Shown here piece by piece: positions 1-64,000 of a DNA stretch of 64,000 nucleotides (position 1 is the first letter of the stretch; the number at the start of each line of letters is the position of its first letter). The translations under genes and the position numbers were made by a program. Source of the DNA: Vibrio tarriae (GTDB lineage: Bacteria > Pseudomonadota > Gammaproteobacteria > Enterobacterales > Vibrionaceae); NCBI RefSeq assembly GCF_002216685.1, contig NZ_CP022352.1:1-64000 (forward strand). The letters are read 5' to 3'. A model generated the notes under the pieces. It saw only the letters and a list, made by a program, of their open reading frames with translations. It ran no database searches and was not told where the DNA came from.

Positions 1-27
1 AACATAATGTCGAGTAATACGAATTAA
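1..27 (-). other. Degenerate inverted dif-like (attP2-like) site
   Basis: Read on the minus strand this stretch contains AATTCGTATTA, a 7-base spacer, then TTATGTT at the window edge. The first part matches 9 of 11 bases of the XerC arm at 3813-3823, and the last part matches the start of the XerD arm. Vibrio IMEX phages carry a second, inverted dif-like site close to the first, so this may be the internal attP2-like copy. The site is cut by the window start and the spacer length is off by one from dif. Confidence 0.4.
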
Positions 28-56
28 GGTGTTGCCCGTTTTTAAATCACGGCTCG

Positions 57-93
57 ATTTTCTCTGCTATACGCTCGCGTGTAGAGAGAAAAT
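57..93. repeat. Long hairpin in phage intergenic region
   Basis: ATTTTCTCT at 57-65 pairs perfectly with 85-93, and 67-74 pairs with 77-84 with one G-T pair, leaving a single bulged base at 66. Filamentous phages have such hairpins (packaging signal and minus-strand origin) upstream of the plus origin, and the position here fits. The role is inferred from position only. Confidence 0.45.
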
Positions 94-383
94 GAGCAGC
101 CAAGCGGAAAGAACGCCAAGCACTTCCCATCATGCCGACACCGCGCGGCAGTTTCCCTCACCGTATTTTTGGACTATCTCGCGCCTCTGTGCGCGACCCT
201 CACGTTACTGCGTGACCACAATGACGACCAAACGACGGAATGACGACGACGAGAACTGAGGAGGAGGATTGGAGGAGAGCTGGGAGTAGCTTAGTGCGAA
301 TGGATGTGGATGCGGGCTTCATCCTGAAGACCGCGCCGCACCATCGCACAAGCATTCACGTAATCGGCCAAACTGACCACAGG

Positions 384-428
384 GTACACTATCTTTAATA
401 GTGTACTCTTGTCTCATTTTGAGACAAG
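384..428 (+). other. f1-type plus-strand replication origin
   Basis: Two perfect hairpins lie in tandem: GTACACTAT (384-392) with ATAGTGTAC (398-406), and CTTGTCTCA (408-416) with TGAGACAAG (420-428). The f1 origin has the same two-hairpin layout and shares the strings CTTTAATAGTG and ACTCTTGT. By analogy gpII would nick between T396 and A397 (CTTT/AATA). The site precedes gene II on the same strand, as in f1. The f1 sequence is quoted from memory. Confidence 0.82.
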
Positions 429-438
429 TTTGGATGAA

Positions 439-839
439 TCACCGCTTCTTCGTTCTGGGATAAAGCAACTCGCTTGCGTGCATCTCGTCCATCTCGTCAT
501 GGTTAAGTTGCTGATACTTTAAGCTATTTATAAAACTTTCGTGATCCTTGATATGTTGCCATGTTCTTAGCGTGATCACATCTGTTTGGTGCTTGGCTAA
601 TGTGTTGCTCAATTATGAAATCATCAAGTGTGTAACGACCATAAAAGGTATCCGTTGCAAATTTCGTCTGCGGTTATACCCAAGTTTTCAGCCAACAACT
701 TGATCTGGCTGGCTTTAGGCTCAGTATCTCCATTTTCCCACTTTAGATAAGTCTGCTTCGCAACTTTGACCCTCTTAGCGATTTCTTCTTGTGTGAATCC
801 ACATCGAGAGCGTGATTCCCTAAGTACGTCTTTAATCAT
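439..839 (-). pseudogene. Phage HTH repressor, apparently frameshifted
   Basis: The uninterrupted N-terminal part (624-839, 71 aa) is an XRE-type helix-turn-helix with the typical GFTQEEIAKR and KQTYLKWENG segments. The start at 839 is chosen because GGAGG lies 5 bases upstream; the ATG at 851 overlaps that site. After CNG the frame closes early, but skipping one base gives TFYGRYTLDDFIIEQ, and skipping another gives a 54-residue tail with TLRTWQHIKDHESFINSL. The three pieces add up to a clean 132-residue protein ending at 439. It lies divergent from gene II, the position of RstR in CTX phage. It could instead be a genuine 71-residue repressor followed by a separate TTG-started 57-residue ORF at 439-612. 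Confidence 0.65.
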
Positions 840-855
840 TGTATCCTCCATATAG

Positions 856-943
856 GTACGCTTTTTTATTAGTTTAACACCACCTTTTTACACCAATCGC
901 TTGAAATACGCATTATTAGACTGTAACTTATAAAAAAACGTAC
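856..943. promoter_or_regulatory. Repressor operator pair between repressor and gene II
   Basis: GTACGCTTTTTTAT at 856-869 and ATAAAAAAACGTAC at 930-943 form an inverted repeat with one mismatch. It sits exactly in the divergent control region between the repressor start (839) and gene II start (962). A TTGACA at 944-949 and a TTGAAA at 901-906 are possible -35 boxes for gene II. The likely role is repression of both promoters by the neighbouring HTH protein, as RstR does in CTX phage; this is inferred from position and symmetry. Confidence 0.5.
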
Positions 944-961
944 TTGACAGGGTTTTTTGGC

Positions 962-2259
962 GTGATAGATAAGCTTAAAATATCAATACCGTTCAAAGCT
1001 GAATTTACCTTCTCGACGCCATCAAGCGAAGTCGGGCGAGGCTGTGTCTTATGTTGATATTAAAGAGTGTTCACGCCGTGGCATTGGTCTTGAAGCTAAG
1101 ACCATCTTCTTTACTGGTGAGGTTGGGGCAGAGCAGTACGAAGTCGCAGACCTCCGTCATCCGTTCGAATCATTGCCAACACACTTCACTGGAATGGCAT
1201 TCAAAATTTATCAGGGTACGTATCTCCGCTCCCCATGTGTTGAGTTGAAAGCGTCACCAGCCAAAATCCTCCAAGGCCATAACGTCTACGGCCCAACATC
1301 TATCGAGGTTGGAGCCATCGAAATGTTGATGGCGTTCTACAACAATTATTCTGACGTCTACGAAATGCTAGATGTTCACTTGGCAACGCTGGATGCCATT
1401 GATGCCACTTACTCAGCGCGTGTGAAAACTGAGCTTCAAGCTAGACAAGTTATCCAGCAACTGAAAAAACGTATCCAATAAGCAGATGAGAACCGCCGTA
1501 CGCAATGAGCATGAAACCACTGTGTACTTCAATAAAGGCTCTCGCCACTGCGATCGTAAAGCCTATCTAAAAGGCCCCGAATTTAACCATCAATTAAATC
1601 ATTTTCGGTCACTTCAAGAAAAAGGTGATACGTCGTATGACCGTGTTATTGACGTTATGTCTGACCCAAGATTGATTAACTACGCTCGGCATCTTGTTCG
1701 CCTCGAAGCCGGAGCACATCGCAGATACCTAGACGACTTAGACATACCAAAGAACCTGTTCGACGCAATTAACTACCAGAAACAATACGAATCTACGGGA
1801 CGCAACTTAATCGCTGACATCTGGACAAAAGCGTTCACACCGTTACTAGAAGCACTGGAGGGGCAACACATGAACATCTTTAACGACGAAGAAGTGCACA
1901 ACAAACTCAAGCAAACTTACTTCCGGTATACACCTAAAGGTAATGTGTCATACGCTAGAGCTGACAAGCTTTTCAGGTTCTATCGTCAGTTAGTATCTGA
2001 TGGATATCATGCTACTTATCAATCGTTCACATCTCGACAAACTTTCGCTCGTCACCTAAACGACTTGCTTGCAATCGGCTTCTCCAAAGCTCAACTCCAA
2101 AACCTTCAAGGCAATGGCAACGACAATGTTGTTCCGTTGCTTCAGGTTATCGAAATCAATTTCTCACAGCAGCATCCGGCTGACTATGTAGAGCCTATCG
2201 TCGGCCATATCTCTCGCATGTATGGGTATGGTGACAACGTTATCCGTTTAACCGCTTAG
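962..2259 (+). pseudogene. Filamentous-phage replication initiator gpII (Cri), two frameshifts
   Basis: Nicks the origin to start rolling-circle replication in the family. Three reading-frame pieces join to one 431-residue protein (f1 gpII is 410). Piece one begins at GTG 962 with VIDKLKISIPF, like the f1 start MIDMLVLRLPF. One extra base near 1048-1050 shifts into the frame running to 1481, which holds HPFESLPTHFTGMAFKIYQG and KASPAKILQGHNVYG, nearly identical to f1. One extra A in the A6 run at 1464-1469 shifts into the last frame (QMRTAV onward to 2259), where LKNVSN restores the f1 motif LRNVSNGQT. So the full protein cannot be made unless the shifts are sequencing errors or are bypassed. 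The second shift needs +1 movement, so the AAAAAAC heptamer is not a -1 slippery site here. Confidence 0.82.
1870..2259 (+). CDS. gpX-like protein from internal start in gene II
   Basis: In f1, gpX is made from an internal Met within gene II (MNIYDDS...) and tempers replication. Here the equivalent MNIFNDEEV codons begin at 1870 and are preceded by GGAGGGG at 1857-1863, six bases upstream, a far stronger ribosome site than that of gene II. The 129-residue product is in frame and uninterrupted and includes NVVPLLQVIEINFSQQ, matching the f1 tail. It therefore survives although full gpII does not. Confidence 0.65.
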   Translation: MNIFNDEEVHNKLKQTYFRYTPKGNVSYARADKLFRFYRQLVSDGYHATYQSFTSRQTFARHLNDLLAIGFSKAQLQNLQGNGNDNVVPLLQVIEINFSQQHPADYVEPIVGHISRMYGYGDNVIRLTA

Positions 2260-2335
2260 TTCAGGGGTGTGTACTCATAGGAATAGGAGCGGGTACATAC
2301 CATAGAACGGCACCAACACACATAAGGACTCATTA

Positions 2336-2614
2336 ATGCTTAAAATCGAAATCTTCCCAGAAAATGCACATATCGAAACCCGCACTATCCCAAGCAAGGA
2401 TGACCAGCCTGGTCGTGAGATATATGAGCAAATAGCTTATGCACACCTCGGTGGTAAGTTCCCCGTAGAAATGAAGCTTCAACTGGAAAAAGGACAACCA
2501 GCGTATGTTGCAGGACAGTATGCAATACATCCCTCTAGCTTTGCTGTTAATAAGTACGGCTCTCTGGAGTTGAAGCGCTTCGGCTTCCTGATAGAACCCA
2601 TAAACCAAAAATAA
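2336..2614 (+). CDS. ssDNA-binding protein, phage gpV family
   Basis: Ninety-two residues matching f1 gpV (87 aa) along its length: it begins MLKIEIFP, has YAHLGGKFPVEMKLQLEKGQ where f1 has YVDLGNEYPVLVKITLDEGQ, and FAVNKYGSLELKRFGF near the end. Family members coat nascent single strands and switch replication from double- to single-stranded product. It follows gene II by 76 bases with an AAGGA ribosome site, keeping the II-X-V order of Ff phages. The reading frame is intact. f1 comparison is from memory. Confidence 0.9.
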   Translation: MLKIEIFPENAHIETRTIPSKDDQPGREIYEQIAYAHLGGKFPVEMKLQLEKGQPAYVAGQYAIHPSSFAVNKYGSLELKRFGFLIEPINQK

Positions 2615-2630
2615 AGGCTAGGTTAATGTT

Positions 2631-3290
2631 ATGGAAAACGTCAGTTCAATTTTACCGGAGCAAGACTTCTCTTGCTCCTTTGCAGACCTTTTAAAACGTC
2701 CACGCCACGCGCAAGAGCCACAAAAACTAGAGCCAAAACGCACGATTATTCGATGGACAGAAGAGGAGAAAACACAGCTTACCGCCTTGTTTAAGCAGGG
2801 CACTAATATTGAAATCATTGCATCTCAACTCAATCGTCCGGTCGATGGCGTTCTAGGTCAAATCCGCAAGCTCGGCTTAAGACGTTGCAAGACGCTAACG
2901 CTTGAGCAAGAGCAATTCTTAAAACGTGACTTCTGGCTTTTGGGTGTCGAGGGTTGCGCTAAAAAGCTCTGTCGTAACCGTAGCACCATAGCTTATTACG
3001 CCAAGCTACTTAACCTCAAAAAACCCACTCGAGACGAAGTTGACCCACCAATCCCACGCTGTTTATTACCTTATGACATGGTTAAACGGGTAGCGATTCT
3101 ACAGCGCAAATCACCGACATCGAGAAACCAAGTTGAAGATGCGGTGGTTATCTTTTACGACAAGAACGGCCCATCAACCGCAATGATGGCCATGCACTTA
3201 GACGAACTCTGTGCAGCATTGGACACACACTTTAGACGTAAGTCTGGCGTCACCGCATCAGCTTTGATGTATGGGTATAAGGCGGTGTGA
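2631..3290 (+). CDS. Unknown phage protein with Myb/HTH-like segment
   Basis: A 219-residue protein starting 16 bases after gpV. Residues about 41-85 (RWTEEEKTQLTALFKQG, then IASQLNRPVDGVLGQIRKLG) read like a Myb/SANT or HTH DNA-binding unit, and residues 93-130 (LEQEQFLKRDFWLLGVEGCA, RNRSTIAYYAKLLNL) look like a second one. The rest is unrecognised. It occupies the place where Ff phages carry the small coat genes, so it is cargo or regulator of the satellite. A transcriptional or helper-control role is a guess from the domain look. Confidence 0.7.
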   Translation: MENVSSILPEQDFSCSFADLLKRPRHAQEPQKLEPKRTIIRWTEEEKTQLTALFKQGTNIEIIASQLNRPVDGVLGQIRKLGLRRCKTLTLEQEQFLKRDFWLLGVEGCAKKLCRNRSTIAYYAKLLNLKKPTRDEVDPPIPRCLLPYDMVKRVAILQRKSPTSRNQVEDAVVIFYDKNGPSTAMMAMHLDELCAALDTHFRRKSGVTASALMYGYKAV

Positions 3291-3291
3291 T

Positions 3292-3546
3292 ATGAGCACT
3301 CGTTATAGAACTCACCGGTTTAAACGCCGTGATCATTGTCCCCAATGTGGGGATATCGACTTCCTATGCACCGAGTACATTATGGATAATCAGGTTTACA
3401 TGTACGAGGAGCAGTGTCCTAGGTGTTACGACTTCTGGCAAATAGGCCTTGAAGACTCACTCAACGATTACCGTAAATTCAACAACATCACATCTGGAGG
3501 CAAGTGTGAAAAAGATCTTCTACAAGGGCGGCGTCAGCATGGTTAA
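3292..3546 (+). CDS. Small zinc-ribbon protein
   Basis: Eighty-four residues, started at ATG 3292, directly after the stop of the previous gene (3288-3290), which suggests coupled translation. CPQCGDIDFLC near the start and CPRC about 30 residues later make a four-cysteine zinc ribbon. No further similarity is recognised. Earlier in-frame start at 3271 would overlap the preceding gene and lacks a better ribosome site. Confidence 0.6.
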   Translation: MSTRYRTHRFKRRDHCPQCGDIDFLCTEYIMDNQVYMYEEQCPRCYDFWQIGLEDSLNDYRKFNNITSGGKCEKDLLQGRRQHG

Positions 3547-3703
3547 TCGCCAAGATGACCCAACATATCAATGCACATCTTGTTATAAACCGTGGTTCCA
3601 AGATGAAATTTTTACAGGCTTAGTCATTATGCAGCCGCAATGTCCATCCTGTGGGGCTGTCATTCGCAAGCTCACCAAAGACCAACCATTAATCACCAAA
3701 TGA
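3506..3703 (+). CDS. Small double-CxxC zinc-ribbon protein
   Basis: Sixty-five residues from GTG 3506, chosen because GGAGG at 3496-3500 is spaced five bases upstream; ATG 3539 is the alternative (54 aa). CTSC and CPSCG pairs about 26 residues apart indicate a zinc ribbon. It overlaps the end of the preceding zinc-ribbon gene in another frame. It is the last gene before the dif-like site. Function unknown. Confidence 0.55.
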   Translation: MKKIFYKGGVSMVNRQDDPTYQCTSCYKPWFQDEIFTGLVIMQPQCPSCGAVIRKLTKDQPLITK

Positions 3704-3712
3704 CAGGGAGCT

Positions 3713-3744
3713 AACTGCCATAAGGCTTAAGCTTTGTGGCAGTT
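3713..3744 (+). terminator. Hairpin after last phage gene
   Basis: The two 16-base halves 3713-3728 and 3729-3744 are complementary except for two G-T or mismatched positions, with AACTGCCA and TGGCAGTT at the base. It lies between the last satellite gene and dif. There is no U tract, so it may be a terminator without tail or a structural element of the phage genome. Confidence 0.4.
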
Positions 3745-3812
3745 GAAACCTGTAACACTAATCAAGCCGCTTGAAATCTGTTACAAAAATCATCCATAAA
3801 CTAAAACACCTT

Positions 3813-3840
3813 AGTGCGTATTATGTATGTTATGTTAAAT
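3813..3840 (+). other. dif: dif-like XerCD recombination site (phage attachment site)
   Basis: The XerC-side arm AGTGCGTATTA, a six-base centre TGTATG, and XerD-side arm TTATGTTAAAT form a complete 28-bp dif. From memory it differs at one base from V. cholerae dif1, and the left-arm change (CGTATTA for CGCATTA) is the form seen in IMEX phage attP sites, so it looks like a hybrid junction left by phage integration. XerCD use it both to resolve chromosome dimers and to insert filamentous phages. Chromosomal genes begin right after it. Confidence 0.85.
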
Positions 3841-3926
3841 CATGACATGAAAACAAGTCGCAAACCTCAATCTGCTCCCTATTCTTAATCCAGCATTAAA
3901 CATAACTTCATTTACCATAAAATACC

Positions 3927-3970
3927 TAATAATCATATTTATCATTTGACAATGTTAAGTATGATTATTA
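3927..3970. repeat. Perfect 11-bp inverted repeat beside dif
   Basis: TAATAATCATA at 3927-3937 and TATGATTATTA at 3960-3970 are exact inverted copies 22 bases apart, with TTGACA between them at 3946-3951. It looks like an operator or a weak structure in the 308-base gene-free stretch 3841-4148, which otherwise holds only matS and a terminator. A 23-codon ORF (3952-4023) overlaps it but is not supported. Confidence 0.35.
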
Positions 3971-3983
3971 GTGACATTGTCAC
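3971..3983. other. matS: matS (MatP-binding) site
   Basis: GTGACATTGTCAC fits the enterobacterial matS consensus GTGACRNYGTCAC at every position. MatP binds these sites to organise the terminus macrodomain and hold sister termini at the septum. It lies 131 bp from dif, and a second exact match follows at 4996-5008; clustering near dif is what is expected of real matS. Confidence 0.75.
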
Positions 3984-4085
3984 TGTACTTGCATCAATTG
4001 TGTGTGCAAAAGTGTTTGTGTAATCCCTTGATTTGAAAACCTGTTACCAACACTTTCAAATGTGTTTAGGTTTGCTTCGCTAAAA

Positions 4086-4113
4086 AAGAACTCCACTCTA
4101 AGGTGGAGTTCTT
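4086..4113 (-). terminator. Rho-independent terminator of yciH
   Basis: AAGAACTCCAC (4086-4096) pairs perfectly with GTGGAGTTCTT (4103-4113). On the minus strand the stem runs into a T tract (A6 at 4082-4087), so it ends the yciH transcript. Confidence 0.8.
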
Positions 4114-4148
4114 GGCAGTTTGGGGTTACACGAGGAGTAAAATACGAC

Positions 4149-4460
4149 TTAACCACCTGCTAATTTTACTTTGTGTCCTTTCGATTCAAGCAAGGTTTTG
4201 AGTTGATCTCTAACATCTCCTTGAATTTCAATATCGCCGTCTTTTACAGCTCCACCGCATCCACATTTTTTCTTGAGTTCAGCGGCAAGAAGCTTTAGAG
4301 CGGCATCATCAAGGTCTAAACCTTTTACTATGGTGACCCCTTTTCCTTTACGGCCTTTAGTTTCACGGAAAATGCGGACAATACCATCGCCTTTTGGACG
4401 CTCTATTTTTTCATTCTCAGGCTTAACGCGCCCGACTTCGGTTGAATACACCAATGTCAT
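4149..4460 (-). CDS. yciH: SUI1/YciH-family translation factor
   Basis: One hundred and three residues with the SUI1 core: VRIFRETKGRKGKGVTIVKGL followed by KKKCGCGGAVKDG and the closing QIQGD-like stretch EIQGDVRDQLKTLLESKGH. Bacterial YciH resembles eukaryotic eIF1 and affects initiation fidelity in vitro; its cellular role is poorly fixed. Its start overlaps the stop of the upstream DUF3319 gene in an ATGA, which points to translational coupling. Confidence 0.9.
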   Translation of the reverse strand: MTLVYSTEVGRVKPENEKIERPKGDGIVRIFRETKGRKGKGVTIVKGLDLDDAALKLLAAELKKKCGCGGAVKDGDIEIQGDVRDQLKTLLESKGHKVKLAGG

Positions 4461-4852
4461 ACTATTACTATCTTTTTTTGTTGCGCTTGTTGTTGCATCG
4501 CTCGTTGTCTTGCCACGAGGTAAGCTTCGATATGTTTTTGAATGGCGATTTTGGAACCTTTAATCAAACGGCCATTAAAAAAGCAATACCACTCATTAGC
4601 TTCACCGGTATCGTTTTTGATAGTAAAGCCATTGAATTGCTCTTGAACTCCAGCCGAAACTTCACGTTTCTGGCCGATCGACTCAAATTCTTTTGGATCA
4701 ATAATCGATGCAGTATCGCAAAACCAGTCAATGCTCTTCTTTACCGCAGCCAAATTACCCGTCAATACGTGGTTTTTTATCCTGACTTGCCATATTTCAG
4801 TTGAATTGGCAGCCGATTGGAGATTGAAACCTCGATAGATTGCAACAGCCAT
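4457..4852 (-). CDS. DUF3319-type protein
   Basis: One hundred and thirty-one residues, conserved next to yciH in vibrios as I recall it, and assigned to DUF3319 from memory. The body (FNLQSAANSTEIWQVRI, then WYCFFNGRLIKGSKIAIQKHIEAY) looks like a small soluble alpha/beta domain, and the C-terminus is glutamine-rich (RAMQQQAQQKK). No signal peptide or membrane segment. It is the first gene of a two-gene unit with yciH. Function unknown. Confidence 0.75.
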   Translation of the reverse strand: MAVAIYRGFNLQSAANSTEIWQVRIKNHVLTGNLAAVKKSIDWFCDTASIIDPKEFESIGQKREVSAGVQEQFNGFTIKNDTGEANEWYCFFNGRLIKGSKIAIQKHIEAYLVARQRAMQQQAQQKKIVIV

Positions 4853-4995
4853 AGATACTCTGCTTTTTTATCCCTAGGTACCTAAATAATAATTCTATAT
4901 CTCAGGTTATCAAGTATATTGTCGCTAATTCGTTAGCTTACATAGAGTTATCTCATGTCTGTTACGACCTTTTCAAACCAAATCAGAGGAGCCAA

Positions 4996-5008
4996 GTGAC
5001 AACGTCAC
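4996..5008. other. matS: matS (MatP-binding) site
   Basis: GTGACAACGTCAC matches the matS consensus GTGACRNYGTCAC exactly. It lies in the gap just downstream of the ddl stop codon, about 1 kb from the first matS. Six-base flanks AATCAG (4981-4986) and CTGATT (5009-5014) are also inverted copies of each other. Confidence 0.75.
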
Positions 5009-5015
5009 CTGATTC

Positions 5016-6029
5016 CTAATGCCCTACTTCGCATTTTACTAATGTGTTTGTGACACATTGCGCGAGGAATTCACTAAATCGGTGTCCGTTGTGCTCTAGC
5101 ATTTTCGGAAACATGGAAATCGGTGTCATTCCTGGAAATGTATTGACCTCATTGAGGTAAATTTGTCCCTCTTGAGTCAAGAAAAAGTCGATACGAGATA
5201 AATGACGAAGATTCATATGGATGAATACACGTTCAGCATATGTTTGAATTAATTCTTTGTGTTTCTCTGTTAGATTTTCAGCTTCTAAGACGGTTTTGGC
5301 GTGGCTATTCGCACTGTACTTTTCTTCATATGAATAGAATGTATCTTCTGGTGCAATCACTTCTCCCGGCTTTGAGATATAAAGTTTTCCGTTCATCTCA
5401 TAAGCAGAAACCTCTAACTCTCGAGGTTTAACGGCTTGCTCGACGAGAACTTGCTCTGAGAAACCAAAAGCAGCCTTAATAGCTGGGGCAATCTGATCTT
5501 CTGTGGTTACTTTGTAGCATCCAACTGAAGAGCCTTGACGAGCAGCTTTGACAAAGATACTTCCCCAATGACCAAAAGCTTGCTTGGCTTTTTCAATCGA
5601 TCTTGGTGTATTTTGGGTTAAAAATAGATACGGTGTGTTAGGAATATCTAATGCGTCATACCACAGTTTGGACGTGATTTTGTTAAAGCTGTTTGCACTG
5701 GCCTCTGGCCCACAGCCTAGATAAGGAATGCCTGCCAGTTCTAACATGGATTGAATATCCCCTGTTTCTCCCGGGAAACCATGGATGCAAGGAACAACAA
5801 AATCTATTGGGTAGGAAGCATTATCGCTATTTAATGTTGCGCTATTTGTATCGAGGTAGACGAGGGCTCCATGTTCGGAAAACCATCCCTCTTTTTTCAT
5901 CTCGACTCGAATCACGTGAAACTCTGGAGTCAGTTCAAGCTGTTGTTGGATGTAGTTGGCTGATACGAGAGAAATTTCGTGCTCAGATGAGCCGCCACCG
6001 CACAAAAGTAGGATTGTTGTCTTAGTCAT
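5016..6029 (-). CDS. ddl: D-alanine--D-alanine ligase
   Basis: ATP-grasp enzyme that joins two D-Ala for peptidoglycan precursor synthesis in the cytoplasm. The 337 residues show the Ddl N-terminus LLCGGGSSEHEISLVSA, the KPARQGSSVG-type loop as VKAARQGSSVGC at about 160, and the metal-binding end YLNEVNTFPGMTPISMFPKM. Length is usual for DdlA-type enzymes (E. coli DdlA 364, DdlB 306). It is a single-gene unit; vibrios also carry a ddlB in the division cluster, so this is probably the second copy. Confidence 0.92.
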   Translation of the reverse strand: MTKTTILLLCGGGSSEHEISLVSANYIQQQLELTPEFHVIRVEMKKEGWFSEHGALVYLDTNSATLNSDNASYPIDFVVPCIHGFPGETGDIQSMLELAGIPYLGCGPEASANSFNKITSKLWYDALDIPNTPYLFLTQNTPRSIEKAKQAFGHWGSIFVKAARQGSSVGCYKVTTEDQIAPAIKAAFGFSEQVLVEQAVKPRELEVSAYEMNGKLYISKPGEVIAPEDTFYSYEEKYSANSHAKTVLEAENLTEKHKELIQTYAERVFIHMNLRHLSRIDFFLTQEGQIYLNEVNTFPGMTPISMFPKMLEHNGHRFSEFLAQCVTNTLVKCEVGH

Positions 6030-6150
6030 TAATCTTTCCGTGACACCGAAGTAGTAATTGATGGCTATGATAGTTCATTCAATGTGAAGTTTCAGTCAAT
6101 GTTATCGTTTCTCACGAAAACCTTATTCAACTGCTCACAGAACAAACAAT

Positions 6151-6170
6151 AAAGGGGCCTGCGCCCCTTT
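6151..6170 (-). terminator. Terminator of SPOR lipoprotein gene
   Basis: AAAGGGGC (6151-6158) pairs with GCCCCTTT (6163-6170) just after the lipoprotein stop; on the minus strand it is followed by TTATTGTTTGTT. Confidence 0.7.
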
Positions 6171-6179
6171 AAAGAAGGA

Positions 6180-6755
6180 TTAGTTGAGCTTATTAAGCGT
6201 CGGAAATTCCGAGTTCTTGATCGAATCAATACTCTTCACGAAAGGCTTCATTGCTCGCAATTCGCTTGGAAGAATTGAAATGGCTTCTGCGGCCTCTTGG
6301 CGAGTCGCATAATCTCCGTAAAGCACGGTGTACCATTTTGTACCATTGACCATTTTGTAGTTCTCCCAAATAGGCTGGCCATTTTTAGGTAGCTTAGAAG
6401 CAAACTGATCCACTTTGCTTTGCGCGCCAACAGCAACTACTTGAATAGTAAATCCATAACGAGGATTCATTGCTACTTGTTTGGCGGTAGGCGGAGTAAT
6501 TGAGACTGCAGGCTTAACCTGAGGACTCATCTTTACCACTTTTTTCTCGCTCTCTGGAGCCATTTTGACAACGTTTTGTTCAACATTCTGTTCAGAAATA
6601 CCATCTGCCACACCATTTTCGGAAATGACAGGCTGCTCCACGGCTGCAGCGGAATACTCTTCGCGATGACTTTCTGTCTTCACGTCTGTGGTGTATTCAC
6701 CGGATGCGCAAGCTGCAAGAAGTGCTGATAGCCCAATAACTGCGATTTTTTTCAT
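6180..6755 (-). CDS. SPOR-domain lipoprotein
   Basis: Starts with MKKIAVIGLSALLAACASG, a lipoprotein signal with lipobox LAAC. The start at 6755 is preferred over the ATG four codons upstream because the signal sequence begins there. A low-complexity linker rich in V, E, K and P (about residues 30-95) leads to a C-terminal SPOR domain (YGFTIQVVAVGAQ to FVKSI), which in other proteins binds denuded septal glycan. An envelope or division-site role is therefore inferred. Confidence 0.85.
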   Translation of the reverse strand: MKKIAVIGLSALLAACASGEYTTDVKTESHREEYSAAAVEQPVISENGVADGISEQNVEQNVVKMAPESEKKVVKMSPQVKPAVSITPPTAKQVAMNPRYGFTIQVVAVGAQSKVDQFASKLPKNGQPIWENYKMVNGTKWYTVLYGDYATRQEAAEAISILPSELRAMKPFVKSIDSIKNSEFPTLNKLN

Positions 6756-6848
6756 AGATGTAGTCATGCCTTAGGTACAAAGTGCTTTAAATCATGCACA
6801 TTGCAACCAAGAGAATCAAGCTTACCATATCAATATATGCATCTATCC

Positions 6849-6864
6849 TGTGATTTATGGCACA
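6849..6864 (+). promoter_or_regulatory. Possible CRP site upstream of patZ
   Basis: TGTGATTTATGGCACA has both CRP half-sites (TGTGA, N6, TCACA) with one mismatch. It lies 110 bases upstream of the acetyltransferase start. E. coli patZ is CRP-cAMP activated, which makes it more credible. Confidence 0.4.
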
Positions 6865-6973
6865 AACTCACCAAAGGGAACTGTAAACTCGATCACAGAG
6901 GGCTGTTCTAGCCCAACAGAGCTCACAAGAATTGGTTACCATGTAAACAAACACTCCATCAGGTAGGCAGAAT

Positions 6974-9655
6974 ATGAACCACTTGAATCAACTGCTTAGA
7001 CCCAAATCAGTCGCTGTGATTGGGGCATCCATCCGACCTTTCCGCGCGGGTAATATTGTGATGAAAAACTTATTACAAGGTGGTTTTGATGGAGCAATTA
7101 TGCCTGTCACACCCTACTATCCTGCCGTTTGCGGCGTATTGGCTTACAAAACGATTTTCGATCTTCCGATTGTGCCTGATATTGCGATTCTTTGTACTCA
7201 CGCCTCGCGCAATCTCACCTTATTTAAGCAACTAGCTGAAAAAGGCGTCAAACAAGTGATTGTTTTATCTTCCGATATGTACTCTCTGGATGTACAAGGC
7301 GAAGAAATTCAAGCTCAATGCATGACGATCGCCAATTCTGTGAATATGCGAATTTTAGGGCCCAATAGTTTGGGACTTATCTTACCTTGGATTCAGTTCA
7401 ATGGTTCGTTTTCTCCCGTTTCAGCCTTAAAAGGTAATATTGCTTTTGTGTCACAATCTGCTGCTGTGTGCACCACTATCCTTGATTGGGCTAATGATAA
7501 AGGCATTGGTTTTTCAGCATTTATTTCTTTGGGTAACGCAAGTGACATCGATTTTGCTGACTTGCTTGATACCCTCAGTACCGATAAGCATACCGATGCG
7601 ATCTTGCTGTACGTCGATACAATTCGTGACGCGCGACGTTTTATGTCTGCCGCTCGCGCAGCTTCTCGTAACCGCCGGATCCTAGTCTTAAAAGGTGGCC
7701 GTACTAAAGCAGGAAGGAAAGCGGCACAAATGCATACCGGTGGCGATGATACTTTAGATATCATTTACGACTCTGCGATTCGCCGTACAGGTATGCTTCG
7801 AGTCAATAACACGCACGAGTTGTTCGCGGCTGTAGAAACATTGACCCATTCAGTACCACTCCGCGGTGAACGCCTTGCGATTATTACCAATGGTGGTGGC
7901 CCAGCTATTATGGCTGTCGATGCGTTATTGGAACGTGGAGGCAAACTTGCCCAGCTTGAAGATGAGATTTATGAGAAGCTCAATCTGTCTCTCCCTCAAA
8001 GTTGGTCACACAGTAATCCCGTCGACATTGTCGGTGATGCTGATCATCAGCGCTATGTATCAACCCTAAACATTTTATTGGAAAGCGATACCATTGATGC
8101 GATTTTGATCATGCATAGCCCTTCTGCAATTGCGCATTCAGAACAAACTGCTCAAGCATTGGTTGAAGCCGTTCAAAAGCATCCTCGCGCCAAACGGTTT
8201 AATATTTTGACCAACTGGTCTGGTGAATTATCTGCCAAGCCCGCTCGCACTATTTTTAATCAGGCTGGGATCCCGACTTACCGTACGCCCGAAAGTGCGG
8301 TGACTGCCTTCATGCACTTAGTCGAGTACCGACGTAACCAAAAGCATTTGATGGAAACCCCGACCACAACAGAAGTGGTACATGCTTCAGAGATGCAAAC
8401 CGCGAAGTCATGGATACATGAACACCTAAGCGAACATGATCAGGTCAATCTGGATACACATCAAATTGGCACTTTACTTAAATGCTTTAATTTCAATGTA
8501 TTGCCAACATGGATTGCTTCTGACAGTACAGAAGCGGTGCATATAGCCGAGACCATTGGCTACCCTGTGGCGGTGAAGTTACGCTCCCCTGATATCGCGC
8601 ACAAATCCGATGTGCAAGGTGTCATGCTGAACTTACGTAACCGTATAGAAGTGGCCAATGCCGCGCAAGCGATTCTGGATAGAACTCAACTTTCTTATCC
8701 CTCTGCGAATATTCACGGTTTATTAGTTCAAGGCATGGCAAAACTGGCCGGTGGAGAAGAACTTAGGATCAAAGTCAAAACCGATGCGACTTTTGGGCCG
8801 GTGATTTTATTAGGGCAAGGCGGTTCTGAGTGGGATGAATCGCTGGATGCCGCCGCCGCGTTACCTCCTCTCAATATGACGCTAGCGCGCTACTTGATTG
8901 TTCGAGCGATACGTAGCGGCAAAATCCGGCTACAAAAACTCCCCGTTCCTATTGATATTGAAGGTTTATCTGAATTTTTGGTTCGTATTTCGCAAATGAT
9001 CGTTGAATGCCCACAAGTTCATGAGCTGGATATCCATCCCCTGCTTGTCAATGGCAGCCAGTTTACTATCTTGGATGCTAATCTGGTGCTGCACCAGTTC
9101 AGTGGTGATGCGCAAAGCCGACTTGCTATTCGACCCTATCCGACTGAGCTGGAAGAAAGATGCCAAGCACGCGATGGAGAGTGGCTAACCGTACGTCCCA
9201 TATTGCCTGAAGATGAGCCGAAACATGCCGCATTTATCAAGAAAGTTTCCAAGGAAGACCTCTATAAGCGCTTTTTCTCTGATGTCGGTGAGTTTAATCA
9301 TGAAGCTCTCGCAAACTTAACTCAAATCGATTTTGACCGAGAAATGGCGTTTGTCGCGGTCAGCGGTGAAGGTGAGGACTCAGAGATTATTGGAGTCTCT
9401 CGAGCGTTAATTAATCATGAAAATACTGATGCCGAATTTGCCATCTTGATTCGTTCGGATATGAAGGGAAAAGGGCTCGGTAAGATCTTGATGCGGAAAA
9501 TCATTGATTACTGTCGATCCAAAGGGACGCAACAAATGTCAGGAATGACGATGCCAACCAATCGCGGCATGTTGACCTTAGCGCAAAAAATGGGTTTTGC
9601 CGTCGACATTCATTTTGAGGATGGCACTGCTGACATGGTCCTACCATTACACTAA
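6974..9655 (+). CDS. patZ: Protein lysine acetyltransferase PatZ/Pat-like
   Basis: An 893-residue fusion of an NDP-forming acyl-CoA synthetase and a GNAT domain (E. coli PatZ is 886). Order: CoA-binding Rossmann domain (SVAVIGASIRPFRAGN, residue 11 on), succinyl-CoA-ligase-like domains (GNIAFVSQSAAVCTTILDWA; LAIITNGGGPAIMAVDAL), ATP-grasp domain from about 485 (GYPVAVKLRSPDIAHKSDVQ; GQGGSEWDES), and GNAT from about 735 with the acetyl-CoA loop RSDMKGKGLGKILM. The family acetylates and inactivates acetyl-CoA synthetase and other metabolic enzymes. Single-gene unit with a strong terminator. Confidence 0.9.
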   Translation: MNHLNQLLRPKSVAVIGASIRPFRAGNIVMKNLLQGGFDGAIMPVTPYYPAVCGVLAYKTIFDLPIVPDIAILCTHASRNLTLFKQLAEKGVKQVIVLSSDMYSLDVQGEEIQAQCMTIANSVNMRILGPNSLGLILPWIQFNGSFSPVSALKGNIAFVSQSAAVCTTILDWANDKGIGFSAFISLGNASDIDFADLLDTLSTDKHTDAILLYVDTIRDARRFMSAARAASRNRRILVLKGGRTKAGRKAAQMHTGGDDTLDIIYDSAIRRTGMLRVNNTHELFAAVETLTHSVPLRGERLAIITNGGGPAIMAVDALLERGGKLAQLEDEIYEKLNLSLPQSWSHSNPVDIVGDADHQRYVSTLNILLESDTIDAILIMHSPSAIAHSEQTAQALVEAVQKHPRAKRFNILTNWSGELSAKPARTIFNQAGIPTYRTPESAVTAFMHLVEYRRNQKHLMETPTTTEVVHASEMQTAKSWIHEHLSEHDQVNLDTHQIGTLLKCFNFNVLPTWIASDSTEAVHIAETIGYPVAVKLRSPDIAHKSDVQGVMLNLRNRIEVANAAQAILDRTQLSYPSANIHGLLVQGMAKLAGGEELRIKVKTDATFGPVILLGQGGSEWDESLDAAAALPPLNMTLARYLIVRAIRSGKIRLQKLPVPIDIEGLSEFLVRISQMIVECPQVHELDIHPLLVNGSQFTILDANLVLHQFSGDAQSRLAIRPYPTELEERCQARDGEWLTVRPILPEDEPKHAAFIKKVSKEDLYKRFFSDVGEFNHEALANLTQIDFDREMAFVAVSGEGEDSEIIGVSRALINHENTDAEFAILIRSDMKGKGLGKILMRKIIDYCRSKGTQQMSGMTMPTNRGMLTLAQKMGFAVDIHFEDGTADMVLPLH

Positions 9656-9659
9656 ATAT

Positions 9660-9698
9660 AAAAGTGACAGAAGATCCCGATGATCTTCTGTCACTTTT
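9660..9698. terminator. Bidirectional terminator, patZ/LysR
   Basis: A 17-bp perfect stem (9660-9676 with 9682-9698, loop CCGAT) has A and T runs at its ends, and lies between two convergent genes, so it can serve both. Confidence 0.9.
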
Positions 9699-9704
9699 TC
9701 GGAT

Positions 9705-10592
9705 CTACTCCCAACGCCAATTCTTCTTCAGGTATTGAATACACCAAGATTTGGCCTCACCCATCTGGTTACGTCGCCAAGCTAGTACTATATCCATCTC
9801 TAGATCTTCAGAACCATGAATTCCCTTTAGCTCACCTTTATCAATATAAAGCTGAGCCACTTGTAATGGCAAAGTACCAATCCCTAAGCCCGCCACTAAC
9901 GCTTTGCATTTTGCGTCCAAATTACTGACTGTTAAGCGAGGTTGACGCTGTAGAATATTTACACTCATTGCTGGCTGTTCACGAGCCGTATCGGCAATGG
10001 CAATAGCACGATACTTTTCTCTGGCCTCTTCATTAAACTCCCCCGAACGACGATGCACATAGTGTGTTGGCGCGGCAACCCAGATCATTTTCATGTTACC
10101 AATGGTTTCGGCTTTCACTTCTTGTGGTAATGACTCTATGCGTGGGCAAATCAGCAGATCCGCACGTCCCGTAGCTAACGCTTCCCAACAACCCGCCAAA
10201 ATTTCATCTTGAATGCGCACTCGCGTTTTACTGATGTTACCCAGCGCTTCGACCATAGGAAAAAGATTGGCTGCGGGCACAATGCCATCCAGTGCAATCG
10301 TGATGTCGAGCTCCCAGCCATTGGCCAGTAAAGTGGCATCATTGACCAATTTTTCGGTCGCAGCCAAGATGGCCCTGCCCCGCTCTAAGATAAGTTTGCC
10401 CGCTTCAGTAAAATTGGCTCGATGACCGGAGCGATCAAAGATCATCAAATCCAAATCTTGTTCAAGCTTTTGGATTTGATAGCTCAATGAACTCGGTGCT
10501 CGATTAAGCTCATTGGCGGCCGCTGCAAAGCTCCCCCTACGTTCGATTGCATCCAAAATATGCAGCGCTTCAAGAGTGATTGGACTTAACAA
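9705..10592 (-). CDS. LysR-family transcriptional regulator
   Basis: A 295-residue LysR protein: winged HTH at residues 6-65 (ALHILDAIERRGSFAAAANE, then APSSLSYQIQKLEQDL) and a type 2 periplasmic-binding fold effector domain after about 90. It lies next to and divergent from hutA across a 235-base gap, but Fur is the evident hutA regulator, so its target is not clear from context. Inducer unknown. Confidence 0.88.
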   Translation of the reverse strand: MLSPITLEALHILDAIERRGSFAAAANELNRAPSSLSYQIQKLEQDLDLMIFDRSGHRANFTEAGKLILERGRAILAATEKLVNDATLLANGWELDITIALDGIVPAANLFPMVEALGNISKTRVRIQDEILAGCWEALATGRADLLICPRIESLPQEVKAETIGNMKMIWVAAPTHYVHRRSGEFNEEAREKYRAIAIADTAREQPAMSVNILQRQPRLTVSNLDAKCKALVAGLGIGTLPLQVAQLYIDKGELKGIHGSEDLEMDIVLAWRRNQMGEAKSWCIQYLKKNWRWE

Positions 10593-10753
10593 TGCTTTCT
10601 CCTATAGATAGTTTATCTTCAATTAACAGTGATAAACATCACGGTTAGCAACAAATTAAATATCTCTAAAATTAATATAACCTTTTGATTATCAGATTCA
10701 TTTCAAAAAAATCCGGCTTAGTTTTTTTCACACGAGCCAAACAATTAAACACA

Positions 10754-10772
10754 AATGATAGCAATTATCATT
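10754..10772 (+). promoter_or_regulatory. Fur box of hutA
   Basis: AATGATAGCAATTATCATT is a 19-base palindrome close to the Fur consensus GATAATGATAATCATTATC. It lies 55 bases upstream of the chosen hutA start, where iron-bound Fur would block transcription. Confidence 0.75.
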
Positions 10773-10827
10773 AATGTTAATTAAAATCCATGCGTTTTAC
10801 TCAACATGGAAATTGCAGGTAGCTCAA

Positions 10828-12963
10828 ATGTATAAAAAGTCTCTGCTCTCTAGCGCGATCATGCTAGCACTCGTGCCTTCAGCATACGCTGAACAAGAGT
10901 CACAATTCAATGAAGTTGTCGTCACAGCGACACGTTCAGCTCAGGATAAACAAGACGTTGCTGCTTCTATTGATACCGTCAGCGCTAAAGATATCGATAG
11001 TAGTTTGGCCACAAATGCTAAAGATGCACTCAAATACACCCCAGGTGTAGAAGTGAAATCTGGTAGTCGCTTTGGTATTTCAGGTTTCAACATTCGCGGC
11101 ATAGAAGATAGTCGCATTTTGACTGTGATTGATGGCGTTCAGCAACCAGTAGGTTATAACCCAGGTGCGACAGAGCAACGTAAGTACAGTAATGCGATTG
11201 AGGTAGATACTTTACAAGCGATTGAAGTGAACAAGGGCCCCTCTTCGACCCTGTATGGCTCAGATGCATTGGGAGGCTTGGTTCAATTTCGTACTAAGAA
11301 TCCAAGTGATGTATTAGTTGGTGAAGAGGATGGTCATCGCTTTGGTATTAAGTCAACTTACACTTCTGTGGATGAGCAGTTCAAAAATACCCTGACTTGG
11401 GCAATGCGCGAAGGCAAACTTGAGACGTTAGTAATGGCCACCTATGCACAAGGTCACGAAACTCAATCTCACGGTTCTGGTGCTGACATTGAAGGACCTA
11501 AACGCGGTGCAACTAACCCAGCGGATACTGATCTAGGTAATGTGCTTGCTAAAGCTCAGTACCAAGCAAATGAAAACCATCGTTTGGGGTTAACCCTAGA
11601 GCATTACACTAAAAACTATGATGAAGATGAACTCAATTACAATGGCTATGCAATTATGCCAGGGTTTGTCTATAGCAATAACTTTAATGAAGACGTGAAT
11701 AAGCGTACTCGTGTCTCGTTAGACCATCAATGGTTAATGAATGCTCTGCTCGCAGACGAAAGCAACTTAACATTAAGCCACCAAGATTCTAGCTCTTTGA
11801 ATAAAAACTACGACACGACGCCAAGTAGTGGTGCTCGTATGCGTGAACGTGATTCAGCAGATAAAGCAGTTCAATTTGATGCGCAATTTAATAAGCTAGT
11901 TGAAGTTGATGGTGTGTCCCATGATGTAACGTATGGTGGTGGTTTCCTAAACAATGCGTTCAGTCTAGAAAACACCGATCATTTTTATAGAACAGGAACT
12001 TCACGTTCCGGTAGCACAGGAGTACCTGATGCAGACGTCGTGAAATGGGGTCTGTTCGCTCAAGATCAACTGTATCTAATGGATGAACAACTAATCCTGA
12101 CCGCAGGTTTACGTTATGACTCGTTTGAGGCAACACCAAAAACAGATTCAGGGTTTACCACCAAATATCAGCCAAATAAAGATAATGCCTTCACCGGAAA
12201 GCTTGGGGCAGTTTACCACTTAGAAGATAATCTCGCGCTGTTTGGTCAGATCAGTCAAGGATTTAAAGCTCCAACAGTGTATGACCTTTACTATTTCTAC
12301 AATCAAGGGGCGATTATTGAAGCTAACCCTGATTTAAAAGCGGAACGCAGTATCTCGTATGAAGTGGGAACTCGCGGAAATAATGCGTATGGCAATATGG
12401 AATTTGCTGTATTTATCAATGATTACAAAGATTTCATCACACAAACCAAAACCGGTCAGTCTGGTGGCAAAGATGTAATCAGTAAATACAACATCGACGA
12501 AGTTCGTATTTACGGAGCTGAACTCAGTTCTACTCTATTACTGGATACGGTATCACCTCTTCCTCATGGTAGCTATGCTCGCCTAACGGTCGCTTATGCG
12601 CACGGTGAAGATAGAGCAGCGGGTAAAGAGATTGATACCGTTGCGCCATTAACCAGTGTGTTTGGGCTAGGTTATGATCAAGTGAACTTTGGTTCAGCGC
12701 TCAATGTGAAAATGGTGGCCAGCAAAGATGAGTGGCAACTTGATAACAACCTCGATGTAGCGGGTTATACCGTAGTTGACCTTACTGCGTATTATGTTCC
12801 AGTAAAAGATCTCACGGTTCGTGCTGGACTGTTTAACTTATTTGATAAGAAGTACTGGCACTACTCGGATGCTTCTGGAAAAACAGGAACCGAAGCGTTC
12901 AATATTGACTACCAATCTCAACCAGGACGTAACTGGGGAATTTCTCTCGATTACCAGTTCTAA
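10828..12963 (+). CDS. hutA: TonB-dependent haem/haemoglobin receptor HutA
   Basis: Outer-membrane receptor that imports haem with TonB energy. Start at 10828 (MYKKSLLSSAIMLALVPSAYA) gives a normal signal peptide; the ATG 54 bases upstream lies between the Fur box and signal and would add a tail. After cleavage comes the TonB box EVVVTATRS, the plug (DALKYTPGVEVKSGS, GFNIRGIEDSRILTVIDGVQQ-type segment), and a 22-strand barrel ending in the usual terminal aromatic (LDYQF). The receptor FRAP-like motif is not clearly seen. Location on chromosome II and family match recalled VCA0576. Confidence 0.9.
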   Translation: MYKKSLLSSAIMLALVPSAYAEQESQFNEVVVTATRSAQDKQDVAASIDTVSAKDIDSSLATNAKDALKYTPGVEVKSGSRFGISGFNIRGIEDSRILTVIDGVQQPVGYNPGATEQRKYSNAIEVDTLQAIEVNKGPSSTLYGSDALGGLVQFRTKNPSDVLVGEEDGHRFGIKSTYTSVDEQFKNTLTWAMREGKLETLVMATYAQGHETQSHGSGADIEGPKRGATNPADTDLGNVLAKAQYQANENHRLGLTLEHYTKNYDEDELNYNGYAIMPGFVYSNNFNEDVNKRTRVSLDHQWLMNALLADESNLTLSHQDSSSLNKNYDTTPSSGARMRERDSADKAVQFDAQFNKLVEVDGVSHDVTYGGGFLNNAFSLENTDHFYRTGTSRSGSTGVPDADVVKWGLFAQDQLYLMDEQLILTAGLRYDSFEATPKTDSGFTTKYQPNKDNAFTGKLGAVYHLEDNLALFGQISQGFKAPTVYDLYYFYNQGAIIEANPDLKAERSISYEVGTRGNNAYGNMEFAVFINDYKDFITQTKTGQSGGKDVISKYNIDEVRIYGAELSSTLLLDTVSPLPHGSYARLTVAYAHGEDRAAGKEIDTVAPLTSVFGLGYDQVNFGSALNVKMVASKDEWQLDNNLDVAGYTVVDLTAYYVPVKDLTVRAGLFNLFDKKYWHYSDASGKTGTEAFNIDYQSQPGRNWGISLDYQF

Positions 12964-12972
12964 TCAAAAGAC

Positions 12973-12999
12973 AAAAAGCCAGCTTACGCTGGCTTTTTT
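12973..12999 (+). terminator. hutA terminator
   Basis: AAAAAGCCAGC (12973-12983) and GCTGGCTTTTTT (12988-12999) form a GC-rich stem with a T tail ten bases after hutA. Confidence 0.88.
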
Positions 13000-13042
13000 C
13001 TTAAAGAACACTTCATTCAAAAGGAATTTAAAAGGTGATGAA

Positions 13043-13150
13043 ATGAATTATTTGTTCTCTGCCATCTCTTTTTTTACCATTACTGCGGCAGCAACGATAA
13101 AAGCAATGATCAGTGCCAGTTCCACTTATCCTCCTAAGCGATTCTACTGA
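13043..13150 (+). CDS. Possible 35-residue membrane peptide
   Basis: MNYLFSAISFFTITAAATIK starts a 35-codon ORF with an AAAGGTGAT ribosome site placed four to nine bases upstream. The first 25 residues could span the membrane; the tail (STYPPKRFY) is polar and basic. It lies between the hutA terminator and the sgrR-like gene on the opposite strand. No match is recognised. Support is the ribosome site and composition only. Confidence 0.35.
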   Translation: MNYLFSAISFFTITAAATIKAMISASSTYPPKRFY

Positions 13151-13250
13151 GTTCGCACATAGTCTAGCACTGGGCTTACCGACAAGCAGTGTTTATTTTG
13201 TGAAACTGGCTAATTAGCGATCGAGATCAAATCCCACGAGTGAGTAAAAG

Positions 13251-14948
13251 CTAGTGTTCTGACAAATCGGGTTTTACCCAGACTTGGCTAAAATCGAACC
13301 AACCTAGCGCATTGCATTTCGCATTTTGTAGCGCACCGCACTGATCTTTACTGATTCCTAACCAGCAGTGGAACATCGGGATCAGTTGGTGTTTTTCCAC
13401 CAGTGATTTCCCCAGTTCTTTCGCGGGGAAGAGCGCAGAAGAGTCAGCACGCCAAGCATCAATTAAACTCACCCACTGATTGAAATCCTCTCCTTTGCTC
13501 AAAAACTCAATATCGGAGTAATTGAGTAACCACCCCGCTAACGCATCATCACGATGATTAGCAATACCCATTGGCTTGATCCAAATATCCACATTTTCAG
13601 TTTCAACTACCGTGTGTTCATATTTGATGACATTGACTGTGATCCCATCTTGGCTGAGCAATTGTTTAATCGCATTAGCAACAGTCGGAAACATTGGATG
13701 CTGAGCGTGATAGGCAATCGTGAGTTCTTTGGTTTCTGGCGGTAACGTTCTTTGCGCTGCCGCTGCGTGATGATACCACCCGGGTTTTAACCCATAGGCT
13801 GGCAAGACCCCAAGTTCAATGATTTTCTCTTCTGGCAGAAGACGAAACAGATTGAGCGCATTGAGTTTGTCCGTGAGATAGCGTGCCCAATGTTCATCTT
13901 TGGCAACGCCATTGCGACGATTAAGCAGTAAATAGGTGCAGCCGGGATCCAGTTCTACCTCTTCTGTTGATGATCCTCGAGCGGTTTTCATCGGATTGGA
14001 TAAGCTTGGAAAAACCATGGAAGAGTGCACTTCATCAATCACCCAAACTTCAACTCGGTCCAGCAGTGGACGAAAACCAAAATAGCCATCAAACGCTTGC
14101 AAAACCAAACGTTTTTCATCGTTTAGAACCACTTTGTAGGGCCCTGTCCCCACTGGCATTAAATCAAAGTCAGGATTGCGATCGGACTCCGCTGGGAGGA
14201 TTTTGGCACAGGCTTCGGCAAGCAATAGCGGTAAGCGGATATCGGGCTTTTGCAGATGCACATCGACCGCCCAAGGGTAAGGTGAGTCAACTCGGTCAAT
14301 ATGGGCAAAAAGATTAAGCAACCGTAGCTGCCAAAGATTTTGCACAATCAGTTCGGTGGTGAGGAGATTGCCATTATGAAAGCGCACCCCGGGACGTAAG
14401 TAAAACCGCCAGTGAGTATCTGATAGTGCCTGCCAAGCGTGTGCTAAATCAGGCTGTAATTGCTCTTCTTCATCAAGGCGTGTGAGTCCGCTAAACACCT
14501 GTCGCGCAATATGCTGTTCAGAGCGGCGCATCGGCTTTTGTGGGTTCAACATCGATAGCTGACGATAGTACGGCAACCTGACAACTTGCAGACCTTCTTG
14601 ATGCTGAACGCCAAGATAGCTTTCGATCACTTGAGTTAATTTTGCGGCGTCCTGATCAAGCACGGCAAACGCTTGGCCTATCTTTCCTTCATTGAGATAG
14701 CGGCGCGCAAGGTTCTCACTGACATCCGCACGACTGCGTTTAAAGATCAGTTGCGAGAGTTTGCCGCGCCCAGCCGCAGGATGCCACTCAATCCAGCCCT
14801 CTTCTTCCATTTTATTGAGGACAATACGCGCATTACGTCGAGTGCAAAAAAGAATATCGGTGACATCTTCCAGTTGGGTTTCAACGTCTTGACCTTGAAA
14901 ATGTTCAAAGAGTGTTTCGAACTGAACACGTAAACGCGGGCTGCTCAT
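13251..14948 (-). CDS. sgrR: SgrR-like transcriptional regulator
   Basis: A 565-residue protein with an N-terminal winged HTH (residues about 1-110: LEDVTDILFCTRRNARIVLNK matches SgrR) fused to an extracellular-solute-binding family 5 domain (RQLSMLNPQKPMRRSEQHIA, LRPGVRFHNGN, then MPVGTGPYKV). E. coli SgrR (551 aa) activates the small RNA sgrS under glucose-phosphate stress. No sgrS or sgrT is visible next to this gene, so the target may differ here. Confidence 0.8.
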   Translation of the reverse strand: MSSPRLRVQFETLFEHFQGQDVETQLEDVTDILFCTRRNARIVLNKMEEEGWIEWHPAAGRGKLSQLIFKRSRADVSENLARRYLNEGKIGQAFAVLDQDAAKLTQVIESYLGVQHQEGLQVVRLPYYRQLSMLNPQKPMRRSEQHIARQVFSGLTRLDEEEQLQPDLAHAWQALSDTHWRFYLRPGVRFHNGNLLTTELIVQNLWQLRLLNLFAHIDRVDSPYPWAVDVHLQKPDIRLPLLLAEACAKILPAESDRNPDFDLMPVGTGPYKVVLNDEKRLVLQAFDGYFGFRPLLDRVEVWVIDEVHSSMVFPSLSNPMKTARGSSTEEVELDPGCTYLLLNRRNGVAKDEHWARYLTDKLNALNLFRLLPEEKIIELGVLPAYGLKPGWYHHAAAAQRTLPPETKELTIAYHAQHPMFPTVANAIKQLLSQDGITVNVIKYEHTVVETENVDIWIKPMGIANHRDDALAGWLLNYSDIEFLSKGEDFNQWVSLIDAWRADSSALFPAKELGKSLVEKHQLIPMFHCWLGISKDQCGALQNAKCNALGWFDFSQVWVKPDLSEH

Positions 14949-15028
14949 AAAGAGGAAATCTCATCTAACTTCTAATTCTAGACAGTTTCCTTATTTTGTA
15001 AGCTTTAGCAAGCCCACCGCAAAAACTT

Positions 15029-15262
15029 TTAAAGCAAGTCACAACCTAACGTTTGAGCAATGGCGCTCAGTTGCTCTTCATCATCGAGCTTCACTGACCA
15101 TTTGCTTTCACTGCCATTGGCGATCATCACATTTGCCCCCTTTCCCATTAGCGTGATGGCCTCCGCTTGGGCTTGCAAGGTAACGCGATTCTCGTGTCCG
15201 AGCCGTACGACAACTTCATGGGGGGTTACAATGATTTTGCCACCACTAAATTGAATCACCAT
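15029..15262 (-). CDS. Small conserved protein (DUF3389-like)
   Basis: Seventy-seven residues (VIQFSGGKIIVTPHEVVVRL to TLGCDLL), thought to be the DUF3389 family from memory. Its ATG follows directly on the stop codon of the upstream thioesterase, so the two are surely cotranscribed. No signal or membrane segment. Function unknown. Confidence 0.7.
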   Translation of the reverse strand: MVIQFSGGKIIVTPHEVVVRLGHENRVTLQAQAEAITLMGKGANVMIANGSESKWSVKLDDEEQLSAIAQTLGCDLL

Positions 15263-15715
15263 TTAAACCTCGGCTACTGGTTTGGCTTGCTTTGGTCGTG
15301 AACGTTTCACCGCGACCGTCAAACGGCTAATACAAACCAGTCGTCCTTGTTCATCTTTGATCTCAATTTGCCACACTTGAGTCGATACCCCGATGTGCAA
15401 CGGTACTGCAGTACCTGTCACTGAACCTTCACGCATCGCACGGACATGGTTAGCATTGATATCCAAGCCCACACAGTAAGCGTCTTCACCCACACTGAAA
15501 TTGGCCGCTACTGAACCTAAGGTTTCCGCGAGCACCACCGAAGCGCCACCATGCAACATGCCAAGTGGCTGATGTGTGAAATGGCAGACCGGCATAGTGG
15601 CGGAAATGCTATTTTCTGTCACTTCGGTGTAAATGATATTTAAATGTTCAATTAACGTATTTTTCGATGTGGCATTGAGTGTTTCTAAACTGATGGGCTT
15701 ATTCCAAATCGACAT
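15263..15715 (-). CDS. Hotdog-fold acyl-CoA thioesterase
   Basis: One hundred and fifty residues from MSIWNKPISLETL. The start at 15715 is picked because family members begin here; the reading frame stays open for 45 codons upstream without conserved sequence. The core HQPLGMLHGGASVVLAETLGS is the PaaI/YdiI-type hotdog signature with the catalytic Glu in AETLGS. Members hydrolyse aromatic or DHNA-CoA thioesters (MenI, EntH). Which substrate applies cannot be told from sequence. Operon with the next gene. Confidence 0.88.
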   Translation of the reverse strand: MSIWNKPISLETLNATSKNTLIEHLNIIYTEVTENSISATMPVCHFTHQPLGMLHGGASVVLAETLGSVAANFSVGEDAYCVGLDINANHVRAMREGSVTGTAVPLHIGVSTQVWQIEIKDEQGRLVCISRLTVAVKRSRPKQAKPVAEV

Positions 15716-15882
15716 CGTTTGAGTCCTGAACGAGTAAAAGTGACTCATTGTAACGACTCCATCCAACGAACACAAAGTCGTGCACCAACTCTGCGACAGT
15801 AAAGATGAGGGGATAACATTATGAATGTATGGTGCTAATATAAACGCCATTCATCGATCGCCACAGAAATAAGGACTATAAG

Positions 15883-16674
15883 ATGAAAAAGACGCAACTG
15901 GCGCTCACTTTATTAATGACTCTTGGTTTAGCGGCATGCAGCGCTTCACCGACAGGCCGAAATCAATTGCTACTGTTTTCTGACAACGACATGAGTCAGC
16001 TTGGCGCGAAGTCTTTCACGCAGATGAAACAGGAAATTCCAATCAGTAAAGATGCAAAAACCAATGCGTATGTGCAATGTGTAACCAAAGCGATTACCGC
16101 TCAAGTACCTAAGCAAAGCAGTTTTGAGCAATGGGAAGTGGTCGTGTTTGAGAGTGACCAAGTTAACGCGTTTGCCCTGCCAGGTGGGAAAATTGGGGTA
16201 TACACGGGTCTACTGAAGGTTGCGGTGAATCAGGACCAGTTAGCGACCGTGATTGGCCATGAAATCGCTCATGTGCTGTCAAACCACAGTAATGAGCGTT
16301 TATCGCAGTCGCAATTAGCGAACGCGGGCTTACAACTGACGGATATCGCAATTGGGGCATCTGAATATGCGCAATATCGTAATCTGACCATGTCCGCGCT
16401 CGGCGTTGGTGTGCAGTACGGGGTGATTTTGCCCTATGGTCGCAACCAAGAGTCAGAAGCCGATATATTAGGATTGGCCTTGATGGCAAGAGCAGGCTTT
16501 GACCCTTATCAGAGTATTGAGCTTTGGAAAAATATGGCTAAAGCCTCTGGAGGAAAACAGCCGCCTGAGCTGCTTTCGACCCACCCATCACACAGCACCC
16601 GTATCAGCGATTTGAGTGCAACGATCAATACACTGCCACCACATCAAGGTTCTAAAGCTCAGTGTGCTCTTTAG
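15883..16674 (+). CDS. M48-family periplasmic metalloprotease lipoprotein
   Basis: A 263-residue protein with lipoprotein signal (LALTLLMTLGLAACSAS), so anchored to the envelope. The zinc motif HEIAHVLSNH (HExxH) lies at about residue 126 and the third ligand Glu is in NQESEADILGLALMARAGFD, the M48 pattern. Related E. coli proteins are LoiP (YggG) and BepA, which act in outer-membrane protein quality control. Single-gene unit. Confidence 0.9.
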   Translation: MKKTQLALTLLMTLGLAACSASPTGRNQLLLFSDNDMSQLGAKSFTQMKQEIPISKDAKTNAYVQCVTKAITAQVPKQSSFEQWEVVVFESDQVNAFALPGGKIGVYTGLLKVAVNQDQLATVIGHEIAHVLSNHSNERLSQSQLANAGLQLTDIAIGASEYAQYRNLTMSALGVGVQYGVILPYGRNQESEADILGLALMARAGFDPYQSIELWKNMAKASGGKQPPELLSTHPSHSTRISDLSATINTLPPHQGSKAQCAL

Positions 16675-16780
16675 TTTCTGGTTTTTAATAACGCCTTGGT
16701 TTTCAGGTGCTCTCGTCTGCTAAATACTGTTTTTATAAAAACGACGAGATTTCAAAAACATAGCGCCTTCATAAAACAAA

Positions 16781-16813
16781 CATCACTAGACTGAGCTATT
16801 CAGTCTAGTGATG
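16781..16813. terminator. Bidirectional hairpin terminator
   Basis: A perfect 14-bp stem, CATCACTAGACTGA (16781-16794) with its complement at 16800-16813 and loop GCTAT, lies between the convergent protease and S4 genes. The T tract is weak. Confidence 0.65.
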
Positions 16814-16830
16814 TTCGTCACAACGTCACG

Positions 16831-17313
16831 TCAAAAGAATCGGATAGCACTGCGTCCTGATGGGGATTTGCTGTCGCTTTGTGGTGATTTTTTATCGTTC
16901 TTGGCTTTTTTTTGTCCAGATGCGGTTTTGCTGTTTTTTGATGGCTTGGATTTGGCCGAAGTGTTGGCAGAAGACTTCTTCTGCGTTTTTGTCGGCTTGA
17001 GCGACGATGCTAGCTCAGGTTGAGTATCGAGTGACTCTGACTCTGTGACAGGTGCATCACAAATCACCAAATAAAACTCTTGGTTAAATTCAATCAGATC
17101 GCCATCAAACACTTTGCAGCGTTTGCGAGTTTCTACATCGCCATTAACAAACACATAGCCTTCACTGATCACGTGTTTTGCTTCACCACCTCCACTTACG
17201 GCATTGGCAATTTTTAACACTTTGTACAGCTCAATCGGCTGGCAAGAGACCTCAACACCAATCGCTTCTATTTCGATTTCTTCATCTTGCGGGTTGAATT
17301 GCTCGTCGGTCAT
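16831..17313 (-). CDS. S4-domain RNA-binding protein with basic tail
   Basis: One hundred and sixty residues. Residues about 28-80 (ELYKVLKIANAVSGGGEAKH, then EGYVFVNGDVETRKRCKVFDGD) form an S4 RNA-binding domain of the YbcJ/YaaA kind. The C-terminal half is lysine-, serine- and glutamine-rich (for example KPTKTQKKSSANTSAKSKPS), unlike the 70-residue E. coli YbcJ, and looks disordered. A ribosome- or RNA-linked role is inferred from the domain. Confidence 0.8.
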   Translation of the reverse strand: MTDEQFNPQDEEIEIEAIGVEVSCQPIELYKVLKIANAVSGGGEAKHVISEGYVFVNGDVETRKRCKVFDGDLIEFNQEFYLVICDAPVTESESLDTQPELASSLKPTKTQKKSSANTSAKSKPSKNSKTASGQKKAKNDKKSPQSDSKSPSGRSAIRFF

Positions 17314-17428
17314 GACACTACTCTCAAAAAATTTTTACGCAGTTTAGCCTTTTCAATGGTTTTTACCAACGCCTATCCAAATAGCCACTAAACTAAAGTG
17401 AAATTCCATCTCCTCAAATAAGGTGACT

Positions 17429-18214
17429 ATGCGCATTGGGTTACTTTTTATCTCACTTTACTTGATCTCGGCGAATCTCCATGCGAATCCGCAAAGGGTG
17501 ACCATTTTTGCGGATGATGCTTATCCGCCATACAGTTATGTTGAAAATAGTCGTGCCGTGGGTATCTATCCTGAAATACTTCGTGCCGCCGATGTTTTGA
17601 TGACAGAATTTGAGATTGATTTACAACCCATCCCTTGGCGACGTGGACTCAAGCTACTCGAAGCAGGAAGAATTTTTGCTTTGCTTCCCCCCTATTATTA
17701 TCCGCAGCGCCGACCTTACATCCATCCTTACTCAGACCCTATCCTAGATGAAGAGGTGGTGGTCTATTGTCAAAACGCATGGCTCAACAAACGTAAGTCA
17801 GCCGAATGGCCTCGGGACTTTTACGGTTTAACCATAGGAATGAACGATGGATTCAGTCTAGGCGGGCAAGTGTTTTGGAAAGCCGTCGAAGAAAAGCAGA
17901 TTGAGGTGAAATACGCTAATGGCAATCGCGTCAATCTACTAAAGTTACGCGGTGACAGAATAGATTGCTATGTCAACGATCGCATCTCTATTTTATGGGA
18001 ACTCACACGATTAAAACGTGAAGGCATTGTCGATACCGTTAATTTTTCCATAGCCACCAAAATCAGTTTAGAGCAAGGCTACATCGGGTTTACCAACCAA
18101 AACCTCGAGCAATATCCTTACCAGAGCCAGTTTGTAGCCTCATTCAACAGTGCTCTTGCTGAGCTAAAAAGCAGCGGCCAACTCGACAAGATTGTTGACC
18201 GCTATATTGAATAA
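17429..18214 (+). CDS. Periplasmic solute-binding protein (SBP_bac_3 type)
   Basis: 261 residues with signal peptide MRIGLLFISLYLISANLHAN; ATG 17429 is chosen over GTG 17423 because AAGG is properly spaced for it. The mature part (VTIFADDAYPPYSYVENSRA, GIYPEILRAADVL, IPWRRGLKLLEAG) is the family 3 amino-acid-binding fold. No ABC permease or ATPase gene is adjacent, so it may serve a distant transporter or a sensor. Confidence 0.82.
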   Translation: MRIGLLFISLYLISANLHANPQRVTIFADDAYPPYSYVENSRAVGIYPEILRAADVLMTEFEIDLQPIPWRRGLKLLEAGRIFALLPPYYYPQRRPYIHPYSDPILDEEVVVYCQNAWLNKRKSAEWPRDFYGLTIGMNDGFSLGGQVFWKAVEEKQIEVKYANGNRVNLLKLRGDRIDCYVNDRISILWELTRLKREGIVDTVNFSIATKISLEQGYIGFTNQNLEQYPYQSQFVASFNSALAELKSSGQLDKIVDRYIE

Positions 18215-18220
18215 TGCAGT

Positions 18221-18285
18221 TCCCTTACGACTTCAAGCTACAGCGGCGTTAGCGCGCTGCAATGCCAAGTTGTTTGGGTATCATT
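18221..18285. repeat. Short ERIC-derived repeat
   Basis: Contains ACGACTTCAAGCTACAGCGG and an inverted distal end (CCAAGTTGTTTGGGTAT), the termini of the ERIC element with its middle deleted. Similar pieces are at 20668-20725 and 26363-26430. Confidence 0.5.
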
Positions 18286-18954
18286 TTAGCGTGTCACCAT
18301 ATTGCGGATCTGTTTAGCTCGCTCATCATCACTGACATTACTTGGAGGTGGCACGGTTAACCCTTTCACTACGGCAGGACGCGCAGCGATCTCGTTCATC
18401 CAACGCTGTAAATGAGTCAGACCGTCAATCGAGATTCCACTCCATTCATGGATTCGAACCCATGGAAAGGTCGCGATATCGGCAATCGTGTATTCATCTC
18501 CAGCCAAATACGGGTTTTGGGCTAGCTGGCCATCCATCACTTCAAACAAACGGCGTCCCTCTTTTTGATAACGATCGATAGCCGGTTGGATTTTCTCTGG
18601 GAAATAGCGATAAAACACGTTAGCCTGCCCCATCATTGGCCCTACGCCGCCCATTTGAAACATCAACCATTGGATCACTTTGGAGCGCGCTTTGCTTTCT
18701 TGGGGTAAGAACTTTCCGCTTTTCTCTGCTAGATAGAGCAAAATCGCACCCGACTCAAACACCGCAAAGTCTTCATTGTCACGGTCAATAATCGCTGGAA
18801 TACGCCCATTCGGGTTAATCGCGGTAAATGCGGGCTGTTTTTGGTCGTTGTTCGAAAGGTTGAGCGCGTGGGTGGTGTATTCCAAACCCATCTCTTCCAA
18901 TGCGATGGCAATTTTGTGGCCATTCGGTGTTGCTGCAGTATAAAAATCAATCAT
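18286..18954 (-). CDS. Glutathione transferase family, YfcG-like
   Basis: 222 residues with the thioredoxin-like N-terminus ([20 protein letters not shown]), cis-Pro region [13 protein letters not shown] and glutathione-binding [18 protein letters not shown], and a helical C-domain ([15 protein letters not shown]). Nu-class relatives YfcG and YghU of E. coli are disulfide-bond reductases using glutathione. It lies 11 bases downstream of another glutathione transferase, so both form one operon controlled from 19578. Confidence 0.88.
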
Positions 18955-18965
18955 AGAAAAATCCT

Positions 18966-19577
18966 TTATTGAAAGGCTGGTCGTTGCGAGATTTGCTCAA
19001 ACCAACGAGTGATGTGCGGATAGTGTTCAAACACAGGAAGTTCGAGCGCTTTTTGGGCGAAACCAATAAAAATGTAGGCGGTAATATCAACAATAGTGAA
19101 ACGATTCGTCGCAATAAATTGCGATTGTGCCAATCGCTGCTCAAGTTGTGGTAAAAACGCAGCCACGCGAGCTTTGCTCTCTTCACCCCAAGCGTACACG
19201 CAGTGTTCACGATCTTTATAGATGCCACTTAAATTTCGAAAGGCTTGAAATCCCGCATACAGTCCTTGAAACTCAACCACTCGGTGCCACATCTCAACTT
19301 GGGCTTGTTCTAATGCTGAATCTCCGAACAACTGGTGAGTATTGGGGGAAGCAAGATCAAAATAGCGGCAAATTGCCACGCTTTCACACAGTGTTGTGCC
19401 ATCATCAAGTTCAAGTAGAGGCACTTTTCCGTTCAAGCTTTTGCTCTTAAACGTATCCGATAAGTTTTCACCACCACGAACGTCAACTTGTACACGCTCA
19501 ACATCAATACCTAATTCTTTAAGAAAAATCGAGACTCTGCGGCTGCTTGGTGTCATTGCGGTTTCATATAATTTCAT
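18966..19577 (-). CDS. Glutathione transferase family protein
   Basis: 203 residues: N-domain [20 protein letters not shown], cis-Pro motif [13 protein letters not shown], and [11 protein letters not shown] for glutathione binding; C-domain with [16 protein letters not shown]. Ribosome site AAGGATAAC is well placed. First gene of the two-GST operon, divergent from a TetR regulator with two palindromes between. It probably detoxifies an electrophile to which the regulator responds; that is inferred from the arrangement. Confidence 0.88.
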
Positions 19578-19602
19578 TTTGTTATCCTTAATTACTTTTT
19601 CT

Positions 19603-19647
19603 GAACGATCGTTCTGGATATACTCTACGCAGTTTCTGAACGTTCAG
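19603..19647. promoter_or_regulatory. Two TetR-type operators
   Basis: GAACGATCGTTC (19603-19614) and CTGAACGTTCAG (19636-19647) are perfect 12-base palindromes that share CTGAACG. They lie in the 101-base gap between the divergent GST operon and the TetR gene, so one dimer could block each promoter. Confidence 0.7.
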
Positions 19648-19678
19648 TCAAGAATAGATTTAAGCAACCGAGTTTCCA

Positions 19679-20275
19679 ATGGCAAGAAAATGCAACTTTG
19701 ATCGCGAAGAGAAATTACACCAAGCAATGACGCTGTTTTGGCAAAAAGGGTATGCCAATACCGCGATATCCGATTTGGTCGATCACTTACAAATCAATCG
19801 CTTTAGCCTTTACAACACGTTTGGTGATAAGCAAAAGCTCTATTACGAAGCGCTGGATCGTTATCTGAATTTGGTCAGTTCCCCTGCCCTTAAAGATCTC
19901 GAGCTCGAAAGTGCGGCGTGGCCAGAATTGAAAGCGTTTTTGCAGCATTTTGCCGCGCTCCAACGCGAGGGAAACTGTGGTTGTTTTATGCAAAATGCCT
20001 TGGTTGAGCATGCAAACACGGACGATGAAGTCTTAAGCAAAGGTCACGCGTTATTTGATCATCTGCTGCACCTGATCGCCCGTGCGCTCAACAATGCGAC
20101 GCAACAAGGTCAAATTGCTTCTCATCTTTGTGCGGACTCTTTGGCGCCATTAGTTTTGACCCAGATGCAAGGTATGCGCGTGCTTGGTAAAGCGCAGCGC
20201 CATGCCAATCTTGAGCAGGGATTAGAAGCCTTGATCCGTTTGATAGAGGGCGATTTTATAGGGGCTAAAGCATGA
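19679..20275 (+). CDS. TetR-family regulator
   Basis: 198 residues with the TetR HTH (LFWQKGYANTAISDLVDHLQ, then NRFSLYNTFGDKQKLYYEAL) at about 14-58. The rest is the ligand-binding helical domain with two cysteines near NCGCFMQNALVEH, which could sense electrophiles (as NemR does); this is an inference. It overlaps the next gene by four bases and is divergent from the GST operon with two operators between. Confidence 0.88.
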   Translation: MARKCNFDREEKLHQAMTLFWQKGYANTAISDLVDHLQINRFSLYNTFGDKQKLYYEALDRYLNLVSSPALKDLELESAAWPELKAFLQHFAALQREGNCGCFMQNALVEHANTDDEVLSKGHALFDHLLHLIARALNNATQQGQIASHLCADSLAPLVLTQMQGMRVLGKAQRHANLEQGLEALIRLIEGDFIGAKA

Positions 20276-20664
20276 TCCATTTGATTGCCCTGCGCTTAAC
20301 TCGAGGAATGGATTTAAAGCAGCAGATTGTACAGCTCGTTCAACAACATCGAATCCATGCAGGCTCTATCGCGTCGTGCGTGGGATGCTTATCGACGTTG
20401 CATATTCGCCTTGCCGATAGTTTTTCGACCCTACAAGTGAGTGCCCCGTTTGAGATTCTGTCACTCTCCGGTACTTTAACGTACCAACATTGCCATTTGC
20501 ATATCACGGTTGCTGATGCGCAGGGGCGTGTTTGGGGTGGGCATTTGCTCGAGGGTAACCTTATCAATACCACGGCAGAATTGATGATCCATCACTATCC
20601 GCAGCACCACTTTACACGAGAGTTTGACCCCAATACTGGTTATAGCGAACTTGTGATCTCATAG
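20272..20664 (+). CDS. PPC/DUF296-domain protein
   Basis: 130 residues filled by a PPC (DUF296) domain: LIALRLTRGMDLKQQIVQLV, GSIASCVGCLSTLHIRLAD, and VWGGHLLEGNLINTTAELMI, where the GGHL motif is typical. Bacterial members are trimers of unclear function, related to plant AHL DNA-binding proteins. The start overlaps the TetR stop as ATGA, so it is part of that transcript. Confidence 0.85.
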   Translation: MIHLIALRLTRGMDLKQQIVQLVQQHRIHAGSIASCVGCLSTLHIRLADSFSTLQVSAPFEILSLSGTLTYQHCHLHITVADAQGRVWGGHLLEGNLINTTAELMIHHYPQHHFTREFDPNTGYSELVIS

Positions 20665-20667
20665 TGA

Positions 20668-20725
20668 ATCCTTCCTACTTGAAGCAGCAGTGTTGGCTGC
20701 AACTCCAAGTAAGAAGAGTATAGGA
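20668..20725. repeat. Short ERIC-derived repeat
   Basis: Holds CCTTCCTACTTGAAGC and an inverted distal arm CTCCAAGTAAGAAGAGTAT; the centre of the ERIC element is missing. It lies between the convergent PPC-domain gene and yejF. Confidence 0.5.
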
Positions 20726-20743
20726 ATGCAATAGCTCGTCGGA

Positions 20744-22336
20744 TTACAACAGAGAAAGACGCACTAGCTGCTGCGTATAAGGGTGACTTGGATTCTCAAA
20801 TAGGTTTTGAGTTTCACCATGTTCGACAATTTCCCCCGCTTTCATCACTATGGTGTGGTGACATAAAGCGCGGATCACCGCGAGATCATGGCTAATGAAC
20901 AGATAGGTTAATTGGTATTTCAGCTGCAAATCTTTCAGCAAATCCAGTACTTGCGCTTGCACAGTTCGGTCTAACGACGAAGTTGGCTCATCAAGCAATA
21001 TGAACTCAGGCTTGAGCACCAACGCACGCGCAATCGCGATACGCTGCCGTTGACCACCAGAAAATTCATTGGGATAGCGATGCCGAGTGTCCACATCTAG
21101 GCCGACTTCCTGCATCACCGCGCAAATCGCGTGATCAATCTCGTCATCATTAAGCTGGCTATGCACGCGTAAACCCTCGCCTATCACTTGCGCTACCGAC
21201 ATTCGAGGATTAAGCGCAGAATATGGGTCTTGAAACACCACCTGCATTTTACTGCGATACGGCAGCATTTCACGGCGTTTGAGAGCTTGCAGATCTTGCC
21301 CTGCAAAACGGATAGCCCCTTGTGAGGTGAGAAGCTTGAGAATCGCCATGCCCGTGGTCGATTTCCCTGAACCGCTTTCCCCCACCAAACCAAGCGATTG
21401 CCCTTTAGCCAAGGTAAAACTCATATCTGTGACCGCTTTAATGTAGGCTTGAGTACGGCGAAAAAAACCGCCTTTGATTGGAAACCACACCCGTAACTTT
21501 TCCGCTTGCAGCAGCGTCGGAGCATCCATCGCCATAGGGACGGGCACACCACGCGGATCGGCATTGATCAACTGCTGGGTATAGGGATGTGCAGGCGCAG
21601 CAAACAAAGTGTGGCACGCGTTAGTTTCAACCAATTGGCCATTTTGCATCACTGCCACTCGGTCAGCAATTCGGCGCACTATGCTCAGATCATGGGTAAT
21701 GAACAACATCGCCATGCCCAATTCTTGTTGTAGAGATTTAAGTAAATCCAAAATTTGCGCTTGTACCGAAACATCTAATGCCGTGGTAGGTTCATCGGCA
21801 ATCAGTAGCTCGGGTTCATTGATTAGCGCCATGGCAATCATCACACGTTGCCGCTCACCGCCTGAGAGCTCATGCGGATAGGCATTGATCTTGATTTCAG
21901 GGTGACGAATACCCACCTTGCCAAGCCATTCAATCGCTTTTTGCTCTGCTGCCGTTGCACGTAATCCTCGATGGATCGCTAAGGTTTCTACCAACTGTTT
22001 TCCAATTTTTTGCAGAGGATTAAGCGAGACCATCGGCTCTTGAAAAATCATCCCTATGCGTCCCCCGCGGATGCCGCGCAGCGCGCGCTCTGAGCAGCGC
22101 AGGGTATCAACATCGCCAAAATGAATGCTGCCACTTAAATAGTGCGCCGATCCTTTGGGCAACAAACGCAAAATCGCGTTGGCTGTCACGGATTTTCCCG
22201 ACCCACTTTCTCCCACCAAAGCCAGCGTTTCACCACGCGCAATGGTTAAGCTTACCCCTTCCGTCACACGGCGTGCCTGCCCTGCGATACCAAAACCCAC
22301 CGACAGATTATCTATTTTCAATACCCAATCGTTCAT
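20744..22336 (-). CDS. yejF: Peptide ABC transporter ATPase YejF
   Basis: A 530-residue double ATPase. Each half has Walker A (GESGSGKS at about 41 and about 318), signature (LSGGERQRV; FSGGQRQRI) and Walker B (LLIADEPTT; FILLDEPTS) motifs. It powers the YejABEF importer, which in enterics takes up peptides such as microcin C. The four genes are in the order A-B-E-F with 4-base overlaps E/F and B/E, as in E. coli. Confidence 0.93.
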   Translation of the reverse strand: MNDWVLKIDNLSVGFGIAGQARRVTEGVSLTIARGETLALVGESGSGKSVTANAILRLLPKGSAHYLSGSIHFGDVDTLRCSERALRGIRGGRIGMIFQEPMVSLNPLQKIGKQLVETLAIHRGLRATAAEQKAIEWLGKVGIRHPEIKINAYPHELSGGERQRVMIAMALINEPELLIADEPTTALDVSVQAQILDLLKSLQQELGMAMLFITHDLSIVRRIADRVAVMQNGQLVETNACHTLFAAPAHPYTQQLINADPRGVPVPMAMDAPTLLQAEKLRVWFPIKGGFFRRTQAYIKAVTDMSFTLAKGQSLGLVGESGSGKSTTGMAILKLLTSQGAIRFAGQDLQALKRREMLPYRSKMQVVFQDPYSALNPRMSVAQVIGEGLRVHSQLNDDEIDHAICAVMQEVGLDVDTRHRYPNEFSGGQRQRIAIARALVLKPEFILLDEPTSSLDRTVQAQVLDLLKDLQLKYQLTYLFISHDLAVIRALCHHTIVMKAGEIVEHGETQNLFENPSHPYTQQLVRLSLL

Positions 22337-23391
22337 GCACGGCTCCGTTGTAAATGAGGGTCAAAGGCATCACGTACCGCTTCACCGATAAAGACCAGTA
22401 AAGTCAGCATGACCGACAGCACCACAAACGCTGAAATACCAAGCCAAGGCGCTTGTAAGTTGGCTTTGCCCTGTGCGAGCAGTTCGCCCAATGACGGTGA
22501 ACCGGCCGGCAAGCCAAAGCCAAGAAAATCCAATGAGGTGAGAGTAGTGACTGAGCCAGAAAGAATAAACGGCATCATGGTTAACGAGGCGACCATAGCG
22601 TTAGGCAACATATGGCGCAGAATAATGCGCATATCACTGACTCCCATCGCTTGTGCAGCACGTACATAATCAAAATTACGGCAACGTAAAAACTCGGCAC
22701 GCACGACGCCCACCAAGCTCATCCAACTAAACAGCACCATGATGCCGAGCAACCACCAGAAATTCGGTTCAACAAAGCTCGATAAGATGATCAAAAGGAA
22801 CAAGGTTGGCATGCCAGACCACACTTCAATAAAGCGCTGCCCAAACAGATCAAGCCAGCCGCCGTAATAACCTTGCGTAGCGCCGATTAAAACGCCAATC
22901 AGTGACGAAATCACCGTGAGAATAAAACCAAACAACACCGAGATTCGAAAACCGTAAATGATCCGAGCTAACACGTCGCGCCCTTTATCATCCGTGCCTA
23001 ACCAGTTCACTGAATCCGGCGCAGAAGGCACACTGCTGGTGATATCAAAATTGATGGTGTCATAATGAAAACGGATTGGCGGCCAGATGATTTGCCCTTT
23101 CTCTTCAATCAAGCCAACCACATAGGGATCGGTGTAATCCGCTTCCGTATCAAATTCTCCACCAAATTGGGTTTCGCTATAGCGCTGTACGATCGGCATG
23201 TACCACGCTCCGTCATACTGAATGAGGAGTGGTTTGTCGTTAGCGATAAGCTCAGCAAATAAGCTCACCACAAACAGCAATAAGAAAATCCACAGTGACC
23301 AAAAACCACGCCGATTGGCTTTAAATCGCGCCCAGCGTGCCTCAGTCAACGGATTCGGCACACGCTTGCTTGCTTTTGTCATCCCCATCAA
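22333..23391 (-). CDS. yejE: Peptide ABC transporter permease YejE
   Basis: 352 residues. An N-terminal TM ([20 protein letters not shown]) and large periplasmic loop precede five TMs, with the permease EAA loop in [20 protein letters not shown]. The [18 protein letters not shown] segment is typical of DppC/OppC-like permeases. Overlaps both neighbours by four bases. Confidence 0.92.
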
Positions 23392-24485
23392 CGAGCCTCA
23401 AAATCAATGCGTGGGTCAACCCACATGTAAGTCAAATCTGAAATGATGCTGAGCAACAACCCGAGCAAAGTCATGATATACAACGAACTGAATACCAAAG
23501 GATAATCACGTTGAATCGTGGCTTCAAAGCCAAGTAGACCAATACCTTCCAGCGAGAACATCACTTCAATCAGCATCGAACCCGTGAAGAAGATACTGAT
23601 AAATGCGCTCGGAAATCCGGCAATGATGATCAACATGGCATTACGAAACACATGTTTGTAGAGAATGCGCTGTTCATCCAACCCCTTCGCGCGCGCGGTG
23701 ACCACATATTGCTTGTTAATCTCATCTAAAAACGAGTTTTTGGTGAGCATGCTTAACGTAGCAAAACCGCCAATGACCATGGCTAATGTGGGTAACGTGA
23801 GGTGCCAAAAGTAATCCAGCACTTGTTGATACCAAGGCAAGCTGGCGAAGTTATCGGAAACTAAACCGCGCAGCGGAAACCAACTGAAATAGTTGCCGCT
23901 GGCAAAGAGGATAATCAAGATGATCGCAAACAGAAATCCGGGAATAGCGTAGCCAATGATCACCACCGCACTCGACCAAACATCAAAACGCGAACCGTGA
24001 TGAATCGCTTTGCTGATCCCCAAAGGAATCGAAATCAGATAGATCAGCAGCGTGCTCCACAATCCGAGGGAAATGGAAACCGGTAATCGCTCCACAATCA
24101 AATCAATCACATCGCCGCCACGAAATAAGCTTTCGCCAAAATTAAACGTGGCGTAATCCTTAAGCATCTGGAAATAGCGTTCATGGATGGGCTTATCAAA
24201 GCCAAAACGACGGGTGATCTCTTCGACCACTTGCGGATCAAGTCCACGTGAACCTTTATACCCAGAAACCGGATAACCAGAAACCGGCGCATCCGTCGAC
24301 GCCGCGACTTCTTGCCCGCCCCCCGTAAAACGCTCCATGACGCCGGAGGTGTTACCTTCCAACTGAGCAATGGCCTGCTCTACTGGGCCCCCTGGCGCAA
24401 TCTGAATAATAAAAAAGTTAATGGTGATGATGGCCCACAAGGTGGGCACCACCAGTAACAAACGGCGCAGAATATAACTGAGCAT
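23388..24485 (-). CDS. yejB: Peptide ABC transporter permease YejB
   Basis: 365 residues; begins [20 protein letters not shown] like DppB/OppB permeases. The EAA loop is [20 protein letters not shown], and six membrane spans are apparent. A long insert (about residues 42-80, rich in G, S and A) lies after TM1 as in YejB proteins. Starts 8 bases after yejA. Confidence 0.92.
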
Positions 24486-24493
24486 TGCGCCTC

Positions 24494-26311
24494 CTAACGC
24501 CGTTTTTCAGGTAGCCGCGCGGCTTTCTCTTGATCTATCCACCAGGTGTCTAAACCGAGGGAATATTTCGGTAGCACACTTGGGCGGCTGAATTTATCCC
24601 ACATCGCCACACGGTACATACTCAAATGCCATTGCGGAATGAGGTAGAAATTCCATTGCAACACGCGATCGAGCGCTGAACCCAGTGCGCGAAGTTTTTC
24701 GGTATCTTGCTGGCTTTTGGCTATTTGTTCGGTCAGAGCATCAATCACCGGATGATTGGCCCCCGCTGAGTTGTAGCTGGAATCCATATAATTGGAATTC
24801 CAGACAATCAGTAGATTCGGGCTAGGGTAAGGATTCGCGCTAAAGCCGTGCGATATCATGTCAAAATCACGATCACGCAGACGTTTGGTATATTGCGTGG
24901 TGTCGACCGTGCGGATCTTCATCTCAATCCCCATGAGCTGCAGATTTTTTTGCAGAGGAATCGCAATTCGCTCTGTTGTTGGACTGTAAATCAACAGTTC
25001 AAAACTGAGTGGCTCACCAGTCTTGACGTTGGTCATCACCTTATTTTTTAGCTCCCATCCCGCTTCTTTCAGCAAGGCAAATGCTTCGCGCATTTGGGTA
25101 CGAATTCGTCCGCTGCCATCGGTCACGGAAGGCTGATAAGTTTCCGTAAATACCCGAGCGGGCAGTTGTTCTTTGTAAGGGGTGAGCACAGCAAGTTCTG
25201 CGGCATTCGGCAGGCCTTGAGCCTCGTATTCGGTGTTTTGGAAATAGCTGCGGGTTCGCTGGTATTGATCGTAGAACAGGTTTTTGTTCATCCATTCAAA
25301 GTCTAAGGCGTAGTTGAGTGCCTCACGGACTCGAACATCTTGGAATACAGGACGCTGTGTATTGAAAATAAATCCCTGAGTAGAGGCTGGCGCTTGGTGA
25401 GCAATTTCCTCTTTCTTAATCAAACCTTGGTCAAAATTACGCCCAGTGTAAGAGGTCGCCCAGAACTTGGCTTGGTTCTCTTCACGTAAATCAAACTCAC
25501 CCGCTTTAAACGCCTCCAGCATCACGGTGTCATCGCGATAGTAGTCGTACTGGATCTGGGCGAAGTTGTTACGCCCAACGTTGACAGGCAAATCTTTTGC
25601 CCAATAGTCCGGATTCAGCTTATAGGTCACACTCTGACCGGGTTTGAAATCGATAATTTGATAAGCGCCACTCCCAACGGGAGGCTCATTGAGCGGCTCG
25701 GCCAAATTCTTGTCTTGCCAGTAATGTTTGGGTAAGACTCGGGTCGATTGCGCCAAGCTGAATAACTGTTCACGGTTTGGCTGCTTCATTTCAATGCGTA
25801 CTGTCCGCTCAGCAATGGCTTTCACGGATTTTACATCCTGATAATACACTCGATATTGCGGGACACCTTCTGCCATAAACTTCTCAAAAGAGAACTCCAC
25901 ATCCTGCGCGGTGATCGGTTTGCCATCATGGAAACGCGCATTCGGATTGAGATCAATTTCCAGCCAAGTGAAATCATCGGAATAGCGAATTTTACTGGCA
26001 ATCAACGGATAGTAAGAGTCAATTTCATCCGCAGGAGAAAACATGAGAGGATCATACAACTCCGCGGTATTGGCCGCCGACACGCCACGTGAAGCAAAAC
26101 GGTTAAAGTTATCGTAGGTGCCCAACTCACCGAAGGTCACTTTACCGTATTTGGGGGTTTGTGGATTGACATAATCAAAGTGCGTGAAGTTTTCTGGGTA
26201 CTTTGCTTCCCCAAACCCAACCAGCCGAGTGGTTTCAATCACGGCCGCCCAACTGAATTGGCTCGATAACGCGAGCGTCACTCCTAAAGCAATCGGCTTC
26301 CAACTGCGCAT
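24494..26311 (-). CDS. yejA: Peptide-binding protein YejA
   Basis: 605 residues, periplasmic family 5 solute-binding protein with signal [22 protein letters not shown]. Typical stretches are [39 protein letters not shown] and [20 protein letters not shown]. It is the first gene of yejABEF and captures the peptide for the permease. Confidence 0.92.
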
Positions 26312-26362
26312 GGCTTTCTCCCTAAAGACGTAAACGAACAGTGATTTCTATTTCAGACAAAA

Positions 26363-26430
26363 ATATCCCTTCCTACTTGAGGCTGCAGCGGCCTTGGCTG
26401 CGTTTATCTCTAAGTCGCTTGGATATAGGA
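26363..26430. repeat. Short ERIC-derived repeat
   Basis: TATCCCTTCCTACTTGAGGC at one end and an inverted GTCGCTTGGATATAGGA at the other: ERIC ends without the central part. Lies upstream of yejA. Confidence 0.5.
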
Positions 26431-26512
26431 CACTGCAAATTATTAATAATTCAGTTACTTGGATAAGTATAGTCACAAACTACTTGATGTGGCAGGACGG
26501 CGACAAGAGAGC

Positions 26513-26534
26513 TCAGGGGAAATCCTTCCCCTGA
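26513..26534 (-). terminator. Nudix gene terminator
   Basis: TCAGGGGAA (26513-26521) pairs with TTCCCCTGA (26526-26534) directly after the stop codon of the Nudix gene. Confidence 0.6.
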
Positions 26535-26542
26535 AAATGTGA

Positions 26543-27064
26543 TCAATGAAGGGTTTTAGCAATTAACCGTAAAAGATAGGTTTCACGCTCAATGCTCATG
26601 CCTTTGCGTGGATCATTGAGCAGGGTTTGCTCGTTATGAGCAATCGCTTCGTGAATGTTCACCCATACGGGTTTCATACCATTGCCTTGTTCATAACTTT
26701 CCAACTGAGTCTGACCCAGTTGTTCGTCCACTTCGCAACGGTAACAGTAAGAAACCATATGAATCACATCGACATCTTGCTGTTTGTTCCATGGACGAAA
26801 TTCTTGATATAAACCAAATGGTTTAATGTTACGGATATTTTGTGCCCCTGTTTCTTCTTGCAGTTCGCGGATCATGCCCATCAGCACATCTTCATTGCTT
26901 TCTAATCCACCGCCGGGCAAAGAATAATCGTGGTAACGCTCAGTATAGAGCAGCAAAATGCGCTCACCGCGCATAGCAATCGCGCGAGCGGCTTTACGTT
27001 GCATAATTCGCTGCTGGTTCAACGGCTTAATATCAGGGTGTACAGCGACATATAGAGGTTTCAT
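26543..27064 (-). CDS. Nudix hydrolase
   Basis: 173 residues from ATG 27064 (MKPLYVAVHPDI), preceded by AAGGAGA. The Nudix box reads GGGLESNEDVLMGMIRELQE followed by ETGA, with all required residues (G, E, RE, EE, G). Such enzymes cleave nucleoside-diphosphate-linked compounds; the substrate cannot be told here. It lies downstream of the DHH gene, separated by a hairpin. Confidence 0.88.
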   Translation of the reverse strand: MKPLYVAVHPDIKPLNQQRIMQRKAARAIAMRGERILLLYTERYHDYSLPGGGLESNEDVLMGMIRELQEETGAQNIRNIKPFGLYQEFRPWNKQQDVDVIHMVSYCYRCEVDEQLGQTQLESYEQGNGMKPVWVNIHEAIAHNEQTLLNDPRKGMSIERETYLLRLIAKTLH

Positions 27065-27116
27065 CGGCTCTCCTTTTCCAACGGTTTTGAGCGATGCTAA
27101 CACATCAAAAAGTCGA

Positions 27117-27138
27117 AGACCCTGATAAATCAGGGTCT
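27117..27138 (-). terminator. DHH gene terminator
   Basis: AGACCCTGAT (27117-27126) pairs with ATCAGGGTCT (27129-27138), 19 bases after the DHH stop on the minus strand. Confidence 0.65.
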
Positions 27139-27156
27139 ATTTGCGCTGAATCAAAT

Positions 27157-28089
27157 TTAACCATCTGCATTGATCTGGGTGATCAAGGCTTTTTCGACGC
27201 GATCCGCATCTTCAATCGCGATCTGGCAGGTACCTGCGGCAGCATGTCCGCCACCACCGTATTGAAGCATCAATTGACCGATATTGGTTTTCGAGCTGCG
27301 ATCGAAAATCGATTTTCCGGTGGCGAAAACGATGTTCTGTTTCTGGAATCCCCACATTTTATGAATAGAGATATTGCACTGCGGATAGAGGGCATAAATG
27401 ATAAAACGGTTCCCCGCATAGATGGTTTCTTCTTCTGTAAGATCAAGCAACACCAGATTTTGGTAAACCTTACCACAGCGCTGGATCTGCTCTTTGAACA
27501 AGGTTTCATGTTTACGGTACAGATCTACCCGTTCTTTCACATCAGGCAGTTGCAGGATTTCGTCAATCGATGCGTGAGTGCAGTGATCAATCAATGCCAT
27601 CATTAAGTTGTAATTAGAGATCCGGAAATTGTGGAAGCGTCCAAGACCAGTACGAGCATCCATCAAAAAGTTCAGCAAATTCCAACCCGTAGAATCTAAG
27701 ACCTCATCACGAGTAAATTGCGCCGAGTCCCCTTTATCTACCGCCTCCATCATTTCAACCCATTCAAAGGGAAAGGTTTTGGTTCCGCCGTAGTGCTCCC
27801 ACACCACACGCGCAGCCGAAGGCGCATGTGGGTTAATAATGTGATTGGCTCTCTCGCCTCTATTTCTGAGAGTTTCTGAGAGGTGATGATCAAATACCAA
27901 ATGCGCCTTGGCGACATAAGGCAAGTTAGTGATGATGTCTCGCTCCGTGATAGGGACCTTACCATCTTGCATATCTTTTGGATGGACAAACTGGATGTCA
28001 TCTATCAGCTCGGTACTTTTGAGCAAAATTGCACACACCAAACCATCAAAATCACTGCGTGTCACTAATCGATACTTGAGTGATGACAT
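27157..28089 (-). CDS. DHH-family phosphoesterase
   Basis: 310 residues. Metal-binding motifs are SDFDGLVCAI (the DxD near the start), LVFDHHLSET (DHH) and the C-terminal DHHA1-like GGGGHAAAGTCQI. Family members include exopolyphosphatase-like, RecJ-like and nanoRNase enzymes; the early SDFDG motif is usual in the exopolyphosphatase-related group annotated in vibrios. Substrate unknown. Monocistronic apart from a possible read-through to the Nudix gene. Confidence 0.85.
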   Translation of the reverse strand: MSSLKYRLVTRSDFDGLVCAILLKSTELIDDIQFVHPKDMQDGKVPITERDIITNLPYVAKAHLVFDHHLSETLRNRGERANHIINPHAPSAARVVWEHYGGTKTFPFEWVEMMEAVDKGDSAQFTRDEVLDSTGWNLLNFLMDARTGLGRFHNFRISNYNLMMALIDHCTHASIDEILQLPDVKERVDLYRKHETLFKEQIQRCGKVYQNLVLLDLTEEETIYAGNRFIIYALYPQCNISIHKMWGFQKQNIVFATGKSIFDRSSKTNIGQLMLQYGGGGHAAAGTCQIAIEDADRVEKALITQINADG

Positions 28090-28324
28090 GTTATTCCCTC
28101 TTCAAAGACTTGAGATCCCCACCCATTGGAAAATGCCCTTTGTGCCAAATAAACTGACGCCGACTGCCAATTCTGGGATACCAAACCTAAAATGAAACAA
28201 AAATGTTGTTTATTAGAGCTTTTATTAATTGTAGACAGCATCAATCTTTTGACAAATCTGACATATAGCAAAAAACAATTTTTGTAGAATATGGATATGC
28301 AACCCATAACAGGATGAAGAAAGT

Positions 28325-28579
28325 ATGAATAAAACAACCTTATTATTAGCAAGTGTGGCAGGTGCCACCTTACTAGCAGGATGTGCGCGTCAAGAAAACG
28401 AATACACCGTAAAAGAATACGTATCAATGGCCAATCCAGCAGCAGTGTTTTGCGTTAAACAAGGTGGTGAGCTAGAAACAGTCACTGAAAATGATCAACG
28501 CATCACTTACTGTGTGACCAAAAATGGCGAGAAAGTTGAGCAGTGGGAATATTTTCGCCAAAACCATGACCAACAATAG
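28325..28579 (+). CDS. DUF333 lipoprotein
   Basis: 84 residues. Signal MNKTTLLLASVAGATLLAGC with lipobox LAGC. The core MANPAAVFCVKQGGELETVT followed by TYCV is the DUF333 motif (paired Cys), sometimes labelled putative haemolysin without good support. Function unknown; outer-membrane or periplasmic by the signal. Confidence 0.85.
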   Translation: MNKTTLLLASVAGATLLAGCARQENEYTVKEYVSMANPAAVFCVKQGGELETVTENDQRITYCVTKNGEKVEQWEYFRQNHDQQ

Positions 28580-28601
28580 TCATCGCCGGTTGGGATAGAT
28601 G

Positions 28602-28625
28602 AGGCAGCCTAGCTGCCTTTTTGGT
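28602..28625 (+). terminator. DUF333 gene terminator
   Basis: GGCAGC, loop CTA, GCTGCC and then a T5 run, 24 bases after the lipoprotein stop. Confidence 0.8.
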
Positions 28626-28645
28626 TTTTATTGGTACACTTTCGG

Positions 28646-29599
28646 TTAGCGCTTCCACCAACGTCCTGAACGTTCGAGTTCGGGATCGCTCAAACGGTTC
28701 AATAACGTCAGTTCAGTATCCAAGATAGCCAACGCTTCACAAAACACCTGCTGATCTATCTGACTGTCCATGGTGGAATGATTTACCGCTAGGCTATGAT
28801 TAGCTTGCTCATGGTTAACTTGGTCATGGCTAACTTGACCATGCTGAATCTGGTAAACCGTGGACTCCACGACGGTTTCAATCACATCGAGCAATGAAAG
28901 CAATCTGGGCTCTTCACTCATGGTGTGGCGAAGTTCGGCGATCGCTTTTTGCGCAATCCAATAAGGCTGCTGCTGAACTTGCGTGAGCGGCCTTTGGAAA
29001 GCGTTTGCCACAACGCCTTCAAGAAAAACACGATAAGTCGTCAGTTCATCGACCCACAAAAAACGTAAGCCTTGCGGGTTTTGGTGAGGATACGGCACGC
29101 AAAGATGAGCCTTAAGATCGCGCGCAATCTCTAACCGGACGCCAGACTGTGCGCAGCGCTCAACCAACTTGCGTAACAAACCTTGTTCATCCATCAGTTG
29201 CTGGATTTCAAAAATTCGTTTGAGATGGTAGTCATTGGATACCAAGGTCAAGGCAAGTGTTTCACCGCGCTGCACAACACCACTTTCCAATAATACCTGC
29301 GCCACATGCTCAATATTTTCCACTGTGCTGGTGGATTCTTGCTCAAGCAGCACATCGATTAGTGGGAATGACAGCCCTAATTGTTGGCGACGTTGCTCAA
29401 AATACTCATGCATTCGCTTTGCTTCAGACACCGTCTGGCCGAGAGTAATACCACCGCAAAAGACCACTCGTGCCGCCGTATTTTCATGACACTGTAACGC
29501 AGAGATCAATCCATCGACGCGGCTTTTGCCTTCTAATGTTAGTTGGTTAGCATTAAGACGTTTACCGAGCACCACATAAATCGGACACACTGCTGACAT
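28646..29599 (-). CDS. DUF218/YdcF-like protein with 5-residue repeats
   Basis: 317 residues. The DUF218 fold is seen from IYVVLGKRLNANQLTLEGKS, with VVFCGGITLGQTVSEAKRMH, ESTSTVENIEHVAQVL and LVSNDYHLKRI. YdcF of E. coli binds S-adenosylmethionine; other members (ElyC, SanA) act on the envelope. No membrane segment is present here. Near residue 255 a short repeat HGQVS, HDQVN, HEQAN, HSLAV is encoded by 15-bp tandem units at 28797-28856. Function unknown. Confidence 0.82.
   Translation of the reverse strand: MSAVCPIYVVLGKRLNANQLTLEGKSRVDGLISALQCHENTAARVVFCGGITLGQTVSEAKRMHEYFEQRRQQLGLSFPLIDVLLEQESTSTVENIEHVAQVLLESGVVQRGETLALTLVSNDYHLKRIFEIQQLMDEQGLLRKLVERCAQSGVRLEIARDLKAHLCVPYPHQNPQGLRFLWVDELTTYRVFLEGVVANAFQRPLTQVQQQPYWIAQKAIAELRHTMSEEPRLLSLLDVIETVVESTVYQIQHGQVSHDQVNHEQANHSLAVNHSTMDSQIDQQVFCEALAILDTELTLLNRLSDPELERSGRWWKR
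28797..28856 (-). repeat. 15-bp tandem repeat inside DUF218 gene
   Basis: Four diverged units of 15 bases (TGATTAGCTTGCTCA, TGGTTAACTTGGTCA, TGGCTAACTTGACCA and a weaker fourth) encode the HxQxx pentapeptides. Copy number may vary between strains as the unit keeps the frame. Confidence 0.65.
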
Positions 29600-29800
29600 T
29601 CAATCTTGCCTCTCTGACGTTCAGTATTAAAAAACCGTTATAGGAAAATAAATTCATTTTCCCCTCAGCACCGACCGGCACCACCCAATCGTTGCGATAG
29701 AGAAAATGAGTGCATCACAGATTTTTTCTGCCATAATCGCGCCCTCATTTTATTAGATGCTGATGTAAAGACTAAGTTTAGAGATATACACCAGCTTAAT

Positions 29801-31291
29801 GTGAAGAAACAGACCGATATGTGGAATAAACTCAATAAATCAATGATGTTCTGCCAAATGATGTTTGGCCTCTCGTTCTACGGCGTCATGGTGATCTTAA
29901 CTCGCTTCTTCTTGGAAGATCTCAACTACAGCGAAGCCGATACCATGATGGTCGTGGGTGCATTCTCGTCGATTGGGCCCCTGTTTGCCATCGCCGGAGG
30001 TTTTATTGCCGATAAATTTCTCGGCGCGTATCGTTCATTGGCCATTTCTTACGTAACGTTTGCGATCGGTTACGCTTTATTGGTTTTGGGTGCATCATCC
30101 ACCCATGTTCCCTTAAGTCTGGTTGGCATCGCTTTGGCCAGCTACGCTCGCGGCTTAATGTCACCTTCTTATCCAAGCTTGTACAAACGTACTTTTGCCA
30201 GTGAAGAAGATTTCAATAATGGCTATCCCGTTAACTATTCGGTCAACAACGTCGGCGCACTTTTGGGACAATACCTGTTTCCAATGCTAGTGTTGCTGCT
30301 GGGTTTTCACGGCAGCTTCGCGCTTTCTGCATTAATGGCAACCTTAGCCACCATCACCCTAGTGGTGATGCGTCGTCCACTGATTGAAGTGGCCAGCGAG
30401 AAAGATCAGCAATCCGTGAGCTTGAGCAATTGGATGGCGTTCACCCTACTTTCACTGGCGATGGTTGGTTTGGTATTTTTCATGTTCTCAAACATGGCGA
30501 TTGGCCAAAACATCGTGTATGCGATTGGGCTTGCAGCGATTGTCTATTTCATCAGTTTGATGTTGAAAGCTCGCCGCGCGGAAGCTCTAAAAATGGGCAC
30601 CATCTTGATTGTGACGGTACTGACCACCTGCTTCTTTGTGTATTACGGGCAAATGATGACCTCAATGACCATGGTCACGATTAATACCATGCGCGGCGAA
30701 CTGTTTGGCATCATCCCGATTGCGCCGGAAGCCTCGATGGCCATGAACCCACTCTGGTGTATTGTGGCAGGCCCCGCCATTTCCTATCTGTTTTCTACAC
30801 TAGAAAAGCGTGGCATTACCTTCTCAACCGCAACCAAAATCGCGTTTGCCTTTGTGCTAACCGCTATTTCATTTGGCATTCTGACGTTTGCCGTTTCAAC
30901 CGTTGGTGAAGAGGCAATTATCCGCCCAGAAGTGTTCTTGGTGATCCATTTCTTCCAAGCGTTTGCAGAAGTCGTGGTGGGAAGTTTAGTAGTAGCGTTT
31001 ATTCTGTCGGTCGCACCCAAGCAGATTGAGAATTTCTCAGTGAGCTTGTTTTATATCGCGATGGCGCTCAGCGGCATTATTGGCGCAGTCTTCTCCACCT
31101 CCATCGCGTTAGAAAAAGGCCAAGTTGTGACTCAGCAGATCGTACAGATCATTTACGGCGACTACTTCAAGTTGCTAACGGTACTCGCAGTCGTCATGGT
31201 GGGTGTGGCTCTGCTCGCGTCTGCGCTGATCCGTAAAATGCTTGCCGCAGCAGATGCGTATTCACCAAGTATCCAAGATAAGCAAGCTTAA
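29801..31291 (+). CDS. POT-family proton/peptide symporter
   Basis: 496 residues, 12-14 membrane spans. Start is GTG 29801, with ATG 29819 as the alternative. FFLEDLNYSEADTMMVVGAF, GGFIADKFLGAYRSL (the POT/MFS loop 2-3 motif) and the NNGYPVNYSVNNVGALLGQY stretch mark the proton-dependent oligopeptide transporter family. Imports di- and tripeptides with protons. Single-gene unit with terminator. Confidence 0.8.
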   Translation: MKKQTDMWNKLNKSMMFCQMMFGLSFYGVMVILTRFFLEDLNYSEADTMMVVGAFSSIGPLFAIAGGFIADKFLGAYRSLAISYVTFAIGYALLVLGASSTHVPLSLVGIALASYARGLMSPSYPSLYKRTFASEEDFNNGYPVNYSVNNVGALLGQYLFPMLVLLLGFHGSFALSALMATLATITLVVMRRPLIEVASEKDQQSVSLSNWMAFTLLSLAMVGLVFFMFSNMAIGQNIVYAIGLAAIVYFISLMLKARRAEALKMGTILIVTVLTTCFFVYYGQMMTSMTMVTINTMRGELFGIIPIAPEASMAMNPLWCIVAGPAISYLFSTLEKRGITFSTATKIAFAFVLTAISFGILTFAVSTVGEEAIIRPEVFLVIHFFQAFAEVVVGSLVVAFILSVAPKQIENFSVSLFYIAMALSGIIGAVFSTSIALEKGQVVTQQIVQIIYGDYFKLLTVLAVVMVGVALLASALIRKMLAAADAYSPSIQDKQA

Positions 31292-31352
31292 CAAGCAGTG
31301 AATCAAACCATCGCACAAACCAGAGATGGCAATGCGACTGCTGATGATTGAT

Positions 31353-31377
31353 GAAATGGCCTGCGGGCCATTTCTTT
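31353..31377 (+). terminator. POT transporter terminator
   Basis: GAAATGGCC (31353-31361) pairs with GGCCATTTC (31366-31374) followed by TTTTAT. Confidence 0.8.
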
Positions 31378-31390
31378 TATCCCGTTTTTC

Positions 31391-32296
31391 TTATCTGGCG
31401 AAGGCAACAACCAACCCTGCCACAATCGCGCTAACGCCGAGTAAACGAGTTACGTACCAACGCTCTCCAAGAAATGCGATCCCCATAAACAGTCCAAACA
31501 CGATGCTAGTTTGACGCAGTGCGACAATAAAACTGACGTTTTCGGTCAACGTCATGGCATAGAGGACCAAGCTATAGGTTCCTCCCATCATCAATCCCGC
31601 GAGGGTCGCGGTATAACGAATGCGCCATGCTTCAATAAACGGAGCGCGTTGACCAGTGAGCAAATACCAGATCGCCAGTGGTATGCACATTGCCCAAAAT
31701 TGAATCCCCAAATAAAGCACGGCAGAGTAACTGGCAGGCATCTGTAAACCTACAGTCTGTTCTATGATCGCTAGCGCTTCTTTATCGATAATCGAATACC
31801 CTGCCGTGCCTAGCGCCGCGACCAAAGCCCACACAATGCCGAGGTTGGCATAATCGGCGAAACGAAACTGACGAAACTTTTGCAGCGGGATCATCAAGCA
31901 GCCGAGCGTGATCAACGCAAATCCCAGCCACTGATTAAGCTGTAAGTTATAGCCCAGCATCACAGTGCCTGCACCAACCAACAATACGGGCAATCCGCGC
32001 GCTAAAGGATAAGCAATGCCGATATCCACTTTGCTGTAAGCAAAAGCCAGCCCTAGCATGTACACCATCTGGCTCAGCCCACTCACAATCAGGAGTAACC
32101 AAAATTGAGTCGGCAGCGTTGACCAACCAATCTTAGTGAAATACCACAAAATATAAGGAGTGAGGAGTAGTGACGTCGCTGACGTGGCGCCAAGAAAGAA
32201 CGAAGGACCCGAACTTTGGTAGCGTTTGCCGATGATGTTCCAGCCCGCATGCAACAGCGCAGAAAACAGCACAATTATGATAGGCACAATAGACAT
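31391..32296 (-). CDS. EamA/DMT-family transporter
   Basis: 301 residues with ten membrane segments in two EamA repeats (IGIAYPLARGLPVLLVGAGT; FIVALRQTSIVFGLFMGIAF, and FLGERWYVTRLLGVSAIVAG). It follows the phosphonate regulator on the same strand and may export or import a related metabolite. The substrate is unknown; neighbourhood suggests membership in the aminoethylphosphonate unit. Confidence 0.82.
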   Translation of the reverse strand: MSIVPIIIVLFSALLHAGWNIIGKRYQSSGPSFFLGATSATSLLLTPYILWYFTKIGWSTLPTQFWLLLIVSGLSQMVYMLGLAFAYSKVDIGIAYPLARGLPVLLVGAGTVMLGYNLQLNQWLGFALITLGCLMIPLQKFRQFRFADYANLGIVWALVAALGTAGYSIIDKEALAIIEQTVGLQMPASYSAVLYLGIQFWAMCIPLAIWYLLTGQRAPFIEAWRIRYTATLAGLMMGGTYSLVLYAMTLTENVSFIVALRQTSIVFGLFMGIAFLGERWYVTRLLGVSAIVAGLVVAFAR

Positions 32297-32353
32297 ACGA
32301 CAACCTTGTCATAGCCCTGTCGAAGACAGGGCAGAAATGCATGAGTGATAGAG

Positions 32354-33058
32354 TTAGCGCTTCAATTCAGCCATCGACTCAATGGTAATGGCATCGTGAC
32401 GCCAATACTCAATATCACAATCGATCAACTCGCCTTTCTGGTTATAGTTGACCCGCTCCACCACCATTGCTGGTGTACCCGATGTTGCGCGCAGAGCTTG
32501 AGCCATTTCGCCCAGTAACGAGCTGGTTGATATACGGTAGTGAATCGTCTGGTATTGTGTCGCATAGTGTTCACGATACAGATCGGTGAGTGACTGTGAC
32601 AGATCAAAATCGAGCAGATTCGGAAACAGCTCTGGGCGAATGTAGTTGGTCACATACACCACAGGTCGGTTATCCAAATAACGCACACGGTCTACACGAT
32701 ACACATCCGAAAACGGTTTAAGTTTTAAAAGGCGAGTCGCCTGCTTGTTGGCGATCACTGCTTTGGCAGACATCAGCTCCGTTTTCGGCTGGCGATTTTG
32801 CGCCAACGCCATATTGGTAAAATTGAGCGTTTGAGTGGGGTCATAGCGTAAAGGTGCGGGCGAAATAAACCAACCGCGGCGATCTTCACGATAAATCTTC
32901 CCTTCAGCTTCAAGTAGGGAAAGCGCCTCACGCAAGGTGACTCGCGTAGTATCAAATGATTCGGCTAACTTGCGCTCAGCGGGCAGCTTTTGGCGCGGCA
33001 TCAGCATGCCGGCATCAATCTGCTCTACGATGGCATCTTTAATTTTTACGTATTGCAC
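32354..33058 (-). CDS. phnR: GntR/UTRA regulator of aminoethylphosphonate genes
   Basis: 234 residues: GntR winged HTH at 1-70 (LPAERKLAESFDTTRVTLRE, LSLLEAEGKIYREDRRG) and a UTRA effector domain. It lies in the same unit as the ABC importer for 2-aminoethylphosphonate, in the place of PhnR. Three matching palindromes (35982, 37133, 37329) before phnT, phnS and phnW are the probable operators. Ligand inferred to be aminoethylphosphonate or a pathway intermediate. Confidence 0.83.
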   Translation of the reverse strand: MQYVKIKDAIVEQIDAGMLMPRQKLPAERKLAESFDTTRVTLREALSLLEAEGKIYREDRRGWFISPAPLRYDPTQTLNFTNMALAQNRQPKTELMSAKAVIANKQATRLLKLKPFSDVYRVDRVRYLDNRPVVYVTNYIRPELFPNLLDFDLSQSLTDLYREHYATQYQTIHYRISTSSLLGEMAQALRATSGTPAMVVERVNYNQKGELIDCDIEYWRHDAITIESMAELKR

Positions 33059-33082
33059 TTGCGATCCTATTGCCTCTTTCCA

Positions 33083-34783
33083 CTAACGCTTGCGCCAAGC
33101 TTGCAGGCGGCCAAACAATCCAAACTCTAATCCCACATGCAGCAATTTGGCTAATGCGGCCGAGAGCATAATCATCACCGCCATGGCGGCGGCAGCGCCC
33201 GTTTGTCCTGCATCATCCATATTCAGTACCGCAACCGATGCGGGTACGGTGTCGGTTGAGTAGAGGAATACTACCGCAGAAGTGGTGGTTAATGCATTAA
33301 TAAACAAATAGCTAGCAATGTCCAATACCGCAGGTAAGGACACGGGTAACGTCACTTTCCACAGTAAACGATATTGCGGCAGCTTGATGGAGGCGGCCGT
33401 CGCCTCCAATTCAGGTGGCAACTGTTTAAGCGCGGTAGCCGCTGTCATATGCCCCACCGTGTAGTAATGCACCACGGTATTGATCACCAAAAGCAGCATG
33501 CCGCCGTACAACCCATTGAGCGGATTAGACGCGTGATTGAAAAAGAAGATGTAACCCAAACCCAGCACTAAGCCGGGAACCGCCATCGGTACCATACTCA
33601 GCATCTGCATCGTCTGACGCAGCGGCGCGAACACTCGCCCTTTTTCAATACTGTAAGCGCCGAGAAAAATGATCACCGTTCCACACAACGCGGTGAAGCT
33701 GGCTAAGGTGAGTGAGTTAAAATACGGGCTCCAACCATAGGCACTGGTTTCGGCAAATTGGTAATGTTTGAGCGTCAGCGCCGTATTCCATGGCCAAAAC
33801 GTCACCAGCGAGCCGTATACCGCAGTGGCTAATACTGCCACAATCGCCACGCAAATCAGTACACAATAGAGTAGGCATAAACCATCACGTAGCCGATGTG
33901 GTGCAGGTTGGTAAGCCACAGAACGGGTATCAAACAGGCTTTGCTGTTTTTTCTGCACCCAGCGATCGGCAATAAACGCAAACACGGCGGGTAGCAACAG
34001 CACAATACTGGTCACCGCGCCCATCGCGAAATTCTGTTGCCCCACTACTTGTTTGAAAATGTCCGTTGCAAGCACGTTATAGCTGCCACCAATCACTTTC
34101 GGTACACCGAAATCACACACCACCAAGGTAAAGACAACGATCAACGCACTGATCAACCCATATTTGGCCGCCGGTAGCGTAACAATAAAAAACGTTTTGA
34201 TGGGGGATGTTTTCAGCGCCCTCGCCGCTTCATACAAACGGGCATCAGAGGTGCTCAGCGAAGTAGTCAGAATCATCAACGCATGCGGAAATGTCCAGAA
34301 AATCAAACCCAGCGTAATACCTAAGCCTCCATAAATGGATTCACCGCCGAGCCAACTCTTAAGCATCCCTTGATTACCAAATAGGAAAATCAGACTGATC
34401 GCGGGCAGTAATGAAGGCGCGAGAATCGGCGCACTGCCTAACACTCGAAACAGATGTTTTCCCGGCATACAAGAGCGGGTCAATGCGTAGGCGTAACCAA
34501 ACGCGAGAATACCAACAATCGCCGTCACACTGATACCAAGCACTAAGGTATTGCGCAAAGATTGCCAGAGCGCTGCCGAGGAAAAATATTGGGCGAAGTA
34601 AGCGAGTCCGACAAATTCACCCTGCCCATTTTGCACGCTTTTCACCAACATAGCGGCCAGCGGCGCGACAATAAACAGCAGCATCAGTGATAGCAGGATT
34701 AATAAGGTGGTCGATAAAATCAGGCTATCGCGACTCCAATGCGGCAATATCCGCACTGAAAAAGTACGAGCGACATTCAACAT
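33083..34783 (-). CDS. Two-domain ABC permease for 2-aminoethylphosphonate
   Basis: 566 residues; start at 34783 has AAGGAG in the right place. About twelve membrane segments in two permease halves, each with an EAA-type loop (YEAARALKTSPIKTFFIVTL; LEATAASIKLPQYRLLWKVT). It is equal to PhnU and PhnV fused, as in ferric-type (FbpB) permeases. Forms the importer with the ATPase upstream and the binding protein encoded at 36103. Confidence 0.87.
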   Translation of the reverse strand: MLNVARTFSVRILPHWSRDSLILSTTLLILLSLMLLFIVAPLAAMLVKSVQNGQGEFVGLAYFAQYFSSAALWQSLRNTLVLGISVTAIVGILAFGYAYALTRSCMPGKHLFRVLGSAPILAPSLLPAISLIFLFGNQGMLKSWLGGESIYGGLGITLGLIFWTFPHALMILTTSLSTSDARLYEAARALKTSPIKTFFIVTLPAAKYGLISALIVVFTLVVCDFGVPKVIGGSYNVLATDIFKQVVGQQNFAMGAVTSIVLLLPAVFAFIADRWVQKKQQSLFDTRSVAYQPAPHRLRDGLCLLYCVLICVAIVAVLATAVYGSLVTFWPWNTALTLKHYQFAETSAYGWSPYFNSLTLASFTALCGTVIIFLGAYSIEKGRVFAPLRQTMQMLSMVPMAVPGLVLGLGYIFFFNHASNPLNGLYGGMLLLVINTVVHYYTVGHMTAATALKQLPPELEATAASIKLPQYRLLWKVTLPVSLPAVLDIASYLFINALTTTSAVVFLYSTDTVPASVAVLNMDDAGQTGAAAAMAVMIMLSAALAKLLHVGLEFGLFGRLQAWRKR

Positions 34784-34793
34784 ACTTTTCTCC

Positions 34794-35966
34794 TTATGCC
34801 GCATAAGCACAGCTGGCTGTAGCTGCTGGCGTTGTCGACATGACCTTACGACGGTACGCGCGCAGCTGCCCTGCTCTCAATGCCAAATATCGAACATCGC
34901 CCGTTTTTAAATGCATGGTTTGTACCTGTGTGATCGGTAAATCGACACACACGGGCGGAGCCAAACGCTCACCTTGAAACATACATTCGACTCGATAAAA
35001 CGCGCCAAGAAACTCCAAATGGCGAATGACGACTGGAATGGCCTCGTTGTAGCGCGTAACCAGTTCTAGATTTTCAGGGCGCACAGCCAAATCAAATTGT
35101 TCACCTTGGCAAGGCGTATAATTTTCGATTTTGGGCAAAGCAATAAGAGATTCAGCAATACGCAGTTGCTGGGAACTCGCCATGGAAACGGGAATAAAAT
35201 TCATCGTGCCAACAAACTCAGCTACAAAACGGCTGGCGGGCTTTTGGTAGATCTCTTGCGGCGTACCAACTTGCTCAATCACCCCGTGGTTCATCACCAC
35301 AATGCGATCCGCCATGGTTAACGCTTCTTCTTGATCATGCGTGACCATGATGGTGGTAATGCCCAATTTACGTTGCAGTTGGCAGATTTCTTCGCGCAAA
35401 TGCGTTCTTACCTTGGCATCAAGAGCGGAAAGCGGTTCATCAAGCAGTAATAACCCCGGCGATAATGCCAAAGCACGCGCTAACGCCACCCGCTGCTGCT
35501 GACCGCCAGAGAGCTGGCTTGGGTATTTTTGTGCCGATGTGGCGAGCCCGATCATCTCCAACCACTGCTCCACTTTCTCTAACGCATCACGGACTGACAT
35601 GCCTTGATTGCGCAAACCGATGGCGATGTTTTCTTCCACCGTTAAATTGGGAAATAGAGCATAAGATTGGAACACGATGCCGAAATCACGCTGCTCGGGT
35701 GGTAAAAAAGTAATCGCTTGCTGGTTTTGGTGAATGGTGCCAGAGGTGGGGAGATCTAACCCCGCGATGGCGCGCAATAAGGTGGTTTTGCCACAGCCAG
35801 AAGGGCCAAGAAAGCAGACAAACTCCCCTTTTTCAATCGACAAACTGATGTCATTGAGCGCGGTAAATGAGCCAAACTGTTTTACCACATGACGAATATC
35901 GAGGTAGCTTCTGCTGATCGCTTGAGGTTCATTCTGCTGCTGTGAATTAAGATTGTGCATGGTCAT
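34794..35966 (-). CDS. phnT: ABC ATPase for 2-aminoethylphosphonate import
   Basis: 390 residues. Walker A GPSGCGKTT, signature LSGGQQQRVALARALAL, Walker B LLLLDEPLSALD, H-loop VTHDQEEA; a C-terminal TOBE-like domain follows from about 270. The spacing and neighbours match PhnT of the aminoethylphosphonate uptake system. It is upstream of the permease, separated by 10 bases, with operator 35982-35997 just before it. Confidence 0.88.
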   Translation of the reverse strand: MTMHNLNSQQQNEPQAISRSYLDIRHVVKQFGSFTALNDISLSIEKGEFVCFLGPSGCGKTTLLRAIAGLDLPTSGTIHQNQQAITFLPPEQRDFGIVFQSYALFPNLTVEENIAIGLRNQGMSVRDALEKVEQWLEMIGLATSAQKYPSQLSGGQQQRVALARALALSPGLLLLDEPLSALDAKVRTHLREEICQLQRKLGITTIMVTHDQEEALTMADRIVVMNHGVIEQVGTPQEIYQKPASRFVAEFVGTMNFIPVSMASSQQLRIAESLIALPKIENYTPCQGEQFDLAVRPENLELVTRYNEAIPVVIRHLEFLGAFYRVECMFQGERLAPPVCVDLPITQVQTMHLKTGDVRYLALRAGQLRAYRRKVMSTTPAATASCAYAA

Positions 35967-35981
35967 AAAAGCACCTTTAAT

Positions 35982-35997
35982 TTGGTATAGTCCAAAA
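35982..35997. promoter_or_regulatory. PhnR-type operator (phnT promoter)
   Basis: TTGGTATAGTCCAAAA, a GntR-type palindrome, occurs identically at 37329-37344 before phnW, and in variant form at 37133-37148 before phnS. Confidence 0.7.
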
Positions 35998-36070
35998 CTA
36001 ACAAGACTTTATTGCACTGCGGTGACAGTTTTATCGCTGATGCGTGACCATCTGATGACAGAGAGATAAA

Positions 36071-36092
36071 AAAGGAGGCTTTCGCCTCCTTT
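36071..36092 (-). terminator. phnS terminator
   Basis: AAAGGAGGC (36071-36079) pairs with GCCTCCTTT (36084-36092); on the minus strand T residues follow. Confidence 0.82.
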
Positions 36093-36102
36093 GATGAACA
36101 AG

Positions 36103-37113
36103 TTAAGATTTGGGTTCCGATTTAGCATCAAACTTTTCAGACCAGGTTTGCAGCACGCGGGCACGATCACTTCCCATTTGCGTGAAGTCCATCTTCGCCA
36201 TCACTTTTTCAACATTGGGATAGTTAGGAACTTGCTTCCTGACATCTTGATGACCTACAACGGGATAGCTTTCAATATACAGCTCATTCGCGACTTTAGA
36301 GACAGACCAATCGACCACACGTTTTGCCGCATCGCTTGCTTTGACTAGCCCTACCGCTTCCGATTCCCAGCCAATGCCGTTTGGTACAATCACATCCAAC
36401 GGTGCGCCTTGGGTTTTGAGTTTTGCGCCACGCGTTGCCATTGAGATGCCGATCGCCACTTCACCCATCCCCGCTTGAACGCAAGGTTTTGAGCCAGAAT
36501 GCGTGTAATGGGCAATATTTTTATCAAGACGTTGCATGTAATCCCACGCTTTATCTTCGCCCATGTTTTGCAACCATGCGGAGACTTGCATGTACCCCGT
36601 GCCGGAAGACGCAGGGTTAGGCATCGCAATGTGGCCTTTGTAAACAGGGTTGGTCAAATCTTCCCAACTCTGTGGCTTGGGTAAATTCAGCTGTTTTGCC
36701 ACCGCTTCGTTAAAGCATACCGCGTTAAAAAAAGCATCGTTGCCATACCATGCTTGCTGCGCTTGTGGATCGTTCAAATTAGCTCGTAACTCGTTCGCCC
36801 CTTTTGGAGTATAAGGTTTTAGTACACCTTGATCTTTGAGGAGAGCCATTGACGATCCAGCCAATCCCCACACCACTTCGGCACGTGGGTTGTCTTTTTC
36901 AGCCAGCAGTTTTGCCGTCATGATCCCGGTCGAATCGCGTACCCACTTAATCTCAATATCTGGGTTCTCTTTTTCAAAAGCGCTTTTGTATTTCGCCAGC
37001 AGATCGGTTTCAAATGCGGTATAAACCGTGACTTCTTGTCCCGCAAACGCGTGAGCAGACATAAGTGCTGCGATCGCCGTTAAGGTTCCTTTCAATATAC
37101 GTGGATTCATCAT
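36103..37113 (-). CDS. phnS: 2-aminoethylphosphonate-binding protein
   Basis: 336 residues, periplasmic family 1/6 (ferric-type) binding protein with signal ending ALMSAHAFA. Conserved pieces are VTVYTAFETDLLAKYKSAFE, VWGLAGSSMALLKDQG and NPASSGTGYMQVSAWLQNMG. It is transcribed apart from the ATPase/permease (terminator between) and divergent from phnW. Specificity for aminoethylphosphonate is inferred from the cluster. Confidence 0.88.
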   Translation of the reverse strand: MMNPRILKGTLTAIAALMSAHAFAGQEVTVYTAFETDLLAKYKSAFEKENPDIEIKWVRDSTGIMTAKLLAEKDNPRAEVVWGLAGSSMALLKDQGVLKPYTPKGANELRANLNDPQAQQAWYGNDAFFNAVCFNEAVAKQLNLPKPQSWEDLTNPVYKGHIAMPNPASSGTGYMQVSAWLQNMGEDKAWDYMQRLDKNIAHYTHSGSKPCVQAGMGEVAIGISMATRGAKLKTQGAPLDVIVPNGIGWESEAVGLVKASDAAKRVVDWSVSKVANELYIESYPVVGHQDVRKQVPNYPNVEKVMAKMDFTQMGSDRARVLQTWSEKFDAKSEPKS

Positions 37114-37132
37114 TCTCTCCGATTGATTAAGT

Positions 37133-37148
37133 TTGGTATGTACCAGAA
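37133..37148. promoter_or_regulatory. PhnR-type operator (phnS promoter)
   Basis: TTGGTATGTACCAGAA is a palindromic variant (TGGTA, TACCA) of the 16-base motif repeated exactly at the other two promoters. Confidence 0.6.
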
Positions 37149-37328
37149 TTGATATTTACCCTACCCAGTCTGTGTGACGATTCGATGAAGAAAAATTGGC
37201 AGTTTCACGACGATTTTGGGTTCTTTTCATGCCACTTTTCCTGCATCCGCGGTTATGAAACTTTTATGAAATTCGCATTCAGAGGGTTTACCGCGTGCAT
37301 TTCTCGTTGTTAGATAGCGTCAAATTTA

Positions 37329-37344
37329 TTGGTATAGTCCAAAA
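37329..37344. promoter_or_regulatory. PhnR-type operator (phnW promoter)
   Basis: TTGGTATAGTCCAAAA, identical to 35982-35997, lies 12 bases upstream of the phnW start codon, where a bound regulator would block transcription or translation start. Confidence 0.7.
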
Positions 37345-37355
37345 AGGGAATAGAC

Positions 37356-38459
37356 ATGAAGAATGCTTATCTACTGCTGACACCAGGACCGCTTTCCACC
37401 TCAGAATCCGTGCGTGAAGCTATGCTTAAAGACTGGTGTACTTGGGATGATGATTACAACTTAGAGATTGTTGAAGTGATCCGCCGCAAACTCGTCACAC
37501 TGGCCACCACACAATCCGGTTACACCTCGGTGTTGATGCAAGGCAGTGGCACCGCTTCTGTCGAAGCCACCATTGGAAGCGTGATGTTACCGACGGATAA
37601 GCTACTCGTGATTGATAACGGTGCTTATGGCGCACGCATCGCGCAAATCGCTCAGTACCTGAATATCGCATGTCGTGTTATTGCTCCCGGAGAAACGGCG
37701 CAGCCTAATCTTGATGAGATTGCCGATGTGCTGACCCATGATCCGGCAATTACGCATGTGGCAATTGTGCACTGCGAAACCACCACCGGCATGCTGAACC
37801 CGATTGCTGAAGTGGCTAAGATCGCTAAACAGCATGGCAAGCGTGTGATTCTCGATGCGATGTCGAGCTTTGGCGGTATTCCGATGGATATTGGTGCTCT
37901 GGGTATCGATTTTATGATCAGCTCAGCCAACAAATGCATTCAAGGGGTGCCGGGATTTGGTTTTGTGATTGCCAAACGCAGCGAGCTTGAACAGTGCCAA
38001 GGCCGCGCACGCTCACTCACTTTAGATTTGTTCGACCAATGGCAATGTATGGAGAAAAATCACGGCAAGTGGCGTTTTACCTCTCCCACTCATACGGTTC
38101 GTGCGTTCTATCAAGCGTTACTTGAGTTGGAAAACGAAGGTGGCATCGCGGCGCGCTATCAGCGTTATCAGACCAATCAGACCCAATTGGTGAAAGGCAT
38201 GCGTGAACTGGGTTTTGCCCCGTTACTCCCAGAAAAGCTGCATTCCCCCATCATCACCTCTTTCTATTCACCTGAACATTCGGATTACCAGTTTGCGGAG
38301 TTTTATCAGCGCTTAAAACAGCAAGGCTTTGTGATTTATCCCGGCAAAGTCAGTCACGCTGACTGTTTTCGGATTGGCAATATTGGTGAGGTGTATCCGC
38401 AAGATATTGAGCGCCTACTGAGCGCCATGCAGCACGCTATGTATTGGCAACAAGCGTAA
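37356..38459 (+). CDS. phnW: 2-aminoethylphosphonate:pyruvate transaminase
   Basis: 367 residues, PLP fold-type I (class V). It converts 2-aminoethylphosphonate and pyruvate into phosphonoacetaldehyde and alanine. The N-terminus [20 protein letters not shown] and the PLP-lysine region [20 protein letters not shown] are PhnW hallmarks (Lys in SANKC). First gene of the phnW-pbfA-like-phnX operon. Confidence 0.95.
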
Positions 38460-38476
38460 ACGGTTAGGAAAATCCG

Positions 38477-39874
38477 ATGAAAGCATTCGATCCCCTCTCG
38501 CCACATAGCGCAACTCACTGGCGCAGCGAAGGCGATATCAATACCACCGCCGCACGTCGTGATTGGTTAGCGCATGTGAATGATGAAACCACTCTGAATT
38601 TGTTACAACGTGACGAAAATGTATTTCTGCATCAAGCCATGTCCACACCTTGTCTCGATGTATTGGCCAGTGCAGCGGGCTGCTATTTGTATGATGTGTC
38701 AGGGAAAAGTTATCTCGATTTTCATGGCAATAATGTGCATCAACTCGGTCATGGGCATCCGCAGGTGATCGAAAAAATCACCGAACAGATGCAAACCTTG
38801 CCTTTCGCCCCGCGCCGTTTTACCCATGACACCGCCATTCGCTGCGCAGAAAAGCTCACGGAGATTGCCGGCGGTGAGCTAAACCGAGTGCTGTTCGCTC
38901 CCGGCGGCACTTCGGTGATTGGTATGGCGCTCAAATTAGCTCGTCATGTCACGCAGAATTTTAAAGTGGTCAGTTTGTGGGATGCTTTTCATGGCGCGTC
39001 GCTGGATGCGATCTCTATTGGCGGCGAAGCTTGCTTCCGTCAAGGCATGGGGCCACTGATGGCAGGCGTGGAGCGTATTCCTCCAGCCATCACTTATCGC
39101 GGTGCATTTCCCCGAGAAGACGGCTGCGATGTGCACTACGCCGATTACTTGGAATACGTGATTGAAAAAGAAGGCGGCATTGGCGCATTCATCGCCGAAG
39201 CGGTACGCAATACCGATGTACAAGTACCAAGCCGCGCCTATTGGCAACGCGTAAGGGAAATCTGCGATAAACACAATGTATTGCTGATCATTGATGACAT
39301 TCCCAACGGCATGGGGCGCAGCGGTGAGTGGTTTACTCACCAAGCGTTCGGCATCGAGCCTGATATTTTGTGTATCGGCAAAGGTTTGGGGGCTGGTCTT
39401 ATCCCCATCGCCGCTCTACTTACCAAGGATAAATACAACACCGCCGCGCAGGTTTCTTTGGGGCATTACACCCATGAAAAAAGCCCGCTGGGCTGCGCTG
39501 CAGCATTAGCCACAATTGAAGTGATTGAGCAGCAAAACTTACTCGCTAAAGTTCAAGCGGATAGCGTTTATATGCGTCAACGTCTTAGTCAAATGCAGCA
39601 GCAATTTTCACTGATTGGCGATGTGCGCGGTATGGGTTTGCTTTGGGGCATTGAACTGGTAACTGATCGCGAGACCAAACAGCGTGCTCACGATGAAGCC
39701 GAAGCCATACTTTATCACTGCTTACGTCATGGGCTGAGCTTTAAAGTCTCACAAGGCAATGTGCTGCAGCTTAGCCCGCCATTGATCATTTCACGTCAAG
39801 AGCTAGATCAAGCTCTCGATATTCTCTATTCCGCTTTGCTCGCTGTTAGCCAGCAGATGAATTACTCATATTAA
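38477..39874 (+). CDS. PbfA-like class III PLP enzyme
   Basis: 465 residues, aminotransferase class III fold. SYLDFHGNNVHQLGHGHP and the PLP site LCIGKGLGAGLIPIAALLT (Lys in GKGLG) are present. Placed between phnW and phnX, it matches the gene known in Vibrio as PbfA, an ammonia-lyase that turns (R)-2-amino-1-hydroxyethylphosphonate into phosphonoacetaldehyde. It would broaden the operon to hydroxylated substrates. Assignment rests on family plus context; an ordinary transaminase is the alternative. Confidence 0.82.
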   Translation: MKAFDPLSPHSATHWRSEGDINTTAARRDWLAHVNDETTLNLLQRDENVFLHQAMSTPCLDVLASAAGCYLYDVSGKSYLDFHGNNVHQLGHGHPQVIEKITEQMQTLPFAPRRFTHDTAIRCAEKLTEIAGGELNRVLFAPGGTSVIGMALKLARHVTQNFKVVSLWDAFHGASLDAISIGGEACFRQGMGPLMAGVERIPPAITYRGAFPREDGCDVHYADYLEYVIEKEGGIGAFIAEAVRNTDVQVPSRAYWQRVREICDKHNVLLIIDDIPNGMGRSGEWFTHQAFGIEPDILCIGKGLGAGLIPIAALLTKDKYNTAAQVSLGHYTHEKSPLGCAAALATIEVIEQQNLLAKVQADSVYMRQRLSQMQQQFSLIGDVRGMGLLWGIELVTDRETKQRAHDEAEAILYHCLRHGLSFKVSQGNVLQLSPPLIISRQELDQALDILYSALLAVSQQMNYSY

Positions 39875-39883
39875 GGAAAAATT

Positions 39884-40696
39884 ATGAACTCTCCGATTCA
39901 AGCCGTTATTTTCGATTGGGCTGGCACTATTGTGGATTTTGGATCCTTTGCGCCGACCTCTATTTTTGTTGAAGCTTTCAAGCAAGGTTTTGATTTTGAG
40001 ATTAGTCTTGCCGAAGCTCGCGAGCCAATGGGACTGGGCAAATGGCAACACATTGAAGCAGTAGGAAAACTCCCCTGTGTTGCGCAGCGCTGGCAGAAGC
40101 AATTTGGACGCCCGATGCAAGCCAGCGATATTGATGCGATTTACGCCGCCTTTATGCCGCTGCAAATCGCCAAAGTCGCCGATCACGCAGCACCGATCCC
40201 ACACTCACTTGAAGTGGTTGAACAGATCCGATCGCGTGGGATCAAAATCGGATCTTGCTCTGGTTATCCACGCCAAGTGATGGACGTGTTGATCGCTGCG
40301 GCAGCCGATTACGGTTATCGTCCGGATTATGTGGTTGCTACCGATGATTTACCGCAAGGTGGCCGCCCCGCCCCTTTTATGGCACTCAAAAATGTCATTG
40401 AGCTTGGCGTGACCGATGTACGCGCTTGCGTGAAAGTCGATGATGCGCTGCCCGGCATCGAGGAAGGCCATAATGCGGGGATGTGGACGGTCGGTTTACT
40501 ACTGTCAGGCAACGAAGCTGGGTTAACCCTTGAAGAGTATCAACATGCCGATGCCAAAACGCTGCAAGTGGCGCGCGAACGTGCACAAGCCAAACTGCAA
40601 CAGGCAAAACCGCATTATTTGATCGATACGGTTGCAGACTTGCCTGCCGTGCTCGCACAAATTGAGCAAAGATTATTAGCCGGTGAACGACCTTAA
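39884..40696 (+). CDS. phnX: Phosphonoacetaldehyde hydrolase (phosphonatase)
   Basis: 270 residues, HAD family. Cleaves the C-P bond of phosphonoacetaldehyde to acetaldehyde and phosphate. The nucleophile motif [17 protein letters not shown] carries DxAGT in the HAD position, and GSCSGYP and [12 protein letters not shown] follow; the Schiff-base lysine is in the GLGKWQHIE segment. Ends the operon; a terminator at 40817-40842 follows. Confidence 0.95.
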
Positions 40697-40816
40697 GCGG
40701 TCAGTTCGTTTACTCTATTTCTCGCTCCCCTTCTAAAAATCTGGTTATCTATTGGGGACTTGAAATCTTCTGCTATGCGAGCTATGGTTAGTCCGACAAC
40801 TTAACAAAACTGATTG

Positions 40817-40842
40817 ATACCGCCCTGTTTTCAGGGCGGTAT
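40817..40842 (+). terminator. phnX operon terminator
   Basis: ATACCGCCCTG (40817-40827) pairs with CAGGGCGGTAT (40832-40842) and is followed by TTATTT. It lies 19 bases before rnk, so it could also be an attenuator of rnk. Confidence 0.75.
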
Positions 40843-40860
40843 TTATTTGGGAGGAATAAA

Positions 40861-41268
40861 ATGTCTCAACTTAATACTATCGTGGTGTCCACTCGCGATA
40901 TGGACAGAATCAGCCAGTTGATGGATAACCTAGCCACTTTGTCGCCAGAGCTAGAGAAACTGGAAGAAGAATTGGATCGCGCCACTGTGCTCGAACCTGC
41001 AGAGATGCCAGAGAATGTCGTCACCATGAATTCTACAGTGCGCTTTAAATTTTTGGGCAGCGATGAAGTGATGGAAAAAACCTTGGTGTATCCAAACGAT
41101 GTGAAAAGCAGCGCGGATGTTTCGATTTTCGCCCCTGTGGGAAGCGCATTGCTTGGTTTGGCAGTCGGTCAACAACTGGCTTGGCCAATGCCGGGCGGTA
41201 CACTCAAAACCCTCGAAATCATCGATATCGTCTATCAACCTGAACGCGCAGGCGAATTCCACCGTTAA
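40861..41268 (+). CDS. rnk: Nucleoside diphosphate kinase regulator Rnk
   Basis: 135 residues with short N-terminal coiled coil and C-terminal GreA/GreB-like domain (NSTVRFKFLGSDEVMEKTLV, then FAPVGSALLGLAVGQQLAWP). Rnk binds RNA polymerase near the secondary channel. Good GGAGG ribosome site. Single gene closed by a long hairpin at 41279-41303. Confidence 0.9.
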   Translation: MSQLNTIVVSTRDMDRISQLMDNLATLSPELEKLEEELDRATVLEPAEMPENVVTMNSTVRFKFLGSDEVMEKTLVYPNDVKSSADVSIFAPVGSALLGLAVGQQLAWPMPGGTLKTLEIIDIVYQPERAGEFHR

Positions 41269-41278
41269 TCAGATATCC

Positions 41279-41303
41279 GGTGCAAAGTGGTTCACTTTGC
41301 ACC
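41279..41303. terminator. rnk/yjjG bidirectional terminator
   Basis: GGTGCAAAGTG (41279-41289) pairs with CACTTTGCACC (41293-41303) between two convergent genes. Confidence 0.7.
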
Positions 41304-41328
41304 AGGAGCGCCTCGCTTATTCATGGCA

Positions 41329-42003
41329 TTACGCCAACAAAATTTCTCTCAGCTCATGCAGTGAAGCGACTTCATAATGTGGCGTAATGCCTTCTGGTTT
41401 CGGGTGCTGATGCACATTGAGCCAGCAAGTTTCGATGCCAAAATTCAAGCCACCAAGAATGTCAGAATGTGGATTATCCCCGACCATCAGCACTCGGCTT
41501 TTAGCAGGGTTTCCCATACGCTCTAACGCGTGGGCAAAAATGCCAGCATCGGGTTTAGCAATCCCAACTTCCTCGGAAATCACAATGTGGTCAAAAAAGT
41601 CGGTCATGCCGGTTTTGGCCAATCGTACATCTTGTAGTTCAGTAAAACCGTTGGTGATAATGCCCAAACGCGCTTTACCTTGTAGCGCCTGCATCAACTC
41701 CATTGCGCCCGGTAGCAAGGTGCAAATATCCGCCATGGCTTGCAAAAATGCGCTATTAAGCTCGGCAGTGGTGGTATTGAGCTTTTCAGCCCAGCCCGAA
41801 AAGCGCGTATGTTTCAATTGCGCGGCAGTGATATCACCATTTTGGTAATCCACCCACAGCGGTTTATTCACTTCTTGGTATTGGTGAAAATCTTGTTCGG
41901 TAAACTCCACGCCTTTCCGCGCGAACATCAGCTGCATTCCTTTAAAAGCATCGAAATGAAACAAGGTCTCGTCAGCGTCAAATAAGATCCAATCGTACTT
42001 CAT
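41329..42003 (-). CDS. yjjG: HAD 5'-nucleotidase YjjG
   Basis: 224 residues. HAD motifs: [13 protein letters not shown] (nucleophile), [11 protein letters not shown] and AKPDAGIF, then [13 protein letters not shown]. YjjG dephosphorylates pyrimidine nucleotides including non-canonical ones and protects from mutagenic nucleotides. Single gene. Confidence 0.9.
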
Positions 42004-42203
42004 GATGATCTCCTTAAAATCAAGCCGACAGTGTAGTGTTTTTCGCTGTGAATGAACATGGTTATCATTTTGTTAAACCGCCAGCAAATATGTAATTTAT
42101 TTCCGTCAACTGACAGATTCGGTGACTTAGCGCAAAAAGTAGCCCGACATTTCTTTTTATAAAGAGCCGTGAAGCGATACATTGAACGGCAGAAGGAGTG
42201 GTT

Positions 42204-42380
42204 ATGAAGCGTTTTTTCCCGTCAGCAGTGATGTTGATCCCGTTTGTGGTCAAACATTACCCCGAGCAGGAAGAGTATTCAGCGGCAGAAGATGGCGCGG
42301 AGCATGACACTCCTTCCTCGATAGCTAAAGACCATCTCACCGACACGTCTAAGGCGCATAAGCAATCTATGGAGGATTAA
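42204..42380 (+). CDS. Small hydrophobic-start hypothetical
   Basis: 58 residues from ATG 42204, with AAGGAG 5 bases upstream. MKRFFPSAVMLIPFVV is hydrophobic, then the chain is acidic and polar (EQEEYSAAEDGAEHD). Ends 4 bases before elbB, so likely cotranscribed. Nothing recognised. Confidence 0.6.
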   Translation: MKRFFPSAVMLIPFVVKHYPEQEEYSAAEDGAEHDTPSSIAKDHLTDTSKAHKQSMED

Positions 42381-42384
42381 TGTC

Positions 42385-43035
42385 ATGAAGAAAGTCGCGG
42401 TTATTCTCAGTGGCTGTGGAGTTTTCGATGGAGCAGAGATCCACGAATCGGTGCTTGCGCTGCATGCCATCGAGAAACAAGGAGCCAGTTGGCACTGCTT
42501 TGCGCCGAATGTGGAACAGATGCATGTCATTAACCACCTCACGGGTGAAGAGATGCCAGAAACACGCAATGTGTTGGTGGAATCTGCCCGCATTGCGCGC
42601 GGAAAAATCCAAGATGTAGCCACACTCAATGTGAATGAATTTGATGCACTTTTGCTACCGGGTGGGTTTGGAGCCGCGAAAAATCTCACCGACTTTGCGG
42701 TGAAAGGCGCACAATGCAGTATCAACCCTGATGTAGCTGCCGCTTGCCTTGCTTTTGCGGATGCGCAAAAACCTGCGGGTTATATCTGTATTGCCCCAAC
42801 CATCATACCGATGATTTATGGCGAAGCGGCGCAAGGTACGATTGGCAACGATCACGGCACCGCGACTGCGTTTAATCAGTTAGGTGGACAGCATGTAGAC
42901 TGTCCAGTGGAAGGTATTGTATTTGATGAAAGGCACAAAGTGCTTTCCACTCCCGCTTACATGTTGGCGGAGAATATTTCCCAAGCCGCTTCCGGTATCG
43001 AAAAATTGGTTGAGCGCCTACTGCAACTGGCTTAG
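42385..43035 (+). CDS. elbB: Isoprenoid biosynthesis glyoxalase ElbB
   Basis: 216 residues, DJ-1/PfpI superfamily: VAVILSGCGVFDGAEIHESV, the nucleophile-elbow region PAGYICIAPTIIP (conserved Cys) and LLLPGGFGAAKNLTDFAVKG. E. coli ElbB has glyoxalase activity and was linked to isoprenoid production. A terminator follows at 43061-43081. Confidence 0.9.
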   Translation: MKKVAVILSGCGVFDGAEIHESVLALHAIEKQGASWHCFAPNVEQMHVINHLTGEEMPETRNVLVESARIARGKIQDVATLNVNEFDALLLPGGFGAAKNLTDFAVKGAQCSINPDVAAACLAFADAQKPAGYICIAPTIIPMIYGEAAQGTIGNDHGTATAFNQLGGQHVDCPVEGIVFDERHKVLSTPAYMLAENISQAASGIEKLVERLLQLA

Positions 43036-43060
43036 TGTTTTACTAACTCAATCAACAACC

Positions 43061-43081
43061 ATGCCCACTTTATGTGGGCAT
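43061..43081 (+). terminator. elbB terminator
   Basis: ATGCCCAC, loop TTTAT, GTGGGCAT then TTGTTTTAATTTT. Confidence 0.85.
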
Positions 43082-43303
43082 TTGTTTTAATTTTCAGACC
43101 AACAAATAATACTAATTTGTTCCAGAAATAAAACTGACACATTAATAATGATAGTTTTATAGAAATTACAAATGGCCTAATTGCCATAATCTTGAAGCCA
43201 ATATAACCTTGATAACGTAACAGGCAGCAAAAGACCGTTTGGTTCTCCTGATACCGTTACCCTTTTAACTTTAACTTTTAATCCAAATTTTGGAGAAAAC
43301 CCA

Positions 43304-43714
43304 ATGAGCTTACTCAAAGAGTTCAAGGCTTTTGCATCTCGTGGCAATGTGATCGACATGGCAGTCGGTATCATTATTGGTGCAGCGTTTGGCAAAATAG
43401 TGTCATCTTTTGTAGCAGACATCATTATGCCGCCAATCGGTATTATTTTAGGCGGTGTGAATTTTAGCGATCTAAGTTTCGTGTTACTTGCCGCACAAGG
43501 TGATGCCCCTGCCGTCGTGATTGCCTACGGTAAATTTATTCAAACCGTGGTCGATTTTACGATTATCGCTTTCGCTATTTTCATGGGTTTAAAAGCAATC
43601 AATAGCTTAAAGCGCAAGGAAGAAGAGGCACCGAAAGCCCCACCTGTACCGACTAAAGATCAAGAATTACTCTCAGAGATTCGTGACTTGCTGAAATCTC
43701 AGCAAGATAAATAA
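43304..43714 (+). CDS. mscL: Large-conductance mechanosensitive channel MscL
   Basis: 136 residues. N-terminus [20 protein letters not shown] with TM1 ([20 protein letters not shown]) and TM2 ([20 protein letters not shown]), then a charged C-terminal helix. Opens under membrane tension to release solutes in osmotic downshock. Single-gene unit. Confidence 0.96.
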
Positions 43715-43945
43715 TGCTGCACGGTAACCCTCTTTGTAAGGCGCTTGGTTGAGCGCCTTTTCAATCATCATGGGGTAAAAAGCAGTAAAAACCGTGTGCT
43801 TCAATTGATCAAAATCAGCAATTCGCTAAAATCCCACTCGCTCGCAGAATTCACTCCACAAGAATCTTTACAAGCCACAATTTATCGCTATGATTTGCGC
43901 GCAAACGTTTGCCTCACCATTTTAACCACTTACGATGAGGGTTTT

Positions 43946-45694
43946 ATGCTGCCAGATATTGAAATTTGCCGCGCTACACCATTAGCGTCTATCGACACCA
44001 TTGCTCAAAAAGCGGGATTGCTCGCGAATGAGTACGAAAGCCACGGACTGCATAAAGCCAAAGTGTCACTGCACTGTCTAAATCGATTAGCCAGTAGGCC
44101 TAAAGGCAAATTTATTCTGGTCACCGCGATTACCCCAACGCCATTGGGTGAAGGCAAAACGGTCACCACGATCGGTTTGGCGCAGGGGTTAGCCAAACTT
44201 CATCATTCAGTGATGGCTTGCATTCGCCAGCCTTCAATGGGACCGATTTTTGGGGTAAAAGGCGGCGCGGCGGGCGGCGGTTATTCACAAGTTGCGCCGA
44301 TGGAAGAGCTGAATCTGCATTTAACCGGTGATATTCACGCCGTGACGGCGGCGCATAACCTTGCGGCGGCAGCGATTGATTCACGAATTTATCACGAGCA
44401 ACGCCTCGGCTATGCAGATTTTGAGCGCCGCACCGGCATGCAAGCGCTGCGCATTGACCCTAAACAAGTGGTGTGGAAACGCGTGATGGATCATAACGAT
44501 CGTGCGCTGCGCATGGTGATGGTTGGCCGCAATGAACCCGGAAAAAACATTAATGGTTATGAACGCGAAGATGGGTTTGATATCTCTGCCGCCTCCGAAT
44601 TGATGGCGATTCTGGCTCTCGCCTCCGATCTACGCGATTTGCGTCGCCGCATCGGTAATGTGGTGTTGGCTTATGATTTAGACGGTAATCCGGTCACCAC
44701 CGAAGATCTGAAAGTGGCCGGCGCAATGGCCGTCAGCATGAAAGAAGCCATTGAGCCGACCTTAATGCAGACTTTAGAAGGCGTACCAACGCTGATTCAC
44801 GCAGGCCCATTTGCCAACATCGCGCACGGTAATTCATCGATCATTGCTGATGAAATCGCCACCCGTTTGGCGGACTACACGGTGACCGAAGGTGGTTTTG
44901 GCTCCGATATGGGATTTGAGAAAGCGTGCAACATCAAAGCCAAAGCATCTGGTAAAACACCAGACTGTGCAGTGATTGTCGCCACCTTACGCGGCTTAAA
45001 AGCCAATTCAGGCCAGTACGATTTACGTCCCGGTCAAGCCGTACCTAATACCTTATTCGCGCCAGACAGCGCCGCTTTACAAGCCGGTTTTGCCAACCTG
45101 AAATGGCATATTGATAACGTTAACCAGTATGGCGTTCCTGCCGTGGTGGCGATTAACCGCTTCCCACAAGATTGTTCCGAAGAGCTAGAGCAACTGGTTA
45201 AACTGATTGAAGCCCTGCCCAATCGCGTATCGGTAGCCATTTCTGAAGGCTTTGCCAAAGGTGGTGAAGGCACCCAACTCCTTGCCGAAAAAGTGGTTGA
45301 GCAGTGTCAACATCCAGCGAAATTCACTCCGCTCTACCATTCAGACATGCCATTGGATGAAAAACTCAAAGCCGTGGCAATGAAAGGTTATGGTGCAGCC
45401 GACATTGACCTGAGTGATAAAGCAGCGCAGCAATTAGCCAAACTGCAAGCTCAAGGCTTTGATCATCTTGCGGTTTGTTTGGCAAAAACACCGCTGTCGA
45501 TATCTACCGATCCCGCCGTTAAAGGCGCGCCGCGTGATTTTATCGTGCCAATCCGCGAGCTACGTTTATGTGCAGGTGCAGAGTTTGTCTACGCCCTGTG
45601 TGGCAGTGTGATGACCATGCCGGGGCTCCCGGAAAAACCGTCCTTTATGTCACTTGATTTGGATCACAACGGCAATATTATCGGCCTCAGTTAA
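43946..45694 (+). CDS. fhs: Formate--tetrahydrofolate ligase
   Basis: 582 residues from ATG 43946 (MLPDIEICR), GAGG placed upstream; the frame is open further 5' but without family sequence. Makes 10-formyl-THF from formate, THF and ATP. Motifs: ATP loop [40 protein letters not shown], and the C-terminal [12 protein letters not shown]. Feeds purine and one-carbon metabolism. Confidence 0.96.
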
Positions 45695-45710
45695 TCGCAT
45701 TTCTTATTCG

Positions 45711-45737
45711 CGCCGTGTTGTCACTTGCTTCACGGCG
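45711..45737 (+). terminator. Possible fhs terminator
   Basis: CGCCGTG (45711-45717) pairs with CACGGCG (45731-45737), followed by TCATTTTC. Confidence 0.55.
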
Positions 45738-45832
45738 TCATTTTCAAATAAAAGTCGTTCTTGCAATGAAATTTCTGATCCGCTTTGTCGTTCTTTTTCT
45801 ATAACTCTGTAAAGAACACAAAGGAAATGCTC

Positions 45833-46969
45833 ATGAAACGACTCTTTACTTGGGGAGCGCCACTTTTCGCCTTGCTGGCACTCACCCTTTCTCTGTTTAG
45901 CCAAGCTGACACCAAACCAAGTACCATCGCCTCAGCTTCAGCCAATTACCAGCAAGCGACATTGGCTGGTGGCTGCTTCTGGTGTACAGAATCGGATATG
46001 GAGAAACTTTCCGGTGTCGTGGATGTGATTTCAGGTTATGCCGGTGGAGATGTCGATAACCCGACTTATAAGCAAGTCTCATCGGGTAAAACAGGACACA
46101 TCGAAGTCATTCAAGTGACATTTGACCCGAAGATCGTCACTTATGAACAAGTGCTGGATAACTTCTTCCGACACATCGATCCAACCGATGATCAAGGCTC
46201 GTTTGTGGATAGAGGTGAACAATATCGCCCGGCGATTTTCTATCATAACGCCGAGCAACTTGAAGTCGCTAAACGTTTTATGATGGAGATTGATCAGCTC
46301 GGCATATTCAAAAAGCCACTCAAAACCGAGTTGATTGAGTTTAAAAAGTTCTGGCCAGCAGAAGACTATCATCAGGACTACTACAAAAAGAGCAAAGTTC
46401 GCTATAGCTACTATCGCCACGCATCAGGACGCGATCAGTATTTAGATGAGATTTTCGGCGCTGACCGTAACACGCATCCGAAAACCCTTCGCCAGTGGAT
46501 TGATGAGAAAAATGGGCAAGCGAATGTCAAAGCTTATGTCCGCCCATCAGATGAGCAGATCCGCGCCAAACTGACTAGCTTGCAATACAAGGTGACTCAA
46601 CGCGACGGCACAGAGCGTCCGTTTGATAACGAGTATTGGGATAACAAAGAAGAAGGGATTTATGTCGATATCGTCTCGGGTGAACCGCTGTTCTCTTCCA
46701 CCGACAAGTACGATTCCAAAACTGGTTGGCCGAGTTTCACTCAACCGCTCAACTCGAGTTACATTGTCACTAAAGATGACAATAGCCTGTTCTACACGCG
46801 TACCGAAGTGCGTAGCCGCTTTGCCGATTCACATCTCGGCCATGTGTTTAACGATGGCCCTGCTCCAACCGGTTTGCGCTATTGCATGAACTCCGCCGCG
46901 ATGCGTTTCATCCCCAAGCAAGAGATGGCAGCGCAAGGCTACGGTGAATATTTAGCTCTATTCAAATAA
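45833..46969 (+). CDS. msrAB: Periplasmic methionine sulfoxide reductase MsrAB
   Basis: 378 residues. Start at 45833 gives a signal segment ([20 protein letters not shown]) and uses the AAGGA spaced 8 bases. MsrA domain: [17 protein letters not shown] with catalytic Cys, ending DYHQDYY. MsrB domain: [32 protein letters not shown] and catalytic [11 protein letters not shown]; zinc CxxC pairs are absent. Fused MsrAB with an export signal repairs oxidised envelope proteins. Some homologues also have a thioredoxin domain, which is missing here. Confidence 0.9.
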
Positions 46970-46994
46970 TTAGCTATACCAATCCCCGAAAAGC

Positions 46995-47021
46995 AATCAG
47001 CCCTCAATTTGAGGGCTGATT
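46995..47021. terminator. msrAB/folE bidirectional terminator
   Basis: AATCAGCCCTCAA (46995-47007) pairs with TTGAGGGCTGATT (47009-47021) between convergent genes. Confidence 0.75.
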
Positions 47022-47045
47022 CATATTCACTTTTAAGAGAATGAA

Positions 47046-47699
47046 TTAACGCAAACCGTGTAGGAATTCCGCACGCGTCGCAGGGTTAGATTTAAAAATC
47101 CCCCCCAAAGCGGTTGTTGTGGTGACGCTGGTCGCGTCCATCACGCCGCGAGATTTCACGCAATAGTGAGTCGCATCGATGGTGACTGCCACATCATCCG
47201 ACTCAAGCAACGTTTGCAGCGCAACTAAGATCTGCTGCGTCATACGCTCTTGCACCTGCGGACGCTGGGCAAAAAAGCGCACAATACGGTTAATTTTCGA
47301 TAAGCCGATGATTTTGCCGCGCGGAATATATGCCACCGCTGCCGTGCCATCGATGGTGACTAAGTGGTGTTCACAAGTACTGGTCAGTGTGATGTCTTTC
47401 ACTTTAACCATCTCGCTCACTTTCATCTTGTTTTCGATAACGGTGATCTTGGGGAAGTTGGCATAATCCAACCCTGAGAAAATCTCATCCACATACATCT
47501 TAGCGATGCGTTGTGGGGTTTCTTCCAAACTGTCATCCGTTAAGTCCAGTCCGAGCAGGTTGAGGATCTCACGCATATGCTGTTCGATTTTTTCCTTTTT
47601 CTCTGCTGGTGTCGCCAAGTTGGGCTGCATTGGTGTTTCCAACCCTCGGCGCTCTAGCGCATCTTTCACCAACTTCGCGGATTCGCTAAGACCTGACAT
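47046..47699 (-). CDS. folE: GTP cyclohydrolase I
   Basis: 217 residues from ATG 47699 with GAGG upstream. First step of folate synthesis, GTP to dihydroneopterin triphosphate. Signature [20 protein letters not shown] has the zinc Cys and His, with [20 protein letters not shown], and CVKSRGV the second Cys. Divergent from moeA. Confidence 0.95.
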
Positions 47700-47850
47700 T
47701 CCTCTACCTCTTAAATACCCCTTTCGGATGGCTGACAAGAATACTCGGATTTAGCGACAATTACACCCCAAAATTCACGTGGATTCTGCATCACAGAAGG
47801 ATTCTGTGCTACAGTTTGCCGCAAAAGAACAACAACATAGGACATTCCCG

Positions 47851-49087
47851 ATGGGCTGTTGCGATGCTCCCGGCTTAATGCCGATTGAAGATGCACTTGA
47901 GAAAATGCTGTCACGCATTCAACCCGTGCAAACCACTTTACGTTTGCCTCTGCCTGAGGCGCTCGGCTATGTGCTCGCCGAGGCGATCTTATCGCCCATT
48001 CATGTGCCACCGTTTGATAACTCAGCGATGGATGGTTATGCCGTCCGTCGCGCTGAACTTGCGCAGCAAAAAACCGCTGCCCGTTGCAGGAAAATCGTTT
48101 GCTGGTCAACCCTTTACAGAAGAATGGCCACCAATGACCTGCGTGCGCATTATGACGGGTGCACAAATCCCTGCCGGTTGTGATGCGGTGATCATGCAAG
48201 AGCAAGCGAGCATCACCGAAGAGGGTGTGGTGTTCTGCCAGCATGAGGTCAAACTCAATGGCAATATCCGCCCAACCGGTGATGACATTCGCCAAAACGA
48301 TGTGGTGCTGGAACGCGGTGCACGCTTAACCGCACGTGATATCCCGATGATTGCGACTCTCGGCATTAGCCATGTCACCGTCTATCGCAAACCGAAAGTC
48401 GCGTTTTTCTCCACCGGAGATGAGCTCAAACCACTCGGTGAACCGCTGCAAGCCGGACAAATTTACGACAGCAATCGCTACGGCATTAAACCCTTGATTG
48501 AAAACTTCGGCTGCGAAGCGATTGATCTCGGCATCGTGCCAGATTGCCCTACCACTCTGAAAGCCACGTTTGAGCAAGCACAAAGCTTGGCAGATGTGGT
48601 GGTCACCTCCGGTGGCGTCAGCGTGGGTGAAGCCGATTACACCAAAGATATTTTGGAAGAGCTGGGTGAAATCGGTTTTTGGAAACTGGCGATCAAACCG
48701 GGTAAACCTTTTGCATTTGGTGCATTGCAGGATGCTTGGTTCTGCGGCCTGCCGGGCAACCCGGTTTCCGCGGTGCTGACCATGTACGTGCTGGTGCAAC
48801 CTATGCTTGCCAAATTGGCGGGACACAGCGCTTGGCAAGCCCCGGAATCGATCCCGGCGATCACGCGTAGCCCCTTTAAAAAAGCACCGGGACGGACGGA
48901 TTTCCAACGCGGCATTTACCGCATTGAAAATGGTCAATTCGTGGTGGAAAGCACCGGTAACCAAAGCTCTGGCGCATTCCGCTCAATGAGCTTGGCTAAC
49001 TGCTTTGTGGTGCTTGAGCGTGAACGTGGCCGTGTGAAAGTCGGCGAAACGGTTCAAATCCAACTGTTTAACCCAACCCTGTACTAG
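47851..49087 (+). pseudogene. moeA: Molybdopterin molybdenumtransferase MoeA, frameshifted
   Basis: Inserts molybdate into molybdopterin. The N-terminal part (47851 to about 48067) reads [16 protein letters not shown] to [19 protein letters not shown] and then runs off into non-family sequence to 48183. The other frame gives [15 protein letters not shown] to the end at 49087 with [27 protein letters not shown] and [15 protein letters not shown]. Removing one A from the A6 run 48068-48073 rejoins both into a normal MoeA of about 411 residues. Either a sequencing slip or a real mutation that would cost molybdoenzyme activity. Confidence 0.9.
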
Positions 49088-49092
49088 GAGTG

Positions 49093-49854
49093 ATGGTGGA
49101 TATTCTCAGCGATGCAGAAATGCTGCGTTACAACCGACAGATCATTCTCAAAGCGTTTGATTTTGAAGGACAAGAGAAACTAAAGCAGAGCTCGGTGCTG
49201 ATCCTCGGTGCGGGTGGTTTGGGCTGCGCGAGTAGCCAATACCTAGCGACGGCGGGGGTCGGTCACATCACATTGATTGATGATGATGTGGTGGAGCTCT
49301 CTAACCTCCAACGTCAAGTGCTACACCATGATGCGGATATTGGCCGTGCAAAAGTGGATTCAGCGGCCGATTCGCTGCATCTACTCAATCCTCATCTTCA
49401 GGTTGAGACGATCCAAGCGCGTTTGAGTGATGACGAATTGGATGCGCTGATCGCACGCCACGATCTGGTACTGGACGCTTGCGATAATGTGGGCACACGT
49501 AACCAGCTCAATCGCCTCTGCTTTAAACACAAAACACCGCTGGTTTCCGGAGCGGCGATTCGCATGGAAGGCCAAGTGAGCGTGTTTACGTATCAAGATC
49601 CCGCGCAGCCTTGCTATCAATGCTTAAGCGCCCTATTCGGCTCATCGGCACTCAGTTGTGTTGAAGCGGGCATAATGGCTCCAGTGGTAGGCATTATTGG
49701 TGCTGTTCAGGCGATGGAAGCCATTAAGGTGTTGACCGGTTTGGGGACACCTAAGCAAGGTAAGATATTGATTCTTGACGCGATGAACATGTCATGGCGT
49801 GAAATGAACCTGATGAAACTTCCTCAGTGTCCGGTTTGCCATACATCTGAATGA
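49093..49854 (+). CDS. moeB: Molybdopterin-synthase adenylyltransferase MoeB
   Basis: 253 residues (start 49093, or GTG 49096 for better AGGAG spacing). Activates the C-terminus of MoaD with ATP. ThiF fold: LGAGGLGCASSQYLATAGVG, DDVVELSNLQRQVLH, DACDNVGTRNQLNRLC, and zinc cysteines YQC and CPVC. Five bases after moeA, as in E. coli moeAB. Confidence 0.93.
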   Translation: MVDILSDAEMLRYNRQIILKAFDFEGQEKLKQSSVLILGAGGLGCASSQYLATAGVGHITLIDDDVVELSNLQRQVLHHDADIGRAKVDSAADSLHLLNPHLQVETIQARLSDDELDALIARHDLVLDACDNVGTRNQLNRLCFKHKTPLVSGAAIRMEGQVSVFTYQDPAQPCYQCLSALFGSSALSCVEAGIMAPVVGIIGAVQAMEAIKVLTGLGTPKQGKILILDAMNMSWREMNLMKLPQCPVCHTSE

Positions 49855-50007
49855 CTGAAATAACGGTTTGAGAACAGATAGAGTGTGGCAGTGCTCCAAT
49901 TTTGGGGTGTTGCCATTCCTCTGCCGCCAAATCTGTGGCTGGCTCGCTAGTTCAACATCATAAAGGCCGCTACAGTTATCTCAGTTGATGTATTAAGGAG
50001 AGTCGCT

Positions 50008-50376
50008 ATGTCCAATCTCAACGTTTTGGAAATTAAATCTTTCGTTCCTGCTCAGGACTTCACCGCCTCCAAACAGTTTTACTTATCCCTCGGTTTTGAA
50101 GTGGTTTCAGAATTTGGTGATGTGGCTTATTTGCGTTTAGGCAAATGCGCATTTTTGCTGAAAAACACCCATCAGCGCCCCCATCAAGGGAATACTATGA
50201 TGCATCTGTTAGTGGAAGATGCACAAAGTTGGTTCGATCAGGTCAAAACGTTGCAATTGGAAGAGCGTTTTGAAAGCAAAGTGACTGACCTCGTCACTCA
50301 GCCTTGGGGCATGTTGGAGTTTTGTTTAGTTGACCCGAGTGATGTTCTGTGGCGTATTGGTCAACGTATTGGGTAA
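50008..50376 (+). CDS. VOC/glyoxalase-superfamily protein
   Basis: 122 residues with a beta-alpha-beta-beta-beta VOC fold: FVPAQDFTASKQFYLSLGFE and WGMLEFCLVDPSDVLWRI. Such proteins include bleomycin-resistance and glyoxalase-like members; metal ligands are not evident enough to name an activity. Followed 22 bases later by the rhodanese gene, likely one transcript. Confidence 0.8.
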   Translation: MSNLNVLEIKSFVPAQDFTASKQFYLSLGFEVVSEFGDVAYLRLGKCAFLLKNTHQRPHQGNTMMHLLVEDAQSWFDQVKTLQLEERFESKVTDLVTQPWGMLEFCLVDPSDVLWRIGQRIG

Positions 50377-50397
50377 TCACAAAAATAAGGAATAACA

Positions 50398-51228
50398 ATG
50401 ACCTCCCCACTCGTCACGGCGCAATGGCTGCAACAACATCTGCACGACCCCAATTTGGTGATCCTCGATAGCAGTATCGAGTTTCAAATTCCGACCGAAT
50501 CTGAAAAAGATTGGGTCAACAAGATCCCTAATGCGCAGCGCTTTGATTACGACAAAGTTTTTTGTGACCCAGATTCGCTCTTGCCGCATATGATGCCTTC
50601 TGAGGAGCGCTTTAACACTCTCGCTCGCGAACTGGGTCTCAACCAAGATTCCTTTATTGTGGTGTACGACAACAGCGGCACGTTTGCCTCTCCCCGAGCA
50701 TGGTGGATGTTCAAAGCCATGGGACACCACAAGGTGTATACCCTCAATGGTGGTTTAACCGAATGGAAAGCTCAGGGTTACAACGTCACTCAAAACTATC
50801 GTGAACCTAGCGCAAAAGGCAACTTTGCCGGCAAACTCAACCCACAAGCCTTTGTTGATGCGAGTTATGTTCACAAACAGATCGCTAATCCGCACAGCCA
50901 AACCATTGATGCTCGTGGATTAGCGCGCTTTTTCGGTGAAGTGCCAGAACCTCGCCCCGGCGTGCGCAGTGGGCATATTCCCGGTTCATCCTGCTTGCCT
51001 TTTGCAGAGCTCATCGACGGTCACAAGCTGAAAGAGGAAGCCGAATTACGCCCGCTGCTGACTCATATGCTGCCCGAGACAGCCCAAGAATATCTGTTTA
51101 GCTGCGGCTCAGGCGTCACTGCATGTATTGTGCTGCTCGCGGCGTATGTGTGCGGCTATCAAAACCTCTCTGTTTACGATGGTTCGTGGACGGAATGGGG
51201 ACAACGGCAAGATCTGCCGATTGAGTAA
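50398..51228 (+). CDS. sseA: Thiosulfate/3-mercaptopyruvate sulfurtransferase
   Basis: 276 residues with two rhodanese domains. The active loop in the second domain is CGSGVTA, the form of 3-mercaptopyruvate enzymes (SseA). WWMFKAMGHHKVYTLNGGLT ends the first domain. Transfers sulfane sulfur. Terminator 51258-51279 follows. Confidence 0.88.
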   Translation: MTSPLVTAQWLQQHLHDPNLVILDSSIEFQIPTESEKDWVNKIPNAQRFDYDKVFCDPDSLLPHMMPSEERFNTLARELGLNQDSFIVVYDNSGTFASPRAWWMFKAMGHHKVYTLNGGLTEWKAQGYNVTQNYREPSAKGNFAGKLNPQAFVDASYVHKQIANPHSQTIDARGLARFFGEVPEPRPGVRSGHIPGSSCLPFAELIDGHKLKEEAELRPLLTHMLPETAQEYLFSCGSGVTACIVLLAAYVCGYQNLSVYDGSWTEWGQRQDLPIE

Positions 51229-51257
51229 TGTCTAAACCTTCAAACATTAGAAAGAGT

Positions 51258-51283
51258 AAAGGCCACTTCAGTGGCCTTTATTT
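51258..51283 (+). terminator. sseA terminator
   Basis: AAAGGCCACT (51258-51267) pairs with AGTGGCCTTT (51270-51279) and is followed by ATTTTG. Confidence 0.8.
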
Positions 51284-51297
51284 TGTGCCCAGCAAGA

Positions 51298-52593
51298 TTA
51301 TTTGATCGATTCAAACATGGTTTGAGTTAGCTTACCGGAAGGATCGCCAGAGAGTTCCCACGTGAAAATACCACCGAGTTTTTGCTCTTTCGCCCATTTG
51401 GCTTTCGCCGCTACCGAGCGTTCATCTTCAAAACTGATGAAGACTTTCTTCTCTGGGTTCCACAGATACGGTGCGTGTGAGGCTTCGTCATAATGATATT
51501 GATAGCCTTGTTGCGCAGTGTAGTTCTTCATTAAATCCCAATACATGAAGTAACCATTTTCTGTGGTACCAAACTGTGCTCCCTGCTCGGAGCTTAGCTC
51601 CGCAGTGGGCAAACCACCGTCATAATCTTTGGTACCTTGCCAGCCACGACCGTAATAAGCTGCACCAATCACCAATTTTTCACGTGGAATGCCGAGCTCG
51701 ATCATCTGATTGATAAAAACATCCGAGCCCATTCCCCACCAACTACGTTCGGTGGCGTGCAAATTGGTAACGTGTCCCGTTTGTTGACCCCATCCGCCAA
51801 GGTAATCGTAGGTCATAGCAAACATATTGGTTAAATACGGTGCAGCGGCTGGCCAGTCAATTTGCGCCGCTTTTGAGCCAACACCGACCGCAGTGGAAAG
51901 CTCATATTCACGCTGTTTAGTTTTGCCTAACGCATCCAATTCCGCACGCAGAGTTTTCACTAAGTGGGTGAATGCGGCTTTTTCTGTGGCCATTTGCTCG
52001 TCGCTAAGCTTGGTTTCAGGGTTCCAAGGTGAGGTGGTTAAACCACCGCCACCGGGATATTCCCAATCGAGATCCACACCATCAAAGAAATCGTACTGCG
52101 TGATTAGCTGTGCCGCTGTCTTTGCAAACTGCTCGACCGATTTAGGATCTTTCGCCATTGCGTGGAATGGCTCTGACATGGTCCAGCCACCAAAGGAAGG
52201 CAAAATTTTCAACTGTGGATGATCGGCTTTCAACTGTGCTAACTGAGCAAAGTGGCCTTTATAAGGCACCTTCACTTTGACTGCGCCAAAGTCTTTCTCC
52301 AACGCCGCTTCCGTATCCACCACAATGGCGGTGAAATCAGGTTTGCCTTTACACTGCTCGGCCACCAGTTTTTGTACGGTTTCATTTGCACCGGTGTGTG
52401 GGCCACACATACTCAAAAACGCGTAGATCACATGAGTCAGGTTCTCGGCAGGAATATCTTTTACAACGTAGGGATTGGCAGTGTTGGCATATTGCCAATC
52501 GGCAAAATACCCCGCGACCACCGGTTGGTTGGCGAGCACCGCATGGCTGCATAATGCAGTAAATAATGCGGTAGCAATGACTGTTTTTTTCAT
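51298..52593 (-). CDS. Secreted family 18 chitinase
   Basis: 431 residues with signal MKKTVIATALFTALCSHAVLA. The GH18 catalytic motif FDGVDLDWEYPGGGG (DxxDxDxE) lies at about residue 178, and MTYDYLGGWG and substrate-binding GIFTWELSGD follow. No chitin-binding module is present, so it is a compact single-domain enzyme. It breaks chitin outside the cell, in keeping with a marine Vibrio. Transcribed alone. Confidence 0.92.
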   Translation of the reverse strand: MKKTVIATALFTALCSHAVLANQPVVAGYFADWQYANTANPYVVKDIPAENLTHVIYAFLSMCGPHTGANETVQKLVAEQCKGKPDFTAIVVDTEAALEKDFGAVKVKVPYKGHFAQLAQLKADHPQLKILPSFGGWTMSEPFHAMAKDPKSVEQFAKTAAQLITQYDFFDGVDLDWEYPGGGGLTTSPWNPETKLSDEQMATEKAAFTHLVKTLRAELDALGKTKQREYELSTAVGVGSKAAQIDWPAAAPYLTNMFAMTYDYLGGWGQQTGHVTNLHATERSWWGMGSDVFINQMIELGIPREKLVIGAAYYGRGWQGTKDYDGGLPTAELSSEQGAQFGTTENGYFMYWDLMKNYTAQQGYQYHYDEASHAPYLWNPEKKVFISFEDERSVAAKAKWAKEQKLGGIFTWELSGDPSGKLTQTMFESIK

Positions 52594-52668
52594 ATTTAGA
52601 GCCTCCGTTTCACTGCCTCCAATACAGCAAATTTACGTAGGCTTGACTAAAAAACATGCGACTCTTGC

Positions 52669-52691
52669 GAGCCAGTGTTAAAAACTGGCTC
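52669..52691 (-). terminator. SorC-regulator gene terminator
   Basis: GAGCCAGT (52669-52676) pairs with ACTGGCTC (52684-52691) downstream of the regulator's stop; T-rich on the other side. Confidence 0.6.
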
Positions 52692-52716
52692 ACTTTTTCA
52701 TCGATTTCATTCAACC

Positions 52717-53709
52717 TTATGAACTTAATGCCGTTTGCATCTGCTCATCTAAGTTGAGTACCGTCAAAGCGTTACTTACACTCGTCGCGATCACATCAAT
52801 CGCACCGGTGCGCAGTGCGCCTAAAAGAGCAAGCGGTTTACTGTTTTCTGCGGCAATTGCGATCACTTCGGCAATTGGGCGGAACTCATCAATCCCCAAG
52901 CCAATCACGCGATCATTCATCACGGTATTGGCGATGCGCCCATGCACATCAAAAAAATCATGCCCGGCAAAATCCCCGACCACACCTTGATTCAAGCGTG
53001 ATTGCACCACTTCTTCCGGCGTAAACCAGCCAAGGTCAACCATGTAGCTGTTTTCACTCATATCCCCAATACCGACCAGTGCGATATCCGCTTTACGGGC
53101 GAGATCGAGCGTTTGCTTCACCGTGCTGTTTTGCATGAATACCCGTTTCTGCTCCGGGTTTTCTGCGTAGGCCGGCGCGTACAAGGTTTCCGAACTTCCG
53201 CCGTATTTTTTAGCAAGCTGGCGACAAATGTGGTCGGCGTTAAACATACCGCCGCGCGGGTGAATGCCGCCGATGCTACACACAAATTTGCAATCTCGCG
53301 GCGTGATCACCCCGACATGATGCGCTACGGCCGACACATTACGCCCTTGTCCAACCGTCATTACCATGCCGTTTTTGAGCGTACTGGTGAGATAGTTGGA
53401 CACCAACCCCGCGACTTGCTGGCGCTGCGCTTCATCATTGGGCTGATCGAGCGCAATCAGGGCGCGGCGTACACCAAAACGTTCGATCAAACGTTGCTCG
53501 ATTTTGGCACTAAACACCGGATGGTATTTCACAGTGATTTCAACAATCCCCTCATCACGGGCTTGTTTGAGCAATCGCCCTACTTTGGCGCGTGAAATGG
53601 CGTATTTTTTGGAAATCTCTTCCTGCGTTGCGCCATCTTGATAATAAGAGACGGCGATTTCAGTCAGCAGGTCGGTACTTTCAACCGAAATCTCTGGAAT
53701 TTGGCTCAT
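52717..53709 (-). CDS. SorC-family sugar-responsive regulator
   Basis: 330 residues from 53709 (MSQIPEISVES); an earlier in-frame start lies 14 codons upstream without a better ribosome site. HTH: YYQDGATQEEISKKYAISRA, KVGRLLKQARDEG. The sugar-binding domain has CSIGGIHPRGGMFNADH and VGDFAGHDFFD. Family members sense phosphorylated sugars. Divergent from talB-tkt with repeated GAGCAAA motifs between, so regulation of the pentose-phosphate pair is inferred. Confidence 0.88.
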   Translation of the reverse strand: MSQIPEISVESTDLLTEIAVSYYQDGATQEEISKKYAISRAKVGRLLKQARDEGIVEITVKYHPVFSAKIEQRLIERFGVRRALIALDQPNDEAQRQQVAGLVSNYLTSTLKNGMVMTVGQGRNVSAVAHHVGVITPRDCKFVCSIGGIHPRGGMFNADHICRQLAKKYGGSSETLYAPAYAENPEQKRVFMQNSTVKQTLDLARKADIALVGIGDMSENSYMVDLGWFTPEEVVQSRLNQGVVGDFAGHDFFDVHGRIANTVMNDRVIGLGIDEFRPIAEVIAIAAENSKPLALLGALRTGAIDVIATSVSNALTVLNLDEQMQTALSS

Positions 53710-53840
53710 GATGCTATCCTTTCTGTGGCAGCGGCTTTTTATCCGTCCCACGAAACATGGTTTATAAACCAGCGTTGCGTTCTAAACACAGTTCGCGTTC
53801 AAAACAAGAATGCGCGCTATGTTACTCATCTTTCAGGAGT

Positions 53841-54079
53841 GAGCAAATGATCTTGGTCATAACATTTTCTCACTCAAGATAAGAAACTAAGATCGAGGTA
53901 CTTCCGTTCACCTCAAATTTGAGCAAACGATTTAATGACAACAAGGGCTGCGAAGGCGAAAAAAAAACTCCGCTCAACGCGTCATAAACCGGGTTGTTGA
54001 ATTGACTTTCCCGACAGATAGGATAAATATGGCTCCATCATTTACTCAGCGAACGAGCAAATGTTCAGAGCAAAAGTTC
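53841..54079. promoter_or_regulatory. Four SorC-type operator motifs
   Basis: GAGCAAATGATC (53841), GAGCAAACGATT (53921), GAGCAAATGTTC (54055) and GAGCAAAAGTTC (54068) share GAGCAAAnG. The third is a near palindrome of the SorC/LsrR type (GAaCA..TGTTC). The last two stand in tandem with 13-base spacing. They lie in the 618-base gene-free stretch 53710-54327 between regulator and talB, which otherwise holds only the ERIC element. Confidence 0.55.
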
Positions 54080-54123
54080 GGGCGCTGAAAATTTTGCATT
54101 TACTGACTCGCACTCTCTAAATC

Positions 54124-54248
54124 TACCCAAACGACTTGGAGTTGCAGGTAGGCGGCAAGTGAGTTCATCCCCATGAGCATAGATGCACTATGTGATTGGG
54201 GTGAACGAACGTAGCCAACACCGCTGCAGCTTCAAGTAGGAAGGGGAA
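54124..54248. repeat. Full-length ERIC element
   Basis: About 125 bases with inverted ends (ACGACTTGGAGTTGCAG and CTGCAGCTTCAAGTAGG) and the ERIC core GTGATTGGGGTGAACGAACG then GTAGCCAACACC. ERICs are non-coding, transmissible palindromes that occur in many copies in vibrios and enterics. It sits in the talB leader and, if transcribed, would form a long stem. Confidence 0.85.
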
Positions 54249-54327
54249 TAAAGTTATTGAGTCATTCAACTGCTTGCCCTATCTGACCCTCATCGGCAGA
54301 TAAGCCCAACGAAATAGGACGATCGAA

Positions 54328-55278
54328 ATGAGCAATAAATTAGCGCAACTTCGTAAACTGACCACAGTCGTGGCCGACACTGGTGAAATTGATGCGATCA
54401 AAAAATACCAGCCAGAAGACGCGACCACTAACCCTTCTCTGATTCTAAAAGCTGCGCAGATTGCTGAATACGCGCCTCTGATTGATCAAGCTATCGCCTA
54501 CGCAAAAACTCAAAGCAACGACAAAGCACAACAAGTACAAGACACTTGTGACATGCTGGCGGTCAACATCGGTAAAGAAATCCTAAAAACCATTCCGGGT
54601 CGTATTTCGACTGAAGTTGACGCGCGTCTTTCTTACGACACCGAGCGCAGCGTAGCGAAAGCACGTCAGCTAGTAAAAATGTACAACGATGCGGGCATCA
54701 GCAACGATCGTATCCTGATCAAACTGGCTTCTACTTGGGAAGGTATCCGCGCGGCGGAAATTCTTGAAAAAGAAGGCATCAACTGTAACCTGACTCTGCT
54801 GTTCTCTTTCGCACAAGCGCGTGCGTGTGCTGAAGCAGGCGTGTTCCTGATCTCTCCATTCGTTGGCCGTATCATGGACTGGTACAAAGCTAAAGAAGGC
54901 CGTGATTTCGCAGCAAGCGAAGATCCAGGCGTACTGTCAGTCACCAAGATCTACAACTACTACAAAGAGCACGGCTACAAAACTGTCGTGATGGGTGCAA
55001 GCTTCCGTAACATCGGCGAGATCCTAGAACTGGCTGGCTGTGACCGCCTGACTATCGCACCTTCGCTACTGGCTGAGCTTGAAGCGGCTGAAGGCGAATT
55101 GGTTGCAAAACTGGTTGACTCAAAAGGCTCTAAAGCTCGCCCTGCTCCAATGACGCACAGCGAATTCCTGTGGGAACACAACCTAGACGCTATGGCCGTT
55201 GAGAAGCTGGCTGAAGGCATCCGTAACTTCGCGGTTGACCAAGGCAAACTGGAAGCAATGATCGCGGCTAAGCTGTAA
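54328..55278 (+). CDS. talB: Transaldolase
   Basis: 316 residues. [20 protein letters not shown] is the TalB start; the [14 protein letters not shown] loop and the Schiff-base lysine in [18 protein letters not shown] are present. Exchanges dihydroxyacetone units between sugar phosphates. Directly upstream of transketolase, with a hairpin between, and apparently controlled from the SorC-motif region. Confidence 0.96.
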
Positions 55279-55287
55279 TCCTGATTT

Positions 55288-55309
55288 TGAAGCGAGCTCC
55301 GGCTCGCTT
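55288..55309 (+). terminator. talB hairpin
   Basis: GAAGCGAGC and GCTCGCTTC with loop TCCG, followed by TTTCTGCTTTTT. It may reduce read-through into tkt. Confidence 0.75.
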
Positions 55310-55374
55310 CTTTCTGCTTTTTATTTTTGTTGAACTCACCCTGTTCAACGCAATTTCTTGAAATGAGTAAAACT

Positions 55375-57369
55375 ATGAACCGCAAACAACTTGCCAATGC
55401 TATCCGCGCCCTGAGCATGGACGGTGTTCAAAAAGCTAACTCTGGCCACCCGGGAGCCCCAATGGGCATGGCGGATATCGCCGAAGTGCTGTGGCGTTCA
55501 CACTTAAACCACAACCCACAAAACCCAAACTGGGCTGACCGCGACCGCTTTGTGCTGTCTAACGGCCACGGCTCTATGCTGATTTACTCGCTGCTGCACC
55601 TGAGCGGTTATGAGCTGTCGATTGACGATTTGAAAAACTTCCGTCAACTGCATTCCAAAACACCGGGTCACCCAGAGTACGGTTACGCACCGGGCATCGA
55701 AACCACCACTGGCCCACTAGGCCAAGGCATCACCAATGCCGTAGGTATGGCGATTGCTGAAAAAGCTCTGGCGGCGCAGTTCAACAAACCGGGTCACGAC
55801 ATCGTTGACCACTTCACTTATGTGTTCATGGGTGACGGCTGTTTGATGGAAGGCATTTCGCACGAAGCGTGTTCACTGGCGGGCACACTTGGCCTTGGCA
55901 AACTGATTGCGTTCTGGGATGACAACGGTATTTCTATCGACGGTCACGTGGAAGGCTGGTTCTCAGACGACACACCAAAACGTTTTGAAGCGTACGGCTG
56001 GCATGTGATCCCAGCGGTTGATGGTCACGATGCAGATGCGATTAACGCTGCGATTGAAGCCGCGAAAGCAGAAACCTCTCGCCCAACGCTGATTTGTACC
56101 AAAACCATCATCGGTTTCGGCTCACCAAACAAAGCGGGCTCACACGATTGTCACGGCGCGCCTCTGGGCAACGATGAAATCAAAGCTGCACGTGAATTCT
56201 TGGGTTGGGAATACGCTCCGTTTGAAATCCCTGCGGACATCTACGCAGCGTGGGATGCAAAACAAGCAGGCGCAAACAAAGAAGCCGCTTGGGATGAAAA
56301 ATTCGCGGCTTACGCGAAAGCTTACCCAGCCGAAGCTGCAGAATACAAACGCCGCGTAGCGGGCGAGCTGCCAGCGAATTGGGAAGCAGCAACCAGCGAA
56401 ATTATCGCCAATCTGCAAGCCAATCCTGCCAACATCGCATCGCGTAAAGCATCACAAAATGCGCTGGAAGCGTTCGGCAAACTGCTGCCAGAATTTATGG
56501 GCGGCTCAGCTGACCTAGCGCCTTCTAACCTCACCATGTGGTCTGGCTCTAAGTCACTGACGGCAGAAGACTTCTCAGGTAACTACCTCCACTACGGTGT
56601 GCGTGAGTTTGGTATGACGGCCATCATCAATGGTATCGCGCTGCACGGTGGCTTTGTGCCTTACGGTGCAACCTTCCTGATGTTCATGGAATACGCGCGT
56701 AATGCGATGCGTATGGCGGCACTGATGAAAGTGCAAAACATCCAAGTGTACACGCATGACTCGATTGGTCTGGGTGAAGATGGTCCAACCCACCAACCGG
56801 TTGAGCAAATCGCTTCTCTGCGTATGACGCCAAACATGAGCACATGGCGTCCATGTGACCAAGTGGAATCGGCAGTGGCTTGGAAACTGGCGATTGAGCG
56901 TAAAGACGCGCCATCTGCGCTGATTTTCTCGCGTCAAAACCTCGCGCAGCAACCACGCAGTGCTGAGCAAGTCGCGAACATCGCCAAAGGCGGTTACATC
57001 CTGAAAGATTGCGCAGGCCAACCTGAGCTTATCCTGATTGCGACTGGCTCTGAAGTGGAACTCGCAGTTGCCGCTTACGAGCAACTGAGCGCTGAAGGCA
57101 AAGCGGTGCGTGTGGTCTCTATGCCATCAACCGACGCGTTTGATAAGCAAGATGCCGCTTACCGTGAAGCTGTACTGCCAGCGGCAGTCACCAAGCGTAT
57201 CGCGCTTGAAGCGGGAATTGCTGACTTCTGGTACAAGTACGTCGGCTTTGGTGGTCGCATCATCGGCATGACCAGCTTCGGCGAATCCGCACCAGCGGGT
57301 GAGCTGTTCAAGCTGTTTGGTTTCACGACTGAAAACGTAGTGAAACAAGCCAAAGAACTGCTGGCGTAA
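55375..57369 (+). CDS. tkt: Transketolase
   Basis: 664 residues from [17 protein letters not shown]; the upstream MSKT (55363) is an alternative. TPP motif: [16 protein letters not shown] segment ([20 protein letters not shown]) and [10 protein letters not shown]; the middle domain has GELFGMTAI-like [20 protein letters not shown] and the C-terminal domain [11 protein letters not shown]. Partner of talB in the non-oxidative pentose phosphate path; a second transketolase exists on chromosome I as known for the species. Confidence 0.95.
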
Positions 57370-57410
57370 TTGAAAGCCATTCTTTGTGAAGCAAAGAAAA
57401 ATAGACGATA

Positions 57411-57436
57411 AAAAATCCCGCTGCGGCGGGATTTTT
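57411..57436 (+). terminator. tkt terminator
   Basis: AAAAATCCCGC (57411-57421) pairs with GCGGGATTTTT (57426-57436). Confidence 0.88.
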
Positions 57437-57551
57437 GTTTTCACTAAAGCAAGCCGGACAATCAACTGGCTTTTCTCTCGTGTTAGAGCGACAATCGCGC
57501 CATTCGTGAGCCAAGCTCAAATCAAAGCAACACAGAAGTAGAACCACCGCA

Positions 57552-58064
57552 ATGACCACCTCTTCCACCGTAATTATTGGATTGCACAACCCGAAAAGCC
57601 CAACCAACGTCGGCGCAGTAATGCGTGCTGCTGGCTGCTACAACGCCACTCAAGTGCGTTACAACGGTACACGTTATGCTCGCGCCGTGAAATTTCAGAC
57701 CGATACTCAAAGTAGCCATGAACGTATTGGATTAGTAGAGATGGACGATCTCACCGCGGGATTGGATAGCAAAGTCAAAATCGTCTGTGTCGAGCTGGCG
57801 GTAGGTGCAACTGCGCTGCCTCACTTTACCCATCCAGAACAAGCGATTTATCTGTTTGGCCCCGAAGATGGTTCGCTGCCGCAAGAAGTGGTCGATCAAG
57901 CGCATCATGTGGTTTACGTACCCACCCACGGCTGTATGAACCTCGCCGCCACCGTCAATGTAGTGCTGTATGACCGTTTAGCCAAAAGCCTCGGTGAGAT
58001 TGACGATCAAGCACAAGTAATCGCCAATCGAGATAATAAAAATCGGTTGAAGGTGAAAAGCTAA
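57552..58064 (+). CDS. SpoU-family RNA 2'-O-methyltransferase
   Basis: 170 residues with SPOUT knot motifs NVGAVMRAAGCYNATQVR (motif 1), IYLFGPEDGSLPQEVVD (motif 2) and MNLAATVNVVLYDRLAK (motif 3). Short form without extra RNA-binding domain, like TrmL, but clearly a distinct subfamily by its HNPKSPTNVGAV start. Target RNA not determined. Confidence 0.85.
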   Translation: MTTSSTVIIGLHNPKSPTNVGAVMRAAGCYNATQVRYNGTRYARAVKFQTDTQSSHERIGLVEMDDLTAGLDSKVKIVCVELAVGATALPHFTHPEQAIYLFGPEDGSLPQEVVDQAHHVVYVPTHGCMNLAATVNVVLYDRLAKSLGEIDDQAQVIANRDNKNRLKVKS

Positions 58065-58107
58065 ACCGCATTCACTCTTTACGTTAGAAATAGCGAAAAT
58101 ACTTCGT

Positions 58108-58236
58108 GCCCCTCCCCCTTTTTGGGGGAGGATGGGAGGGGTATTCCACGCCAGCCTTACTCAACTGTGTGCGATTTTTAGGTCAGCGATAACTAAAATA
58201 CCCCACCCTAACCCTCCCCTAGAAGGGGAGGGAACT
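58108..58236. repeat. Inverted pair of REP-type palindromes
   Basis: Two GC-rich units of the CCCTCCCC type with loops, one at 58108-58152 (GGGGGAGGATGGGAGGGGTA) and its inverted partner at 58195-58236 (TACCCCACCCTAACCCTCCC). It is typical of REP/BIME elements. It lies in the 338-base stretch 58065-58402 before the unusual large gene; nothing else is seen there. Confidence 0.65.
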
Positions 58237-58402
58237 GGATTTGTGGTCATTTGGATTTTGTGGCTGAACGTGAATGGATAACGCGTTTATGGACAAAGAT
58301 GAGCTAGATTATTTGCTCTATCTCACCAGATAGAGATTACTAAAAGTAAGTCGAGCAACCATAATTTCTGTTACGCACACACTTCACTACCTGTTTATAG
58401 TA

Positions 58403-61400
58403 TCACTCTTTATCTATGCTCTTTATTTCAGTTTTAATACAAGGTAGCTCTTCCACTAAATCCACTTTCATCCAATAATTTATCGACAATTCACCGACAT
58501 TTTCATTTTGAGATGGCACATAATTTACTTCTACAAATTGATTATCCATAACCTTGCCAAATACGATTGATTCGAATAAATCTCTAGTTGTCAGTAAACT
58601 AAAGTTTACGTCCGAAAAATGAAGACTATATACAATGATATCACCCAGATTACAGATATAGTTATTCCCGAAGCCATCAATAAAGGAGATATCAAACTTA
58701 TTAGCTATTTCTGGTTTGTATCTTGCTTCTCGAAGTAATTGATTCAACTCTGAGCTTCCTGAAAACAACACTGGATTTGTAATATCTTTGGTTAAGTTAG
58801 AAATGTCGAAAATGTTGTTTTCTGCATTGGTATAGACTTTTGAATCAGAAGTTTTGTACTGCAATAGCTTTCTTAGAATATTTACTTCAACATTATTTCT
58901 GGTTGATTCTTTAAGCCAACTTTCCTCGTTGACAGCTCTATTGGCTTCAATGTTTTTAGCAATATTTTCTTTAGGATATCCCTGTATATTTAATTTATAC
59001 AAGGTTTCCTCCACAGGATTGCCGTTAAAACCAACCGATTTAAATAAATTTATAGGAAACTCGAAGTTCGCGTCTTCGCCCATAAAAGCCTTGGAACAAG
59101 CTATGCCAAATTTAGTTAGCAGATCTTCGTCAATATCTGCCTCTGCAACTAACTGATTCTGTCGTTGGTTTAGTTGGTCAATAACTTGTTGAATTGAAGT
59201 TTTAAAGTTATCTAGGTTACTATCAAATTGTTCTTTAGAGATGAGGAATGGGTCTTTGATTTCGTCAACCAATCTAAGCCACTCTTGTAAGTCACGAACA
59301 AGGGATTGTTGGTCTTGATAGCGAAATGCATCCGAAAAAATAATATCGAACCATTTACGTCCCAGTTGCCATTGGCTATTTGAAAAGGAAACGGCTATCT
59401 CAACATAAGCAATATTCATACTTTGAGCGTCGTTGCGTCCCCAACCTGAATAGATACGACCCGATACTCTTCTCTTTTCATTAACTCGCCCAAAGGACTC
59501 AAGTACTTTTGAAATCCATGAGCCGTAGCTACCGCTTCCATAATTGGGATAATCCCTATGCCTAATATACGTTCCAACTACGTCACTAGCGTTGGATATA
59601 GACTTAGTTCTTCGACCAATTGCACCTGTTGGGTGAATTGCAGCGTTAGAAAGTAACGCTTTAATGTATTGTCTTATTCTTTCATTATCATTTAAGTTCG
59701 GTTTTAGCAACATGTAACAAGCAGTAATAACTCTAAGGTCAAACGCTGCATTCTCAAATGCAATATTAAAAGCTGATTTAAGGTTAAACTGATGACCATT
59801 TAAGATCACAATCCAATTTTTGTCATCTAAGCTTTTAAGCAACATATCATGAGTCACTAATTCAGAGTGCCATCTATATTCTTCTAGTCCATGACCATAA
59901 TCTCTAACTGAAAGCTTTTCACACCAATTGTTCAGCATGTCAACACCCCATCCAGCAGCCTCGTCATTGTTATACCTCAAAGCTGTTATCGCGGTATGCG
60001 CTGTAAACTCTAAATGGGTAAGGAACAATGGTAGTGACTCAGTTAGGCTATCAAGCCGTTTACGTCTCGGTTCAATATAATCCAGCCAAGACTCCCACGA
60101 CCCAACAAAATCAAAAAGTACGTCTTCATATTTATTTGCTACGCGCATATCTGACGAGGAAGAACTATATGAACGCCATTCCATCAATAATGACCAAGTA
60201 AAGTAACTACCTTGGATCAATAAAAAGCCTTCACGCTTAACCAGTTTTTCCCGCCGTGAAAACAGTCGTTTATGCAAATAAATGACTTCGTCAAAGAATT
60301 CAATATTTTCAGGAATTAGTTCGACAGAAGATTTAGCAATTTGATAATATTCTGTCAAAATTTCATCGAGATAGCTCCTACTGAAAAAATTGGTAGTTGG
60401 CAACAAAAGCCAATTATCGTCTTCTTTATTATCGTTAATAAAGCTTAAGGCAGAAGCAATCTCTATATGCCATTTCACGATGTTGTCTAAAGCGTATTTA
60501 AATTCTCCTATGTTCTTTTCTCGAATCGAATCATTAGCTGAGCCAACTAAGCCTATCATCATGGAAGTTAGGCTTCTTTCATCATTATCTTTGTTTTTCT
60601 TGATTGTAAAGCTTAATTTAATCAACATCTTAGATAGCCAACTCAGATCGAAGCCAGAATACCTAACAATTACTAGACCTGTTTCATTTTCATTAGTCCA
60701 AATAGGTTGTAGTACAAATTCTGGTTCAGCATTTAAATCTAAATGGAGCCAGCTAAAACCTTTTTTCGAAACTAGCCTCTTCACCAAACTCTGGCGATTA
60801 AGCCAGCGAAGCACTTTGAGCTTCTTAACTTGGTAATGAATTATCGCATTGATGATTGAAAAGTAGACGTTAGTTACTCGAATTGGATCTGGTGACGGAA
60901 CCATAATTTCATTGTATTTATCATCAGAGAACTTATAGGTGCTTACTTTGAGTACGCCCTCATCTGGGTTAGCCAGAACATTATTTCTTACTGAGTTTTG
61001 TAGTAATAATTCATGAATCCTGTGCCTAATATCAGTCTCACATAGTTCATGAATAGTGAATCGAACAACTATCCTGTCACGTTTCGTTTCATCTAACATC
61101 AAGAATGTAGCTGTAAAAAACCAACTCGTTAATAAAACATTAAATGTCAACCATAACGCGGTAGTTATGCAAATCGCTAGATAAGTTGACTGATCCATAC
61201 TAGCGCTGAGGAAGTAGCCCACAATTATAAAGATGGACAAAAACAATCCACTTAAACCAGCAAACATGAAGCCAGAGTACAGCTGATAAATAGGAAACAA
61301 TGTCTTCTTAGCTGACTTATTCTGAAAAAGTACACCAATCAAACCAATAACAAGTGGATATACAACACCGACAATGGTTAACTGACCAGCAAGAAAACCA

Positions 61401-61678
61401 CCTTGCCAGTCGATTAGTCTTCTCCAGTTAGGAAAATACTCGATAGCAAATGGAGTTAATTCTTCTTTCCAAAGCAATAAATTGGCTACAAGTAAACTAG
61501 CTAAGACGAAGGTGAGAAAGGTGTAATAACTATGCCTTTGAGACCAACGTAATATGTTGTGCTCTAAAAGGTTCCATTTACTTGAGAGGAACGCCTTATT
61601 TTGGTAGAGCGTTTCATCAATGTTTTTATCTACATGATGCTGAAGTGAATTTAACAGCTTCTCAATACTAACAAACAC
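58403..61678 (-). CDS. Large unrecognised membrane-anchored protein (1091 aa)
   Basis: Four predicted membrane segments at residues about 51-70 (YYTFLTFVLASLLVANLLLW), 95-118, 132-157 and 165-195, then some 890 residues that look soluble and largely helical. No ATPase, nuclease, kinase or repeat motif could be recognised in the large part. The N-terminal membrane layout loosely resembles DUF2254 proteins, but I do not claim membership. The gene is clearly richer in AT than its neighbours and stands alone on its strand with non-coding flanks (58065-58402 and 61679-61953), which suggests acquisition by transfer. A defence or stress role is only a guess. Confidence 0.75.
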   Translation of the reverse strand: MFVSIEKLLNSLQHHVDKNIDETLYQNKAFLSSKWNLLEHNILRWSQRHSYYTFLTFVLASLLVANLLLWKEELTPFAIEYFPNWRRLIDWQGGFLAGQLTIVGVVYPLVIGLIGVLFQNKSAKKTLFPIYQLYSGFMFAGLSGLFLSIFIIVGYFLSASMDQSTYLAICITTALWLTFNVLLTSWFFTATFLMLDETKRDRIVVRFTIHELCETDIRHRIHELLLQNSVRNNVLANPDEGVLKVSTYKFSDDKYNEIMVPSPDPIRVTNVYFSIINAIIHYQVKKLKVLRWLNRQSLVKRLVSKKGFSWLHLDLNAEPEFVLQPIWTNENETGLVIVRYSGFDLSWLSKMLIKLSFTIKKNKDNDERSLTSMMIGLVGSANDSIREKNIGEFKYALDNIVKWHIEIASALSFINDNKEDDNWLLLPTTNFFSRSYLDEILTEYYQIAKSSVELIPENIEFFDEVIYLHKRLFSRREKLVKREGFLLIQGSYFTWSLLMEWRSYSSSSSDMRVANKYEDVLFDFVGSWESWLDYIEPRRKRLDSLTESLPLFLTHLEFTAHTAITALRYNNDEAAGWGVDMLNNWCEKLSVRDYGHGLEEYRWHSELVTHDMLLKSLDDKNWIVILNGHQFNLKSAFNIAFENAAFDLRVITACYMLLKPNLNDNERIRQYIKALLSNAAIHPTGAIGRRTKSISNASDVVGTYIRHRDYPNYGSGSYGSWISKVLESFGRVNEKRRVSGRIYSGWGRNDAQSMNIAYVEIAVSFSNSQWQLGRKWFDIIFSDAFRYQDQQSLVRDLQEWLRLVDEIKDPFLISKEQFDSNLDNFKTSIQQVIDQLNQRQNQLVAEADIDEDLLTKFGIACSKAFMGEDANFEFPINLFKSVGFNGNPVEETLYKLNIQGYPKENIAKNIEANRAVNEESWLKESTRNNVEVNILRKLLQYKTSDSKVYTNAENNIFDISNLTKDITNPVLFSGSSELNQLLREARYKPEIANKFDISFIDGFGNNYICNLGDIIVYSLHFSDVNFSLLTTRDLFESIVFGKVMDNQFVEVNYVPSQNENVGELSINYWMKVDLVEELPCIKTEIKSIDKE

Positions 61679-61953
61679 TTAGATGCCCCCCCAGGAGCTA
61701 GCTCGTTCTTTTTTAAGTGCAACTACTTTACTATAAATCGGCTGTTAATCAATGATATGCGTCTCTTTGAATTGATTAGTGTGTAGTGGTTGTACTGGCT
61801 GAGCAAATTTGGCCGTATAGCTAGAGCTTTGACATAAGGAAAAATAAGTCAAATACCAAAATGAACGCTGTACAGAAAAACTGACCTAAAACATTTTGGA
61901 CAACACTAAGCTACCACCATCCACTAGATAGATCTTACTCAAGAATTCCCCCA

Positions 61954-62994
61954 TCACCTCCCCCTCAACTCCTCTAACTGCTTTTTCAGCATGGCGGGCA
62001 GTGAGTAGAGCAACAACAGGCGCAGAGCGTGATTAATCATCACAAACGCGGGCTCCATTCCGAGCAGTAGGGCGACGGCGGTCATGGCTTCTACACTGCC
62101 GGGAACCCAAGAAAGCAGCAGCACGACCCATGATTTATCGATCAAAATAGAAAAGACGCCGGAGACACCCACCGCGACCAAAAGGCCAATCATGGTGACC
62201 ATTACCCCTGCGCGGGAATACGCCATGGCTTCGCGCAGTGTGGTATCGGCAATGCGTGAGCCGATCAAAATGCCGAGTAAAGCGGTGGCGAATATCACCA
62301 TCCATTTCGGCAGTTGCATATCAATGCCAGTGGCAAAGCCATTAAAGCTGGCGGTGGTGAGTAACGCTGCCAACATATAAGGCGCAGGAATGCCGAGTAA
62401 GGTGGAAGCTTTACCCAGTAGCAAACTCATCAGCGCCAGAGCCAAGAAAATAAGCCAAGCGTAAACGGTCAGGCTGCCGTCTACGGATGCGCTATCTGGC
62501 GCGCTGTTGGAGATCAACAGTGCCAACAAAGTGAGGATCATCAGTCGCACAGAGTGGGAATAGACCACTTTGGCGGAAGGCTTTTCGCTTGATTCGCTGA
62601 TCACCAAAATCGCGGCCATGGCACCCGGTACGGCACCGAGTAGAGATTCAAACGGCGTCCAACCCTCTTTTTTGGTAAGCCACAAATAGCTACTGATGAT
62701 TTGCAGCGTTAAACAGCACACCAACCCCACGATCACTGGCAAGGTTAAGGTGGTACCTAGCTCACTCAAACTGATGGTCGCGCCGACACTGATCCCAAGC
62801 ACGACTTGCACAAACAGCAGCAGCCACGGCGGCGTATAAATAGTTAGCCAACGCTTCTTGTGCAGCACAATAACCAAACCCGAGGCAATAAACATTTCAG
62901 AAAGTGGGATGGAGAGTAGCGTCCCTGTCCCCGCAGCCACGGCGGCGATAATCAATATTTGAATAAAGAGTGTGAAAGAAACTCTTTCGAACAT
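61954..62994 (-). CDS. AbrB-family membrane protein
   Basis: 346 residues, about ten membrane segments in two similar halves (PWLLLFVQVVLGISVGATIS and GILIGSRIADTTLREAMAYS), with WTPFESLLGAVPGAMAAILV and SWVPGSVEAMTAVALLLGME, the two GAVPG/WVPGS motifs typical of the family. Related to E. coli AbrB, often called ammonia monooxygenase in error. Transport function unproven. It is 12 bases downstream of the dehydrogenase gene, so likely one operon. Confidence 0.85.
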   Translation of the reverse strand: MFERVSFTLFIQILIIAAVAAGTGTLLSIPLSEMFIASGLVIVLHKKRWLTIYTPPWLLLFVQVVLGISVGATISLSELGTTLTLPVIVGLVCCLTLQIISSYLWLTKKEGWTPFESLLGAVPGAMAAILVISESSEKPSAKVVYSHSVRLMILTLLALLISNSAPDSASVDGSLTVYAWLIFLALALMSLLLGKASTLLGIPAPYMLAALLTTASFNGFATGIDMQLPKWMVIFATALLGILIGSRIADTTLREAMAYSRAGVMVTMIGLLVAVGVSGVFSILIDKSWVVLLLSWVPGSVEAMTAVALLLGMEPAFVMINHALRLLLLYSLPAMLKKQLEELRGR

Positions 62995-63006
62995 GCTGTG
63001 TTTCCT

Positions 63007-63978
63007 TTAGGCCTTATCGCTCAATGACGCTTTCGTGGTCGAGCGAGCAAACTTGACCACATTCTCAAACGCGGCCTGAAAGTAGATCTCGTAGCTGTTT
63101 TTTTCCACATAACCCAGATGCGGCGCGCACAGCACATTGGGCAAACTCAGCAGCGGCTCATTGCTGGGTAACGCGGGCTCGTTTTCGTATACATCGACCG
63201 CAGCTTGGCGCGTTGGGTTAGCCTGCATCACTGAGTAGAGTGCGCCCGATTCCACTAACTCCGCTCGGCTGGTATTCACAAACAGCGAATCGGCTTTCAT
63301 GGCAAGCAGATCTTGCTTGGTCACAATGCCACGCGTGACGTTATTCAAACGTAAGTGCAGTGAAAGTACGTCGGCTTTAGCAAAAAATTCGGCTTTATTT
63401 GCGGCGGCTTGATAACCCAACTCAAGCGCTTTTTGCCGCGAGGCTTCACTGCCCCACACCAAGATTGGCATACCAAATACGTGACCAAATTGAGCAATGC
63501 GCTGACCGATTTTGCCTAACCCCCAAATGCCCAAGGTGCGACCAGAGAGGGTTCGACCTAACCCTAATCCGCCATTTTGCTGCCAATGGCCTGCGTGTAC
63601 ATGCTCGATATAACTTGGCAAATGGCGCGAAGCGGCAAGGATTAAACCCCAGCACAGCTCCGCTGGGGCAACGGGAGAACCGATGCCTTCTAACACGGTC
63701 ACGCCATAACGCTCACACAGAGGCACATCAATATGGTTGCTGACTTTTCCGGTCTGGCCGATGAGTTTCAAATTCGGCAGATGAGCCAAAAGATTTTCAG
63801 TGATTGGGGTGCGCTCGCGGATCAGCACCAAAGCCTCAAATGGTTTCAGACGCTCAATCAATACCGTTTCATCACTCAGGCTGTCATTGAATACGGTGAC
63901 GTCATGCCCTTGTAAGCATTGAAAGGCGTTTAAGCCACGCACCACATTTTGGTAATCATCCAGAACAGCGATTTTCAT
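63007..63978 (-). CDS. D-2-hydroxyacid dehydrogenase
   Basis: 323 residues, NAD-dependent. Rossmann motif LGIWGLGKIGQRIAQFGHVF; catalytic Arg in FVNTSRAELVESG, Glu in YENEPALPSNEPL and His in CAPHLGYVEKNSYE. Family includes phosphoglycerate and hydroxypyruvate reductases; substrate cannot be told. First gene of a two-gene unit with the AbrB-like membrane protein, so a joint role in handling an organic acid is a guess. Confidence 0.88.
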   Translation of the reverse strand: MKIAVLDDYQNVVRGLNAFQCLQGHDVTVFNDSLSDETVLIERLKPFEALVLIRERTPITENLLAHLPNLKLIGQTGKVSNHIDVPLCERYGVTVLEGIGSPVAPAELCWGLILAASRHLPSYIEHVHAGHWQQNGGLGLGRTLSGRTLGIWGLGKIGQRIAQFGHVFGMPILVWGSEASRQKALELGYQAAANKAEFFAKADVLSLHLRLNNVTRGIVTKQDLLAMKADSLFVNTSRAELVESGALYSVMQANPTRQAAVDVYENEPALPSNEPLLSLPNVLCAPHLGYVEKNSYEIYFQAAFENVVKFARSTTKASLSDKA

Positions 63979-64000
63979 TGTTTGTTCTCTTCCTTGCTGT

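What the first reader, a model, noticed from the sequence alone, without database searches (positions are those of the whole stretch)
1..3840. f1-like replicon living as a satellite at dif of Vibrio chromosome II
Gene II, X and V and the origin are close to coliphage f1, but there are no structural genes; instead there is a repressor, a two-HTH-like protein and two zinc ribbons. This combination is not one I recognise from the known CTX, RS1 or TLC maps.
Basis: partly seen in the sequence, partly recalled or inferred. Interest (0 to 1): 0.75.

Follow-up and report, generated by a model that had tools for sequence, protein, structure and literature searches.

The report
Coat-less filamentous phage satellite in Vibrio
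Beside the terminus of a Vibrio second chromosome sits a 3.9-kb virus-like element that can copy and insert its DNA but has no coat genes, and it belongs to a family in which one regulatory cassette rides on three different replication engines.

Summary
The finding is real and larger than described. The element is a 3,934-bp unit in two tandem copies across the join of the chromosome II contig, at dif. Upstream of base 1 is the other copy, then chromosome, not coat genes. The neighbouring copy is intact; in the window copy the repressor and gene II frames are broken. The unit has a CTXphi-type attP (88-92% identical to ig-1), an f1-type origin (19 of 20 bases), a repressor, a pII-type Rep, gV, a GcrA-DBD-like HTH protein (p219) and two zinc-ribbon-like genes. 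It differs from the RS1 and TLC sequences compared here. Nine p219 elements from Vibrio, Salinivibrio and viral contigs carry three replication backbones (f1 pII 2, distant pII 3, CTX RstA 4). No Zot/pI gene was found in any of six whole p219 genomes, so the helper is inferred: f1-like, Zot-positive inoviruses share its origin, attP design and, in one case, an identical ssDNA hairpin. The chromosome I dif is empty and has a mismatching centre, which may explain 'chromosome II only'. Verdict: a new variant of the known Xer-exploiting filamentous satellites. Mobilisation is unproven.

The parts
1..25 (-). Inverted arm (attP2-like) of the CTX-type attP; its partner attP1 lies in the last 127 bp of the contig, C1:1106269 onward
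   Evidence: junction sequences and box motifs; 88-92% identity of the 156-bp region to CTXphi ig-1; hairpin fold z -4.52, 0 of 200 shuffles
52..97 (+). Conserved ssDNA hairpin, candidate complementary-strand start
   Evidence: fold; identical core in L020 and in Zot-positive inovirus L047; covariation over 23 sequences
244..268 (+). GA-rich conserved block, function unknown
   Evidence: identical or 2 mismatches in L020, L017, L045, L047
387..430 (+). f1-type plus-strand origin: nick-site core and following inverted repeat
   Evidence: 26 bases identical in L016, L043, L044, L045, L047, L049; 19 of 20 core bases in f1; stem
439..851 (-). Repressor gene, HTH_3, RstR-like HTH; frame broken in this copy, 136 aa in the neighbouring copy
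962..2259 (+). Gene II-type replication initiator; frame broken in this copy, 431 aa in the neighbouring copy
   Evidence: Phage_CRI and G2P_X_C
2336..2614 (+). Gene V-type ssDNA-binding protein, 92 aa
   Evidence: PF02303, 2.1e-23; 50% identical over 80 aa to gV of L047
2631..3290 (+). p219, DNA-binding regulator: GcrA-DBD-like HTH, second HTH and a conserved C-terminal domain
3292..3546 (+). zn84, zinc-ribbon-like protein overlapping the end of p219 operon-style
   Evidence: CPxC...C...CPxC conserved; matched in 7 of 9 elements
3506..3703 (+). Second small CxxC...CxxC protein, 65 aa
   Evidence: only weak Pfam matches; matched in L020 alone
3713..3744 (.). Inverted repeat, terminator-like
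   Evidence: self-match at 87.5% on opposite strands
3813..3840 (+). dif of chromosome II, right end of the array

Best explanation
It is an Xer-exploiting satellite of filamentous phages. Shown by sequence: the parts, the tandem array at dif of chromosome II, the family, the swapped replication modules, and the absence of coat genes. Inferred: its pII-type nickase, f1-type origin, ssDNA-binding protein and repressor let it replicate by rolling circle, with the tandem array as template; the plus strand folds a CTX-type attP that XerC can join to dif; the hairpin at 52-97 starts the complementary strand; and spread needs the coat and export machine of a co-infecting f1-like Vibrio inovirus. p219 and its zinc-ribbon partner are a regulatory cassette standing where structural genes would be. 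My best guess is that the cassette acts on a partner common to all the backbones (helper or host promoters) rather than on its own Rep, since it occurs with three Rep types.
For: Tandem 3,934-bp units ending at dif. CTX-type attP, 88-92% identical to ig-1, folding z -4.52. Origin identical over 26 bases to 5 of 8 f1-like records examined, all 8 Zot-positive. Hairpin core identical in Zot-positive inovirus L047, with covariation. Intact Rep, gV, repressor and p219 in the neighbouring copy. Same p219 cassette on three backbones in nine elements. Other arrays: G187, Salinivibrio, L020 and, without p219, G150. Site: G004 has the flank genes and dif with no element protein hit. attP1 and the chromosome II dif share TGT after the XerC box; the empty chromosome I dif has CGT.
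Against: No helper in the genome: 0 Zot matches, and 0 in the five other p219 genomes searched whole. No link between p219 and Zot in the genus in either direction (0 of 5 against 74 of 227, p = 0.136). The hairpin also occurs on contigs of genomes without Zot, so it is not proof of packaging. Three of the 8 f1-like records (L046, L048, L050) did not show the origin motif; two of them start at or inside gene II. The copy in the window is broken as read. No particle, read-depth or expression data.
Confidence: 0.72

Rival explanations
1. An Xer-integrating rolling-circle plasmid with phage-type replication that is not packaged and spreads by transformation or with conjugative plasmids.
For: No Zot in six of six whole p219 genomes. 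The hairpin's core is also on contigs without Zot, one beside a TraD/TrwB-type gene.
Against: gV, f1-type origin and CTX-type attP are phage parts shared with Zot-positive inoviruses; spread over two genera and many species.
Confidence: 0.18
2. A decaying inovirus prophage that lost its coat genes and no longer moves.
For: Repressor and gene II frames are broken in the window copy; no helper in the genome.
Against: The neighbouring copy is intact. The same compact gene set recurs with p219 kept at 41-96% identity to ours, on three backbones and in arrays elsewhere, which decay does not predict.
Confidence: 0.07
3. An assembly artefact: a fragment of a normal inovirus whose coat genes were lost at the contig join.
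For: The contig is cut inside the array, and the copies differ only by single-base length differences.
Against: Both outer junctions run into chromosome; no Zot in the genome; similar Zot-free elements in other assemblies.
Confidence: 0.03

Closest known systems
RS1phi, satellite of CTXphi (L116, GU942563 1-5600)
   Same: Coat-less; attP/ig-1 at 90% identity over 156 bp; divergent repressor, then Rep, a small protein and one more gene; tandem arrays at dif
   Different: RS1 has RstA, RstB and RstC; here pII-type Rep, gV, p219 and zinc-ribbon genes; RstC and p219 show no similarity
TLCphi satellite (L120, L122, L123)
   Same: Coat-less, divergent repressor, pII-type Rep (Cri, 33.4% identical), small protein, HTH proteins, dif
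   Different: No XafT/VC1465-type protein, no TLC 230-aa homologue, CTX-type rather than TLC-type attP, gV not similar to the TLC 94-aa protein, p219 and zinc ribbon instead
f1-like Zot-positive Vibrio-type inoviruses (L043-L049)
   Same: Rep 66-71% identical; the 26-base origin core in 5 of these 7; CTX-type attP arms in 6 of these 7 (not L048)
   Different: They encode Zot/pI and other structural genes (L047 ORFs); p219 or zn84 not matched in them
G150 satellite array in a related genome
   Same: Same chromosome II dif neighbourhood, three tandem 3,604-bp units plus one unit on the larger contig, same hairpin core, gV 63% identical, no Zot
   Different: Distant pII-type Rep (96.8% to that of L020), no p219; a 186-aa multi-HTH protein in its place

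Membership tests
RS1phi satellites | no coat or morphogenesis genes | tested here: met
RS1phi satellites | CTXphi-type attP/ig-1 | tested here: met
   88-92% over 156 bp
RS1phi satellites | RstA-type Rep (PF02486) | tested here: not met
   Rep matches Phage_CRI/G2P_X_C only; no BLAST match to RstA at 1e-3
RS1phi satellites | RstC antirepressor | tested here: not met
   no similarity of RstC to p219
RS1phi satellites | RstR repressor | tested here: not met
   NF041951 42.8 bits, cut-off 80; HTH part only
RS1phi satellites | packaged by a helper inovirus | not testable with these tools
   no particle data; no Zot in the genome
TLCphi satellites | pII-type Rep (Cri) | tested here: met
   33.4% over 434 aa, 1.6e-78
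TLCphi satellites | XafT (VC1465 family) | tested here: not met
   NF040522: no match at E <= 0.001 in the genome; repressor HTH only 20.8 of 70 bits; p219 not similar to XafT
TLCphi satellites | single TLC-type attP used through XerD | tested here: inconclusive
   the two-arm CTX-type site is present; TLC's own attP was not compared in detail and the reaction was not tested
CTX-type attP(+) integration | two inverted dif-like arms that fold in the plus strand | tested here: met
CTX-type attP(+) integration | XerC-only ssDNA integration | not testable with these tools
   needs a recombination assay
Inoviridae (complete phage) | pI/Zot assembly ATPase and coat genes | tested here: not met
GcrA regulators (p219) | PF07750 match over its curated cut-off | tested here: not met
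   19.2 bits of 26.9; profile positions 2-49 of 155
GcrA regulators (p219) | GcrA DNA-binding domain fold | tested here: met

The most novel reading that the evidence does not exclude
p219 and its zinc-ribbon partner are the hallmark takeover module of a superfamily of filamentous-phage satellites. The module is exchanged between three replication backbones and, like the control genes of phage-inducible islands, reprograms helper or host promoters so that coat-less DNA is packaged; replication and attachment modules are interchangeable parts around it.
Probability: 0.3. Interest if true: 0.78.

Novelty: new variant of a known kind. Interest (0 to 1): 0.6.

Why it matters
The filamentous satellites I know of, and that the literature searches here brought up, are RS1 and TLC of V. 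cholerae, which affect how CTXphi integrates and moves. Here is a family in Vibrio and Salinivibrio, seen at dif in five of nine elements, with one accessory cassette on three replication engines. That makes a general question testable: what does a filamentous satellite need besides replication and attachment? The two dif sites of this genome give a natural test of the CTX compatibility rule. The hairpin shared by satellites, inoviruses and other Vibrio contigs is a candidate common start signal for ssDNA.

Tried and rejected
Packaging signal. I first read the 52-97 hairpin as a packaging signal and then weakened that: its core also lies on contigs of genomes without Zot (of 16 genomes with the core, 12 have no Zot match), one beside a TraD/TrwB-type gene. 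In IMG/VR the core gave 11 stretches in 10 records, all 10 with Zot, but inovirus records there are, as I recall, found partly through pI-like genes, so that count is biased.

Exclusion or helper co-residence: 0 of 5 p219 genomes have Zot, 74 of 227 overall, p = 0.136; neither is supported.

p219: no match in 50,697 phage or 72,556 plasmid records at 1e-5; nothing at E <= 0.001 in PDB by Foldseek; ten viral-library hits at E <= 0.001 with TM scores of 0.20-0.29 by query. The model is middling (pLDDT 71.6, pTM 0.39). The second look tested residues 36-85 mainly; the C-terminal domain was not tested alone, so no statement on its fold is made. No similarity to XafT, TLC 230 aa or RstC.

Others. 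Rfam on window 1-4000: one sub-threshold chance match; six loci holding the hairpin core: none. Single-protein scan of viral contigs with gene II: none; with the alignment 71 loci, of which I looked at L043-L050 (8 of 71) closely and the others only in motif scans. NF040522 over the genus: 133 of 227 genomes, none over cut-off. Short contigs L016 and L017 have no exact end overlap; L021 has 46 bases.

Literature. Searches: open-licence PMC only; none of the listings showed a paper on such a p219 satellite. I claim no more than that. Passages only were seen of PMC4246890, PMC9765430, PMC8458814, PMC7412436, PMC11630473, PMC7567579 and PMC7761403; of all other papers only search listings. PMC6744903 and PMC2967718 (TLC, XafT) are not held, so TLC biology rests on citing passages and recall; the name Cri for the TLC Rep is from the literature, not from a record label.
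Full report
Where it is. The window is the first 64,000 bases of a 1,106,395-bp contig in a two-contig, 4.12-Mb genome. A second copy of the element lies at the other end of that contig. The unit is 3,934 bp: copy A is C1:1102335-1106268; copy B is the last 127 bases plus window 1-3812, if the contig is circular, as the matching junction suggests. Left of copy A come 474 bp and then ordinary chromosomal genes; right of copy B is dif (3813-3840). I call the contig chromosome II from its size and its neighbours; the species was not determined. The same flank genes surround dif in G004, with 1.3 kb between the left gene and dif and no element protein hit, that is an empty site, and in G150, where another satellite array fills it.

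Copy state. The copies differ by five single-base length differences and no substitution. In copy A the repressor (136 aa) and gene II (431 aa) are whole; in the window copy both frames are broken. Length errors in an unpolished repeat at a contig end are the simplest cause; real decay of one copy is not excluded.

Attachment. The left and middle junctions read XerC box, 12-bp centre, weak XerD box, with an inverted arm whose far end is about 150 bp away. The region is 91-92% identical to CTXphi ig-1/attP in the 20 best of 46 matching phage records and 88-91% in the RS1/TLC-neighbour sequences fetched. It folds as a stem, z -4.52, 0 of 200 shuffles as good. Arms of this type were also seen in other satellites and in 6 of the 7 f1-like inoviruses L043-L049 (all but L048; for G150 and G187). 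The review PMC4246890 (passages) states that CTXphi uses dif1 and dif2 and that the bases next to the XerC site decide compatibility. Here attP1 starts TGT after the XerC box, the chromosome II dif TGT, and the only dif found in the 12 kb of chromosome I examined CGT; no element protein matched there. So that site is empty, which fits the rule, in one genome. In G150, where the bases after the box are TGA in attP and TCA in dif, only the first agrees, so the rule may need little.

Replication. The nick-site core matches f1 at 19 of 20 bases, 0 of 200 shuffles. Over 26 bases it is identical in satellite L016 and in L043, L044, L045, L047 and L049, 5 of the 8 records L043-L050, all 8 of them Zot-positive. 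Gene II is 39% identical to f1 over its C-terminal part, 66-71% to L043-L049 and 33.4% to TLC Cri. A 99% identical Rep is in a record labelled V. cholerae.

Hairpin. Window 52-97 forms a hairpin. Its core was found in 16 of 227 genus genomes, with no hit of the reversed control pattern, and in 11 stretches of 10 IMG/VR records. Over 23 distinct sequences 93.9% of cells pair, 10 of 20 pairs change on both sides, and the covariation score is 0.432 against 0.172 in shuffles and at most 0.154 when slid. Caveats: the sequences were picked by the core motif, so the eight pairs that never vary say nothing, 20 of 500 shuffles reach the count of 10 and 65 of 500 the count of pair types, and relatedness inflates the shuffle test; one pair (columns 6 and 49) is unpaired in 12 of 23. 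Two subclasses appear by eye: one in satellites and inoviruses, one mostly on other contigs, of which L138 carries a TraD/TrwB-type gene; L125, from a Zot-positive record, belongs to the second, against a clean split. G007, G011, G147, G150 and the own genome have the first subclass and no Zot; G147 (its contig is V. sonorensis) and G150 are satellites, G007 and G011 were not worked out.

Zot. The L020 record has one Zot, in an adjoining, oppositely oriented inovirus.

Known satellites. RS1 (L116) and TLC (L120, L122, L123) were fetched for comparison. TLC as read in L122: repressor 188 aa, Rep 522 aa, 94 aa, 230 aa, VC1465/XafT 194 aa, then the next element's attP. p219, gV and the zinc ribbon have no match at 1e-3 in any of the eight sequences L116-L123.

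How it works, shown and inferred. Shown: parts, array, site, family, swaps, lack of Zot. Inferred: rolling-circle replication, XerC integration of ssDNA, complementary-strand start at the hairpin, packaging by an f1-like inovirus, regulation by p219. No particle, read or expression data were available.

Verdict. A new variant of a known kind. Interest 0.6: one cassette on three backbones would surprise a specialist, while a coat-less dif satellite as such is known.

Noticed in passing
L138, L139, L142 and other loci: A hairpin with the same core but another outer stem lies on contigs of several Vibrio genomes, once beside a TraD/TrwB-type gene: a possible shared ssDNA start signal of plasmids and inoviruses.
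   Followed up: partly
L155 (G150:C1) and L156 (G150:C2): A related genome carries a different coat-less satellite in three tandem copies at the same dif neighbourhood and one on the larger contig, with a 186-aa multi-HTH protein instead of p219.
   Followed up: partly
L020, 1-5474 and 5440-11596: Two satellite units with different regulators lie beside an oppositely oriented Zot-positive inovirus whose Rep has only a weak MobT match.
   Followed up: partly
L047, 377-1480 and 6926-7677: Two tandem copies of one inovirus are nearly identical but have different intergenic hairpin segments, as if this segment were swapped.
   Followed up: no
window 3813-3971: dif and the sequence after it, with an inverted repeat at 3926-3971, recur at 85% on chromosome I of the same genome and, in part, in relatives.
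   Followed up: no
L017, about 3643-3870: In V. mytili the zinc-ribbon frame has a stop just after the conserved cysteine region.
   Followed up: no
L135 (G007:C3): The satellite/inovirus-type hairpin stands near an HTH_3 repressor gene in a genome without Zot: perhaps another satellite.
   Followed up: no
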